A stretch of DNA of 40,784 bases, taken from contig JAJYIM010000018.1 in NCBI GenBank assembly GCA_021790115.1, positions 1 through 40,784 of the forward strand, read 5' to 3'. This document shows positions 1 to 40,784 of the stretch, piece by piece (positions within the stretch are counted from its first letter, which is position 1; each line of letters starts with the position of its first letter). Below the pieces are notes generated by a model. The model saw nothing but the letters and a program-made list of their open reading frames with translations. It did no database searches and was not told where the DNA came from. This DNA is from Actinomycetes bacterium. GTDB lineage: Bacteria; Actinomycetota; Thermoleophilia; BMS3ABIN01. The translations under genes and the position numbers were made by a program.

Positions 1-402
1 CGGGCAGCTGACCTGGCTGGCCGTAGCCGTGCAGCCGGAAAGGGCAGTTCCGTCCAGGCTGACTGAAACAGAGGCGGCGTTAATGCCGGCGCCCGAATCA
101 GAGTAAGAGGCGCTGATGGTGGGCGAGCTTGTGTTTGTCCAGCCGGCGGGAGCAACATTTGATACGGCCGGGGCGGCTGTGTCAACGCTAAAGGAGCCGG
201 CAATGGCGCTGGTATTGCCGGCGCTGTCTGAGACAGAGCCGCTGATCGTGTGGGCTCCCTGGCTTAGGCCTGAGGCCGGGCAGCTGACCTGGCTGGCCGT
301 AGCCGTGCAGCCGGAAAGGGCAGTTCCGTCCAGGCTGACTGAAACAGAGGCGGCGTTAATGCCGGCGCCCGAATCAGAGTAAGAGGCGCTGATGGTGGGC
401 GA
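1..402. repeat. 276-bp tandem repeat encoding Ig-like domains
   Basis: Bases 1-125 are repeated identically at 277-401, so the period is 276 bp or 92 codons. The first copy is cut by the window edge, so more copies may lie beyond it. Identity at DNA level over 125 bp, inside a coding region, indicates recent duplication or gene conversion of the Ig-like module. Confidence 0.9.
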
Positions 403-1965
403 GGTGGTGGTTACCCAGCCTGTTGGCTGAACGTTTGAAACTGATGGCGGCGTTGTGTCAAGTGTCTGGAAGGTCCCTTCGGAACTGCTTACCGAATTGG
501 CGTTGTCATCATAAGAGGTAACCTTATAATAGTAAGTAGTGTAAAGAGCCAACCCGCTTACCGTCCTGGCGTTGGCCCCGGAATGATCGGAGTGCAGAAT
601 CGTGCTGTTGCTGGTTACAGTGTAGACGCCCGGTGAAGTGCCGATTTGAACCTTGGCCGTGGTGGGCTCGCTGGTGGACCAGGAGAACGTGGCCGATGTT
701 TCTGTTATGCCGCTCACAGAAGGCGCTACCGTAATAGCCGGGGCGGTAGTGTCAGTAACTTCTGCGCCGCTACAAGGAGATGTGCCCAGACAGGGATAGC
801 GATAACTGGGGACAACAAACTCTTCCTGCCAATTAGGAGGGTTGACCGCATTCCATACAGGCAGGCCAAAATGAATGGCGCTGGCGTTAAATCCGAGCAT
901 CGCGGCGCCCTCCGCAGCAAGCAGCGCCGAGCTTTGTGTGCGGTTGTAAAAGATATTTTGCCTGGTAGTGCTCAACTTCGCCAGGTTGTCGTAAGTCCCA
1001 CCGGTAGAATCAAAGAGCGTGTCAAGTGGGTCCTGGAAAGCGTAGGGAACACCCAAGCCACTGCCGGCGCCGCTGCCAAGATAGTAGCCTACAGTATTTC
1101 TTAGATCGACAGGTTGATAATTGGCATCGCTGGTTAAACTCCACGCCGACAGGCCGGCGTTCACGTGCAGATCGGCATACTGGCCGGCGCACTCGACCAG
1201 GCCGGCGTTGCTGGCCGGGTACGTATAGCCGTCGGCCGCCGGCGCTCCGGTGGCGTTGCAGCCGCCCGGCACTGCCCCGGGCAGAGGGCTCGGGGTTGGC
1301 GTAACTGGCGTCGTCGCGTAGGGCCGGTTGCCGTTGGAGGAGGGATAGGATGGACCACCCCAGGTGATAACGTCATAGTTCCATCCCATGCGGCCCCACT
1401 TAAGGACGTAAACCTTGGGAGTAACACTGCCAAAATAGCCCGCCTGGGCCATGGCCCCATAGGCCATGGCGACCCTGTTCGAGACGTGGCCGGTCCAGCA
1501 GTAAGTTATGATGTCCGTGCTCATGCCGGCGTCCTTGTGGGCCTGCACCAGAGCCGCCAACTGTTGGGCGTTCGCGGGCAGAACAGCATTATTATGGGCT
1601 GTGACAGCCAGTGACGTATCCGGAATCATGCCGTTCCACCCAGAAAGGGTATCCACAAGCACAGGGGTGTTGGCAACGTCAGCGCCCTCCCCCAGGAAGG
1701 TGTCGTTGCCCAGCGGGTCAATGCGCGCCTTCAGCTGATCAGCTGTGATGAGAAAACCGGCCTCGCCGTCGTCGGTGGGCACGTACTGACTATTAACGAA
1801 ACTGTCGATTGCATTGGCGACCGCGGTCCAGTCGCCTGATTGTGCGCCCTGCGCTGCCGGGGCCGGTAAAAAAACCGCCACCAACACAGCCGCACTCACC
1901 CACAAAACTGCAAACACCAGTAATAGATATTGCAACGAGCTTCTCGGCCTTCCGTTCACGACCAC
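1..1965 (-). CDS. Secreted rhodanese-like protein with FN3 and repeated Ig-like domains (3' end outside window)
   Basis: One open frame of about 655 codons runs from the start to the window edge without a stop. The start is GTG at 1965 or 1959; both lie next to a G-rich stretch, so the choice is uncertain. Residues about 15-42 form a hydrophobic signal segment ending in APAAQGAQ. A rhodanese-like domain follows, with the active-site loop YCWTGHVSNR; the Cys is near residue 156. A Pro-rich linker, a region of unknown fold and an FN3-type domain (about 403-500) come next. Then there are Ig-like domains of 92 residues, of which one complete and one partial copy are visible. The protein is probably exported and surface-attached, handling sulfane sulfur or using the rhodanese fold for another purpose. 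The domain calls rest on motifs I can read; the substrate is unknown. It is transcribed alone, downstream of the DUF1003 gene. Confidence 0.8.
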   Translation of the reverse strand, partial: MVVNGRPRSSLQYLLLVFAVLWVSAAVLVAVFLPAPAAQGAQSGDWTAVANAIDSFVNSQYVPTDDGEAGFLITADQLKARIDPLGNDTFLGEGADVANTPVLVDTLSGWNGMIPDTSLAVTAHNNAVLPANAQQLAALVQAHKDAGMSTDIITYCWTGHVSNRVAMAYGAMAQAGYFGSVTPKVYVLKWGRMGWNYDVITWGGPSYPSSNGNRPYATTPVTPTPSPLPGAVPGGCNATGAPAADGYTYPASNAGLVECAGQYADLHVNAGLSAWSLTSDANYQPVDLRNTVGYYLGSGAGSGLGVPYAFQDPLDTLFDSTGGTYDNLAKLSTTRQNIFYNRTQSSALLAAEGAAMLGFNASAIHFGLPVWNAVNPPNWQEEFVVPSYRYPCLGTSPCSGAEVTDTTAPAITVAPSVSGITETSATFSWSTSEPTTAKVQIGTSPGVYTVTSNSTILHSDHSGANARTVSGLALYTTYYYKVTSYDDNANSVSSSEGTFQTLDTTPPSVSNVQPTGWVTTTSPTISASYSDSGAGINAASVSVSLDGTALSGCTATASQVSCPASGLSQGAHTISGSVSDSAGNTSAIAGSFSVDTAAPAVSNVAPAGWTNTSSPTISASYSDSGAGINAASVSVSLDGTALSGCTATASQVSCP

Positions 1966-2218
1966 CCCCCCCACATTAACGATATGAGAACGGAAACGAG
2001 ACCTAAATCTCAGGCCTTGCGCGTATTCAAGTTCAAAACCCGTGAAGTTTTATCTTTAGATGTTGCCTATCGGCATTCCATCAAATTCCTTTAACATAAT
2101 TTGGACAAAACACGGCAAGAAATTCCTGAACTTTGCAATTATGTTCAGTCAAAACACAATTCAGCTACGTAGCAAGAAGGTACTCCGGTAAAAATATAGC
2201 CGCCGCCCAGAAAGCGCT
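1966..2218. other. Intergenic region, AT-rich, no gene seen
   Basis: This 253-bp stretch separates two minus-strand genes and is clearly more AT-rich than its surroundings. It presumably carries the promoter of the secreted rhodanese gene, but I could not pick a convincing -35/-10 pair. A short palindrome AAAGCGCTTT lies just after the DUF1003 stop codon; it lacks a T-run and is not a clear terminator. Confidence 0.5.
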
Positions 2219-2665
2219 TTAGCCAGAAGCTTTAATGAGGGATTCGAGCAGCCTTGTCTGTTTTAACAGCTCTTCATCCTGCGCGTCGAGATGTTTCAGT
2301 ATATGCTCGATGTCGTGGTAGCTGGTATTTGTGGTTTTAAATTCCTCTTCAGCGCGCAGCTCGGAATGCCTGGCCTGCAGATTTTGGCCCACCATAATCA
2401 GGGGCATCAGCAACAGCTGAACGATATTTCCCAGAAACAGGAGAAACGCGAACGGGTAAGGATCGAAGGGACTGCCGTTAAAGTACGTTTGCCAGAGCAT
2501 CCAGCCTGCCATAAAAATGGCAAATAAATATACAGCGTACATGGTGCCAATGGCGGTTGTGACCAGCAGGGCGATTCTGTCTTGCGCGCCCAGCCGGCTC
2601 TTATGTTTTTCATTGGTGTTAACGGGCTTGTGACGCACATGTTTGGGCGGCTCCACCAAGCTCAT
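2219..2665 (-). CDS. DUF1003 family membrane protein
   Basis: This 148-residue protein has two membrane segments (about residues 31-58 and 70-93) and the family hallmark around NGSPFDPYPF, followed by the second helix and MVGQN. The C-terminal third is charged and helical (about 100-145), probably a cytoplasmic coiled coil. The start is ATG at 2665, preceded by AGGAGG at good spacing. It lies 137 bp downstream of the selenoprotein flavoprotein gene on the same strand and may be co-transcribed with it. DUF1003 proteins have no established function, and I assign none. Confidence 0.85.
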   Translation of the reverse strand: MSLVEPPKHVRHKPVNTNEKHKSRLGAQDRIALLVTTAIGTMYAVYLFAIFMAGWMLWQTYFNGSPFDPYPFAFLLFLGNIVQLLLMPLIMVGQNLQARHSELRAEEEFKTTNTSYHDIEHILKHLDAQDEELLKQTRLLESLIKASG

Positions 2666-2802
2666 AATTTATCCTCCTGCTCTTTCTCAGAACCGAAGTG
2701 ACAATTCGCAAATAGATTCACTGAAACAATTTGATTACCTTTAAACCAGTGCAGATGTCCACCATTGCTGAAAGCTGCGCAACGATAAAAACACTGCCGA
2801 TC

Positions 2803-4440
2803 TCAAAACCAGTGCCTGAGCCACCACTTCTCGAACAGGACTTTGCCCCAATGCCAGGGGCGGAGAGGCGGATACAGGCGAACAGCCGGCTCAGGCTCGG
2901 CATAGAAGTTACCGCTGGCAAAACCGGCCTTGCCGCCACCCAGCTCCAGCCAGCAGTAGCCCTTGCCGTTGAACGTCGCTTTTGATGATTCCCCTTCGAT
3001 TTCGGCGGCAATCTTCTCAGCGACGACACCAGCTTCGTAATGAGCGAAGACGCCGGCCATGGGGAGGTTTTTGCCATTCGCCAGCCTGATATTATTGACG
3101 TCGCCAATTGCGTAAACGCCTTCGTGCTCAGTTGCCAGCGAATGTGGATCGACGTGCATCCAGCCAGATGAGCCAACAAGGCCGGACTCGCGCACTACAT
3201 CAGGAGCCCGGTGTGGAGGCACCGCCAGCAGCAGATCGACTTTCTCCGGCTCGCTGCCTGAGGCAATGATTGTCCGGTCGCCCGGGTTCATCTTCTCGAA
3301 TGGAAACAACGGATGGTAGTTGATGTTGCGCTTTTTTAGCACCTTTGATATAGCTTCCCCCATCACCGGGCCAGCGATCGGCATGGGCTGGTGTTCCGGC
3401 GTGTAAATGTGCACCTCTGATCTGCCGCGCACGCCCTTTTTGCTGAGAAAAGCCTCTACCAGGAGCGCTGCCTCATACGGCGCCGCCGGGCATTTGAATG
3501 GCATGTCGGTGACCAGGACGCCGACTGAGCCCCCGGAAAAGCCGTCCAGGGCGGCGTGAATCTTCGCCGTGCCCTCCAGGTCGTAAAGATTCAGAGCCAT
3601 CTCGTCAAAGCCGTCAACATCCTCAGGCTTGAGCTGCGCGCCCAGCGCCACAATCAGAAAATCAAAATCGATGGCCTGCGACTTTGTATTTACCTGCCTG
3701 CTTGCCGTGTCTATCTGCACAACCTCTTCGTTAATAAACTCGACTCCCTTTTGCGTTAGATCAGAAAGAGGACGCCGGATCTGGTCAGCGCGGCGCTGCC
3801 CCACCGCATGCCAGAGCAGCGACGACTGGAAAAGGTGATCGGGTGAGCGATCGATAATGACTATGCGATGGCTCTTGGGGAGCTTGCGGCGCAGGTGGTA
3901 AGCGGCCACCAGCCCGCCGGCGCCGCCCCCGAGGATAACGATATTGGCCCCGAACTTCCGGCCCGCTTGAGGCACCGCCCGGATTGTGGACTCGGGCTTG
4001 ACCACCACTTCAGCCGGCTCCTGGTAGAGCTTCTCTACGGCGGCGGCGAAGCCCGCTTCTTCGAACTCACTCTCCCATAGAACAACCTTGCCGTCGGGAT
4101 CAACAAGAATAGTATAAGGAACCCACCCGTTGCTAAGCTTTTTGAAGATTGTTCCATCTTCGTCGGGGATCACATCAAAAGGAAGCTCGTATTCTGCCTG
4201 CCACTGCTCGCAGGTCTCCTTCGTTTCAAAGGGGCCCACATAGACGGCCGAGAGTCCTTTTGCAGAGAAGCGCTCGTACAGGCGCTTTATGGCGGGAGCC
4301 TCCCGCCGGCAGCCTTGTCACTGCCCTTTCCAGAAGACAATGAGCAGCCCTTTTCCAGGATGGGCCGGCAGGCCCAGGTCCTGAAGCGGAATCTCCATTC
4401 CTTCCGAAACGCCCTTATAGCTTTCCTCAAGAACTCTCAT
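2803..4440 (-). CDS. Selenoprotein: thioredoxin-like (UxxC) domain fused to SQR-like FAD/NAD(P) oxidoreductase
   Basis: ATG at 4440 (AAAGGAG upstream) opens a frame of 545 residues interrupted only by TGA at 4318-4320, codon 41. Reading it as selenocysteine gives FWKGQ-U-QGCRREAP. This aligns with the thioredoxin/TlpA pattern FWxxxCxxCRxExP, with Sec at the nucleophilic Cys and Cys44 as partner. The redoxin domain spans residues 1 to about 140 and includes WVPYTILVDPDGKV. From about residue 155 an SQR-type flavoprotein follows: dinucleotide motif ILGGGAGGLVAA, motif KCPAAPYEAA, second FAD motif VYAIGDVNNI, and an aromatic C-terminal tail like that of the paralogue at 5965-7116. Frame-wise the fusion is continuous; the SQR part has no start signal of its own that I can see. 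A plausible role is oxidising reduced sulfur or thiols at the flavin with electron transfer through the U-x-x-C site. The direction and substrate are inference. Confidence 0.9.
4291..4320 (-). promoter_or_regulatory. Sec UGA codon and putative bacterial SECIS hairpin (redoxin-flavoprotein)
   Basis: TGA occupies 4320-4318 on the minus strand. A perfect 7-bp stem, GGCGGGA (4307-4301) with TCCCGCC (4297-4291), closes a 3-nt loop GGC at +18 to +20 after the TGA. Published bacterial SECIS models ask for an apical loop 16-37 nt downstream with a G in its first two positions. Both conditions are met. Confidence 0.85.
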
Positions 4441-4509
4441 TTACGACTTCTCCTTTCAAGCGTCCCAACTTAGGTGTTTTCCAAAAAAATGGCAGCCATC
4501 ATTCATCGG

Positions 4510-5181
4510 CTATTGTTTGACCTCGACAGGCAGGCCTTTGGCGCGCCAGTCAGGCACGCCGTCCGACAAGCGTGATGCCGTAAAACCGTTTTTACGCAGC
4601 ATTTCAACCGCTTCGATGGCCAGCACGCAATAGGGTCCGCGGCAGTATGCCACGATCTCGCGGTCGCGCGGCAGTTGGGTCAGCTTTCGCTTAAGCTCCG
4701 CCAGGGGTATTGATATTGCTCCAGGAATGTGGCCGGCCTGGAACTCCACGTCCGGCCGCACATCGAGCACGGTCACTTCGCCTTTTTTTGCCCGCCGTAC
4801 GAGGACGTCGCGGTCCACCGCCTCCATGACACCGCGTTCCCTTAAATACTGCCGGGTGACCTGCTCAATCTCCAGCAGCCGCGACTCCGCCAGCTCGCGC
4901 AGTGCCACAAAGAAGGCGCAGACTTCTTCGCCCGCCAGGCTGTAAATTACATGAACGCCTTCCCTTCGGGCCTCCACAAGCCTTGCCCTTCTAAGCACCT
5001 GCAGATGGTGCGATGTGTTGGCCACCGACTGGCCAACCTGCCCGGCAAGCGCCTCCACGGTCCGCGGACTCTGGCACAGCAGGTCGAGGATCTCCAAACG
5101 CGGCCCCGCCGACAGCGACTTGCCAATGTGCGAAAGCTGCTCGTAGATATCATTTTTGAATTGACGGGAAGATGAGGTCAT
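4510..5181 (-). CDS. ArsR-family regulator fused to a rhodanese domain
   Basis: This 223-residue protein has an ArsR winged helix at residues about 10-95 (helix-turn-helix ALAGQVGQSVANTSHHLQVL, wing REGVHVIYSL). A rhodanese domain follows at about 120-220 with active-site loop YCRGPYC, preceded by VLDVRPDVEFQAGHIPGA. Such fusions are thought to sense sulfane sulfur or sulfur species through the rhodanese cysteine. It starts at ATG 5181 after AAGGAAAA. It sits directly upstream of the selenoprotein flavoprotein on the same strand (70-bp gap), so it is the likely regulator of that operon and of itself through the operator at 5200-5211. Confidence 0.92.
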   Translation of the reverse strand: MTSSSRQFKNDIYEQLSHIGKSLSAGPRLEILDLLCQSPRTVEALAGQVGQSVANTSHHLQVLRRARLVEARREGVHVIYSLAGEEVCAFFVALRELAESRLLEIEQVTRQYLRERGVMEAVDRDVLVRRAKKGEVTVLDVRPDVEFQAGHIPGAISIPLAELKRKLTQLPRDREIVAYCRGPYCVLAIEAVEMLRKNGFTASRLSDGVPDWRAKGLPVEVKQ

Positions 5182-5190
5182 AATTTTCCT

Positions 5191-5218
5191 TATTCAAATA
5201 TTCAAATGAATACTTCAT
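5191..5218. promoter_or_regulatory. Probable ArsR-type operator
   Basis: The perfect inverted repeat ATTCA-AA-TGAAT lies at 5200-5211, flanked by further ATTCAA and TTCATT half-site-like words. It sits within 40 bp upstream of the ArsR-rhodanese start codon, where an autoregulatory site is expected. Such AT-rich ATTCAnnTGAAT repeats are common for ArsR/SmtB proteins. Confidence 0.6.
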
Positions 5219-5300
5219 TATTGTAGACGCCGCGGCCGCTGTCAAGGAGGGCAGTCATACAGCGTAGAAATCCCGATTGGGACAGTAAAAACTTGCAGAC

Positions 5301-5446
5301 ATGATCAACTCAAATGATCCGGCGGCCATTTGGAATGCGTTCCGATTTATGGTCAACCGCTGGCGAAGGGTGACGAGTTAAACATGGCCAGGATGAACGA
5401 TATGTATGAAATCGTCACCGGGAACAACGAGGCGCCGAGCTTTTAA
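5301..5446 (+). pseudogene. Degraded DsrE-family gene remnant
   Basis: From ATG 5301 the frame reads NSNDPAAIWNAFRFMVNR. A one-base frame change then gives LAKGDELNMARMNDMYEIV and a short end stopping with TAA at 5444-5446. The first part resembles the N-terminus of DsrE-family proteins (xDPxxxWNAFRF, then xxGDEV). The second part resembles their C-terminus (xMxDxYEIV). The central about 70 residues are missing. I read it as an internally deleted, frameshifted DsrE paralogue lying convergent to the intact DsrE gene next door. The assignment rests on short motifs only. Confidence 0.5.
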
Positions 5447-5874
5447 AACGCCAGGTTCATATCTGCCGCCATCATGATCTCTTTGTAGTAGGTGGCGGGG
5501 TCGGCTACTGTTACTCCCATCACCAGGTCATTTTTGCTCATGCCAAATACGTCGAGGTTAAGCGGGCAGGCAAGCAGCGTGGCGCCCTCATAGTAAAGCG
5601 TCTCCATCATCAGGCTGATCTCGGGCAGGTCCATCTCCTCCATTTTTTTAACCACGGCGTCCTGCACTGCCTGGGGCTGATCCGGAAGGCAAACCAGTTT
5701 ATCTATCTTGTCCTTGTGAACAGCGTTAATGCCGCGTGAACCAAAGAAGATAGTCACCTTCGAACCGGCCCTGAGCAGGCTTTGCGCTGTCATCAGAGCG
5801 TTGAATACCTGGCACATTTCATTGTGAAAACACATGATTGATACAAATTTTGCTGGTTTTTTTTCTTGATTCAT
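5443..5874 (-). CDS. DsrE/DsrF-like sulfur relay family protein
   Basis: This 143-residue protein has the DsrE fold pattern: N-terminal strand KFVSIMCF, helix with NALMTAQSLLRAGSKVTIFF, and the conserved Cys loop in TLLACPLNLDVFGM about residue 106. In characterised relatives this Cys carries a persulfide. It starts at ATG 5874 after GGAGG. It lies 90 bp downstream of the SQR-like flavoprotein (5965-7116) on the same strand, so the pair probably hands sulfane sulfur from sulfide oxidation to a carrier. The product and partner are inferred from context. Confidence 0.85.
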   Translation of the reverse strand: MNQEKKPAKFVSIMCFHNEMCQVFNALMTAQSLLRAGSKVTIFFGSRGINAVHKDKIDKLVCLPDQPQAVQDAVVKKMEEMDLPEISLMMETLYYEGATLLACPLNLDVFGMSKNDLVMGVTVADPATYYKEIMMAADMNLAF

Positions 5875-5964
5875 CTGAGCCTCCGGTAGATTGATAATAC
5901 TTATTGATTTCCGCGAAGATTGTGCTTTCTCGAATAGTGATTTTGTCTTGGCTCCATAATCATA

Positions 5965-7116
5965 TTACAAATACTTCCAAAACCAATATTTTTCGAAACC
6001 GATTTTCCCCCAGTGGAGCAGCCTGCTCGGTTTCCGTGCTTCAATCCTTGGATCGGGTTTCGCATAGAAGTTTCCTTTGGCTAATCCCGCCGTTCCCTTG
6101 CCGGTCTCGATGAAACAATAACCTTCGCCCAGATAGGGTTCAGGCATCGCGCTTCTCTTGATATGAGCTGCAATTTCGGCTGCCACTATTTCAGCGTGTT
6201 TGTGGGCAAAAACTCCCGCCTTTGGCAGCATTTTGCCATTGGGCAGCTTGATTGCGGTTGCGTCACCTATGACAAATAAATTCTCGTGCTTTGTGGCCAG
6301 TGTGCCGGGGTCAACCGGTACCCATCCGCCTTCGCCGGTAAGACCGGCATCTCGAACAACCTGAGCACACCCGTGGGGAGGAACATAAAAGAGGAGGTCG
6401 TACGGCACAACTTCGCCACCTTCCAGACTTAAATGATTTAAATCAGGGTCAAACGAAGTGATGGTCGCGTTATTGCGGCAGTTGATGCCTCTGGGCTTTA
6501 TCATGGAAACTATTGCTTCGCCCATTGCCGGGCCCGCCGTGGGCATCGGCGCTGGCTCCCAGGTAACGATCTCGATCTCAACCATGGTTCTTATGCCCCT
6601 TCGGCGAAGCATATCATCAACAATGAGTGCCGCCTCATAAGGTGCAGCCGGGCACTTATAAGGCTTTCGGCAAATGGCGATAACAATTCGGCCGCCCTGG
6701 AACTTCAAGAGCTCTCGATAAGCTGCTTCCAGCCCGTCGGCTGTGTAGATATTGATACCCGTGCAGCAAAGACCCGGGATAGTCTCCGGTTCCAGATCGG
6801 CACCCAAGGAAACTACAAGGTAATCGTAACCGAGCTCAATGTCATCAACCTGTATCTTGCCCGCAGCGGGTTCTATCGATGAGACATTGCCTTGAACAAA
6901 CTCGATGCCCTTTTTAACTAATCCGGATAAATTTCTCTCGACTTGGACAGCGCTGCGCTTGCCATTTAGAATCCATACATAAGAACCAGTAAAACTGTGG
7001 GCCGGGCTTTGATCAATAACGGTGATGCGGTCTTCCTTAAGAAATGAACGAAGCTTATTTGCTGCCACAACACCACCAATGCCCCCACCTAACACCAGGA
7101 TCGCCTTGCCAGCCAT
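5965..7116 (-). CDS. SQR-like FAD/NAD(P)-dependent oxidoreductase
   Basis: This 383-residue flavoprotein has the dinucleotide-binding motif LVLGGGIGGVVAA at the N-terminus, the second FAD motif LFVIGDATAIKLPNGKMLPK near residue 300, KCPAAPYEAA near residue 185, and an aromatic amphipathic tail (GFEKYWFWKYL) suited to membrane contact. These fit the sulfide:quinone oxidoreductase and flavocytochrome c sulfide dehydrogenase group. It is a paralogue of the flavoprotein half of the selenoprotein at 2803-4440 but has no redoxin domain. The start is ATG 7116, preceded by GGAGG. Whether it uses sulfide, polysulfide or another thiol compound cannot be told. Confidence 0.88.
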   Translation of the reverse strand: MAGKAILVLGGGIGGVVAANKLRSFLKEDRITVIDQSPAHSFTGSYVWILNGKRSAVQVERNLSGLVKKGIEFVQGNVSSIEPAAGKIQVDDIELGYDYLVVSLGADLEPETIPGLCCTGINIYTADGLEAAYRELLKFQGGRIVIAICRKPYKCPAAPYEAALIVDDMLRRRGIRTMVEIEIVTWEPAPMPTAGPAMGEAIVSMIKPRGINCRNNATITSFDPDLNHLSLEGGEVVPYDLLFYVPPHGCAQVVRDAGLTGEGGWVPVDPGTLATKHENLFVIGDATAIKLPNGKMLPKAGVFAHKHAEIVAAEIAAHIKRSAMPEPYLGEGYCFIETGKGTAGLAKGNFYAKPDPRIEARKPSRLLHWGKIGFEKYWFWKYL

Positions 7117-7172
7117 CTTCCGGCTACCTCCAAAATTATGTGAATTTACACTACTCCATTTATACTATCAAG

Positions 7173-7874
7173 TTAACATGCTTTGTCAGCCCTTACCACC
7201 ATAAAAGCCCCGCCTCCGGGCAGAAAGCGAGTGCCTATTGCTTCAAACCGCTCGCTGTGGTTCAAAGTGAAGTTGCTGTTCAGTGGCGGGAAAAAGATTA
7301 GCGACTCGCCTCTCCCGGGGTTAAAACCGGCTTGTTGAAGTAAAGCGTTCAGTTCGGATAATGAGAAGAACCTGGCATGGCGGTACCTGCTTGCCTTAAA
7401 CCACCCTTTCATTCGCCGCAGCCATGCCCAGTAGCTTTTCCGGTTAAGCTCACCAATAACAAGGCGCCCGCCTGGTTTCAGAACCCGGAACGCTTCCCGA
7501 AGCGCAGCATCTGGTTGACCGATAAAACAAAGGACTGTGACGGCCAGGACCAGGTCGAGGCTCTGGGAAGAAAACGGCAGTCTCTCCACATCTGCTCTTA
7601 GAAACGATACAGGCAGTTCGGAGTTCTCGGCCTTCGAGCCGGCGATGGCGAGCATTGCCGGCGAGCTGTCTGCGCCAACAGTCTTTGCCCCACGGCGTGC
7701 CGCCTCCATGCTGAAAACGCCCGTGCCGCAGCCCAGGTCAAGCGCGGTTTCGCCCGGCTTAATGCCGGCGAGATTAAAGATCGCTTTGCTTTCCATCAGA
7801 AGGCAAAGCTTGCCGATGCCGGTCTCATACCACTCGTCATATCTCTTGGCCCGGTCGTTGATCAGCTTTAACAA
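7173..7874 (-). CDS. Class I SAM-dependent methyltransferase
   Basis: This 233-residue protein carries the class I methyltransferase motifs: motif I ALDLGCGTGVFS near residue 45, acidic end of strand 2 in VGADSSPAM, and motif post-I around FLRADVERLPF. RVLKPGGRLVIGEL follows near residue 135. The start is TTG at 7874 with GAGGG upstream; no ATG fits better. It lies between an ArsR regulator and the SQR-like gene, 57 bp and 99 bp away, so co-transcription is likely. The methyl acceptor is unknown; in this setting a thiol, metalloid or selenium compound is possible but unproven. Confidence 0.85.
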   Translation of the reverse strand: MLKLINDRAKRYDEWYETGIGKLCLLMESKAIFNLAGIKPGETALDLGCGTGVFSMEAARRGAKTVGADSSPAMLAIAGSKAENSELPVSFLRADVERLPFSSQSLDLVLAVTVLCFIGQPDAALREAFRVLKPGGRLVIGELNRKSYWAWLRRMKGWFKASRYRHARFFSLSELNALLQQAGFNPGRGESLIFFPPLNSNFTLNHSERFEAIGTRFLPGGGAFMVVRADKAC

Positions 7875-7972
7875 TTATCGCCCTCGCATAGGCGTCAAAA
7901 AATATATATGTTTCGATAAACCTAAACCCTTTGCCAAAAAAATAAGGCCTGCCAGTTTTTCTGCCCAAATGC

Positions 7973-8305
7973 CTACCCGGCGCCAACCTTGCGAGATAGC
8001 CGCTCCGTTGCCTTAAGCTGGTTGAGAAGAACGCTGCGCATCAGTTCGCACGCCTGGATGATCTTCGGGTCAGTTACGTGGTAATAGACATTAATCCCTT
8101 CCCGCCGGGTGGCGACTACCTGACGCTGCTTGAGGATTGCCAGATGCTGAGCAAGGTTGCCCTTGGCGACACCCAGCACGTGCGTCATGTCCGTGACCGT
8201 CATTTCCTTGTTTCGCAGCGCGTTCAGGATGGCCAGGCGCGTCGGGTGGGCAAAAGATTTGCATACCTCCGCATGCATTTTGAGTATTACGTTATCCTCA
8301 TTCAT
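7973..8305 (-). CDS. ArsR-family transcriptional regulator
   Basis: This 110-residue winged-helix protein has helix 1 KSFAHPTRLAILNALRN, recognition region THVLGVAKGNLAQHLAIL and wing REGINVYYHV. It has two cysteines, Cys15 in the N-terminal helix (AEVCKSF) and one in the C-terminal helix (IIQACELMRSVLL), which could form a metal or thiol-reactive site. It heads the methyltransferase, SQR and DsrE genes and probably controls them. I see no clear operator in the 86 bp upstream. Confidence 0.9.
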   Translation of the reverse strand: MNEDNVILKMHAEVCKSFAHPTRLAILNALRNKEMTVTDMTHVLGVAKGNLAQHLAILKQRQVVATRREGINVYYHVTDPKIIQACELMRSVLLNQLKATERLSRKVGAG

Positions 8306-8391
8306 TAGAGTTTAAGTGTATAGAGACTTGGAGACTGAAGTCAAGCCGGCTTACGTCAAGAAGGTTTGTTGATAAGGCAACAGGAATATAA

Positions 8392-8697
8392 TTACGGGAC
8401 GCCCCACGAGGAGTCCCTGCCGAAGCGCTCCAGCCAGAACTCCTCTTCCGAGGCATGCTCCATGATGTCTTCCCTCGAAAAGGAAAACCGGTATTGCTCG
8501 CAATAAGCAAGGATGACTTTATAGGCGGCAATGATCTTCTTTGACGTTTCTTCACATTCACGCTTATTTTCAGCGCATCTATCCGGGTGCCACCGCCCCA
8601 TGAGCTTCTTGTAGCTTGCCTTGGTCTCAGCCATCGTTGCCCGCTGGGGAAGTCCGAGCAGCAGCCGGGCCTCGTGAATCTCTTCAAATCTTTCCAT
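8392..8697 (-). CDS. Small J-domain (DnaJ-like) protein
   Basis: This 101-residue protein consists of a J domain (residues about 8-70) with the HPD signature in GRWHPDRCAENK, then a short acidic tail containing EEFWLERFGRD. It lacks the Gly/Phe, zinc-finger and C-terminal domains of full DnaJ. It would stimulate a DnaK-type chaperone for a specialised client. The start is ATG 8697. It lies between a CopD-like membrane protein and an ArsR gene, with no functional link visible. Confidence 0.88.
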   Translation of the reverse strand: MERFEEIHEARLLLGLPQRATMAETKASYKKLMGRWHPDRCAENKRECEETSKKIIAAYKVILAYCEQYRFSFSREDIMEHASEEEFWLERFGRDSSWGVP

Positions 8698-8767
8698 ATG
8701 CTTCCATAGAATGCTTTAGCACATCTCAGCCAAGCCGGCCATTCCAATTATTTTAGCTTACCCTGCA

Positions 8768-9243
8768 TTACAGTGATAACAGCGCTAAAAAAAGTACGAA
8801 TAACCCTAGCCCAAGATTTACTTCCACCAAATTGACGGAGAGTTTTTGCATAGAGGTCTTTTTCTGGTCCGTCTCCGCGCTGAGCTGATTATTTTTGGAG
8901 CCAGAACCCGCCCTCGATAAATGTGGATAGTGATCATGGCCAGAACCAAAAGAATTTTCGCTGCAAGAAGAGCTAACCAATAATTTTCGTTGGCGGCAGG
9001 AACCGGATTCCCGTCTGTCAAGACCGGCATCGCGAGGCCCGTCAGCACCAGGAGTACGATTGAACAGTTTGCGACGAGAGTGAAACGCCTGGAGATTTCT
9101 CCCACGAGTTTGCCAGCGTCTGCTCCCATGATCTGCCTGGCAGATGGGATGGCGATAAAAATAACGAAGCCGATTCCGCCAATCCATGTGACGGCCGCCA
9201 CGAGATGAAGCCAGGATGCCAGTGTTAATAACAGCTCTCTCAT
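8768..9243 (-). pseudogene. CopD-like integral membrane protein, frameshifted near its C-terminus
   Basis: ATG 9243 follows AAGGAGG and opens a protein with at least three membrane helices (LLLTLASWLHLVAAVTWIGG, SIVLLVLTGLAMPVL, LALLAAKILLVLAMITIHIY). This is the CopD/YebZ pattern. After LAPKI, near the T5 run at 8892-8896 (A5 on the coding strand), the frame degenerates into basic residues. The next frame continues with SVNLVEVNLGLGLFVLFLAL, the expected last helix, and stops at 8768-8770. One missing base in the A-run would explain this. It may be a true pseudogene, a phase-variable gene or a sequencing error. A longer start at 9291 is possible but would read through the hairpin at 9265-9298. 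Confidence 0.7.
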
Positions 9244-9264
9244 TCTTCCTCCTTCTGAAATGAA

Positions 9265-9298
9265 TCGGAGGATGGATTGAACCGAATCCATCCTCCGA
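9265..9298. terminator. Strong perfect hairpin between the Cys-rich peptide and the CopD-like gene
   Basis: A perfect 14-bp stem (9265-9278 with 9285-9298) closes a 6-nt loop GAACCG. On the minus strand it follows the small Cys-rich gene and is followed by TTCATTTC, a weak T-run. It may terminate or attenuate transcription, or stabilise the 3' end of the short message. Confidence 0.5.
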
Positions 9299-9313
9299 TC
9301 AGCCTAAGACGTG

Positions 9314-9430
9314 TTACTTTGCCTCAGTCGACATGCAGCCGCAGCCACATGAACCTTTCGTATCACCGTTTGCCTGTGTCTTTATTTCCTGCTTATCTGC
9401 CTGCAAGGCTTCTTTATCCTCCTCGGTCAT
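9314..9430 (-). CDS. Small Cys-rich protein ending in CGCGCM (38 aa)
   Basis: ATG 9430 is preceded by AAAGGGGGTGACAGTA, a good ribosome-binding site. It opens a 38-residue frame ending with TAA at 9314-9316. The first 25 residues are charged and helical (MTEEDKEALQADKQEIK). The tail has three cysteines spaced CxCxC in GSCGCGCM. The ArsR protein encoded just upstream ends with a similar CTCGCM. A soft-metal or metalloid ligand role, or a small carrier, is possible. I do not recognise a family. Confidence 0.6.
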   Translation of the reverse strand: MTEEDKEALQADKQEIKTQANGDTKGSCGCGCMSTEAK

Positions 9431-9491
9431 TACTGTCACCCCCTTTCATTAAGTTAATGCACATAGACTAAAAAAGAATAGAAAAAAAATA

Positions 9492-9644
9492 ACTGCTCAT
9501 CCTATTAACTCAGGAAGCAATAAATACCTGTCATTCCGAGGGGACGAAGTTCCCGAGGAATCTGTGTTTAAAGCAGATCCCTCGTCGCCGAAGGCTCCTC
9601 GGGATGACAATTTCAGTAGCACCTGAGCTACTTGGATGAGCAGT
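9492..9644. repeat. Nested palindromic intergenic repeat
   Basis: An outer inverted repeat, ACTGCTCATCC at 9492-9502 against GGATGAGCAGT at 9634-9644, extends imperfectly to about 23 bp. Inside it lies TGTCATTCCGAGG (9529-9541) against CCTCGGGATGACA (9597-9609), with GAGGAATCTG and CAGATCCCTCG further in. The inner words resemble the widespread TGTCATTCCGAG...GAGGAATCT hairpin repeat seen in many bacterial genomes. One element appears to sit inside another. Confidence 0.75.
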
Positions 9645-9660
9645 AAAAAATAAGGCCCCG

Positions 9661-9975
9661 TTAGTGGCTGCTGCAATTTTTTATGCTTCGTGCATTTTCA
9701 TTCATACAGCCGCAGGTGCATATCCTGTTCAACCGTAACCGGGCTTTTTCCAGGGCGTCACGGTCCAGCGAATAATAGATCCAGTAACCCTTTCGCTCAT
9801 CCCTGACCAGTCCAGCGCTTTTTAGCACGCGCAGGTGCTGGGAAACCGCCGACGGGGTGACGCCAAGAGCTTCAGCCATGGCGTTGACGCTCATGCTGTC
9901 CTTTTTCAGCAGTTCGATGATCTCGATCCTTTTATCAACTGCCAGTATTTTGAATAGTTCAGCTGATTCTTTCAT
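9661..9975 (-). CDS. ArsR-family regulator with C-terminal CxCxC motif
   Basis: The winged-helix protein has helix 1 ELFKILAVDKRIEIIELL, recognition helix EALGVTPSAVSQHLRVL and wing ERKGYWIYYSL. It ends with a cysteine-rich tail RICTCGCMNENA and a further Cys near the end. Starting at ATG 9975 gives 104 residues; TTG 9987 is the alternative. The clustered cysteines suggest binding of a thiophilic metal or metalloid. It is divergent from the selenocysteine ArsR at 10140 and lies upstream of the Cys-rich peptide with the same CxCxCM word. Confidence 0.9.
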   Translation of the reverse strand: MKESAELFKILAVDKRIEIIELLKKDSMSVNAMAEALGVTPSAVSQHLRVLKSAGLVRDERKGYWIYYSLDRDALEKARLRLNRICTCGCMNENARSIKNCSSH

Positions 9976-9993
9976 CGCCCCTCGCAATTTAAG

Positions 9994-10015
9994 TACCTAC
10001 TAAAATACTTCATTG
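9994..10015. promoter_or_regulatory. Possible ArsR operator upstream of 9661-9975
   Basis: AAGTA and TACTT form an inverted repeat separated by 10 bp in the AT-rich stretch immediately upstream of the regulator. The position suits autoregulation, but the repeat is short. Confidence 0.35.
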
Positions 10016-10094
10016 CCCTGTATTGTGTCAAGGGGACGGGATGTGTTTTTTCCCAAGCTTGGGATTATTCGCAGTTGAAATGTATCTCTTAAAG

Positions 10095-10114
10095 ATATAA
10101 ACTTCGATTTATAT
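10095..10114. promoter_or_regulatory. Probable operator of the selenocysteine ArsR gene
   Basis: A perfect inverted repeat ATATAAA-CTTCGA-TTTATAT lies 26 bp upstream of ATG 10140. AT-rich dyads of this form are typical ArsR/SmtB binding sites. A separate perfect 12-bp palindrome, CCCAAGCTTGGG, lies at 10052-10063. Confidence 0.5.
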
Positions 10115-10139
10115 AAACCATTGTTTATTTTGAGAAGTT

Positions 10140-10445
10140 ATGAATGCCCCAGTCGAAACTATCGCAGACATCTTTAAAACGCTATCAGATGCTAACCGGC
10201 TGCGAATTATCCGGGTGCTGACCATGGACTGCCGGTCGGTGTCCATGATTGTAGAAGAGACGGGCCTGTCGCAGCCGCTGGTATCGCACCATCTTCGGGT
10301 CCTGCGCGAGGCCGGTTTGGCCCGGGCCGAAGGCCGGGGCGCTTTTACGTACTACTGACTAAGTGACGTGGCGGTCTGGAAGACCGTTGAAAATTGTGCC
10401 CAGATTGTGAAACTGGTCGAAAAGGCAGCGGCTGCGGGCAGCTGA
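10140..10445 (+). CDS. Selenoprotein candidate: ArsR/SmtB-family regulator with in-frame Sec codon
   Basis: ATG 10140 opens an ArsR winged helix: IFKTLSDANRLRIIRVL, recognition region IVEETGLSQPLVSHHLRVL, wing EGRGAFTYY. TGA follows at 10356-10358 (codon 73). The frame then stays open for 28 codons, reading LSDVAVWKTVENCAQIVKLV to TGA at 10443-10445. This supplies the usual YYxLSDxxVxxxxE end and the C-terminal dimerisation helix, giving the normal family length of 101 residues. A SECIS-like hairpin follows the TGA. AAAGGAGGG of the next gene begins 2 nt after the final stop. Sec73, Cys31 and Cys86 could form a redox or metalloid-sensing site. The alternative is an Arg codon CGA mutated to TGA. 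Terminating there would give a 72-residue protein without the last helix. Confidence 0.72.
10356..10386 (+). promoter_or_regulatory. Sec UGA codon and putative bacterial SECIS hairpin (ArsR)
   Basis: After TGA 10356-10358, CGGTCT (10372-10377) pairs perfectly with AGACCG (10381-10386) around the loop GGA at +20 to +22. Two G-T wobbles can extend the stem to 8 bp. The loop position and the leading G meet the bacterial SECIS consensus. Confidence 0.7.
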
Positions 10446-10458
10446 CAAAGGAGGGATC

Positions 10459-10704
10459 ATGAACAAAATGATGGAAAAAATGATGTCGGCGATGATGAAG
10501 CCGGAAGATATGCCCGGGATGATGAACATGATGCTGGACAAAATGTTTTCCCAGATGTCCGGAGAAGACCGAATTCAGTTCATCTCCACGATGATGCCCA
10601 AATGCCTGGATATGATTTTTGCCGAGCTGGATGCTGATGCCAAAGAGCGGGTTGCACGTGAGTTTTTGGGCAGGATGAGCCGGAAGCTGGAGGACCAACT
10701 GTAA
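10459..10704 (+). CDS. Methionine-rich small protein of unknown function
   Basis: AAAGGAGGGATC precedes ATG 10459. The 81-residue product has 18 methionines, mostly in pairs in the first 33 residues (MNKMMEKMMSAMMKPEDM, MMNMMLDKM), and one Cys (MMPKCLDM). It is predicted helical and soluble, with no signal peptide. Met-rich stretches can bind Cu(I) or other soft metals or act as oxidant sinks. I do not recognise a family. It lies 13 bp after the Sec-ArsR gene and is probably in its operon. Confidence 0.7.
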   Translation: MNKMMEKMMSAMMKPEDMPGMMNMMLDKMFSQMSGEDRIQFISTMMPKCLDMIFAELDADAKERVAREFLGRMSRKLEDQL

Positions 10705-10799
10705 ATTTCAGCCTCGGCCGGGATGCCACGCGGGAAGAACTGGTGAAAGCTGCAGAGCTTATCGGGCGCGCCGTTTCCAACAAAAAGGGAGATTTGTGA
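10662..10799 (+). pseudogene. Possible remnant of a cysteine desulfurase (NifS/IscS-like) C-terminus
   Basis: A frame overlapping the end of the Met-rich gene reads TVNFSLGRDATREELVKAAE and ends with TGA at 10797-10799. This resembles the conserved C-terminal segment of NifS/IscS proteins (VRFSLGRxTTxEEIDxA). There is no start and no upstream body of the enzyme. I read it as debris of a lost gene. The similarity covers only about 25 residues. Confidence 0.35.
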
Positions 10800-10800
10800 C

Positions 10801-11457
10801 GTGACAGACAAGGAAGTGCTAAGCAAACAACAAGATCACTGGGTAAAGACGTTCGCGAGCAAGCCGGACATGTTCGGTACCATGCCAAGCGATGCCGCCC
10901 AAAAAGCTGCAGCCTTGTTTTTGAAAGAAGGAAAAACAGAAATTCTTGAACTCGGTTGCGGCCAGGGGCGCGATACGTTCTTTTTCGCAGAAAGCGGCTT
11001 TCAGGTTCATGCCCTGGACTACTGTAAAAGCGGCCTCGATGCTCTCGGCGAAAAAGCAGAGACCACCGGCTTCACTGGGGTCATCAATCCCGTTTGTCAT
11101 GACATCCGCCGGCCGCTCCCCTTTGCCGGCAATACGTTTGACGGCTGCTTCTCGCATATGCTCTATTGCATGGCTCTCACAACCAAGGAGCTAAAGTTTC
11201 TTAGCGGCGAGATCCGGCGGGTTTTAAAACCAGGCGGGCTGAATGTCTTCACCGCCAGGAACACCAGCGACGCCCACTACGGCGCCGGAATTCACCGGGG
11301 TGAGAACATGTACGAGATGGGCGGTTTTATTGTCCATTACCTCAGCAAGGACAAAATCGAGGAACTGGCTGATGGCTTTGAGATCATCGGCATCAATGAA
11401 TTTGAGGAAGGCGAGCTTCCCAAGAAATTGTTCCGCGTGACCATGCGGAAAAAATGA
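10801..11457 (+). CDS. Class I SAM-dependent methyltransferase
   Basis: This 218-residue protein has motif I EILELGCGQGRDTFFFAESG near residue 50, HALDYCKSGL at the end of strand 2, CHDIRRPLPFAGNTFDGCF, and RRVLKPGGLNVFTARN. Its general layout resembles TehB-like and thiol or metalloid methyltransferases. The start is GTG 10801, after AAAGGGAG. It overlaps the DUF2284 gene by 4 bp (ATGA), which implies translational coupling. Downstream of a Sec-containing ArsR protein, methylation of a selenium, tellurium or arsenic compound is an attractive but unproven role. Confidence 0.85.
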   Translation: MTDKEVLSKQQDHWVKTFASKPDMFGTMPSDAAQKAAALFLKEGKTEILELGCGQGRDTFFFAESGFQVHALDYCKSGLDALGEKAETTGFTGVINPVCHDIRRPLPFAGNTFDGCFSHMLYCMALTTKELKFLSGEIRRVLKPGGLNVFTARNTSDAHYGAGIHRGENMYEMGGFIVHYLSKDKIEELADGFEIIGINEFEEGELPKKLFRVTMRKK

Positions 11458-11837
11458 CCGTGGACCAAAAGACAATGTTGCTTGATAAGGCGCTCGAATT
11501 GGGGGCCGACCGGGCAAAGTTGATCGATGTTGATACAGTAGTTGTGGAAGAATGGGTTCTGTGGAAATGCCAGTACGGCTGTCTGCTATTTAACAAGGAC
11601 ATGCTTCATCCCCCCTGCTCGCCAGGCGTGGAAAGCACAAGCAAAGTTCTGAGTGAATACAAAAAAGGCATCCTGCTAAACAGCCCCAAGGAAAAGGAGC
11701 TGAGCCGGATCGCCCTTAAGCTTGAAGGCGAGGCCTACCATCGCGGCTATTACAAGGCCTTTGCCATGATCGCGCTGTCGTCGGCGGCTGAAGTGGCGGC
11801 GGCATCAGGAGATGATTCCGCTCCCGGAGCCACCTGA
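11454..11837 (+). CDS. DUF2284 metal-binding protein, C-terminally truncated
   Basis: The frame begins at ATG 11454, overlapping the previous stop. It shows the DUF2284 pattern: Cys pair in WKCQYGC, then the PPCSPGVEST loop where most members have CPPYSP, and GYYKAFAMIALSSA. In the family this leads into a second cysteine cluster and a conserved end. Here the protein instead runs into Ala/Ser-rich sequence and stops at 11835-11837. Serine-recombinase sequence follows in the same frame, so the 3' end was probably lost by a deletion or insertion. It is likely non-functional or altered. Confidence 0.7.
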   Translation: MTVDQKTMLLDKALELGADRAKLIDVDTVVVEEWVLWKCQYGCLLFNKDMLHPPCSPGVESTSKVLSEYKKGILLNSPKEKELSRIALKLEGEAYHRGYYKAFAMIALSSAAEVAAASGDDSAPGAT

Positions 11838-12884
<1,047 letters not shown>

Positions 12885-12890
12885 TTAAAA

Positions 12891-13060
12891 CAGATGGTGG
12901 ATGATGGATTTTGGACGCTGGACAAAACCAAAATCATTGCCATCGGGGAAACATTTTATCATAATGCCGCATGCCGGTAAGCAGCGGTTGATCCTCGCTA
13001 AAACCGGTGCCGGCATGTCCACCATTCATCATCTACCATCCACCATCTGCATCTTTGCCG
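12891..13060. repeat. Palindromic repeat region (GGTGGATGATGG / GGACGCTGGAC type)
   Basis: CAGATGGTGGATGATGGA at 12891-12908 is inverted as a longer, imperfect copy at 13018-13049 (TCCACCATTCATCATC, then CATCCACCATCTG). TTTTGGACGCTGGAC lies next to the left arm. Related words occur at 13490-13530 and 22524-22620. The right arm supplies the last codons of the dUTPase gene. No gene is visible inside. Confidence 0.6.
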
Positions 13061-13533
13061 CTGCTGCCGAAGCCGCCGGCGCCGCGGTCTGAATCGGGCA
13101 GTTCCTCCACCGCCTCGAACTCGGCGTGCTCGACAGGCACGATCACCAACTGGGCAATCCGGTCCCCCACGTTGATGCGGAAGTCCTCGCCGCCTGTGTT
13201 TTGAATGATGACTTTGATCTCGCCGCGATAATTGCTATCGATCAGGCCGGGCGCATTTGTCAGCGTTATCCCGAACTTGGCGGCCAGGCCCGAGCGCGGC
13301 TGCACGAAGCCGCCGTAGCCGGCTGGAATGGCAATGGCGACGCCGGTGCAAACAAGCGCCCTCCCCCCCGGCCCCAAAGTCAATTCCTCGACGCTGGCCA
13401 AGTCAGCGCCGGCGTCGCCGTCGCCGTAGGCGCTGGCTGGCAGGGAGGCTTTCGGATTCAGAATTTTAATCGGAATCAGCAAAAGAGAACCGGATGCTGG
13501 ATGGTTGACACCGGATACCGGATTAAAACCCAA
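13033..13533 (-). CDS. dut: dUTP diphosphatase
   Basis: It hydrolyses dUTP to dUMP and pyrophosphate, keeping uracil out of DNA and feeding dTMP synthesis. All five trimeric dUTPase motifs are present: DAGADLAS, PRSGLA, GLIDSNYRGEIKV, DRIAQLVI and RGAGGFGSSG. The family usually begins close to IPIKILNPKASLPASAYG. The first about 18 residues of the longest frame come from repeat sequence, so the true start is probably TTG or CTG near 13480-13476. No strong ribosome-binding site is visible. The last residues (DADGGW) are encoded by the adjoining repeat, so an insertion has changed the C-terminus after motif 5. Confidence 0.92.
   Translation of the reverse strand: MGFNPVSGVNHPASGSLLLIPIKILNPKASLPASAYGDGDAGADLASVEELTLGPGGRALVCTGVAIAIPAGYGGFVQPRSGLAAKFGITLTNAPGLIDSNYRGEIKVIIQNTGGEDFRINVGDRIAQLVIVPVEHAEFEAVEELPDSDRGAGGFGSSGKDADGGW
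13486..13530. repeat. GGATGCTGGA-type repeat copy at the start of dut
   Basis: GGATGCTGGATGG, then GACACCGGATACCGGAT, match the words of the 22524-22620 hairpin (GATGCTGGACAC, CACCGGATTCTGGA). It occupies the upstream edge of dut and forms the spurious N-terminal extension of the longest frame. Confidence 0.5.
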
Positions 13534-13631
13534 TAATGGTTAAATTTCAAACCGGCAAATGTGGCTGCGCTTGAGCACGCTATATTTAAATAATCGCTGC
13601 ACCGGATTTTACCGACTTGATTTTTCTGGAA

Positions 13632-14180
13632 TCAGCCGTCCTGCTGGGCGCCGGTCTGGCGGGAGACAAAGCCTTGATATTGGATGCCGGTGGCCGATGG
13701 CGTGCCCGCGATCTGAGCCAGGTAAGAATCTCCAAGTTTGGCAATGTGGTCAACCACAATTTCGAAGTAATTATAATGGATCTGCTCTTCGTCAATGACT
13801 GTCTCGAAAAGCTTGGCGCTGGTGCTGTCGCCGTTTTCTCGGCAGATTGACAGAAACCTGTTGTAGGCGTCAATGGCGCCGGCTTCCAGATTCCTGTCTG
13901 ATGAGAATAGCTCATTGACATCAAGACCTTTTACTGCTTTCCCGGATGGCGCGGTCGTGGGTTGCCCGCCAAGCTCCTCAATTCGCTCCGCGAACAGCTC
14001 CGCGTGGCGCATCTCGTCAATGGCGATCAGCTTCACCTTGGCGGCCATATCACCATAATCCATCGCCGCCAGATTGTAATGATGATTCATGTATTGGGTG
14101 ATGGCGTTCAGCTCCAGGCCGCGCGCCTCGTTAAGGGCGTCGATAACTTTTTGCCTCTCTTCACTCAGCGTTTGAGACAT
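13632..14180 (-). CDS. Ferritin-like diiron protein (bacterioferritin family)
   Basis: This 182-residue four-helix protein has the ferritin-like metal-binding pattern: Glu in ARGLELNAITQYMNHHYN (helix A), DEMRHAE with ExxH (helix B), NLEAGAIDAYN (helix C) and DEEQIHYNYFE with ExxH (helix D). It would store iron or detoxify peroxide or oxygen through a diiron site. The helix-A Glu, the two ExxH motifs and the helix-C Glu are all readable. It has an extra C-terminal tail after residue 165. Start ATG 14180. I cannot tell bacterioferritin (heme-binding) from a DPS-like or rubrerythrin-like member. Confidence 0.85.
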   Translation of the reverse strand: MSQTLSEERQKVIDALNEARGLELNAITQYMNHHYNLAAMDYGDMAAKVKLIAIDEMRHAELFAERIEELGGQPTTAPSGKAVKGLDVNELFSSDRNLEAGAIDAYNRFLSICRENGDSTSAKLFETVIDEEQIHYNYFEIVVDHIAKLGDSYLAQIAGTPSATGIQYQGFVSRQTGAQQDG

Positions 14181-14211
14181 TGAGCACCTTCTTGATGGAA
14201 TCAGATAATCC

Positions 14212-14228
14212 GCCCGGTTGAGCCGGGC
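14212..14228. terminator. Hairpin between the MFS remnant and the ferritin-like gene
   Basis: A stem GCCCGG/CCGGGC with loop TTGAG is followed on the plus strand by TAAGAATTATTTT. The minus-strand flank is a poor T-run. It may end minus-strand transcription after the MFS remnant, but this is a weak call. Confidence 0.3.
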
Positions 14229-14345
14229 TAAGAATTATTTTACCCCTTGGCATGATATGTAAAACTTAAAGACGATATAATTGTGGCCCGGCAATTGTTT
14301 TCAGCCGCCCCGTATCGGGACCAGTGGCAACCATGTCAGTTCATC

Positions 14346-15431
14346 TTACTCATCAACCGGGCTGCGCGCGGCTTGCGGCCAGCTTTCCTCTCCCTGCCCC
14401 GCCATCATCTGTTGCGGCACGTATGCGTCTTCCTCGTTGGTGTAATGGAAGCGGCCGCCGCGCATCAGCGAAGTGGCAGCGGCCACGAGGCAGGCAATTA
14501 CTGCAAACAGAAAAGCCTCATGCAGACCGCTCTGGAACGGCCCCCCGATCAGCTGCGGGAAGAACGACCGGCCGGTGACAAGCGCCCGGTTAGAGGCGCT
14601 GAGCGCCGACAGCACCTGCGGTCCCAGGATGTGCTGGACCGGGTTGTAACCGAGAAAGGCGGCAAACAGGATCGACACCGGCGGCAGCTGCGCTGCGTGG
14701 CCCGCAACCGCGGCGGGCACGCCATGGGCCACAAGGCCGTTTCTCATCGTCTCCGGGAGTGTCGATGAGAGCCCGGCGATCATTAGCGTGAAGAAGACGC
14801 CGATCGACAGCACCTGGGCGGAGTTCTGAAAGGTCTGGTTCATGCCGCCACCCGCGCCGCGATGAGCACGCGGCAGGCTGTTCATAACTGCCGCCCGGTT
14901 TGGCGAGGCAAACATGCCCATGGAGGTGCCGCTCAGCGCGAGCGCCAGAGCAAAGACGGCGAAAGGAAAGTTGGTGGGCAGCATTAGCAGGATCAAAAAA
15001 CTGATTGCCGTGCCGATCATGCCGCCTGATGCAAACGGCCGCGCGCCGAAATGGTCTGACAGGTAGCCGGAAAGCGGCCCTGCCGCCAGCATGCCAAAGG
15101 TCAGCGGCAGCATGTAGATGCCGGCCCAGAGCGGCGTCTGTTCAAAATTATAGCCATGCTGAGGCAGCCAGATGCCCTGGAGCCAGATGATTAGTATGAA
15201 CATCAGGCCGCCCCTGGCTACCGCCGCCAGGAATGTTGATATGGTTCCGAAGGCAAAGGCGCAGATGCGGAACAAGGGCAGGCGAAACATGGGATTGCGC
15301 GTGCGCATCTCGATAACGGCAAATGCCGCCAAGCAAATAACCCCTCCTGAGAGCAGGGCAATCACCAGAGGGCTGGTCCAGCCGGTGGTGTGTATAGTTT
15401 CAGGGACGTAGCCTGCCGGCGGCAGCGGTTC
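14346..15431 (-). pseudogene. MFS drug-efflux transporter (DHA2/EmrB-like), N-terminal half missing
   Basis: The frame is continuous from just after the hflX stop codon and reads TTGWTSPLVIALLSGGVICL, then about seven to eight further membrane helices. These include the second-half MFS motif region GPLSGYLSDHFGARPF and the long terminal helix. A full DHA2 transporter has 14 helices and about 480 residues. The first about six helices and the start are absent, because the sequence begins exactly where hflX ends. A gene-start tool would pick a GTG or TTG near 15365. I regard it as a 5'-truncated remnant fused head-on to the hflX 3' end by a deletion. Confidence 0.75.
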
Positions 15432-16682
15432 TTATTTGCGGCGCCGCTGGCGCTTGAAGCGGGAAAACCGGGCGGCTGCTTCTTGCGACACCTTGGCGTG
15501 TACCAGCACGCCATCAGCCAGATTCTCCAGCCTGACCCGGGAGCCAATTTTGAAAATTTCGCCAATGGCGTTACCGTTTCCATGCGGGAAAAACAGCTCC
15601 ACGCTTTTAAGCCGGGAGGCGAAAAAGCCGCTGATGCGCCGCCGCAGTTTGTTCAGGCCAAAGCCGGTGAGGGCGGAAATGAAAACCGCATCCGTCCATG
15701 TCCGTCGCAAGAAGGCGATCTGGTCCGGGCCCACCAGATCGGATTTATTTAGGGCCAGTATTCTCGGAATCGGCCCCGCCTCGATATCATCGAGCACATT
15801 GTCAACAACCCTGATGACGTCCTGGAGCTCTTCCTCGGGCAGGCTGGCGTCGGCAACGTGCAAAATCAGGTGGGCGGCAAGCGTTTCTTCCAGAGTTGAG
15901 TGGAAGGCCTCAACCAGCTGATGAGGCAGCTTGCGGATGAACCCGACCGTATCGGTGACGATAAACGACTGACCTTCAAATTCGTATGAGCGGGTCGTCG
16001 GATCAAGCGTCTCAAACAGGCGGCTGTCAACGGCGGCGTCTCCTGAAGTCAGCGCATTTAGAAGCGTTGATTTGCCGCTGTTGGTATACCCTGCCAAGGC
16101 GATCAGCGGCAGCCCGGAAGCCAGGCGCGAGCGGCGCCTGACACCGCGCGAGGAGGAGACATCCTTGAGGCGCCGCTCGAGGGTGCCAATGCGTTTGCGG
16201 GCAACCCTCTGGTCGACCTCCAGCTTGGTCTCGCCGGGGCCGCGCGTGCCAATGCCTCCGCCCAGCCGGGACAGCTCGGTTCCCTTCCCGCGCATGCGGG
16301 TCAGGTTAAACTGAAGCTGGGCCAGCTCCACCTGCAGCTTGCCCTCGGCCGTGTGTGCATGCTGGGCAAAGATATCGAGGATGAGGGCCGTGCGGTCGAT
16401 AACGCGCACGCCCAGCCGGGCCTCAAGGTTCCGTTGTTGTGTTGGCGAAAGCTCATCTTCGGCAACGACAAGGTCGGGCCGCACGCGCTCCAGCTCGGTT
16501 TTAAGCTCTTTCAGCTTGCCCTTGCCGAAATAAGTCGCCGTTACGGGATGGTCGCGGTGTTGCGCCATCTGGCCAGCAAATGCGGCGCCGGCGGTGGCCA
16601 GCAGCTCCTTGAGCTCCGCGAGCCGGCCTTGCGTTTCATCGGCAGGACCGGGAAGTACGGCTATCAGGTAGGCGGATTCCAA
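15432..16682 (-). CDS. hflX: GTPase HflX
   Basis: This 416-residue ribosome-associated GTPase rescues or splits stalled ribosomes. The N-terminal HflX domain ends with the glycine-rich SRLGGGIGTRGPGETKLE. The G domain follows with G1 GYTNSGKST, G3 DTVGFIRKLP and G4 NKSD. The start is TTG 16682, 2 nt after the preceding stop codon, with AAGGAAAA upstream. It is last in the minus-strand run miaA-dapF-dapL-hflX, an order seen in Actinobacteria except for the aminotransferase. Confidence 0.97.
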   Translation of the reverse strand: MESAYLIAVLPGPADETQGRLAELKELLATAGAAFAGQMAQHRDHPVTATYFGKGKLKELKTELERVRPDLVVAEDELSPTQQRNLEARLGVRVIDRTALILDIFAQHAHTAEGKLQVELAQLQFNLTRMRGKGTELSRLGGGIGTRGPGETKLEVDQRVARKRIGTLERRLKDVSSSRGVRRRSRLASGLPLIALAGYTNSGKSTLLNALTSGDAAVDSRLFETLDPTTRSYEFEGQSFIVTDTVGFIRKLPHQLVEAFHSTLEETLAAHLILHVADASLPEEELQDVIRVVDNVLDDIEAGPIPRILALNKSDLVGPDQIAFLRRTWTDAVFISALTGFGLNKLRRRISGFFASRLKSVELFFPHGNGNAIGEIFKIGSRVRLENLADGVLVHAKVSQEAAARFSRFKRQRRRK

Positions 16683-16686
16683 AAAA

Positions 16687-17844
16687 CTAAAGATTTTCCT
16701 TAATCCGGTCCAGCGCCTCGATGATGCGCTCGTCGGGCGCGGTCAGCGAGATGCGGACAAATCCCTCGCCGCTGGGTCCGTATCCCGAGCCGGGCGGTAC
16801 CACTACGGCGCATTTTTCCAGCACCATCTCGGCAAAAGATGCCGAACTGTAACCATCCGGCACCGGCGCCCAGATATAAATGGTGCCTTTGGGCGGCGTC
16901 ACCGCGATGCCAATCTCCGCCAGCGCTCCCACGACCAGGTCGCGGCGGCGCCGGTAGATGGCATTCATATCGCGGACACACCGTTGCGAAGAACCCATAG
17001 CGAAAGCCGCCGTGCGCTGCAACGCCTGAAACATACCTGAGTCGATATTGGTCTTCAGCCGCCAGAGGGCCTCGATGACGTCGGCATTGCCGACGGCGGC
17101 GCCGATCCGCCAGCCCGTCATGTTATACGTTTTTGACAATGAGTAAAATTCTATGCCGACATCCATTGCGCCCGGAGTTTCCAGGAAGCTGGGCGCAATG
17201 TATCCGTCAAAGGTAATCTCGGAGTAAGCGTTGTCATGGATGATGCAGATTCCGTGCCGGCGGCCGAACTCGGCCAGATGCTCAAAAAAATCGTTTTCAA
17301 TAACGGCGCCGGTCGGGTTATTGGGATAATTGACAAACAGCATTTTTGCCCTGGCGATGACATCGTCCGGGATGGCGCTCAGGTCCGGCTGAAAACCAAG
17401 CTCGGGCTTAAGCGGCAACGGCACGGGCGCCCCGCCGGCCAGCACTGGCCCGCCGGCATAAACAGGATAGCCGGGATCGGCGCCGAGACAGACGTCGCCG
17501 GCGTCAAGGAAATTAAAACAAATGTGCGCAATCCCTTCCTTGGCGCCCAACAACGGCAAGACTTCCCTCTCCGGATCCAGGCCGACGCCGAAGCGGCGCC
17601 GGTAGAAGTCGGCAACGGCCTGGCGGAACTCATCCAGGCCGCGGTTGTTGGGATACTGGTGATTGGCCGGGTCGGCTACCTGCTTCTGCATCTCGGCGAC
17701 AATGTGCGCCGGCGTGGGCATGTCCGGGTCGCCTATGCCCAGGCTGATGACGTCAACTCCCGCCCTTCTTTTTTCCGCCACTTTACGCTCGATTTCCGCA
17801 AACAGGTAAGGTGGCAGGCCATCCATGCGGTGGGAAAGTCTCAT
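16687..17844 (-). CDS. dapL: LL-diaminopimelate aminotransferase
   Basis: This 385-residue PLP enzyme of fold type I converts tetrahydrodipicolinate directly to LL-diaminopimelate in lysine and peptidoglycan synthesis. Landmarks are [47 protein letters not shown], the PLP lysine in [14 protein letters not shown], and the C-terminal Arg in GFVRISLT. Its start overlaps the dapF stop by 4 bp (ATGA), so the two consecutive pathway enzymes are translationally coupled. The neighbour supports DapL over a generic aspartate aminotransferase. Confidence 0.93.
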
Positions 17845-18722
17845 CCCTCAAGCTCCTTCAGACGGTTGATAAATCCCTCAGACAAGACACCGTTATAAAT
17901 CTCCTCGGCGGGTCCGGTCATGTAGACGTCAAGGTCACGGTCAACTTCAATAAGAAGATCACCGCCCGGCAGGTGCACGGTTACGGGGCTTTTGACGGCG
18001 CCGCTGCGGCAGGCAGCGACGGCGGCGGCACAGGCGCCGGTGCCGCAGGCGCTGGTCTCCCCCACGCCTCGCTCCCAGACGCGCATGGAAACTTCCGCCG
18101 GACCAGTGACCTTCATAAACTCGACATTGGCGCGGTTTGGAAATATCTGGTGATTCTCCAGAGCCGGGCCCAGGCGCTCCATCTCCAAGGCGACCAGGTC
18201 GCCGGTTTCGATAACACAGTGGGGGTTGCCCACGTCCACAAAGGTGAACTCGAGTTCCTCGCCGGCGGCCCGGAGGTGGACCCCCCGGGCCTCGCTCTCG
18301 CCGGCGACTCCTTCGTAACCGACGATGCCCGCACCGCCCAGCCGGGCCTTGCCCATGAATACCCGCACCTGGCCGTCGGGCAGTATCGTCGGCGTGATGA
18401 CGCCGGCGTCGGTACTCACAGACATGGAGGCGTCTTTCGCGAAGTCTTTCTGATACAGATACTTGGCCAGCATACGCATGCCGTTGCCGCTCAATTCTCC
18501 GCGGCTGCCGTCCGGGTTGTGGATTTGGAGATGGAAGCCGCCCGCCTCGGCGCGCCACCACAAGAGGATGCCGTCGGAACCAATGCCGAAATGGCGGTCG
18601 CAAATAGCAATGGTGCGTTCCGGAGTCAACCTAAAGGGAACGTCGTCAACAGCAACGATTATGTAATCGTTGCCCAAGCCGTGCCACTTGGAGAAATTTG
18701 CTTCAGGTTTTGTTTTGCTCAT
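17841..18722 (-). CDS. dapF: Diaminopimelate epimerase
   Basis: It interconverts LL- and meso-diaminopimelate. The 293-residue protein has the family pattern [30 protein letters not shown] and the second catalytic Cys in [11 protein letters not shown]. The first catalytic Cys region, usually CGNGxR, reads LSGNGMRM, so Ser replaces Cys. Similar SGNG variants may exist in related lineages, so this does not prove inactivity. It overlaps miaA at its start (TGATG) and dapL at its end. Confidence 0.95.
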
Positions 18723-19690
18723 CAGGAAATTAACCCTGCCTGCTGGATCCGGCAGGCGATATCCCGGGCGGCCTGAGCATCGGCAAGCCCGGCCATGTCG
18801 ATTCTAACAATATCCGGCATCTTTCGCATCCAGGTAAGTTGGCGTTTGGCGTAGCGGCGGCTCTTCTGCTTAATAGCCGCGGCAGCCTCATCGCAGCCTT
18901 TGTCCCCGGCGATAAGAGCCGCAATTTCGGCGAAGCCGATTGCCTGGGCGGCGGTGCTCGATACCTTGTCCCCCAGCGCCGCCCTGACTTCATCTGCAGC
19001 GCCGTTGGCCAGCATCTTGTCAACGCGTGTGTCAATGCGCCGGTAAAGCTCGCCGCGCGGCAGAATTAGGCCAAAGGAAAGCACTTGGTAGGGCGAATTT
19101 CCCGACCAGAGCCGCTGGCGCTCGGCGGACACCGGCCGGCCGCTGCCGGCCGCCTCAAGCGCCCGCGCCAGCCGCCTGGGATTGCCTGCGTCAATGAAAT
19201 CTGCAGACCTGGGATCCAGGCGGGAAAGCTCCTTGAGACCAGCCCGGTTCCCATGGGCGGCAATGTACCGCTCCCATTGCTGCCGCGTCTGGGGATCACC
19301 GCGCCCGGCGAATGAGAAATTTCCCAGAAGGGCGCGGAGGTAAAGGCCGGTGCCCCCCACGAGAACCGGCAGGTTGCCGCGCCCGGATATCTCCTCAATA
19401 GCCGCCGCCGCTGCGCGAGCAAAATGAGCGGCGCTAAATTCTTCGTTTAAGGGCATCGTCCCAATGAGATGGTGCGGGACAGAGGCCAGCAGGCGGGCGG
19501 GCGGCTGGTCCGTAAGGACCGGCATGCCGCTATAAACCTGCATCGAGTCGGCCGAGACAATCTCGCCGTTGCAGGCAGCCGCCACCTCAGCCGCGATACG
19601 GCTCTTGCCGACAGCCGTAGGGCCGAAGATGGCCACGACTGCGATTGGCTCAGTTCTACCCTCTGGCCTGTCCAGGTTCCCAATCCTCAT
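18722..19690 (-). CDS. miaA: tRNA dimethylallyltransferase
   Basis: It transfers a dimethylallyl group to A37 of tRNAs reading UNN codons; MiaB, encoded nearby, then methylthiolates the base. The sequence shows P-loop IFGPTAVGKS, SADSMQVYSGM, the LVGGTGLYLRALL motif, and the C-terminal RRYAKRQLTWMRK. I chose ATG 19690 (MRIGNLDRPEG), giving 322 residues, the usual length. The longer frame to 19864 only shadows the AMMECR1 gene. The start overlaps that gene by 35 bp. Confidence 0.95.
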   Translation of the reverse strand: MRIGNLDRPEGRTEPIAVVAIFGPTAVGKSRIAAEVAAACNGEIVSADSMQVYSGMPVLTDQPPARLLASVPHHLIGTMPLNEEFSAAHFARAAAAAIEEISGRGNLPVLVGGTGLYLRALLGNFSFAGRGDPQTRQQWERYIAAHGNRAGLKELSRLDPRSADFIDAGNPRRLARALEAAGSGRPVSAERQRLWSGNSPYQVLSFGLILPRGELYRRIDTRVDKMLANGAADEVRAALGDKVSSTAAQAIGFAEIAALIAGDKGCDEAAAAIKQKSRRYAKRQLTWMRKMPDIVRIDMAGLADAQAARDIACRIQQAGLIS

Positions 19691-20201
19691 CGTAGCGGAC
19701 AACAGTGAACCTGTGCATGTCAAACTTTTCCGCAGAGGAGATGCCCGCTTTCTGGCAGGCGATCTCAAGCTGGTGCTCCACGTTGTCAACGCCCTCAAGA
19801 TCCGGCAGCAGCACGCCGCGGCGATAATCGCAACCGACGATGACGCCATACTTGCGGCAGTCAAGCTCCTCGTGAGAGTTTACCAGTTCCGGCAGGCTGA
19901 GGACATCTACGCTGAATCTTAACCGGGGCAGCTCTGCCCGCGAGAGGGGATTGAACCGCGGATCAAAAAACGCGGCCGACTGCGAGTTGCGGACCAGCTC
20001 CGCTCCGAGGTTTACCTCAGCCGGCTCCAGTGTGCCGATGCAGCCGCGCAGAGCGCCGTCCATCTTGATGCTGACAAAACAGGCGGCGCGCTGGCGGTAG
20101 AATTCTTCCGCGGGCGGGTCCGGCAGCGACCCGCTATCAAGTGCGGCAGTGATAACCTCACGGGCAAACCGCGCTGGATTGATATTGGGAATCAGTTGCA
20201 T
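19656..20201 (-). CDS. amrA: AmmeMemoRadiSam system protein A (AMMECR1 domain)
   Basis: This 181-residue AMMECR1-domain protein has the signature LRGCIGTLEP, preceded by ACFVSIKMDGA, and then PRFNPLSRAELPRLRFSVDVLS. Its partner, the MEMO-type protein B, is immediately upstream on the same strand. The third member of the system, a radical SAM enzyme, is not in this window. Its biochemical role is not established; work on related systems links it to radical-dependent modification. Confidence 0.92.
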   Translation of the reverse strand: MQLIPNINPARFAREVITAALDSGSLPDPPAEEFYRQRAACFVSIKMDGALRGCIGTLEPAEVNLGAELVRNSQSAAFFDPRFNPLSRAELPRLRFSVDVLSLPELVNSHEELDCRKYGVIVGCDYRRGVLLPDLEGVDNVEHQLEIACQKAGISSAEKFDMHRFTVVRYDEDWEPGQARG

Positions 20202-20216
20202 TTTTCACTCTCTAAT

Positions 20217-21035
20217 CTAACTGACCACGAGGCCGGCGTAGCCAACCACCTGGCGAAAATCTCCGGTGACATCGCCAGAGGTTTCGTATTTTACCAGCTT
20301 TGCCGAAGTGGCCCCCAGTTCCTTGCAGGCATAAAGCATGACGGCCACCGGCGCGGCGCCGCACATCGATATTTGATTGTCTCTCACGGTTTGGAGCAGT
20401 CCGGCGCCGTCGAGCCGCATAATCTGCTTCAGCGCCATTTCATCCTGGCGGCGGGCCTGATACTCGGCTTCGTAGTGTGACATGTCAGAGCTGGCAATAA
20501 CCAGGATCTGTTTACCGCTGGACTTGACCACGCCTGCAATGGCCAGGCCAATATCACGGCACTGTCCTGCCGTCAAAGGCATCAGGCAGATAGGAACGAT
20601 TTTGGGCTGCTCAACGAGGTATTGCAAAAAAGGCAGTTGCACTTCGATAGAGTGCTCGTAAACATGTGCCGCGGCGCTGTCCTCGAGCAAACCGCTTGAA
20701 GCGGTTATGTCAGCCGCCATTTTCTCGTCGATGGCGACATCGCCCGTGGGCATTTTCCAGATGCCACTGGTCATGATGGCCGCCGGCGGCCCCAGGCCGG
20801 TATGGTTTGGGCCGAGAATGATAAAAATTTCCGGCGGCTCAAGCCGGCCGTAGACTTCTCCGGCCACCCGCCCGGAGTAAACGTAACCTGCATGAGGGAC
20901 CATCACGCCCAGCGCTTTTTGGACCGGGCCGGCGCCGATGAGGCGCCTGACGGCCTCGTTGAGCTGTGCGGCGTCCCCCGGATAAAACTGACCGGTGACG
21001 ACAGGCTGCCTTACGGCCGGCATAGACTGATTCAT
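20217..21035 (-). CDS. amrB: AmmeMemoRadiSam system protein B (MEMO1 family)
   Basis: This MEMO-family protein has VVTGQFYPGDAAQLNEAV at the N-terminus, VPHAGYVYSGRVAGEVY, IILGPNHTGLG, ASSDMSHYE and CGAAPVAVML. These contain the His and Cys residues that line the metal site of relatives. ATG 21035 (AAAGG 8 nt upstream) gives 272 residues. GTG 21044 is the alternative. It is paired with protein A (15-bp gap). Confidence 0.92.
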   Translation of the reverse strand: MNQSMPAVRQPVVTGQFYPGDAAQLNEAVRRLIGAGPVQKALGVMVPHAGYVYSGRVAGEVYGRLEPPEIFIILGPNHTGLGPPAAIMTSGIWKMPTGDVAIDEKMAADITASSGLLEDSAAAHVYEHSIEVQLPFLQYLVEQPKIVPICLMPLTAGQCRDIGLAIAGVVKSSGKQILVIASSDMSHYEAEYQARRQDEMALKQIMRLDGAGLLQTVRDNQISMCGAAPVAVMLYACKELGATSAKLVKYETSGDVTGDFRQVVGYAGLVVS

Positions 21036-21067
21036 TGCCAGCACCTTTCCCCTGTGGCTATCATGGC

Positions 21068-21151
21068 TTAGAATCTATCTCAAAAGACTGTTCGTAGTGA
21101 GGCCTTTGCAGCCGGCCGCAGCAGAATATGTCTTTTGAGATAGATTCTTAA
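21068..21151. repeat. MITE-like inverted-repeat element, copy A
   Basis: Perfect 19-bp terminal inverted repeats (AGAATCTATCTCAAAAGAC, and its complement at 21131-21149) bound an element of about 83 bp, with TTA/TAA at the ends. Its interior contains GCAGCAGAATAT and GGCCTTTGCAGCCGGCCGC. The interior recurs, inverted, at 24548-24632 and 29263-29342; the ends recur at 39646-39705. Confidence 0.8.
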
Positions 21152-21209
21152 CGGCGCCCCGTTGAATCACGCCCAGTGCCGGTTTACCACAAAGCTCCAG
21201 GAAACGCAA

Positions 21210-22523
21210 TTATGATGCTACTTGCTGTCCTTTAAGGGTGGCTGAGGTAGCAGAAACGACAGTGACGTCAACCAGGTCTCCGGCCTTGGCGCTGCCGCTG
21301 AAGTTAATGATTTTATTTGTGCGCGTGCGGCCACGCAGCTGACTGCCCCGGCGGCCGGCGCCCTCCACAAGCACCTGAAGCTGCCTGCCGACGAGTTGAC
21401 GGTTATTTTCCTCGGCCAGCCGCTGTGTCAGCTTTACCAACTCGCGTATCCGTCGTTTGATTGCTTTTTCCGGCACTTTGCCCGGCAGGCCGGCAGCTTC
21501 CGTCCCCGGCCGGGCGGAGAAGACAAAAGTAAAGGCGCCGTCAAAGCGGCAGCTTTCCACCAGTGTTGTCGTGCGGTAAAAATCCTCCTCGCGCTCGCCT
21601 GGAAAACCGACTATCAGGTCTGTAGTTAAAGACAATCCCGGCACGGCGCCGTAAAGACGATTTACCAGCGCCAGGTATTCTTCCCGGCTATAGCACCGTT
21701 TCATGCGCTCGAGAATGTGTGTTGACCCTGACTGGGCCGGGAGGTGCAGATGTTCGCAGACACTGGGAAGATCACGGATGGCGTCAATCAAACGGTTGCT
21801 CAGATCTTTTGGATGCGAGGTGGTGAAGCGAATGCGCTCAAGACCGTCAATCCCGTTCAAACGGGCCAGTAAACCGGCGAAGTCCTCACGCCTTCCCGAA
21901 GGCTCCAGGTCAAGCCCGTATGCGTTGATGTTTTGCCCGAGCAACGTTACTTCGATGACGCCTTCATCCACCAGTTTTTTTACTTCAGCGGTGATTTCCG
22001 TTTCCGGCCGGCTCCGCTCCGGGCCCCGCACGCTGGGCACGATGCAATAGCTGCAAAAATTGGTGCAGCCGGTCATCACCTGCACCCAGGCGCGATGCCT
22101 GCCCTGGCGCCGGGCCGGAAGATCCGCGCTGGGGAAGGGGTGATCTTCAAAAGAATAGGCAGCAGCTGGGCCAGAAACAGCCGCCTCCAGCAGCGCCGGC
22201 AGCTCGGCGATATTCCGGGGCCCAAAGGCAACGTCGAGGAAGGGCACCTCCGTAAATATTTTTTCCTGGCGGCTCTGGGCAAAACAGCCGCCGAGAGCAA
22301 CAAGTCTTCCCGGGCGCTCTTTCTTTAACCGGCCCGCCTCGCCCAGCCTGCCCAGCAGCCTGCTTTCTGCGCTCTTGCGCACAGCGCAGGTGTTGAATAC
22401 GAGCAAGTCGGCCAGTTCCGGCGCCGCCGCGGCGCTCCAGCCGTTCTCTTCAAGCACGCCCCGGATCCGCTCCGAGTCGTGTTTGTTCATCTGGCAGCCG
22501 AAAGTAGTCAGGTGGTAATACAT
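21210..22523 (-). CDS. miaB: tRNA-2-methylthio-N6-dimethylallyladenosine synthase
   Basis: This radical SAM methylthiotransferase acts on i6A37 of tRNA after MiaA. Three N-terminal cysteines (FGCQMN, NTCAVR, GGCFAQ) bind the auxiliary cluster. The radical SAM motif is MTGCTNFCSYCIVP near residue 150. A C-terminal TRAM domain ends with NKIINFSGSAKAGDLVDVTV. I chose ATG 22523 (MYYHLTTFGCQMN). The longer frame up to 22607 is encoded by a palindromic repeat and is not part of the family. Confidence 0.97.
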   Translation of the reverse strand: MYYHLTTFGCQMNKHDSERIRGVLEENGWSAAAAPELADLLVFNTCAVRKSAESRLLGRLGEAGRLKKERPGRLVALGGCFAQSRQEKIFTEVPFLDVAFGPRNIAELPALLEAAVSGPAAAYSFEDHPFPSADLPARRQGRHRAWVQVMTGCTNFCSYCIVPSVRGPERSRPETEITAEVKKLVDEGVIEVTLLGQNINAYGLDLEPSGRREDFAGLLARLNGIDGLERIRFTTSHPKDLSNRLIDAIRDLPSVCEHLHLPAQSGSTHILERMKRCYSREEYLALVNRLYGAVPGLSLTTDLIVGFPGEREEDFYRTTTLVESCRFDGAFTFVFSARPGTEAAGLPGKVPEKAIKRRIRELVKLTQRLAEENNRQLVGRQLQVLVEGAGRRGSQLRGRTRTNKIINFSGSAKAGDLVDVTVVSATSATLKGQQVAS

Positions 22524-22620
22524 CAGATGCTGGACACTAGGCACCGGATTCTGGACAGAATGAAAAGATTGGACTTTCTTTCCTAATATCCAGCATCCAG
22601 AATCCAAAGTCCAGCATCCG
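22524..22620. repeat. Palindromic GGATGCTGGA-type repeat between rny and miaB
   Basis: On the minus strand GGATGCTGGAC, GGATTCTGGA and GGATGCTGGA are followed by TCCAGAATCC and GTCCAGCATC, which can fold into a long interrupted hairpin. It fills the whole gap between the rny stop and the miaB start, so the miaB ribosome-binding region lies inside it. Confidence 0.7.
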
Positions 22621-22621
22621 T

Positions 22622-24166
22622 TTACTTCGCATACTCCGTGGCGCGGCTCTCGCGAATGACGGTAACCTTGATTTGTCCGGGATAGTCCAGCTGCTTCTCA
22701 ATCTCTTTGGCTATCTCCCGCGACAGCAAGACCGCCTCATCGTCATCAATCTCAGCGGGTTTTACCATCGCCCGGATTTCGCGGCCGGCCTGCATGACAT
22801 AGCATTTCTCTACTCCTTTTTTGCTTAAGGCAATGCTCTCCAAGGATTCGAGCCGCTTGATGTAGCTCTCCAGGCTGTCACGACGGGCGCCGGGCCTGGC
22901 GGCGCTAACGGCGTCGCCCGCCTGCACCAGCACGGCTTCCACAGTTTGCGGCTCGACGTCTCCATGGTGGGCTTCGATGGCGTGCCAGATGGCCTGGCTC
23001 TCCCTGTTTTTCTTTGCCAGGTTGGCGCCAATGCTGGCGTGCGTGCCCTCAACCTGGTGGTCAACCGCTTTGCCGATGTCATGCAAGAGCCCGGCGCGGC
23101 GCACCAATTTGGTGCTGGCGCCTAGCTCGGCAGCCATGATCCCGGCCAAGTGGCTGACTTCCAGGGAATGCGCCAGCACGTTCTGTCCATAACTGGTGCG
23201 GTATTTGAGGCGGCCCAGGAGCTTGACAAGTGTTTCCGGCACGCCGTGAACGTTGGCCTCCAGCGTGGCCTGCTCGCCTGCTTCCATAATAGTTTTTTCC
23301 ACCTCGGCCTTGGCCTGTTTATATGTGTCTTCAATCCGGGTGGGATGGATGCGGCCATCCGCAAGCAGCTTGGTGAGGGTGAGTCTGGCTATCTCCCGCT
23401 TGACGCCGTCAAAGCCGCTCAGCACCACTGCTTCAGGGGTATCATCAATAATGACATCTATGCCGCTGATATTCTCCAGGGCGCGGATGTTGCGGCCTTC
23501 ACGGCCGATGATGCGGCCCTTCATCTCATCTGACGGCAGCGGCACCACCGAGACTGTTGTCTCCGCCGCATGGTTGGCGGCGGTGCGCTGGATGCTGAGC
23601 GACAGGATGTTGCGCGCCCGGCGGTCAGATTCGCGGCGCGCTTCTTCCTCAATTCCGCGGATCAGCTTGGCCATGTCATGCCTTGTTTCTTCTTCAATCT
23701 GCTTTAAAAGCAGTTCTTTTGCCTGTGTGCTGGTGAGCCCTGATACTTGCTCCAGCTGTTTGCGATTCGCTTCGATGGCGAGCTGCAGTTCTTCGCCCAG
23801 CTTTTTATTGTTGGCTTCGCGATCGCTAAGGGACTGCTCCCGGCGCTGAATATCACGGTCGCGCTCGGAAATAAACCTTTCCTTGTCTTCCAGCCGTTGC
23901 TCGCCCTTAAGAATCTCGGCGCGCCGCTGCTTCAGCTCATTTTCGGCCTGCTCACGGAACTGCTGCAACTTTTCACGCGCTTCCACCTCTGCTGTCCGGC
24001 GCAAAGTCTCAATTTCACGGGCAGCCTCTTCATGAGCATCTTTAGCGCTTTTTTCGAGGCTCGCCAGTTTGGCCTCGAAAAGGAATTTACGCAGAAAAAA
24101 GCCGGCCCCCGTGAAGATGGCCGCCACAACGACCGCAATCAATACCACGCCCATTTTATTCTCCAA
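22622..24166 (-). CDS. rny: Ribonuclease Y
   Basis: This 514-residue membrane-anchored endoribonuclease initiates mRNA decay. It has an N-terminal membrane helix (about 5-30), a long charged coiled coil to about residue 200, and a KH domain with [19 protein letters not shown]. An HD domain follows with [17 protein letters not shown] and [11 protein letters not shown]. Its position downstream of recA matches the Firmicutes arrangement and some deep actinobacteria. Confidence 0.96.
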
Positions 24167-24223
24167 TCTTTCCAGGCCGGCATGGCGGTATCCCAGCCCG
24201 CCAGCCTCCAGCCTTAAAAACGC

Positions 24224-24246
24224 AAAAAACCGAGCATCTGCTCGGC
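24224..24246 (-). terminator. Rho-independent terminator upstream of rny
   Basis: On the minus strand CCGAGCA-GA-TGCTCGG, a perfect 7-bp stem, is followed immediately by TTTTTT. It would end transcripts coming from recA or from a small RNA in the intergenic region before rny. Confidence 0.8.
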
Positions 24247-24547
24247 ATAATAATTATAAAACAAGAATCAATCCGGCTAGTCCAGCCCGGATCCAGCTTC
24301 TCTGTAAGGCGGCGCCGGCGCCGATTGTTGATTAAGCGGCAGCCCGGCGTCCGGGTATTTATATTAGTGAATTAATGGACAACTTGTTTTCACTAAGCCC
24401 GTTTTGGCTTTTTCGTATTGCCACGCCCTGCAAAGAAGAGCAAGAAGATCTATCATTGATAGCTTGTTTTATACGCAAAGCAGATTATCCAACGCTCTCA
24501 TTCTATCGGGACCGTCCTGGCCTGTCAATGAAGCGGCGCTGAGTGAA

Positions 24548-24632
24548 GCTTAAGAGCCTAATTGACAGGCGTATCCTGCTCGGCCGGCTGCAAAGGCCTC
24601 GCAACGAATTGCCTATCGAGATAGATTTTAAG
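24548..24632. repeat. MITE-like inverted-repeat element, copy C (degenerate ends)
   Basis: It runs from CTTAAGAGCCTA to GAGATAGATTTTAAG. The interior GGCCGGCTGCAAAGGCCTC, preceded by TATCCTGCT, matches the inverted interior of copy A closely. The ends are more diverged than in copies A and F. Confidence 0.65.
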
Positions 24633-24695
24633 GCTGCAAATGAGCCCGGCCGGACGCAGCCTGGCCCGAGGCCGGCTGGGTCCGGCTCCCGGAAT

Positions 24696-25733
24696 TTATT
24701 TGGCGATGGCATCCTCTGTCTCGGCAGTTTTGCCCCCGCCTTCGGCAACCTGCACGCCGGCCGCCAGCAATGTTTCATCCAGGATAGCCTGGGCCATATC
24801 CTTGTTCTCTTTTAAGAATGCTTTAGCATTATTGCGGCCCTGCCCCAGCCGCTCGCCGCTATAAGAGAAGAAAGCGCCGCTTTTGTCGATGATTCCCTGA
24901 GCAACCCCCATGTCGAGAATATTGCCTTCCCGGGAAATACCATCGCCGTACATTACGTCGAACTCCGCCTGCCGGAAAGGAGGAGCCATCTTGTTTTTAA
25001 CCACCTTGGCGCGCACACGGTTGCCGATTGCTTGTGTCCCCTCCTTTAGCGTCTCGATCCGCCGTAAATCAAGGCGGACGGAGGCATAAAACTTAAGCGC
25101 CTTGCCGCCCGGAGTGACCTCCGGGTTACCAAACATGACGCCGATTTTTTCCCTCAGCTGGTTGGTGAAGATGGCCACCGTGCCTGTCTTGTTGAGAGTG
25201 CCGGCCAGCTTCCGCAAGGCCTGCGACATCAGCCGCGCCTGGAGTCCCACATGAGAGTCCCCCATCTCACCTTCAATCTCAGCTTTAGGTGTAAGGGCGG
25301 CTACCGAGTCAACGGCCACGACATCAAGCGCTCCACTGCGGATGAGCATCTCGGCTATTTCCAGCGCCTGCTCGCCATAATCGGGCTGGGACACCAGCAG
25401 GTCGTCAACATTGACGCCGATCCGGCGGGCATAGACCGGGTCCATGGCGTGCTCGGCATCGATAAAGGCCGCAATGCCGCCACGTTTTTGCGCCTCGGCG
25501 ATAACATGGTAAACGAGGGTGGTCTTGCCGGATGCCTCCGGTCCAAATACCTCGACGACGCGGCCGTGCGGCAGGCCGCCTATGCCAAGGGCGATATCAA
25601 GCGCCAGGGCGCCCGTGGGGATTACGCCCACCTGAATCCCGGCGCAGTCATCACCCATGCGCATGATTGACCCCTTGCCAAACTGACGCTCGATCTGGCC
25701 CAATGCAACTTCCAACGCCTTTTCTTTTTCCAC
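24696..25733 (-). CDS. recA: Recombinase A
   Basis: It catalyses homologous strand exchange and LexA-type cleavage activation. Walker [10 protein letters not shown], the [10 protein letters not shown] region, Walker [11 protein letters not shown], the L2 loop [21 protein letters not shown] and [12 protein letters not shown] are all present. I chose GTG 25733 (345 residues) because GGAGG lies 5 nt upstream. TTG 25745 would place that ribosome-binding site inside the gene. The stop codon of thpR lies only 12 bp upstream of this start. Confidence 0.98.
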
Positions 25734-25745
25734 TGCAACCTCCAA

Positions 25746-26387
25746 TTAGTTCAGTTGGACCGTTTCCAGGGCCCGATGAACGGCCCCGCTTGGTTTGAGA
25801 ATGCTATTATACAGCGTGATTCGGACAGCTGTAAATTTTACCGGCTCCGGGTGTATTTCCGCTGGGACAAGCCGCACTTTGCCCCGCGCCCTGGCGATTG
25901 TGACATGTGGGAAAAACCGGCGCTTTCCCGGCTTATACAGGCGTTTTTCCCTAAAACCTCCAGCCAGCCGGCCGTGGATGGATCTCAGCCGCCCGGCAGG
26001 CTCTGCAAGCGTGGCGGCAATGACTCTGGGATTTTTGCCCTTCGGCAGGCCCACAAGCTCCTCGGCAGTAACCGGGAATGAAGTCAACGGATCCCGCCGG
26101 CCCAGTTCCGCCATTTGGCCGGAAATCAGCGCCAGCTCCTTTTCCCGCATCTGTCCCAGGAAGATGAGGGTAATGTGAAGCTGCTCCTCAGGAACGAGCC
26201 TGAGCGCCCGGTCGCCGGCCAGAAACTCCCTTTGCCAGGCAACCAGCCCGCGGGTTGCCGCGGCGGGGATCTCCGCAGCGATGAAGAGGCGGTAAGAGGG
26301 GTCCTCCGGCTGGCGCGGGCGTCCCTCCCGGTAGCGCTCCCCCCGCCCCTGCCGCCGGGAGCTCCTGGCTGGGTAACGCCCGTTCAA
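25746..26387 (-). CDS. thpR: RNA 2',3'-cyclic phosphodiesterase
   Basis: This 2H-phosphoesterase opens 2',3'-cyclic phosphates. The two HxTx motifs are HITLIFLG and HVTIARA, preceded by YRLFIAAEIP. The family normally begins just before that motif. Here a basic Arg-rich N-terminal extension of about 30 residues is present. TTG 26387 has AAAGGA upstream; GTG 26426 is a longer alternative. It lies between cinA and recA. Confidence 0.9.
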   Translation of the reverse strand: MNGRYPARSSRRQGRGERYREGRPRQPEDPSYRLFIAAEIPAAATRGLVAWQREFLAGDRALRLVPEEQLHITLIFLGQMREKELALISGQMAELGRRDPLTSFPVTAEELVGLPKGKNPRVIAATLAEPAGRLRSIHGRLAGGFREKRLYKPGKRRFFPHVTIARARGKVRLVPAEIHPEPVKFTAVRITLYNSILKPSGAVHRALETVQLN

Positions 26388-26447
26388 TTTAATTTCCTTT
26401 CTCGAATATCCGGGTGCACCGGGCACAGCGCGTTGTTGTCAAACAGA

Positions 26448-27692
26448 TCAGCGCTGTCCGGATTGATCGGCAATGATTTTTAGATGAAGCATGTGCAGCG
26501 CCGCCGTGACCGATGACTGGCGTACGTTGCTGCGGCTGCCGGGGAAATCAAAGCGTCTGACCACGTCGCCGGAGTCGGAAGAGACACAAATAAAAACCAG
26601 CCCTACCGGTTTTTCCGGCGTCCCGCCGGTGGGCCCGGCCACCCCTGTGATGCCGGCGCCGTAATCGGCGCCCGTAAGAGACCTGGCGCCCAGCGCCAGC
26701 TGTTGGGCAACCGGTTCGGAAACTGCGCCCACGTTGTCCAGGGTCTCCTGCCGGACTTTGAGCAGGCTCTTTTTAAGGTTGTTGCTGTAGGCAGTCACCC
26801 CGCCGAGAAAAAATGTCGATGCGCCCGGCACGCGGGTGATCGCCTCGCCCAGCATGCCGCCGGTGCATGACTCGCCGACGGCCAGCGTTGCCCCCATCCC
26901 GGTCAGCTGGGCGCCGACGACTGCCTCAATCTCCTCACCATCCGAGTAGGCTAAATCTTTAAAGTTCTGCTTGAGTGTTGAGATAAGATCCTTCACCCTG
27001 TCTTCATGGCCGCCCCAGGAAGTCACTTCAAGCATGATTTCGCCCCGGCGCGAGCAGATGCTGAGCTCAAGGCCGGGCTCAGCTTTGCCCAGAATTTCCC
27101 TGGCTGCCGCGCCGATTTCTGCTTCCCCGACCCCGTAGAAGTTAAGGCAGCCCCTGGCGGGAGGCCGGGCGGCGCGCAAAAGCAACGCCATCTCAGGGGC
27201 GGCAACGACATCTTCCCACATAGACTTAAGCTCGTAAGGAACCCCGGGCAGCGCCGAGACCGTGGCGCCGCCGGCCCTGATGATAAATCCAGGAGCCGTG
27301 CCCGCGGGCCTGATTACGATGCTGTCGGCAGGCATCATCGCCTGTTTGGCCTGGTACGGCTTCAGCTCTCCACGGGCGTCAACCGCCGAGCGTACCAGCT
27401 CTTCGGCCTGCCGGTTTGGCTCCATCTTCAGTCCCAGCGCCGCCGCCACGGCCGGCGCCGTCAGATCATCTTCCGTTGGTCCCAGCCCGCCAGCGATCAC
27501 GACAAGCTCCGGCTTTTTTCCCAGGGCGAAATTTATCGCTTCGCCGATCTGCCTGTAATCATCGGGGACACTCAATGTAAGCATGACCTTTACTCCCAGC
27601 CGGTCAAGGCTTCGGCCAAGAAAGGATGTGTTGGTGTCAAGCACGCGGCCACCGGTGAGCTCTGAGCCGACCGTGATGATAACTGCCTTCAT
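26448..27692 (-). CDS. cinA: CinA-family nicotinamide-nucleotide amidase
   Basis: This 414-residue protein has an N-terminal molybdopterin-binding-like (COG1058) domain with TVGSELTGGRVLDTNTSFLG and AGGLGPTEDDLT. The C-terminal CinA deamidase domain (about 260-405) has VGESCTGGMLGEAITRVPGA and VTAYSNNLK. It recycles NMN to nicotinate mononucleotide and is often co-regulated with recA. The start overlaps the pgsA stop by 4 bp. Confidence 0.95.
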   Translation of the reverse strand: MKAVIITVGSELTGGRVLDTNTSFLGRSLDRLGVKVMLTLSVPDDYRQIGEAINFALGKKPELVVIAGGLGPTEDDLTAPAVAAALGLKMEPNRQAEELVRSAVDARGELKPYQAKQAMMPADSIVIRPAGTAPGFIIRAGGATVSALPGVPYELKSMWEDVVAAPEMALLLRAARPPARGCLNFYGVGEAEIGAAAREILGKAEPGLELSICSRRGEIMLEVTSWGGHEDRVKDLISTLKQNFKDLAYSDGEEIEAVVGAQLTGMGATLAVGESCTGGMLGEAITRVPGASTFFLGGVTAYSNNLKKSLLKVRQETLDNVGAVSEPVAQQLALGARSLTGADYGAGITGVAGPTGGTPEKPVGLVFICVSSDSGDVVRRFDFPGSRSNVRQSSVTAALHMLHLKIIADQSGQR

Positions 27693-28300
27693 GATGGCGT
27701 TTTTAACAGTATCCTGGCCCTGGCGAAGTAATCAATCCCGGAGATTACAGTCAGGAGCGCCGCCAGATAAATCAGGTACCAGCTTAGCGGCCTGTCAAAA
27801 ATAAAGCCAAAACCGGGCAACAGCAGGGCAGCCACAGCCACTACCTGGCTAAGAGTCTTGATTTTCCCCAGCGGGCTGGCGGGGATGACAATCCGGCTCG
27901 CGGCTGCGACCAGCCGCAAGCCGGACACTGAAAACTCACGGGCAATGATCAGCATTGCAATCCAGGCCGGAATGCGGCCGAGTGAGACCAGGGCGATCAA
28001 AGCCGCCGAGATGAGTAACTTGTCCGCCACCGGGTCAAGGATCTGCCCCAGCACAGTGACCGAGTTGCGGGAGCGGGCGACATAGCCGTCAAGCGTATCG
28101 GTGATGGCGGCCAGTATGAAAACGGCTACAGCAATATCGACGCTGTAGGGAACAAGTTCAAACTGAAGCAAAAAAACCAAAAAGACGGGAATCAGGAGGA
28201 TGCGGAAGGCCGTAATAGCATTGGCGAGATTCACCGGCAGCCGCCAGCGCTCACGGGCTGCCGTATGATTTGGCGGGACTGCCGGCCGTGAGTCGCTCAT
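27689..28300 (-). CDS. pgsA: CDP-diacylglycerol-glycerol-3-phosphate 3-phosphatidyltransferase
   Basis: This 203-residue integral membrane enzyme forms phosphatidylglycerophosphate. It has the CDP-alcohol phosphotransferase motif D-x2-DG-x2-AR-x8-G-x3-D-x3-D, read in DTLDGYVARS through GQILDPVADK. Five or so hydrophobic helices surround it. It sits between rodZ and cinA in the order known from Firmicutes. Confidence 0.95.
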   Translation of the reverse strand: MSDSRPAVPPNHTAARERWRLPVNLANAITAFRILLIPVFLVFLLQFELVPYSVDIAVAVFILAAITDTLDGYVARSRNSVTVLGQILDPVADKLLISAALIALVSLGRIPAWIAMLIIAREFSVSGLRLVAAASRIVIPASPLGKIKTLSQVVAVAALLLPGFGFIFDRPLSWYLIYLAALLTVISGIDYFARARILLKTPS

Positions 28301-28306
28301 GGGACT

Positions 28307-29092
28307 TTATCCGGGGCCGGCTGTAATGCCGTTTGGCGTAACTTGATACACGCCCGGCGCGCTCACTTTTTGATCTTGTCCATTCACTTGAATCACCAGT
28401 CCATGAGGGCTGCCGACATCAAGCCAGACGGTGGTCATTGACGAGAAATTGGAGCTGTTGAGGGTTTTGCTCTGCCCGGGCGCCAACGTGTCACCCCAAA
28501 TGACGCTGTTCAGGCTCTTGTCCTTATAAACGCCGACCCAGTTTTTTTGCGAGGTTGATTTAAATACTATGCTCTGGAATGTATCCGCTTGCGTCAGGGT
28601 TGGCGTTGTGGGCATGGTCACGGTCCCGGCTTGGGTTTTGGTGGTGACAGGCGCCTGCGCTGCCTGGGTTGTCGTTGCCTGGGTAGCCGAGGGCACCGGC
28701 GGCGGTGTCTTGCTGGAGGAATTCCCCCATCCCAGGTAGGCCAGCACGGCAATAATTGCTACCGCCAGAATGGCCACAAACAGAAAATTCTGGTGCTTGT
28801 GCGGCGCCTTGGGCTTTGCGGTCCGGGGAGGCTCGATTGTGTGCTCAAAGTTGTCACCCGTGCCGAAGCGCTCATTATACTCATCCAGGACTATCTGAAA
28901 GTCGATGCCAAGGTAGTCGGCGTAGGTCCTCAGGAATCCTTTGGCGTATGTGCCTCCCGGAAGAACGTCAAAGTCCTCGTTCTCCATGGCCTGAATATAT
29001 TTGACCCTGATTTTTGTATCTTCTTCAGCTTGTTGCAGCGAGATGTTGCGGCGAATTCTGGCGTCTCTTAATGTGGTTCCGATCTCAAACAT
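28307..29092 (-). CDS. rodZ: RodZ-like cytoskeletal/HTH membrane protein
   Basis: ATG 29092 follows AAGGAGG and gives 261 residues. The N-terminal HTH_25 domain reads IGTTLRDARIRRNISLQQAE through PGGTYAKGFLRTYADYLGID. One membrane helix (about 115-135) follows, then a Thr/Pro/Gln-rich linker and a C-terminal DUF4115-like beta domain. The linker and the lack of upstream peptides support this start; the frame up to 29449 reads through a repeat and is not coding. It likely anchors the MreB-based elongation machinery. Confidence 0.9.
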   Translation of the reverse strand: MFEIGTTLRDARIRRNISLQQAEEDTKIRVKYIQAMENEDFDVLPGGTYAKGFLRTYADYLGIDFQIVLDEYNERFGTGDNFEHTIEPPRTAKPKAPHKHQNFLFVAILAVAIIAVLAYLGWGNSSSKTPPPVPSATQATTTQAAQAPVTTKTQAGTVTMPTTPTLTQADTFQSIVFKSTSQKNWVGVYKDKSLNSVIWGDTLAPGQSKTLNSSNFSSMTTVWLDVGSPHGLVIQVNGQDQKVSAPGVYQVTPNGITAGPG

Positions 29093-29262
29093 GGCCCCAG
29101 TCCTCCTTGGCAGGAGCGGCCCCCAAATCAGCCTGTCAGTTCCTCTTCCAGCTGGTGGATTTGCCAATGTTCCAATTACGGGGATTTTAGCACTTTTAAG
29201 CCGGGTTGCTGAAACTGCTTCCAAATTGGCTGATAAATCCCGCCGGCCGGTTTTGAGGATGA

Positions 29263-29342
29263 GCTTAAGGCCTGTCCCAAAGCATATAAAGCATATTCTG
29301 CTGCGGCCGGCGCAAAGGCCATTGGCAACGGACAACCTATCC
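29263..29342. repeat. MITE-like inverted-repeat element, copy D (degenerate ends)
   Basis: The interior GCATATTCTGCTGCGGCCGG followed by CGCAAAGGCC matches copy A inverted and copy C. The ends (CTTAAGGCCTGTCCC and ACAACCTATCC) are diverged. Confidence 0.65.
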
Positions 29343-29376
29343 GGGGAGCTCAAAAGAAAAGCTCCCGAATTGGTCA

Positions 29377-29404
29377 TTGACATCCATGCCCAAAATGATA
29401 ATAT
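29377..29404 (+). promoter_or_regulatory. Sigma-70-type promoter of the hydrogenase operon
   Basis: A consensus -35 TTGACA at 29377-29382 is separated by 16 bp from -10 TAATAT at 29399-29404. Transcription would begin near 29411, leaving a leader of about 180 nt before the first hydrogenase gene. Confidence 0.75.
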
Positions 29405-29430
29405 TTCAAAAAATTGCCGGAGGTAGCAAC

Positions 29431-29574
29431 ATGCTTGCTCGCAGGGCACAGATCAGTGTTAACGAGAGTCATGGCAGCGCTCTGAAATTACGCGAAAGCT
29501 TTTGGGCCGGCGCCGGATGGGCGCCGGTTTTTTCTTGCCTGATTTCACCCCGGAAGACTAGTCAAAAATCTTGA
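29431..29574 (+). CDS. Possible 47-codon leader ORF overlapping an attenuator
   Basis: GGAGG followed by TAGCAAC precedes ATG 29431. The frame encodes 47 residues (MLARRAQISVNESHGSALKL and so on) and runs through the terminator hairpin, ending at 29574 just before the hydrogenase ribosome-binding site. The peptide has no family resemblance. It could be a regulatory leader, in which ribosome progress decides whether the terminator forms, or it may be chance. Confidence 0.3.
   Translation: MLARRAQISVNESHGSALKLRESFWAGAGWAPVFSCLISPRKTSQKS
29507..29533 (+). terminator. Rho-independent terminator/attenuator in the hydrogenase leader
   Basis: CCGGCGCC (29507-29514) pairs with GGCGCCGG (29520-29527) around GGATG and is followed by TTTTTT. 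It lies between the promoter at 29377 and the first hydrogenase gene, with no other full gene to terminate on this strand. That makes regulated read-through likely. Confidence 0.8.
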
Positions 29575-29590
29575 CAAGGAGGAGTGGGCT

Positions 29591-30688
29591 ATGCGGATGG
29601 ACATGAACAGAAGGGATTTTATCAGGCTGTGCGGGGGAACAGCGGCCATGCTGGGCCTCTCTTACAGTTGGGTGCCCGAGATCGCCCAAGCGTTGGAGCA
29701 GGCAGCCAAACGGCCGCCGGTCATCTGGATGAGCTTCATGGAATGCACCGGCTGCCTGGAGTCCTTTGCCAAGTCGGTCAACCCGTCAACGGCTGACATC
29801 GTGCTTGATATCATCAGCCTCAATTACCAGGAAAATATCATGGCTGCGGCCGGCACCCAGGCTGAGGCAGATCTAAAGAAGACCATCGGCCAGGGCGGAT
29901 ATATTGCCGTAATTGAAGGGGCCATAGCGGTAGGAATTCCTGAAGCCATGATGGTGGCCGGCAAAACTTCCCTGGAGCTGGTAAAAGAGCTGACCCAAAA
30001 TGCAGCCGCCACGCTTTGTGTAGGGACCTGCGCCGCTTACGGCGGTGTGCAGGCCATGAGGCCCAATCCTACCGGCGCCAAAGGCGTAAAAGATGCAATC
30101 GGGGCCAAAACAGTCAACGTGCCGGGATGTCCGCCCAACCCGGCGCATATGCTCCCGACCATTGTCCATTACCTGCTCTTTAACAAAATTCCGGATTTGG
30201 ATAGCGACGGCAGGCCGTTGTTCCTGTACGAGCAAAAAATCCATGATAACTGCGAACGCCGCGCCCATTTTGATGCGGGCAGATATGTCACCCAGTTTGG
30301 CAGCAAGGAAGAGACGCTGCAGTATTGTCTTTACAAAATGGGCTGCAAGGGTCCGGAAACGCATTCCCCCTGCCCCAAGACCCTTTGGAATAACAAACAG
30401 AGCTGGTGTGTCAAGTGCGGAAACGGCTGTATCGGATGCATGGAGCCCAACTTCTGGGACCGCTTCGAGGATTTTTACCAACAACTGCCCAATGTTCCCA
30501 TACCCGGCTTTGTGGGAGTTGAGACCTCGGCCGACTGGATCGGCTCGACCCTCGTCACCGCCACCATGGCAGGCGTTGGCATTCACGCCGTAACCACAGC
30601 GGCAAAAGGCAGGTTCAAGAAACACCCGGAAGAGGGCGAAGGGCCGCCGCCAGCCAAAACCGAAGCAAGTCAAGGGAGTGAGGACTAA
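29591..30688 (+). CDS. Group 1 [NiFeSe] hydrogenase small subunit
   Basis: This 365-residue electron-transfer subunit begins with a Tat signal (NRRDFIRLCGG). Proximal cluster ligands are in MECTGCLES, LCVGTCAAYGG and PGCPPNP; the Gly in CTGC indicates an ordinary, not oxygen-tolerant, proximal cluster. The distal cluster region is HDNCERRAHFD through CLYKMGCKGP. The medial cluster region reads SPCPKTLWNN, then SWCVKCGNGCIGC. A Cys stands where [3Fe-4S] enzymes have Pro, so a [4Fe-4S] medial cluster is expected, as in other [NiFeSe] enzymes. A C-terminal hydrophobic helix (about 315-340) anchors it. AAGGAGG precedes ATG 29591. It overlaps the large subunit start by 1 bp. Confidence 0.96.
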   Translation: MRMDMNRRDFIRLCGGTAAMLGLSYSWVPEIAQALEQAAKRPPVIWMSFMECTGCLESFAKSVNPSTADIVLDIISLNYQENIMAAAGTQAEADLKKTIGQGGYIAVIEGAIAVGIPEAMMVAGKTSLELVKELTQNAAATLCVGTCAAYGGVQAMRPNPTGAKGVKDAIGAKTVNVPGCPPNPAHMLPTIVHYLLFNKIPDLDSDGRPLFLYEQKIHDNCERRAHFDAGRYVTQFGSKEETLQYCLYKMGCKGPETHSPCPKTLWNNKQSWCVKCGNGCIGCMEPNFWDRFEDFYQQLPNVPIPGFVGVETSADWIGSTLVTATMAGVGIHAVTTAAKGRFKKHPEEGEGPPPAKTEASQGSED

Positions 30689-32310
30689 TGGCCAGGATTG
30701 TGGTAGATCCCGTGACCAGAATCGAAGGGCATCTCCGGGTCGAGGTGGAGGTGGATGGCGGCAAGGTCAAGGACGCATGGACCACCTGCACTCTCTTCCG
30801 CGGTTTTGAGATTTTTATCAAGGACCGGCCCCCGCTGGATGCCTGGCATATCGCCCACCGCATTTGCGGAGTCTGCCCCACTTCTCACGGACATGCGGCC
30901 ACCATGGGTCTGGAGAATTCCTTTAATGTCACGCCTCCCGGAAATGCCGTTCTGATCAGGAATCTGATGGAGGCTGCCCAGCAGTTGCATTCCCACGTTC
31001 TCTGGTTCTACACGCTCAATGCCTTTGATTATGTGGACGTGCTCAGCGCTCTTTCGGCGCAGCCGTCCACGCCAGCCCTCAAAACGGTCCAGGACCGTCT
31101 CAAGGCGTTTGCCGACAGCGGCCAGCTTGGCTTTCTTGACGGCGGCTACTGGGGTCATCCGGCAATGAAGCTGCCGCCGGAGATGAACCTGGAGCTGACG
31201 GCTCACTACCTGCAGGCGCTCGCCATCCAGGCAAAAGCGGCGCAGGCGCTGGCGGTGTTCGGCGGCAAATTCCCCTACCACATGTCCACGCCGCCCGGCG
31301 GCGTCACGGTGGTTCCATCACTGCAGGATATCGAGAACTTCGAATTCATCATGAAAGAGGTCACCGACTTTGTTCGCAACGTATTTGTCCCGGACGTCCT
31401 GGCGGTGGCGCCCTACTACATCGACCATGCCACTTTTGGCAAGGGCGTCGGCAATTTCCTCAGCTGGGGAGTGCTGGAAGATGTCGACAGCCGCGATCCT
31501 TACAAACGCGCGCTTCCCCGGGGAGCCATTTTTGGCGGGCAGCTAAAAGTGGAACAGGTTGATCCAAGTGAGGTTCAGGAGTACGTGTCACACAGTTGGT
31601 ACACGCACGATTCCGGCGCCGGTAAAAATCCCGGCAGCAATAACGCCACCACCGCGCCGCAATATACAAAGGTTGACACGAATGACAAATACACTTGGGC
31701 CAAGACAGCGCAGATAAAGAACAAGCCGATGGAAGTGGGCACGCTCGCCAGGATGCTGATCGCCTACCTGTCGCCAAACGCTCCTTATTACGCGACCGTC
31801 AAGTCGCTGGTGGACTCGACCCTGCAGGCCCTCGGGTCGGCCGGCAAGCCGGAAATTTTGATATCGGCGCTGGGACGGATCGCCACCAAAGCACTGGAAT
31901 CAGTGTTGATAGCAGACAAGGCGGAGGCTGACTTGGCACGGTTGAAGCAAAATATCAAGGACGGCGATAACAACTGGTTTAATCCCAAAGGTCACGATGT
32001 GCCGGATGCCGGCGCAGGCGTGGGCGCCTGGGAGGCGCCGCGCGGCGCCCTGGCCCACTGGAACCGGATCGAGGGCGGCAAGATAGCATCCTACCAGGCG
32101 GTTCCCGCATCCAACTGGAACTTCTCTCCCCGCAATGACCAGGGTCAAAGGGGCCCGGTGGAGGAAGCGCTGGTGGGGACTCCGGTGGCCGACGCCGCCA
32201 AGCCGTTGGAGGTGCTGCGGGTGATTCACACGTTCGATCCATGAATTGCCTGTGCGGTTCACGTGATTGAACCAAAAACCAACAAAATCATCAAATTCCA
32301 AGTCCGGTAG
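30688..32310 (+). CDS. Group 1 [NiFeSe] hydrogenase large subunit, selenoprotein (Sec519)
   Basis: This catalytic subunit (540 residues) oxidises or produces H2. The N-terminal ligand motif is HRICGVCPTSHG. The C-terminal one is TFDP-U-IACAVH, with TGA at 32242-32244 in place of the first Cys codon of DPCxxCxxH. The frame then reads on to TAG at 32308-32310. The last 15 residues (VIEPKTNKIIKFQVR) after His525 are the peptide removed by the maturation protease, of the usual length. Stopping at the TGA would delete two of the nickel ligands, so recoding is required for function. A SECIS-like hairpin follows the TGA. Confidence 0.97.
32242..32273 (+). promoter_or_regulatory. Sec UGA codon and putative bacterial SECIS hairpin (hydrogenase)
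   Basis: After TGA 32242-32244, GGTTCA (32256-32261) pairs with TGAACC (32268-32273) around a 6-nt loop CGTGAT beginning at +18. A G stands at the second loop position. This satisfies the bacterial SECIS consensus. Confidence 0.88.
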
Positions 32311-32320
32311 ATGGTGGAAA

Positions 32321-33037
32321 ATGGCCGACGAAGTTGAAATCAAACAGAGGCACTGGGTTTACATTCTGCTTCACTGGTTGATAGTCGGTTGTCTTGTCAT
32401 GCTGGGGATCACCGGCTACTACATCCATCATCCCTTTTTCCACATCGGCTCCGGCGAGGACAACCTGTTCATGACGATGGCCTGGATACGCTGGATCCAC
32501 TTTGTCACCGCAGCGGTGCTGATCGAATCGACCGCCGTCAGGTTCGAGCTGGCTTTCTTCTCGCATTTTGATGCCGACTGGCGCGACATCGGGCCGAGCA
32601 TGAAGAACATCAGGGCGCTGCCGGAAGCCATCTCCTATTACCTGTTTCTGAGAAAGGACCACCGGTACTGGCGGAAACTCAACCCGGTGGTGGCCACGAT
32701 CATCATCCCGGTCTGGCTGATCTTTTTCGTCATTGCGGTGTTGACCGGCTTTTCCATGTTCAACAGCCAGTTCTTTTGGGGGCTTACCCAAACCAGCACG
32801 ATCGTCGGCTGGGTTCCCAAGGTTTTTGGCGGCGAGGAAAACATGAGGACGTGGCATTTCTACCTGATCTGGGTGTTTGCCTGCACCGGAGCGGTATGCG
32901 TGTATCTTTCCATCATCCGCAGCGCTGATGAGCGAGACCGGACCTTCCGCAGCATTTTTTCCGGCAGGAGGCTGGTTCCCCGGAAGTTCGCGCCCATCAG
33001 GGGAGCCTCCGGACGGAAGAAGCAGCGTGGCGGCTGA
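32321..33037 (+). CDS. Ni,Fe-hydrogenase I b-type cytochrome subunit
   Basis: This 238-residue integral membrane protein has four helices: HWLIVGCLVMLGITGYYI, WIHFVTAAVLIESTAVRF, TIIIPVWLIFFVIAVLTGF and HFYLIWVFACTGAVCVYLSI. Histidines in helices 1, 2 and 4 are likely heme b ligands. It would pass electrons from the periplasmic hydrogenase to the quinone pool. ATG 32321 is 10 bp after the true large-subunit stop; a longer frame from 32267 overlaps the recoded large-subunit end and is spurious. Confidence 0.93.
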   Translation: MADEVEIKQRHWVYILLHWLIVGCLVMLGITGYYIHHPFFHIGSGEDNLFMTMAWIRWIHFVTAAVLIESTAVRFELAFFSHFDADWRDIGPSMKNIRALPEAISYYLFLRKDHRYWRKLNPVVATIIIPVWLIFFVIAVLTGFSMFNSQFFWGLTQTSTIVGWVPKVFGGEENMRTWHFYLIWVFACTGAVCVYLSIIRSADERDRTFRSIFSGRRLVPRKFAPIRGASGRKKQRGG

Positions 33038-33078
33038 CACCGGCGAAAGCGAGAAGGGCGGCGCCGGGGGCCCCTCCT

Positions 33079-33627
33079 ATGTATGAGTCCAACGGAGGCG
33101 GCGGCCCGCCGGTAAGTGGCTGTAATGCCGGCTTCCTGGTTCTGGGCGTCGGTAACATCATGATGGGTGATGAGGGGCTCGGCGTCATCGCCGTGCGCAG
33201 GCTGCTGGATGAGTTTACTTTCCCGCCGGCCGTGGTGGCCATGGAAGGCGGCGTTGGCGGCCTCTCGCTGCTGGCGGCGATCCGCTCGGCTGCGCGGATT
33301 GTAATCATCGATGCCGTCAAGGCCAACGCAATGCCGGGCAGCATCTTTATATTCGATTCCGAGGAGGTGGAAGTGCGGCGGGAGATGAAGGCTTCCCTTC
33401 ACGATGTGGGGATTCTCGAGGTCATGAAGACGGCAAGCCTGTTGGGAGGATGTCCGCCGGCCACTGTCATTGGCGTGCAGCCGGGTGAGATGGGAGAATT
33501 TGGCGCGGGTCTGACAAAGATGGTCGAGTCCAGCATGCCGCTGGTGGTAAAGATCGTGGTCGAGCTGTTGACACAGGCGGGATTTGAGCCGCAGCCGCGG
33601 CAGGCTGCTTTCTCCCCCTTGCCATGA
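33079..33627 (+). CDS. Hydrogenase maturation protease (HyaD/HupD family)
   Basis: This 182-residue endopeptidase removes the C-terminal peptide of the large subunit after nickel insertion. LGVGNIMMGDEGLGV carries the first metal-sensing acidic residue (Glu32), MEGGVGG the region of the second, and LHDVG the His. In this organism it must accept a Sec-containing DPUxxCxxH substrate. A Gly-rich N-terminal stretch of about 18 residues precedes the family start, so a later start is possible. Confidence 0.93.
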   Translation: MYESNGGGGPPVSGCNAGFLVLGVGNIMMGDEGLGVIAVRRLLDEFTFPPAVVAMEGGVGGLSLLAAIRSAARIVIIDAVKANAMPGSIFIFDSEEVEVRREMKASLHDVGILEVMKTASLLGGCPPATVIGVQPGEMGEFGAGLTKMVESSMPLVVKIVVELLTQAGFEPQPRQAAFSPLP

Positions 33628-33636
33628 GTCTGGCAG

Positions 33637-33978
33637 ATGCACGAGTACGCCGTTACCGAAAGCATTCTGGGCATCGTTCTGGACGAGGCCGCCAAGGCCG
33701 GCGCCAGCAGCGTTGAAGCAGTCACAGTTGTGCTGGGCGAGCTTTCGACCATCGTTGATAAATCGATAGGGTTTTATTTCGAGGCGCTTTCCCGGGGCAC
33801 GATCGCCGAGGGCGCCAGCCTGGTGTTTGACAGGGTTCAGGCAAGCGCCCTCTGTCTGGACTGCGGCAACTGCTTTAGGCCGCGCCATGCTTTTTTTGCC
33901 TGCCCCGGCTGCGGCTCGCTGGCGTTCCAGCTGGAAGCGGGGCAGGAGGCGTACGTGGAAAGCATAGAAGCAACTTAA
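33637..33978 (+). CDS. hypA: Hydrogenase nickel-insertion protein HypA
   Basis: This 113-residue nickel metallochaperone has the Ni-binding N-terminus MHEYAVTESI (His2) and a zinc site formed by CLDCGNC and CPGCGS. It works with HypB to load nickel into the large subunit. It lies 9 bp after the protease gene. Confidence 0.97.
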   Translation: MHEYAVTESILGIVLDEAAKAGASSVEAVTVVLGELSTIVDKSIGFYFEALSRGTIAEGASLVFDRVQASALCLDCGNCFRPRHAFFACPGCGSLAFQLEAGQEAYVESIEAT

Positions 33979-34017
33979 GCTTTTGTTTTCCCGGCGCCCA
34001 TCAAAATTTTGACATTG

Positions 34018-34040
34018 CTAAGAATCTACCTCAAAAAAAC
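34018..34040. repeat. Solo end of the MITE-like element (copy B)
   Basis: CTAAGAATCTACCTCAAAAA matches one terminal repeat of copies A and F, without an interior or a second end. It occupies the bases where the hypB ribosome-binding site would be; no Shine-Dalgarno sequence is visible there. Confidence 0.6.
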
Positions 34041-34043
34041 AGA

Positions 34044-34697
34044 ATGAAAATCGAAATCAAGAAGGATATCCTCGCATCGAACGCGTCTGTGGCGGCGCAG
34101 AACCGGGAGCGGCTTCGCCGGCACAGTGTCTGCATGGTCAATATGATGGCTTCACCCGGGGCCGGCAAGACGAGCGCCATCGTCAAGGCCATCGAGGGCG
34201 TGGCCGGGCTGAGAATGGCGGTAATTGAGGGCGACATCGCCTCGGAGATTGACTCGGTCCTCATCGAAGCCATGGGCGTTACGGCGCTGCAGATTAACAC
34301 AGGCGGTTCGTGCCATCTGACGGCGACGATGATCACGTCCGCCCTTAACTATCTGGACCTCGGCAGCCTGGACCTTATCATTATCGAGAATGTGGGCAAC
34401 CTCGTCTGTCCCGCAGAATTCGACCTGGGTGAAACAGCGCGGGTGATGATCGCCAGCGTCGCCGAGGGGCATGACAAACCGTACAAGTATCCACTCATGT
34501 TCCGGGAGGTCGATGCCATCCTGGTCAACAAGGTTGACCTGCTCCCTCTCTGTGACTTTGACCTGGCCCATTTTCATCAGGCGGTGGCCGGGCTTAACCC
34601 GGCCGCGGCCGTACTAGAGCTGTCATGCCGGGACGGCCTGGGCGCCGACCGCTGGTGTGACTGGCTAAGGTCGGCAACCGCGCAAGTGGCGGGCTGA
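34044..34697 (+). CDS. hypB: Hydrogenase nickel-incorporation GTPase HypB
   Basis: This 217-residue GTPase drives nickel delivery with HypA. Its P-loop is MASPGAGKTSAIVKAI, then VIEGDIASEID, the GTPase-associated INTGGSCHLTATMI, IIENVGNLVCPAEFDLGE, and NKVDLLP for guanine recognition. It lacks the His-rich nickel-storing N-terminus found in some homologues. The start has no evident ribosome-binding site because a repeat remnant lies immediately upstream. Confidence 0.96.
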   Translation: MKIEIKKDILASNASVAAQNRERLRRHSVCMVNMMASPGAGKTSAIVKAIEGVAGLRMAVIEGDIASEIDSVLIEAMGVTALQINTGGSCHLTATMITSALNYLDLGSLDLIIIENVGNLVCPAEFDLGETARVMIASVAEGHDKPYKYPLMFREVDAILVNKVDLLPLCDFDLAHFHQAVAGLNPAAAVLELSCRDGLGADRWCDWLRSATAQVAG

Positions 34698-34733
34698 CCT
34701 GTTTCAGGGGCCTGACATGCAGGACCAACCCTT

Positions 34734-37097
34734 ATGCCCGACTCCGAAAAGCTGACAGCCGCCGCCACCCGCACGCTCATCACAGTGACCGGCGTTGTCC
34801 AGGGCGTTGGTTTCCGCCCCTTTGTGTTCCGGGAGGCGGCCGCGCGCGGCCTGACCGGGCGCGTCATCAATACCTCGGCAGGCGTGGAGATCGATCTCGA
34901 AGGCCCCGCCACAGAGATTGACTCATTCATCCGCACGTTGGCGGACGCGCCGCCGCCCCGCGCGGTCATCATAAACATTGACAGGGTTGCTGCCGCGCCG
35001 GTCGGCTACGACCGCTTCCGGATTGGAACCTCGGTGGCCGCCCGCGGCCGGCGCCGGCTTGTCAGCCCGGACAGCTCTACCTGCGACGAGTGCCTGACGG
35101 AACTTTTTGATCCGCATGACCGGCGCTATCGCTACCCGTTTATCAACTGCACCAACTGCGGGCCCAGGTTCACGATCATCGAGGCGCTGCCTTACGACCG
35201 GCCGCTGACCACAATGAGGAAGTTTGACATGTGTCCTGAGTGCCACGCGGAATACGAGGACCCCGGCAACCGGCGGTTTCATGCCGAGCCAAACGCCTGC
35301 CCAGCCTGCGGACCCAGCCTGTGGCTGGCCGACGCGGCCGGCATGATGCTTCCTACGGATGATCCGGTCAAGGCGGCAGCGGCCGCTTTGAGCCAGGGGA
35401 AAATTGTGGCGCTCAAAGGGCTCGGCGGCTTCCAGCTGGCCTGCCTGGCGACCAGCGCGGCGGTTGTTAGCAACCTGAGGCAGCGCAAGCGCCGTGAGCA
35501 TAAACCGTTTGCGGTTATGACCCCGTCACCGGAAGAAGCGGCGCTCAACTGCCGCATCTCGCCCGCAGAGAAGCGCCTGCTTTTGTCCGTGGAGCGGCCG
35601 ATTGTTCTCCTGGACAGGCTGGACGGAGGCAATATTGTCCCGGATGTCGCTCCCGGACTGGACCGGCTGGGGATGATGCTGCCCTGTGCGCCGCTGCATT
35701 TCCTGCTGATGGACTCGGTTGGGGAGCCGCTGGTAATGACGAGCGGCAACCTGTCTGAGGAACCGATCTGCCGGACAAACAGCGAAGCGATTGCCCGGCT
35801 CGCCGGAATTGCGGATCTGTTTTTGCTCCATGACCGCGGCATTGTGTCAACATATGACGATAGCGTCGTGGCGGCCGATCACCGTGGCCGGCAGATGATG
35901 CTCAGGCGCGCGCGTGGCTTCGCGCCGTTGCCGGTAAAACTGCCGGACAGCCCCCTGGGTGGAACCGGATTGAACCCGGTGCTGGCCGCCGGCGGTGAGT
36001 TGAAAAGCTCCTTTTGCCTTGCCCGCGGCCCGGACGCCTTTGTCTCGCAACACATCGGCGACCTGGAAAACGCCGAGACGCTGGCGCACTACCAGAGGAC
36101 CGGGGAGCTTTACGAAAGGCTCTTTGCCATCCAGCCCAGGCGGCTTGCCTGCGACAAGCATCCCGGTTATCTGTCCTCTGCCTTGGCTCTGGAACGGGGC
36201 AAAGAAAGCAAGGAACAGGTCCTGCGCATTCAGCACCACCAGGCCCATGTAGCTTCCTGCCTGGCTGAGAACGGGTTTACTGGTGCCGCCGTCGGCGCTG
36301 CATTCGACGGCACGGGCCTCGGTGACGACGGCGCCATCTGGGGAGGCGAATTCTTTGCAGGCAGCCTCGTGGCCGGATTTGCCCGCGCTGCCCACCTCGA
36401 GTACTTCCCTCTGCTGGGCGGCGAGGCGGCCATCCGTGAGCCCTGGCGCACGGCGCTGTCGCTTGCCTGGCGGCACGCGACGGGCGAGATTGATTTTATC
36501 GCCGGGCTGCTGGACATCGCCGAGGAGAAAAAGCAACTGCTCGTGCGCCAGCTAAGCAGCGGTCTTAACTGCCCCGCATCTTCAAGCTGCGGCCGCCTGT
36601 TCGACGCCGTGGCAGCGATGGCTCTGGGCCGCCGCTACGTTTCTTACGAAGCTCAGGCGGCGCTGGAGTTGGAAACGGCGGCCACGCGCTGGCTGCGGCG
36701 TAAGCCCGCCCCTGCGGCTCTGCAATCTTACCGGTTTTCACTCAGCCAAAAGAGCGATCCGTGGACTGTCTCACCCTCAGATGCGGTCAGGGAGATAATT
36801 GCCAGCGTCAAAGCAGGAGAAGATCCTGCGCGAATCGCCGCCCGTTTCCACAAGGGCCTGGCAGAAGTTATAGTAAGTACATGCACTGAACTGGCGTTGC
36901 GTCTCTACCTGGAAGTGGTAGCCTTAAGCGGCGGCGTGTGGCAAAACAGGCTGCTCCTGGCGCTGGTTGAGGACGGTCTGGAGAAGGAAGGACTTACGGT
37001 AATCACCCAGCGGATGCTCCCCGCCAATGACGGCGGGCTGTCCCTGGGGCAGGCCGCCATTTCCCTGTTTGCAGCTGAAAATGCCCAAAATTGTTGA
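34734..37097 (+). CDS. hypF: Carbamoyltransferase HypF
   Basis: This 787-residue enzyme makes the thiocarbamate on HypE from carbamoyl phosphate for the cyanide ligands. Domains in order: acylphosphatase (about 12-100; GVVQGVGFRPFVFREA), two zinc fingers (CDEC with NCTNCGPRF; CPEC with ACPACGP, about 110-190), a YrdC-like domain (about 200-390; KIVALKGLGGFQLAC), and a Kae1-like carbamoyltransferase domain (about 400-787; HHQAHVASCLAENG, FDGTGLGDDGAIWGGE, LSGGVWQNRLL). Length and motifs are normal. Confidence 0.97.
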   Translation: MPDSEKLTAAATRTLITVTGVVQGVGFRPFVFREAAARGLTGRVINTSAGVEIDLEGPATEIDSFIRTLADAPPPRAVIINIDRVAAAPVGYDRFRIGTSVAARGRRRLVSPDSSTCDECLTELFDPHDRRYRYPFINCTNCGPRFTIIEALPYDRPLTTMRKFDMCPECHAEYEDPGNRRFHAEPNACPACGPSLWLADAAGMMLPTDDPVKAAAAALSQGKIVALKGLGGFQLACLATSAAVVSNLRQRKRREHKPFAVMTPSPEEAALNCRISPAEKRLLLSVERPIVLLDRLDGGNIVPDVAPGLDRLGMMLPCAPLHFLLMDSVGEPLVMTSGNLSEEPICRTNSEAIARLAGIADLFLLHDRGIVSTYDDSVVAADHRGRQMMLRRARGFAPLPVKLPDSPLGGTGLNPVLAAGGELKSSFCLARGPDAFVSQHIGDLENAETLAHYQRTGELYERLFAIQPRRLACDKHPGYLSSALALERGKESKEQVLRIQHHQAHVASCLAENGFTGAAVGAAFDGTGLGDDGAIWGGEFFAGSLVAGFARAAHLEYFPLLGGEAAIREPWRTALSLAWRHATGEIDFIAGLLDIAEEKKQLLVRQLSSGLNCPASSSCGRLFDAVAAMALGRRYVSYEAQAALELETAATRWLRRKPAPAALQSYRFSLSQKSDPWTVSPSDAVREIIASVKAGEDPARIAARFHKGLAEVIVSTCTELALRLYLEVVALSGGVWQNRLLLALVEDGLEKEGLTVITQRMLPANDGGLSLGQAAISLFAAENAQNC

Positions 37098-37184
37098 AAA
37101 AGTGTCGCGGTGAAGGGTGGCTTTACGGCTTTACTTAAAAAGCGGCTTGGTTCGCGAGCCGGGAATCTTGAACCAGGGGTTGTC

Positions 37185-37418
37185 ATGTGCCTCGCTGTGC
37201 CAGCAAAAATCATAGAGATTGAAAACCAAATGGCCATTGTGGAAATTGGCGGGCTGAAGAAGCAGGCATCGACCATCCTGCTGCCCGGGGCGGCCGCCGG
37301 CGATTACGTTTTGCTCCACGCCGGATTTGCCATCGCCCGCGTCGACGAGGACGACGCGCTGAAGACGCTGGCGCTGTTTGAAGAGATAGCCGCGGCCGGG
37401 GAAGCTGCCGATGACTGA
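37185..37418 (+). CDS. hypC: Hydrogenase assembly chaperone HypC
   Basis: ATG 37185 gives 77 residues beginning MCLAVPAKI, where Cys2 is the iron and large-subunit contact essential in the family. The longer frame from 37110 would bury this Cys and is rejected. The C-terminus overlaps hypD by 8 bp. Confidence 0.96.
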   Translation: MCLAVPAKIIEIENQMAIVEIGGLKKQASTILLPGAAAGDYVLLHAGFAIARVDEDDALKTLALFEEIAAAGEAADD

Positions 37419-38508
37419 TCCCCAGCCGCTTGCCTTTCTGGACGAGTTCCGCTCGCCGCGCCACGTCCGCGGGCAGCTGAAGAAGTTGACCACCAGACAA
37501 GAGCGCCGGACGCGGATCATGGAGGTCTGCGGCACACACACGATGGCCGTCTCGCGCCACGGCATCCGGCAGGCGGTGCCTGACTGGCTTACACTGATCT
37601 CGGGCCCCGGCTGCCCGGTCTGTGTCACCGCCAACCGCGACATCGACACTTTCATCGAGATGGCGATGCTGCCGGGTGTTATTGCAGCAACCTTTGGCGA
37701 CATGCTCAAGGTGCCTGGCACGCGGTTCGGCCTTGCGGAGGCGCGCAGCCGGGGAGCTCAGGTGCAGATCGTCTACTCGACCCTGGACGCCCTCAGGCTC
37801 GCCCGTGAGAATCCCGATAAAAACGTTATTTTCTTCGGCGTCGGCTTTGAGACCACAGCGCCGACCGTGGCAGCGGCAATTCACGAGGCCCGCCTGACCG
37901 GCACGAACAACTTTTTCGTTTTTTCGGTCCACAAGCTCGTTCCCCCGGCGCTCGAGGCTCTTTGCCGGCTGCCGGAACTGGCCGTCGACGCCTTTCTCTG
38001 TCCGGGCCATGTCTCAGCGGTCATCGGTCCCCATGCCTACCAGCCGCTGGCAGAACAGCACATTCCTTGCGTCATATCCGGCTTCGAGCCGCTTGACATC
38101 ATGCATTCGCTGAACATGATCCTTGATCAGCTTGAGAACGGCGAGGCGAAGGTCGAGGTGCAGTACTCGCGCGGCGTGCGCGCCGGCGGCAACCCGGCTG
38201 CGCTTGAGATGATGGATGCGGTATTTCAGCCCTGCGCCGCCGAGTGGCGGGGGCTGGGGACGATACCGGGCAGCGGCCTGACTCTGCGCGAGGGCTTCGC
38301 CGCCCACGACGCTCTTCAGCGGTTCCGCGTCGATGCCTCGTACTCGCGGGAGCCGTCCGGCTGCATCTGCGGCGCCATTCTGACGGGAAGCAAGCTTCCT
38401 ACCGACTGCCGGCTGTTCGCGGATGTTTGCCATCCGGACCACCCCGTTGGACCCTGCATGGTCTCTTCTGAGGGCACCTGCGCCGCCTATTATCATTATG
38501 AAATTTGA
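37411..38508 (+). CDS. hypD: Hydrogenase formation protein HypD
   Basis: This 365-residue iron-sulfur scaffold, with HypC, assembles Fe(CN)2CO. RIMEVCGTHTMAV, SGPGCPVCVT, and GVGFETTAPT are the family motifs. The C-terminal cysteine cluster (SGCICG, DCRLF, VCHP, GPCMVSSEGTCAAYYHY) binds a [4Fe-4S] cluster. It overlaps hypC. Confidence 0.97.
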   Translation: MTDPQPLAFLDEFRSPRHVRGQLKKLTTRQERRTRIMEVCGTHTMAVSRHGIRQAVPDWLTLISGPGCPVCVTANRDIDTFIEMAMLPGVIAATFGDMLKVPGTRFGLAEARSRGAQVQIVYSTLDALRLARENPDKNVIFFGVGFETTAPTVAAAIHEARLTGTNNFFVFSVHKLVPPALEALCRLPELAVDAFLCPGHVSAVIGPHAYQPLAEQHIPCVISGFEPLDIMHSLNMILDQLENGEAKVEVQYSRGVRAGGNPAALEMMDAVFQPCAAEWRGLGTIPGSGLTLREGFAAHDALQRFRVDASYSREPSGCICGAILTGSKLPTDCRLFADVCHPDHPVGPCMVSSEGTCAAYYHYEI

Positions 38509-38514
38509 ACACGG

Positions 38515-38543
38515 CCTTAGAGCCTATCGAAATAGGCTCTTAG
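38515..38543. repeat. Compact palindrome related to the MITE-like ends (copy E)
   Basis: TTAGAGCCTAT-CGAA-ATAGGCTCTTA is an 11-bp hairpin, one mismatch apart, between hypD and hypE. The arms resemble the ends of copy C (TTAAGAGCCTA). It has no interior. It could affect mRNA processing between the two genes. Confidence 0.6.
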
Positions 38544-38599
38544 CAGATAAACACAATGGCAATTTGTCCATGTCTGCCGGTTGACTCCCTGTTTCAACT

Positions 38600-39634
38600 A
38601 TGACCAACAGCTCCGGAAAAATCCAGATGGCGCACGGCACCGGCGGCAGGCTCACCCGCGATCTGGTCGCGGCGGTATTTGGAAAAAAATTCAGCAATGT
38701 CATCCTCGACAGGATGGATGACGCCGCTATGCTTGAGCTTGAGGGACGGTTTGCCTTCACCACGGACGGGCACGTGGTGTCCCCCATCTTCTTTCCCGGC
38801 GGCGATATCGGCCGCCTGTCAATCACGGGCACTGTCAACGACCTGGCGATGATGGGAGCAACGCCGCTTTACATCTCGGCAGGCTTCATCATTGAGGAAG
38901 GGATGCCGCTGGCAGATCTCGAGCGGCTGGCGCTCTCGATGCGGGAGGCCGCCGGCGAGGCCGGAGTGCAGGTGGTTGCCGGCGACACCAAAGTTGTGGA
39001 GAAGGGAGCAGCCGACAGGATTTTTGTCAACACCAGCGGCATCGGCCTGATTCCGCCCGGCGTGCACATCTCGGGAGCCGGCGCCCGGCCGGGAGACGTG
39101 GTCATCTTGAGCGGCCCCATTGGCGATCACGGCATTGCCATCATCAGCCAGCGCCAAGGAATGGATTTTGACGTGGAGATAAAAAGTGATTGTGCACCGC
39201 TGGGAGGACTTGTCCGGAGGATGCTGGATGCCTCCCCTCGCCTCAACGTTCTGCGCGACCCGACCCGAGGCGGCTTGGCCGCGTCGCTGAACGAGATCGC
39301 CGCTGCCTCCCGGGTGTCGGTCGAGATCGATGAAAGCAGGGTGCCGATGCGGGCGGCAGTGCGCGCTGCCTGCGAGCTTTTGGGGCTCGACCCGCTGATG
39401 CTGGCCAATGAAGGGAAACTGGTGGCTTTCGTGGCCGCCCAGGACGCCGGCCGCGTGCTGGAGGCCATGCGCGGCAGCCCTTTGGGCGCCGAAGCGGCAA
39501 TCATCGGCAACGTGCTTGGGGCAGAAGATCCTCACCTGCCGAGCGGACGCCCCTGTGTCTGTGCCCGCACTGTGATGGGAAGCCGGCGAATAATCCAGAT
39601 GCCCTCCGGTGAGCATCTGCCCCGGATTTGCTAG
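38600..39634 (+). CDS. hypE: Hydrogenase expression/formation protein HypE
   Basis: This 344-residue ATP-dependent dehydratase converts the carbamoylated C-terminal Cys to thiocyanate, the cyanide donor. AHGTGGRLTRDLVAAVF, FTTDGHVVSPIFFPGGDIG, DRIFVNTSGIG, ILSGPIGDHGIAI and RDPTRGGLAASLNEIA are present, and the protein ends with the obligatory PRIC. The start lacks a clear ribosome-binding site and follows a palindromic repeat. Confidence 0.97.
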   Translation: MTNSSGKIQMAHGTGGRLTRDLVAAVFGKKFSNVILDRMDDAAMLELEGRFAFTTDGHVVSPIFFPGGDIGRLSITGTVNDLAMMGATPLYISAGFIIEEGMPLADLERLALSMREAAGEAGVQVVAGDTKVVEKGAADRIFVNTSGIGLIPPGVHISGAGARPGDVVILSGPIGDHGIAIISQRQGMDFDVEIKSDCAPLGGLVRRMLDASPRLNVLRDPTRGGLAASLNEIAAASRVSVEIDESRVPMRAAVRAACELLGLDPLMLANEGKLVAFVAAQDAGRVLEAMRGSPLGAEAAIIGNVLGAEDPHLPSGRPCVCARTVMGSRRIIQMPSGEHLPRIC

Positions 39635-39645
39635 CCGCTTAATAC

Positions 39646-39705
39646 TTAGAACCTATCTCAAAAAGCATATTCTGCTGCGAGCAGCCTTTTGAGATAGATT
39701 CTTAA
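39646..39705. repeat. MITE-like inverted-repeat element, copy F
   Basis: TTAGAACCTATCTCAAAAAG and CTTTTGAGATAGATTCTTAA bound a 60-bp element, with the interior GCATATTCTGCTGC shared with copies A and D. It lies between convergent hypE and the HtrA gene, where the hairpin could also act as a bidirectional terminator. Its end touches the htrA stop codon. Confidence 0.8.
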
Positions 39706-40775
39706 GGCGCGTTTGCCAGCGTTATCTTAACAGTGATTTTTTTGCCGCCGCGCTGAACGTCCATATTCAAAGTGTCGCCGGGCTTGTGCGAATTTAAAAT
39801 TTCCGCCAGGTCGGAATCACTGGCCAGCACTTTGCCGTCAGCCGCCGTGATAACGTCGCGGGGTTTTAAGCCGTTATCGGCAGCCGCCGGCGAACCTGAA
39901 GCCACATCGACCACCAGCACGCCCTGGTTGACTGCTATTCCTAGCTGTGATGCTGTCAGTGGATCAAGCGGCTCATACGTAATCCCAATGTAAGGATGCA
40001 CGACCTTTCCCGTGCTGATTAACTGCTGGGCAATCTGGCTGGCGGTGTTGATGGAAATGGCAAAACCGATGCCCTCCACCTGCCCGCCGGTTTGCGAATC
40101 GCCGGCAACAAGCGTGTTCAGGCCCACCACTTGGCCACTTAAATTGACCAGCGGCCCGCCGGAGTTGCCCGGATTTATCGCTGCGTCGGTCTGGATGACG
40201 TTGAACAGGTACGGCCCTTGAGTTGAGCTGCTGCTGACGGTGCTGGCGGGCCCCTGGACTGTCCGCCCCAGGGCGCTAATCACCCCGGCTGTGACTGTCG
40301 GGCCGCCGGGCAAAGCCAGGGCATTGCCAATCGCCACTACCCACTCCCCCACCTGAAGCTTGGTTGCGTCGCCGCTAATCTGAACAACAGCAACATCAGT
40401 GCGTGTGTCTCCCCCGACTGTCTTTCCATCAAATGAGCGCCCATCAGGCAAGGTCACCAGCAGTTTTTGCGCCCCTTCGACGACATGGTTATTGGTAATG
40501 ACGTGGCCGGCCGAGTCAAAGATGACACCCGAGCCCACCCCTGTTGACACAGTAAAAGGCTGATTGAACTGGCCGGAAGCCTGCTGCTCATTGGTGATCT
40601 GGACAACAGCCGGTTTGACTTTCTGCGCTACTTGTGTGACAGCGCTCGTGAATCCGCCCCGTGGGACGGCTAGCTGGGCAGCGGCCGGCGCAGCGCTTGT
40701 TGTTACGGTAACGGTGCCGATTTGGCCGGAGCCGCAGCCCGCCACGGCCGCTAGAAAAATAGCCAGAATGCCCAT
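39702..40775 (-). CDS. HtrA/DegP-type serine protease, lipoprotein
   Basis: The protein of 357 residues starts with a lipoprotein signal (LAAVAGCGSG) and has a trypsin-like domain. The triad is visible: His in ITNNHVVEG, Asp in RTDVAVVQI, and Ser in NPGNSGGPLVN. One PDZ domain follows (about 270-355; HPYIGITYEPL, GVLVVDVASGSPAA, GLKPRDVITAADG). It would degrade or refold damaged proteins outside the cytoplasmic membrane. The window ends 9 bp upstream of ATG 40775, so a longer N-terminus cannot be excluded. Confidence 0.93.
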   Translation of the reverse strand: MGILAIFLAAVAGCGSGQIGTVTVTTSAAPAAAQLAVPRGGFTSAVTQVAQKVKPAVVQITNEQQASGQFNQPFTVSTGVGSGVIFDSAGHVITNNHVVEGAQKLLVTLPDGRSFDGKTVGGDTRTDVAVVQISGDATKLQVGEWVVAIGNALALPGGPTVTAGVISALGRTVQGPASTVSSSSTQGPYLFNVIQTDAAINPGNSGGPLVNLSGQVVGLNTLVAGDSQTGGQVEGIGFAISINTASQIAQQLISTGKVVHPYIGITYEPLDPLTASQLGIAVNQGVLVVDVASGSPAAADNGLKPRDVITAADGKVLASDSDLAEILNSHKPGDTLNMDVQRGGKKITVKITLANAP

Positions 40776-40784
40776 AAAGGCAGG

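Follow-up and report, generated by a model that had tools for sequence, protein, structure and literature searches.

The window, by which we mean the whole analysed stretch of 40,784 nucleotides, carries on its minus strand a gene that opens with an ATG at 4440-4438, preceded by a ribosome-binding site, and that ends with a TGA at 2805-2803 (Table 1). When TGA is read as a residue the frame stays open over 545 codons, with a single internal TGA, codon 41, in the context FWKGQ[U]QGCRREAP, while translation with table 11 yields only a GTG-started tail of 478 residues (2803-4239). The original prediction had described a well-preceded ATG, a frame broken once by TGA within a thioredoxin motif and a gene caller that would report the 478-residue tail alone; all of this holds, and the strand, which it left unstated, is the minus one. 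The product is very probably one polypeptide, composed of a Sec-Cys redoxin of the ResA type, a flexible linker and a flavoprotein of the sulfide:quinone oxidoreductase (SQR) type. Its only Sec/Cys residues are U41, C44, C77, C317 (3492-3490) and C496 (2955-2953), each invariant among the 12 aligned fusions. The N-terminal domain carries U41-x-x-C44 and C77, and the FAD domain, which in the structural model ends in an aromatic amphipathic helix (527-544), carries the catalytic cysteines C317 and C496.

Table 1. Features of the predicted selenoprotein gene and its neighbours (positions in the window)
Feature	Position	Strand	Details and basis
Ribosome-binding site AAAGGAG	4450..4456	-	9 nt 5' of the ATG; read from the sequence
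Entire predicted selenoprotein gene	2803..4440	-	545 residues plus stop; Sec is codon 41
ResA/TlpA-like redoxin domain, N-terminal, residues 1-140	4021..4440	-	AhpC-TSA PF00578 family; Pfam, NCBIfam, PDB ResA, alignment
Predicted selenocysteine codon 41, in-frame TGA	4318..4320	-	comparative
bSECIS-like hairpin	4291..4307	-	7 bp, loop GGC, 17 nt from UGA to loop; synonymous constraint, model criteria
Linker, residues 141-164	3949..4020	-	low confidence, pLDDT <50 at 141-162
SQR/FCSD-type FAD domain, residues 165-545	2806..3948	-	Pfam, PDB sequence and fold matches
ArsR-family HTH fused to rhodanese	4510..5181	-	upstream neighbour; Pfam
DsrE2-like sulfur-carrier protein	5443..5874	-	retained in L007, L008 and L014; Pfam
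Second SQR-like flavoprotein, unfused, no TGA	5965..7116	-	separate clade; Pfam, tree

A scan with one genome per species detected TGA at codon 41 in all 11 of the other full-length relatives, which are 59-82% identical to the fusion. The host family holds 15 copies in 14 genomes, each with exactly one TGA and always at this codon, and several genomes of the family lack the fusion; among the Acidobacteriota it occurs in 2 of 297 genomes, both MAGs, and both have kept the TGA. No fused copy found in the host family or in the two Acidobacteriota MAGs has Cys at codon 41, and all 22 readable sequences among the unfused ResA/TlpA-like redoxins aligned to the N-terminal domain have Cys at both 41 and 44, so that the comparison of homologues proposed with the original prediction has returned Cys in unfused and TGA in fused proteins. 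The dN/dS ratio is 0.12 for codons 1-40, 0.15 for codons 42-155 and 0.14 for the remainder, which indicates that the stretch ahead of the TGA is translated in the same frame. It could be argued that the TGA is an ordinary stop, leaving either a pseudogene or a 40-residue peptide followed by a separate, GTG-started flavoprotein of 478 residues, a view suggested by the gene caller's output and by the long frames of the window, which end in TGA more often than in any other stop. However, two phyla together provide at least 17 copies with the same TGA, codons 1-40 are strongly constrained in frame, the start of the tail lies inside the redoxin fold, and a covarying hairpin and a full Sec machinery accompany the gene (see below), all of which makes an ordinary stop very improbable. 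A genome-wide reassignment of TGA to an ordinary amino acid would account for the open frame and for nothing beyond it, and is already contradicted, its probability being negligible: by mechanical count 23 of the 44 long stop-to-stop frames in the window end in TGA, and TGA is the terminal stop of the gene in the window and in the related loci L004 and L007. It is not, therefore, a general sense codon, and this ground for rejecting the original prediction falls away.

The hairpin downstream of the TGA (GGCGGGA-ggc-UCCCGCC, 4307-4291) has seven base pairs, and 17 nt separate the UGA from its 3-nt loop. Published bSECIS criteria comprise a loop of 3-9 nt, an upper stem of 4-16 bp, a distance of 16-37 nt from the UGA and an MFE of -7.5 or lower, and the model wants G in the first two loop positions, in an N1-G-G-N-N2 apical pattern (PMC13188914); the hairpin agrees with them, including the apical pattern (A-GGC-U loop). 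The 40-nt stretch that contains it folds with -16.9 kcal/mol, which is unexceptional with respect to shuffled sequences (z of -1.4 in the window, and from -0.8 to -2.1 overall), so that we have relied on covariation and synonymous constraint instead. In the 15 distinct sequences 98.1% of the cells pair, both partners have changed in three of the seven pairs, and the covariation score was reached by none of 500 shuffles. Moreover, synonymous diversity is lowest in the 14 codons from 45 to 58, just 3' of the TGA and over the hairpin (0.137; the mean for the gene is 0.594, with a standard deviation of 0.111). An Rfam scan of the region rendered no match. The spacing, the fit to the model and the compensatory changes thus bear out the earlier claim of a 7-bp hairpin at the right distance.

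With selA, selD and selB, as well as a tRNA-Sec (anticodon TCA) in the same contig, the host genome (1.81 Mb, 97.6% complete) encodes the four components whose presence it had been advised to check. Among the 12 carrier genomes selB is found in all, and tRNA-Sec, called from ARAGORN anticodons, is recognised in 10, the two MAGs that gave none being probably incomplete; low-score Rfam matches to tRNA-Sec were discounted because all control genomes give them too. The host genes for SelD (G000:C30:32412-33341) and for a formate dehydrogenase alpha-like protein (G000:C56:10696-11445) also have one in-frame TGA each, and the host therefore probably carries at least three selenoproteins. The comparative evidence is strong, and we consider it close to certain, short of experiment, that SelB and tRNA-Sec would insert selenocysteine at the UGA of codon 41, the hairpin acting as SECIS.

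The N-terminal domain matches PF00578 (AhpC-TSA) with 59.8 bits (cut-off, 26) and resembles ResA/TlpA in NCBIfam and in the PDB structure of ResA. In the structural model U41 lies directly ahead of a helix (42-61), so that UxxC stands where the first helix of the redoxin begins. To judge from its sequence, the redoxin is of the thiol-disulfide type and not of the peroxidase type. The thioredoxin-like domain originally described is thus sustained as a redoxin fold, refined to ResA/TlpA-like, and such domains with Sec also exist on their own: its closest kin are three standalone Sec redoxins (L104-L106) with the same TGA and hairpin, which come from the phylum searched around locus L012 and have the motif FWKTL[U]xRCQQEAP. 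They are 31-36% identical to the N-terminal domain, with the TGA at the same codon and the SECIS loop and stem core shared, but are unfused, of about 150-160 residues, and have Ala in place of C77. No SQR lies within about 1.5 kb on either side of them. According to our own reading of the translations, L104 and L105 are followed by a gene resembling a cysteine desulfurase, and L105 and L106 have ArsR-type and membrane genes nearby; these are possibly loci of sulfur or selenium delivery. A search through the 346 genomes of the phylum to which L011 belongs (labelled Nitrospirota), run without positive control, gave no close redoxin relative at 1e-18, and viral contigs contain no redoxin relative.

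For the flavoprotein half, the best PDB matches in sequence are human SQOR, bacterial SQRs and flavocytochrome c sulfide dehydrogenase, and the same SQR families lead by fold, that of a flavoprotein with two dinucleotide-binding domains, with target TM-scores of about 0.8. The AlphaFold model used for this comparison (pLDDT 84) was obtained by adding unfused SQRs to the 12 fused sequences, which alone gave a pLDDT of 61. C317 and C496 are invariant in 17 of 17 sequences and align with Cys201 and Cys379 of human SQOR, residue numbers that we placed on the alignment from the aligned motifs. In the human enzyme this cysteine pair holds a catalytic trisulfide, and the acceptor attacks the Cys379 persulfide (PMC11039317). 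Besides the FAD-binding GxGxxG, the only other match to this motif (501) sits in the C-terminal region, so that nothing points to an NAD(P)H site. The identification as an SQR-type flavoprotein is upheld by these matches and by the conservation of both catalytic cysteines, and sulfide or persulfide chemistry of the SQR type is likely.

The flavoprotein tree, built on 42 domains, groups all 15 fused ones in a single clade (100/100), within which Acidobacteriota L009 branches outside the others. A single origin of the fusion, followed by transfer between phyla, is probable, although contamination of the MAG is possible for L004. One genome of the family has two copies of the Sec fusion (G712:C83 and G712:C121). 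In plasmids only unfused relatives of the flavoprotein were detected, 33-37% identical among the best matches.

The ArsR-rhodanese gene adjoins the fusion in the window, as it does at five further fused loci, and in other families of the phylum it also accompanies some of the unfused relatives, so that the ArsR-rhodanese neighbour of the original prediction is both supported by Pfam and recurrent. In the distant genomes of L052, L055 and L057, an ArsR-HTH-rhodanese gene stands by an SQR of this subfamily (50-55% identity). The DsrE2-like gene and an unfused SQR of the other clade likewise recur near fused loci. Elsewhere in the window, the translations reveal an apparent [NiFe]-hydrogenase operon on the plus strand (29591-39634), with small and large subunits, a cytochrome b-like protein and a maturation protease, then HypB-, HypF-, HypD- and HypE-like genes, the last of which weakly matches the selD model; on the minus strand, positions 1-1950 hold a repeat-rich, surface-protein-like gene with near-identical units, cut by the window edge. 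The ArsR-rhodanese protein is a candidate sensor of reactive sulfur and probably a sulfur-responsive regulator of the locus. An ArsR-family neighbour would also be expected if the same selenoprotein had selenium, mercury or another metalloid as its substrate, its Sec serving as a ligand or carrying selenium, and if a metalloregulator of the ArsR type controlled the locus. An SQR of A. ferrooxidans has been crystallised with selenide (3sz0), and the standalone Sec redoxins adjoin a cysteine-desulfurase-like gene at L104 and L105, which would fit such a role. No arsenic, mercury or metal transporter gene adjoins the fusion, however, and the regulator has a rhodanese domain, which points to sulfur; we regard a metalloid substrate as improbable.

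As a tentative reading, the protein could be a sulfide oxidase that depends on Sec, its tethered selenol redoxin being the dedicated acceptor of sulfane sulfur; Sec at codon 41 would then be obligatory in this lineage, because none of the fusions found has Cys there. Sulfide would be oxidised at the site formed by FAD, C317 and C496, and the electrons would leave to the quinone pool, a quinone being the acceptor suggested by the fold. The U41 selenolate, tethered by a linker that is modelled with low confidence, would be the enzyme's own acceptor and draw the sulfane sulfur away from the persulfide on C496; this acceptor role of U41 is itself conceivable, somewhat short of an even chance. C44, and perhaps C77, would resolve the sulfur-loaded U41, and the sulfur would be handed to carriers such as the neighbouring DsrE2-like protein or a rhodanese, while the ArsR-rhodanese would probably switch the locus in response to reactive sulfur.

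The main rival to this reading assumes the same selenoprotein and gives its halves other roles: the redoxin would work as a reductase of thiol-disulfides (or peroxides) and draw its electrons from the flavoprotein, the path running from sulfide or another donor through FAD and C317/C496 to U41/C44, as in flavoprotein-redoxin relays. A ResA/TlpA-like fold that has UxxC at its N-terminus and, ahead of a strand, the conserved Pro108 is typical of thiol-disulfide exchange, and the C-terminal domain belongs to the pyridine nucleotide-disulfide oxidoreductase superfamily. Nevertheless, only the FAD-type GxGxxG is present, SQRs outrank NADH-using enzymes among the structural matches, and the neighbours are sulfur-transfer proteins, so that such a reductase appears rather unlikely, if well worth keeping in mind. 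A sulfide oxidase with a tethered selenol acceptor, which we prefer, would place selenium beside an FAD/cysteine centre that oxidises sulfide, at a point where the product depends on what accepts the sulfane sulfur. The carriers are Actinomycetota MAGs, several of them from subsurface or groundwater projects according to their titles, and two Acidobacteriota MAGs. A standard gene caller would report the flavoprotein tail only and miss the selenium site.

The open-access literature that we searched contains no description of a redoxin-SQR selenoprotein. A 2026 catalogue lists Prx-like selenoproteins with UxxC and, separately, a type III SQR selenoprotein with HxxU (PMC13188914), the latter reported by deep-Sep as an NAD(P)/FAD-dependent oxidoreductase (PMC12013277). 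This second protein (NF049943, type III sulfide quinone reductase, selenoprotein subtype; PMC12013277) has a homologous SQR-type flavoprotein and is also a predicted selenoprotein, but in it Sec is located in the HxxU motif, as given in the catalogue (PMC13188914), whereas the SQR half of the fusion has no TGA and Sec lies in the added redoxin. Against the NF049943 model the fusion scores 243 bits and its unfused neighbour 234, both below the cut-off of 525. The statement that no selenoprotein of this architecture had been described stands, then, for the architecture, which the catalogue of prokaryotic selenoproteins lacks and which the fusion adds to it, but has to be qualified in that another selenoprotein SQR is catalogued. 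Given the lack of a description, the score below the cut-off and the different position of Sec, we consider the fusion to be new as a combination.

Human SQOR, bacterial SQR and flavocytochrome c sulfide dehydrogenase share with the fusion the fold and both catalytic cysteines, but their structures have no redoxin domain, and the acceptors that human SQOR uses are of low molecular weight (PMC11039317). A precedent for a flavoprotein of the same superfamily joined to a sulfur-handling domain is offered by CoADR-rhodanese fusions and NAD-dependent persulfide reductases (3ict, 6pfz); they are, however, weaker structural matches, depend on NAD(P)H and lack Sec, and the CoADR-RHD fusions have a rhodanese where the fusion has a redoxin. 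The Prx-like thiol:disulfide oxidoreductase selenoproteins (PF00578, UxxC; PMC13188914, Table 1) have in common with the fusion the Pfam family and the UxxC site, but their entry includes no fusion to an SQR-type flavoprotein; the protein described here adds the invariant C77, and no Cys form of it was found. In sum, the redoxin-SQR fusion combines a Sec redoxin of a known kind with an SQR, and it is the joining that is new.

Follow-up and report, generated by a model that had tools for sequence, protein, structure and literature searches.

The window, a stretch of 40,784 nucleotides from an Actinomycetes bacterium, contains a gene predicted to encode a selenocysteine (Sec)-containing repressor of the ArsR/SmtB family (positions 10140-10445, forward strand, 101 codons plus stop). 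Comparison with homologues indicates that UGA codon 73 encodes Sec and that this arsR is a genuine selenoprotein gene. We propose, with a probability of about 0.7, that its product is a homodimeric repressor of a metal(loid)-methylation operon, and that Cys31 and Sec73 form a two-ligand thiol/selenol site for sensing a soft metalloid.

The reading frame and its selenocysteine codon

The frame reads MNAPVETIADIF...GAFTYY-U-LSDVAVWKTV...AAAGS-stop. Codon 73 is TGA (10356-10358, forward strand) and is located at the end of wing strand β3. After the stop codon (10443-10445) come AAAGGAGGGATC and then the next ATG, at 10459. An earlier note on this DNA had described a TGA at codon 73 of an otherwise intact ArsR frame, a 101-residue read-through product with a C-terminal helix, and a frame end just ahead of the ribosome-binding site of the next gene; our analysis agrees on each point. 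The AF2 model of the read-through protein has a mean pLDDT of 96. Its secondary structure elements follow the order α1-α2-α3-αR-β-β-α5, the winged helix-turn-helix of the ArsR/SmtB family, and the C-terminal α5 spans residues 77-100. The closest solved folds found with Foldseek are CzrA and SmtB. The protein also scores 74.5 bits against NF033788, the general metalloregulator subfamily of NCBIfam, above the cut-off of 55. Annotation probably records the gene as a truncated ArsR of 72 residues, and standard pipelines would therefore miss it.

The earlier note expected YYC or YYU-LSD at this site in homologues if the codon is Sec, and Arg or Ser with an unconserved hairpin in close homologues if it is not. 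In 15 intact copies from 14 genomes this codon is TGA, and in three copies (L057, L172 and L174) it is Cys; the hairpin is conserved, and one additional copy is decayed. The Sec forms come from Actinomycetota, Chloroflexota, Armatimonadota and Bacillota, and share about 40-86% identity with the window protein. Searching 149 related genomes, we obtained nine more loci that align with the read-through and contain a single in-frame TGA. In the translated homologues the TGA is always found in the motif (Y/F)Y-U-L. Further Sec forms came from scanning 84,980 named genomes, in Chloroflexi, Armatimonadetes and 'unidentified bacterium isolate 10', which is the same genome as our G274 and shares its phylum with the window; the scan also picked up a Cys form in Alicyclobacillus montanus. 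The Alicyclobacillus order yielded another Cys form and two additional Sec forms, and Armatimonadota a third Cys form. Sec and Cys forms interleave within one Bacillota clade (support 100/99). Such interleaving is a hallmark of real selenoproteins, and supports Sec at TGA73. Most of the homologue genomes are metagenome-assembled (MAGs), and independent assemblies agree.

The Sec machinery and the sequence beyond the TGA were also analyzed. All 14 Sec-form genomes have a SelB that scores above the curated cut-off; A. montanus and the genome with the decayed copy (G550) fall below it. Two Cys-form genomes, G812 and G912, contain SelB. SelA and tRNASec were looked for in the window's own genome, where selA, selB and tRNASec are located side by side. 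Coding after the TGA is constrained. L74 is conserved, and dN/dS in these short segments is 0.06-0.5, below 1 in every computable pair.

Two candidates from these searches were rejected. The TGA in G107 is near the protein end, well past the YY-x-L motif (YYYV there), and is an ordinary stop. The Chloroflexota locus L160/L175 in G550 has UGA at both 31 and 73 and a perfect hairpin downstream, in decayed flanks. It was discarded as a double-Sec form, as its N-terminus is decayed, its methyltransferase half is deleted and its genome has no SelB above the cut-off. It is apparently a selenoprotein regulator decaying after Sec use was lost. A tblastn search of plasmids returned distant ArsRs only.

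The SECIS-like hairpin

Sec insertion at UGA73 would be directed by a SECIS-like hairpin just downstream (10372-10386, forward strand). It has a 5-bp core stem, a loop of TGGAA and, in the window, a sixth T-A pair. With this pair included it is the perfect 6-bp hairpin that the earlier note reported, CGGTCT-GGA-AGACCG, in which the GGA loop starts at +20 after the TGA (10378). A minimal stem of 5 bp with a 5-nt loop is found at +14 to +28 of the TGA in each Sec form. Loop position 2 corresponds to G29 of the alignment and is G in every case; the next base is G or T. These features match the bacterial SECIS model (PMC13188914).

Since the stem is coding, its pairing was compared with a null in which synonymous codons were redrawn at local codon usage. 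Across the 15 Sec copies 74 of 75 pair cells form, against a mean of 56.5 and a maximum of 69 in 20,000 draws, although the test overstates the independence of these phylogenetically related homologues. The downstream hairpin is thus conserved, a point on which the earlier note had sought evidence. Three of the five stem pairs show compensatory changes (CG/UA, GC/AU and CG/UA), and the signal is lost when the partner strand is slid. At the same positions, 27 ArsRs without Sec or Cys at that codon form about 2.0 of the 5 pairs on average. The Cys forms have four pairs (L057) and, by reading the sequences of the other two, three and one, as if the hairpin were no longer kept in them. For the single window sequence P is about 0.14 under the codon-preserving null, so the window hairpin alone is not decisive.

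These data bear on whether TGA73 is Sec at all. It could instead have arisen by recent nonsense mutation or sequencing error, or be a true stop producing a functional 72-residue protein, with an incidental hairpin. TGA is formally a stop, the hairpin is non-significant for a single sequence, and the locus with two in-frame TGAs is decayed in a genome without SelB above the cut-off. However, 15 copies over four phyla have TGA at this codon and others have Cys, L74 and the C-terminal coding are under constraint, SelB is present in each Sec-form genome, and the hairpin covaries. A TGA73 that is not Sec is therefore highly improbable.

According to the earlier note, two other Sec codons in the window share the hairpin geometry. 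Both codons exist. One is in the large subunit of a [NiFeSe]-type hydrogenase (30688-32244 and onward; FDPUIACAVH, TGA at 32242-32244). Its hairpin is clear, with 6 bp (GGTTCA/TGAACC) and a loop that starts at +18 and contains CGTGA, as in several Sec-arsR hairpins. The geometry at the other codon, in a DUF2284 gene, is less clear.

The Cys31-Sec73 pair and what it may sense

The codon of Cys31, the proposed partner of Sec73, is located at 10230-10232 (forward strand), in the α2-α3 loop. Cys31 and Sec or Cys at position 73 are both invariant in the family. Among 119 distinct ArsRs, Cys31 accompanies Sec or Cys at 73 in 14 of 14, and neither site is Cys or Sec in the other 105. The Fisher value for the association, 1.7e-18, is inflated by the relatedness of the ArsRs, as the 105 comparison proteins are not phylogenetically independent; the pattern itself is without exception. 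Cys and Sec forms found after this count obey the same rule. The invariance of Cys31 in the family and its absence from the other 105 suggest that the two residues act as a pair. DSSP assigns residues 32-33 of the AF2 model to a strand or bridge and 69-74 to the second wing strand. In winged helices, the strands holding these residues neighbor each other. The model thus makes a Cys31-Sec73 contact likely. The earlier note had placed Sec73 in a sensing site with either Cys31 or Cys86. The first pairing agrees with the invariance of Cys31. Cys86 is present in the window, L048-L050 and a few others, and was rejected as a general partner.

We propose the following mode of action for the repressor. 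In the absence of ligand, the dimer would bind a candidate operator upstream of arsR, the inverted repeat ATATAAA-N6-TTTATAT (10095-10114, forward strand), and repress its own operon, which encodes a Met-rich protein, an MduS-like methyltransferase and a DUF2284 selenoprotein. Conservation of the repeat is limited to close relatives: L048 and L049 have it at an equal distance, and L050 has a variant. Cys31 and Sec73 would be bridged by a soft trivalent metalloid; methylarsenite or arsenite is the most likely ligand, and Hg(II) a possible one. The bridge would tie the wing to the recognition-helix unit, and the DNA would be released. Downstream genes vary, so the ligand may differ between family members.

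As(III) usually requires three thiols, and the conservation of only two ligands here counts against the proposed mechanism. The three-Cys sites of As(III) ArsR types 1-3, C32/34/37 in R773, C95/96/102 in AfArsR and C15/16/55 in CgArsR (PMC11868830), are not matched, as only Cys31 and Sec73 are invariant. The two-ligand site favors methylarsenite, for which ArArsR is the nearest precedent.

Redox sensing is the main rival to metalloid sensing. Peroxide, polysulfide or electrophiles would produce a reversible Cys31-Sec73 selenenylsulfide that alters DNA binding, similar to the disulfides of RexT, BigR and SqrR. Cys and Sec are a classic redox pair, the thiol-redox sensors RexT (PMC8960804), BigR, SqrR and HlyU are ArsR relatives and are among the fold matches, and DsrE-like and DF-family selenoproteins are found in L048 and L049. 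However, the neighboring genes belong mostly to methyltransferase and metal/arsenic families (ArsM, MbdU, MduS, DUF2284, MerTP and ArsC) and not to peroxidases or thioredoxins. We consider redox sensing unlikely, though a serious contender.

A different role was suggested in the earlier note, that the regulator reports selenium status. Read-through would make the amount of active repressor depend on how much selenium is available; when it is lacking, a product of 72 residues would be made and the operon derepressed. Termination at the UGA would delete residues 74-101, including α5, which is the dimer helix in the ArsR/SmtB family, and selenoproteins are among the products of the controlled operons. 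However, the Cys forms keep the same operon with its downstream methyltransferase, both with SelB (G812 and G912) and without it (Alicyclobacillus), indicating a conserved function independent of selenium. The strict coupling of Cys31 to residue 73 would be needless for gating alone, and derepressing selenoprotein genes when selenium is lacking makes little sense. A dedicated selenium switch is therefore improbable, and this claim of the earlier note is not upheld. Since the 72-residue product would lack α5, dependence on selenium is probably a consequence and not a purpose, and selenium gating is possible as a side effect.

Operon context and comparison with known systems

The metalloid-sensing role that we favor agrees with the neighboring genes. 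Directly downstream of arsR is a gene for a Met-rich 81-residue protein of no known family (10459-10704, forward strand), conserved in L048 and L049. A methyltransferase related to the MduS N-terminal domain follows (10801-11457, forward strand; 267 bits, below the family cut-off of 380). The next gene encodes the DUF2284 protein (11454-11837, forward strand) and contains its own terminal Sec codon (UPTG, a UxxG motif; TGA at 11835-11837). It is truncated about 8 residues later, and the intact Sec-containing copies in L048 and L049 are about 62 residues longer. MduS-like methyltransferase genes are located downstream of the ArsR with Sec or Cys at 73 in the window, L048, L049, L057 and L171-L174. 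An MbdU-family gene is directly downstream in six actinobacterial loci, and is the second gene in L050. In an Armatimonadetes MAG (L055), the Sec-ArsR gene is directly followed by one for the arsenite methyltransferase ArsM, with Sec in its UxxG motif (UIAG; 660-1439) and then by a MerTP-like gene. In L064, the gene between the Sec-ArsR and an MtaA-like methyltransferase has an in-frame TGA (GNUIPV; 6281-6720) and encodes a small CopZ-like protein of the heavy-metal-associated type. An ArsR-ArsC gene is present in L174, with ArsC assigned by eye. The view in the earlier note that the operon suits metalloid handling is supported by these MduS, MbdU and DUF2284 families, the Sec-type ArsM, MerTP and ArsC.

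Several other features were observed around these genes. A (seleno)protein of the DF family, whose gene has a TGA at GFSU-RLF, is encoded in the same operon in L048 (6598-6897) and L049 (6879-7172). The gene is absent from the window or has been deleted there, and positions 10705-10800 contain only an unassigned open frame of about 30 codons. About 8 codons after its Sec codon (UPTGEE), the DUF2284 gene continues without a frame change into sequence for the C-terminal portion of a serine-type recombinase (11835-12845). The recombinase frame ends on a tRNA-Pro gene (12808-12884, minus strand), an arrangement that suggests a degraded integrated element. Three more ArsR-family genes are located near the Sec-ArsR on the minus strand (9661-9987, 7973-8305 and 4510-5181). 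One has a CTCGC C-terminus, and one is fused to a rhodanese domain.

No transcription factor with selenium in its likely sensing site seems to have been known before the Sec-ArsR. Of the 119 prokaryotic selenoprotein families tabulated in a 2026 review, none is an ArsR or another helix-turn-helix regulator, apart from FmdB, a 'putative regulatory protein' from a different, unrelated family. No Sec ArsR model in NCBIfam 20.0 matches, and we found no Sec ArsR or Sec transcription factor in the open-access literature. On balance, we favor the view that these proteins form a new family of DNA-binding selenoprotein regulators in which Sec itself is the sensing ligand. They would provide the first selenium-based transcriptional sensor site, present in several phyla and with Sec and Cys swappable; its signal would probably be a trivalent methylarsenical or another soft metal(loid). 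Almost every characterized selenoprotein acts as an enzyme or electron carrier. Finding Sec conserved in a winged-helix repressor would mean that selenium chemistry also serves gene regulation and metal(loid) sensing. The natural Sec/Cys pair within one family could show what Sec adds to the affinity, selectivity or speed of a sensor, and the Sec-ArsR offers a clue to the signals to which the poorly understood selenoproteins MbdU, MduS and DUF2284 respond.

Among named ArsR families, TsoR (NCBIfam NF045707) is closest to the window protein and to several relatives; by its name it belongs with the tso selenoproteins. The window protein scores 86.7 bits and five relatives 59.5-87.2, against a cut-off of 115, and membership was rejected. 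The non-Sec relative nearest to TsoR (L058, 109.7 bits) has Lys31 and Gln73, with no Cys/Sec pair. The metal sites of CzrA and SmtB are formed by His, Asp and Cys on α5 or α3N. They are located away from positions 31 and 73, where CzrA has Glu and Ser in a profile alignment. The two proteins share the fold and are the best sequence and structure matches to the window ArsR (PDB 1r1u, 6cdb and 1smt; TM 0.71-0.78, identity about 30-34%).

Among the 30 best loci from 395 Bacteroidota genomes searched for ArArsR relatives with a Cys31/Cys73 pair, none has it, and 31 Bacteroidota loci have Cys or Sec at neither position. In our alignment, Cys41 of ArArsR corresponds to R773 Cys32, about two residues after Cys31 of the window protein. 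ArArsR from Arsenicibacter rosenii controls arsRMC and binds methylarsenite with Cys41 in the N-terminal loop and Cys82 in the β-sheet (PMC11868830). Like the window ArsR, it is the repressor of a methylation operon and takes its ligands from the N-terminal loop (Cys41) and the β-sheet (Cys80/Cys82), and methylarsenite needs one of each (PMC11868830). Unlike the window ArsR, its site is all-cysteine, with no Sec. MduS, MbdU, ArsM-DUF2284 and ArsM, which are also neighbors of the Sec-ArsR, share with it a UGA followed by a hairpin, Cys homologues and a metal/metalloid context (PMC13188914, Table 1). They are methyltransferases or metal-binding proteins, whereas the Sec-ArsR is predicted to be a DNA-binding regulator.
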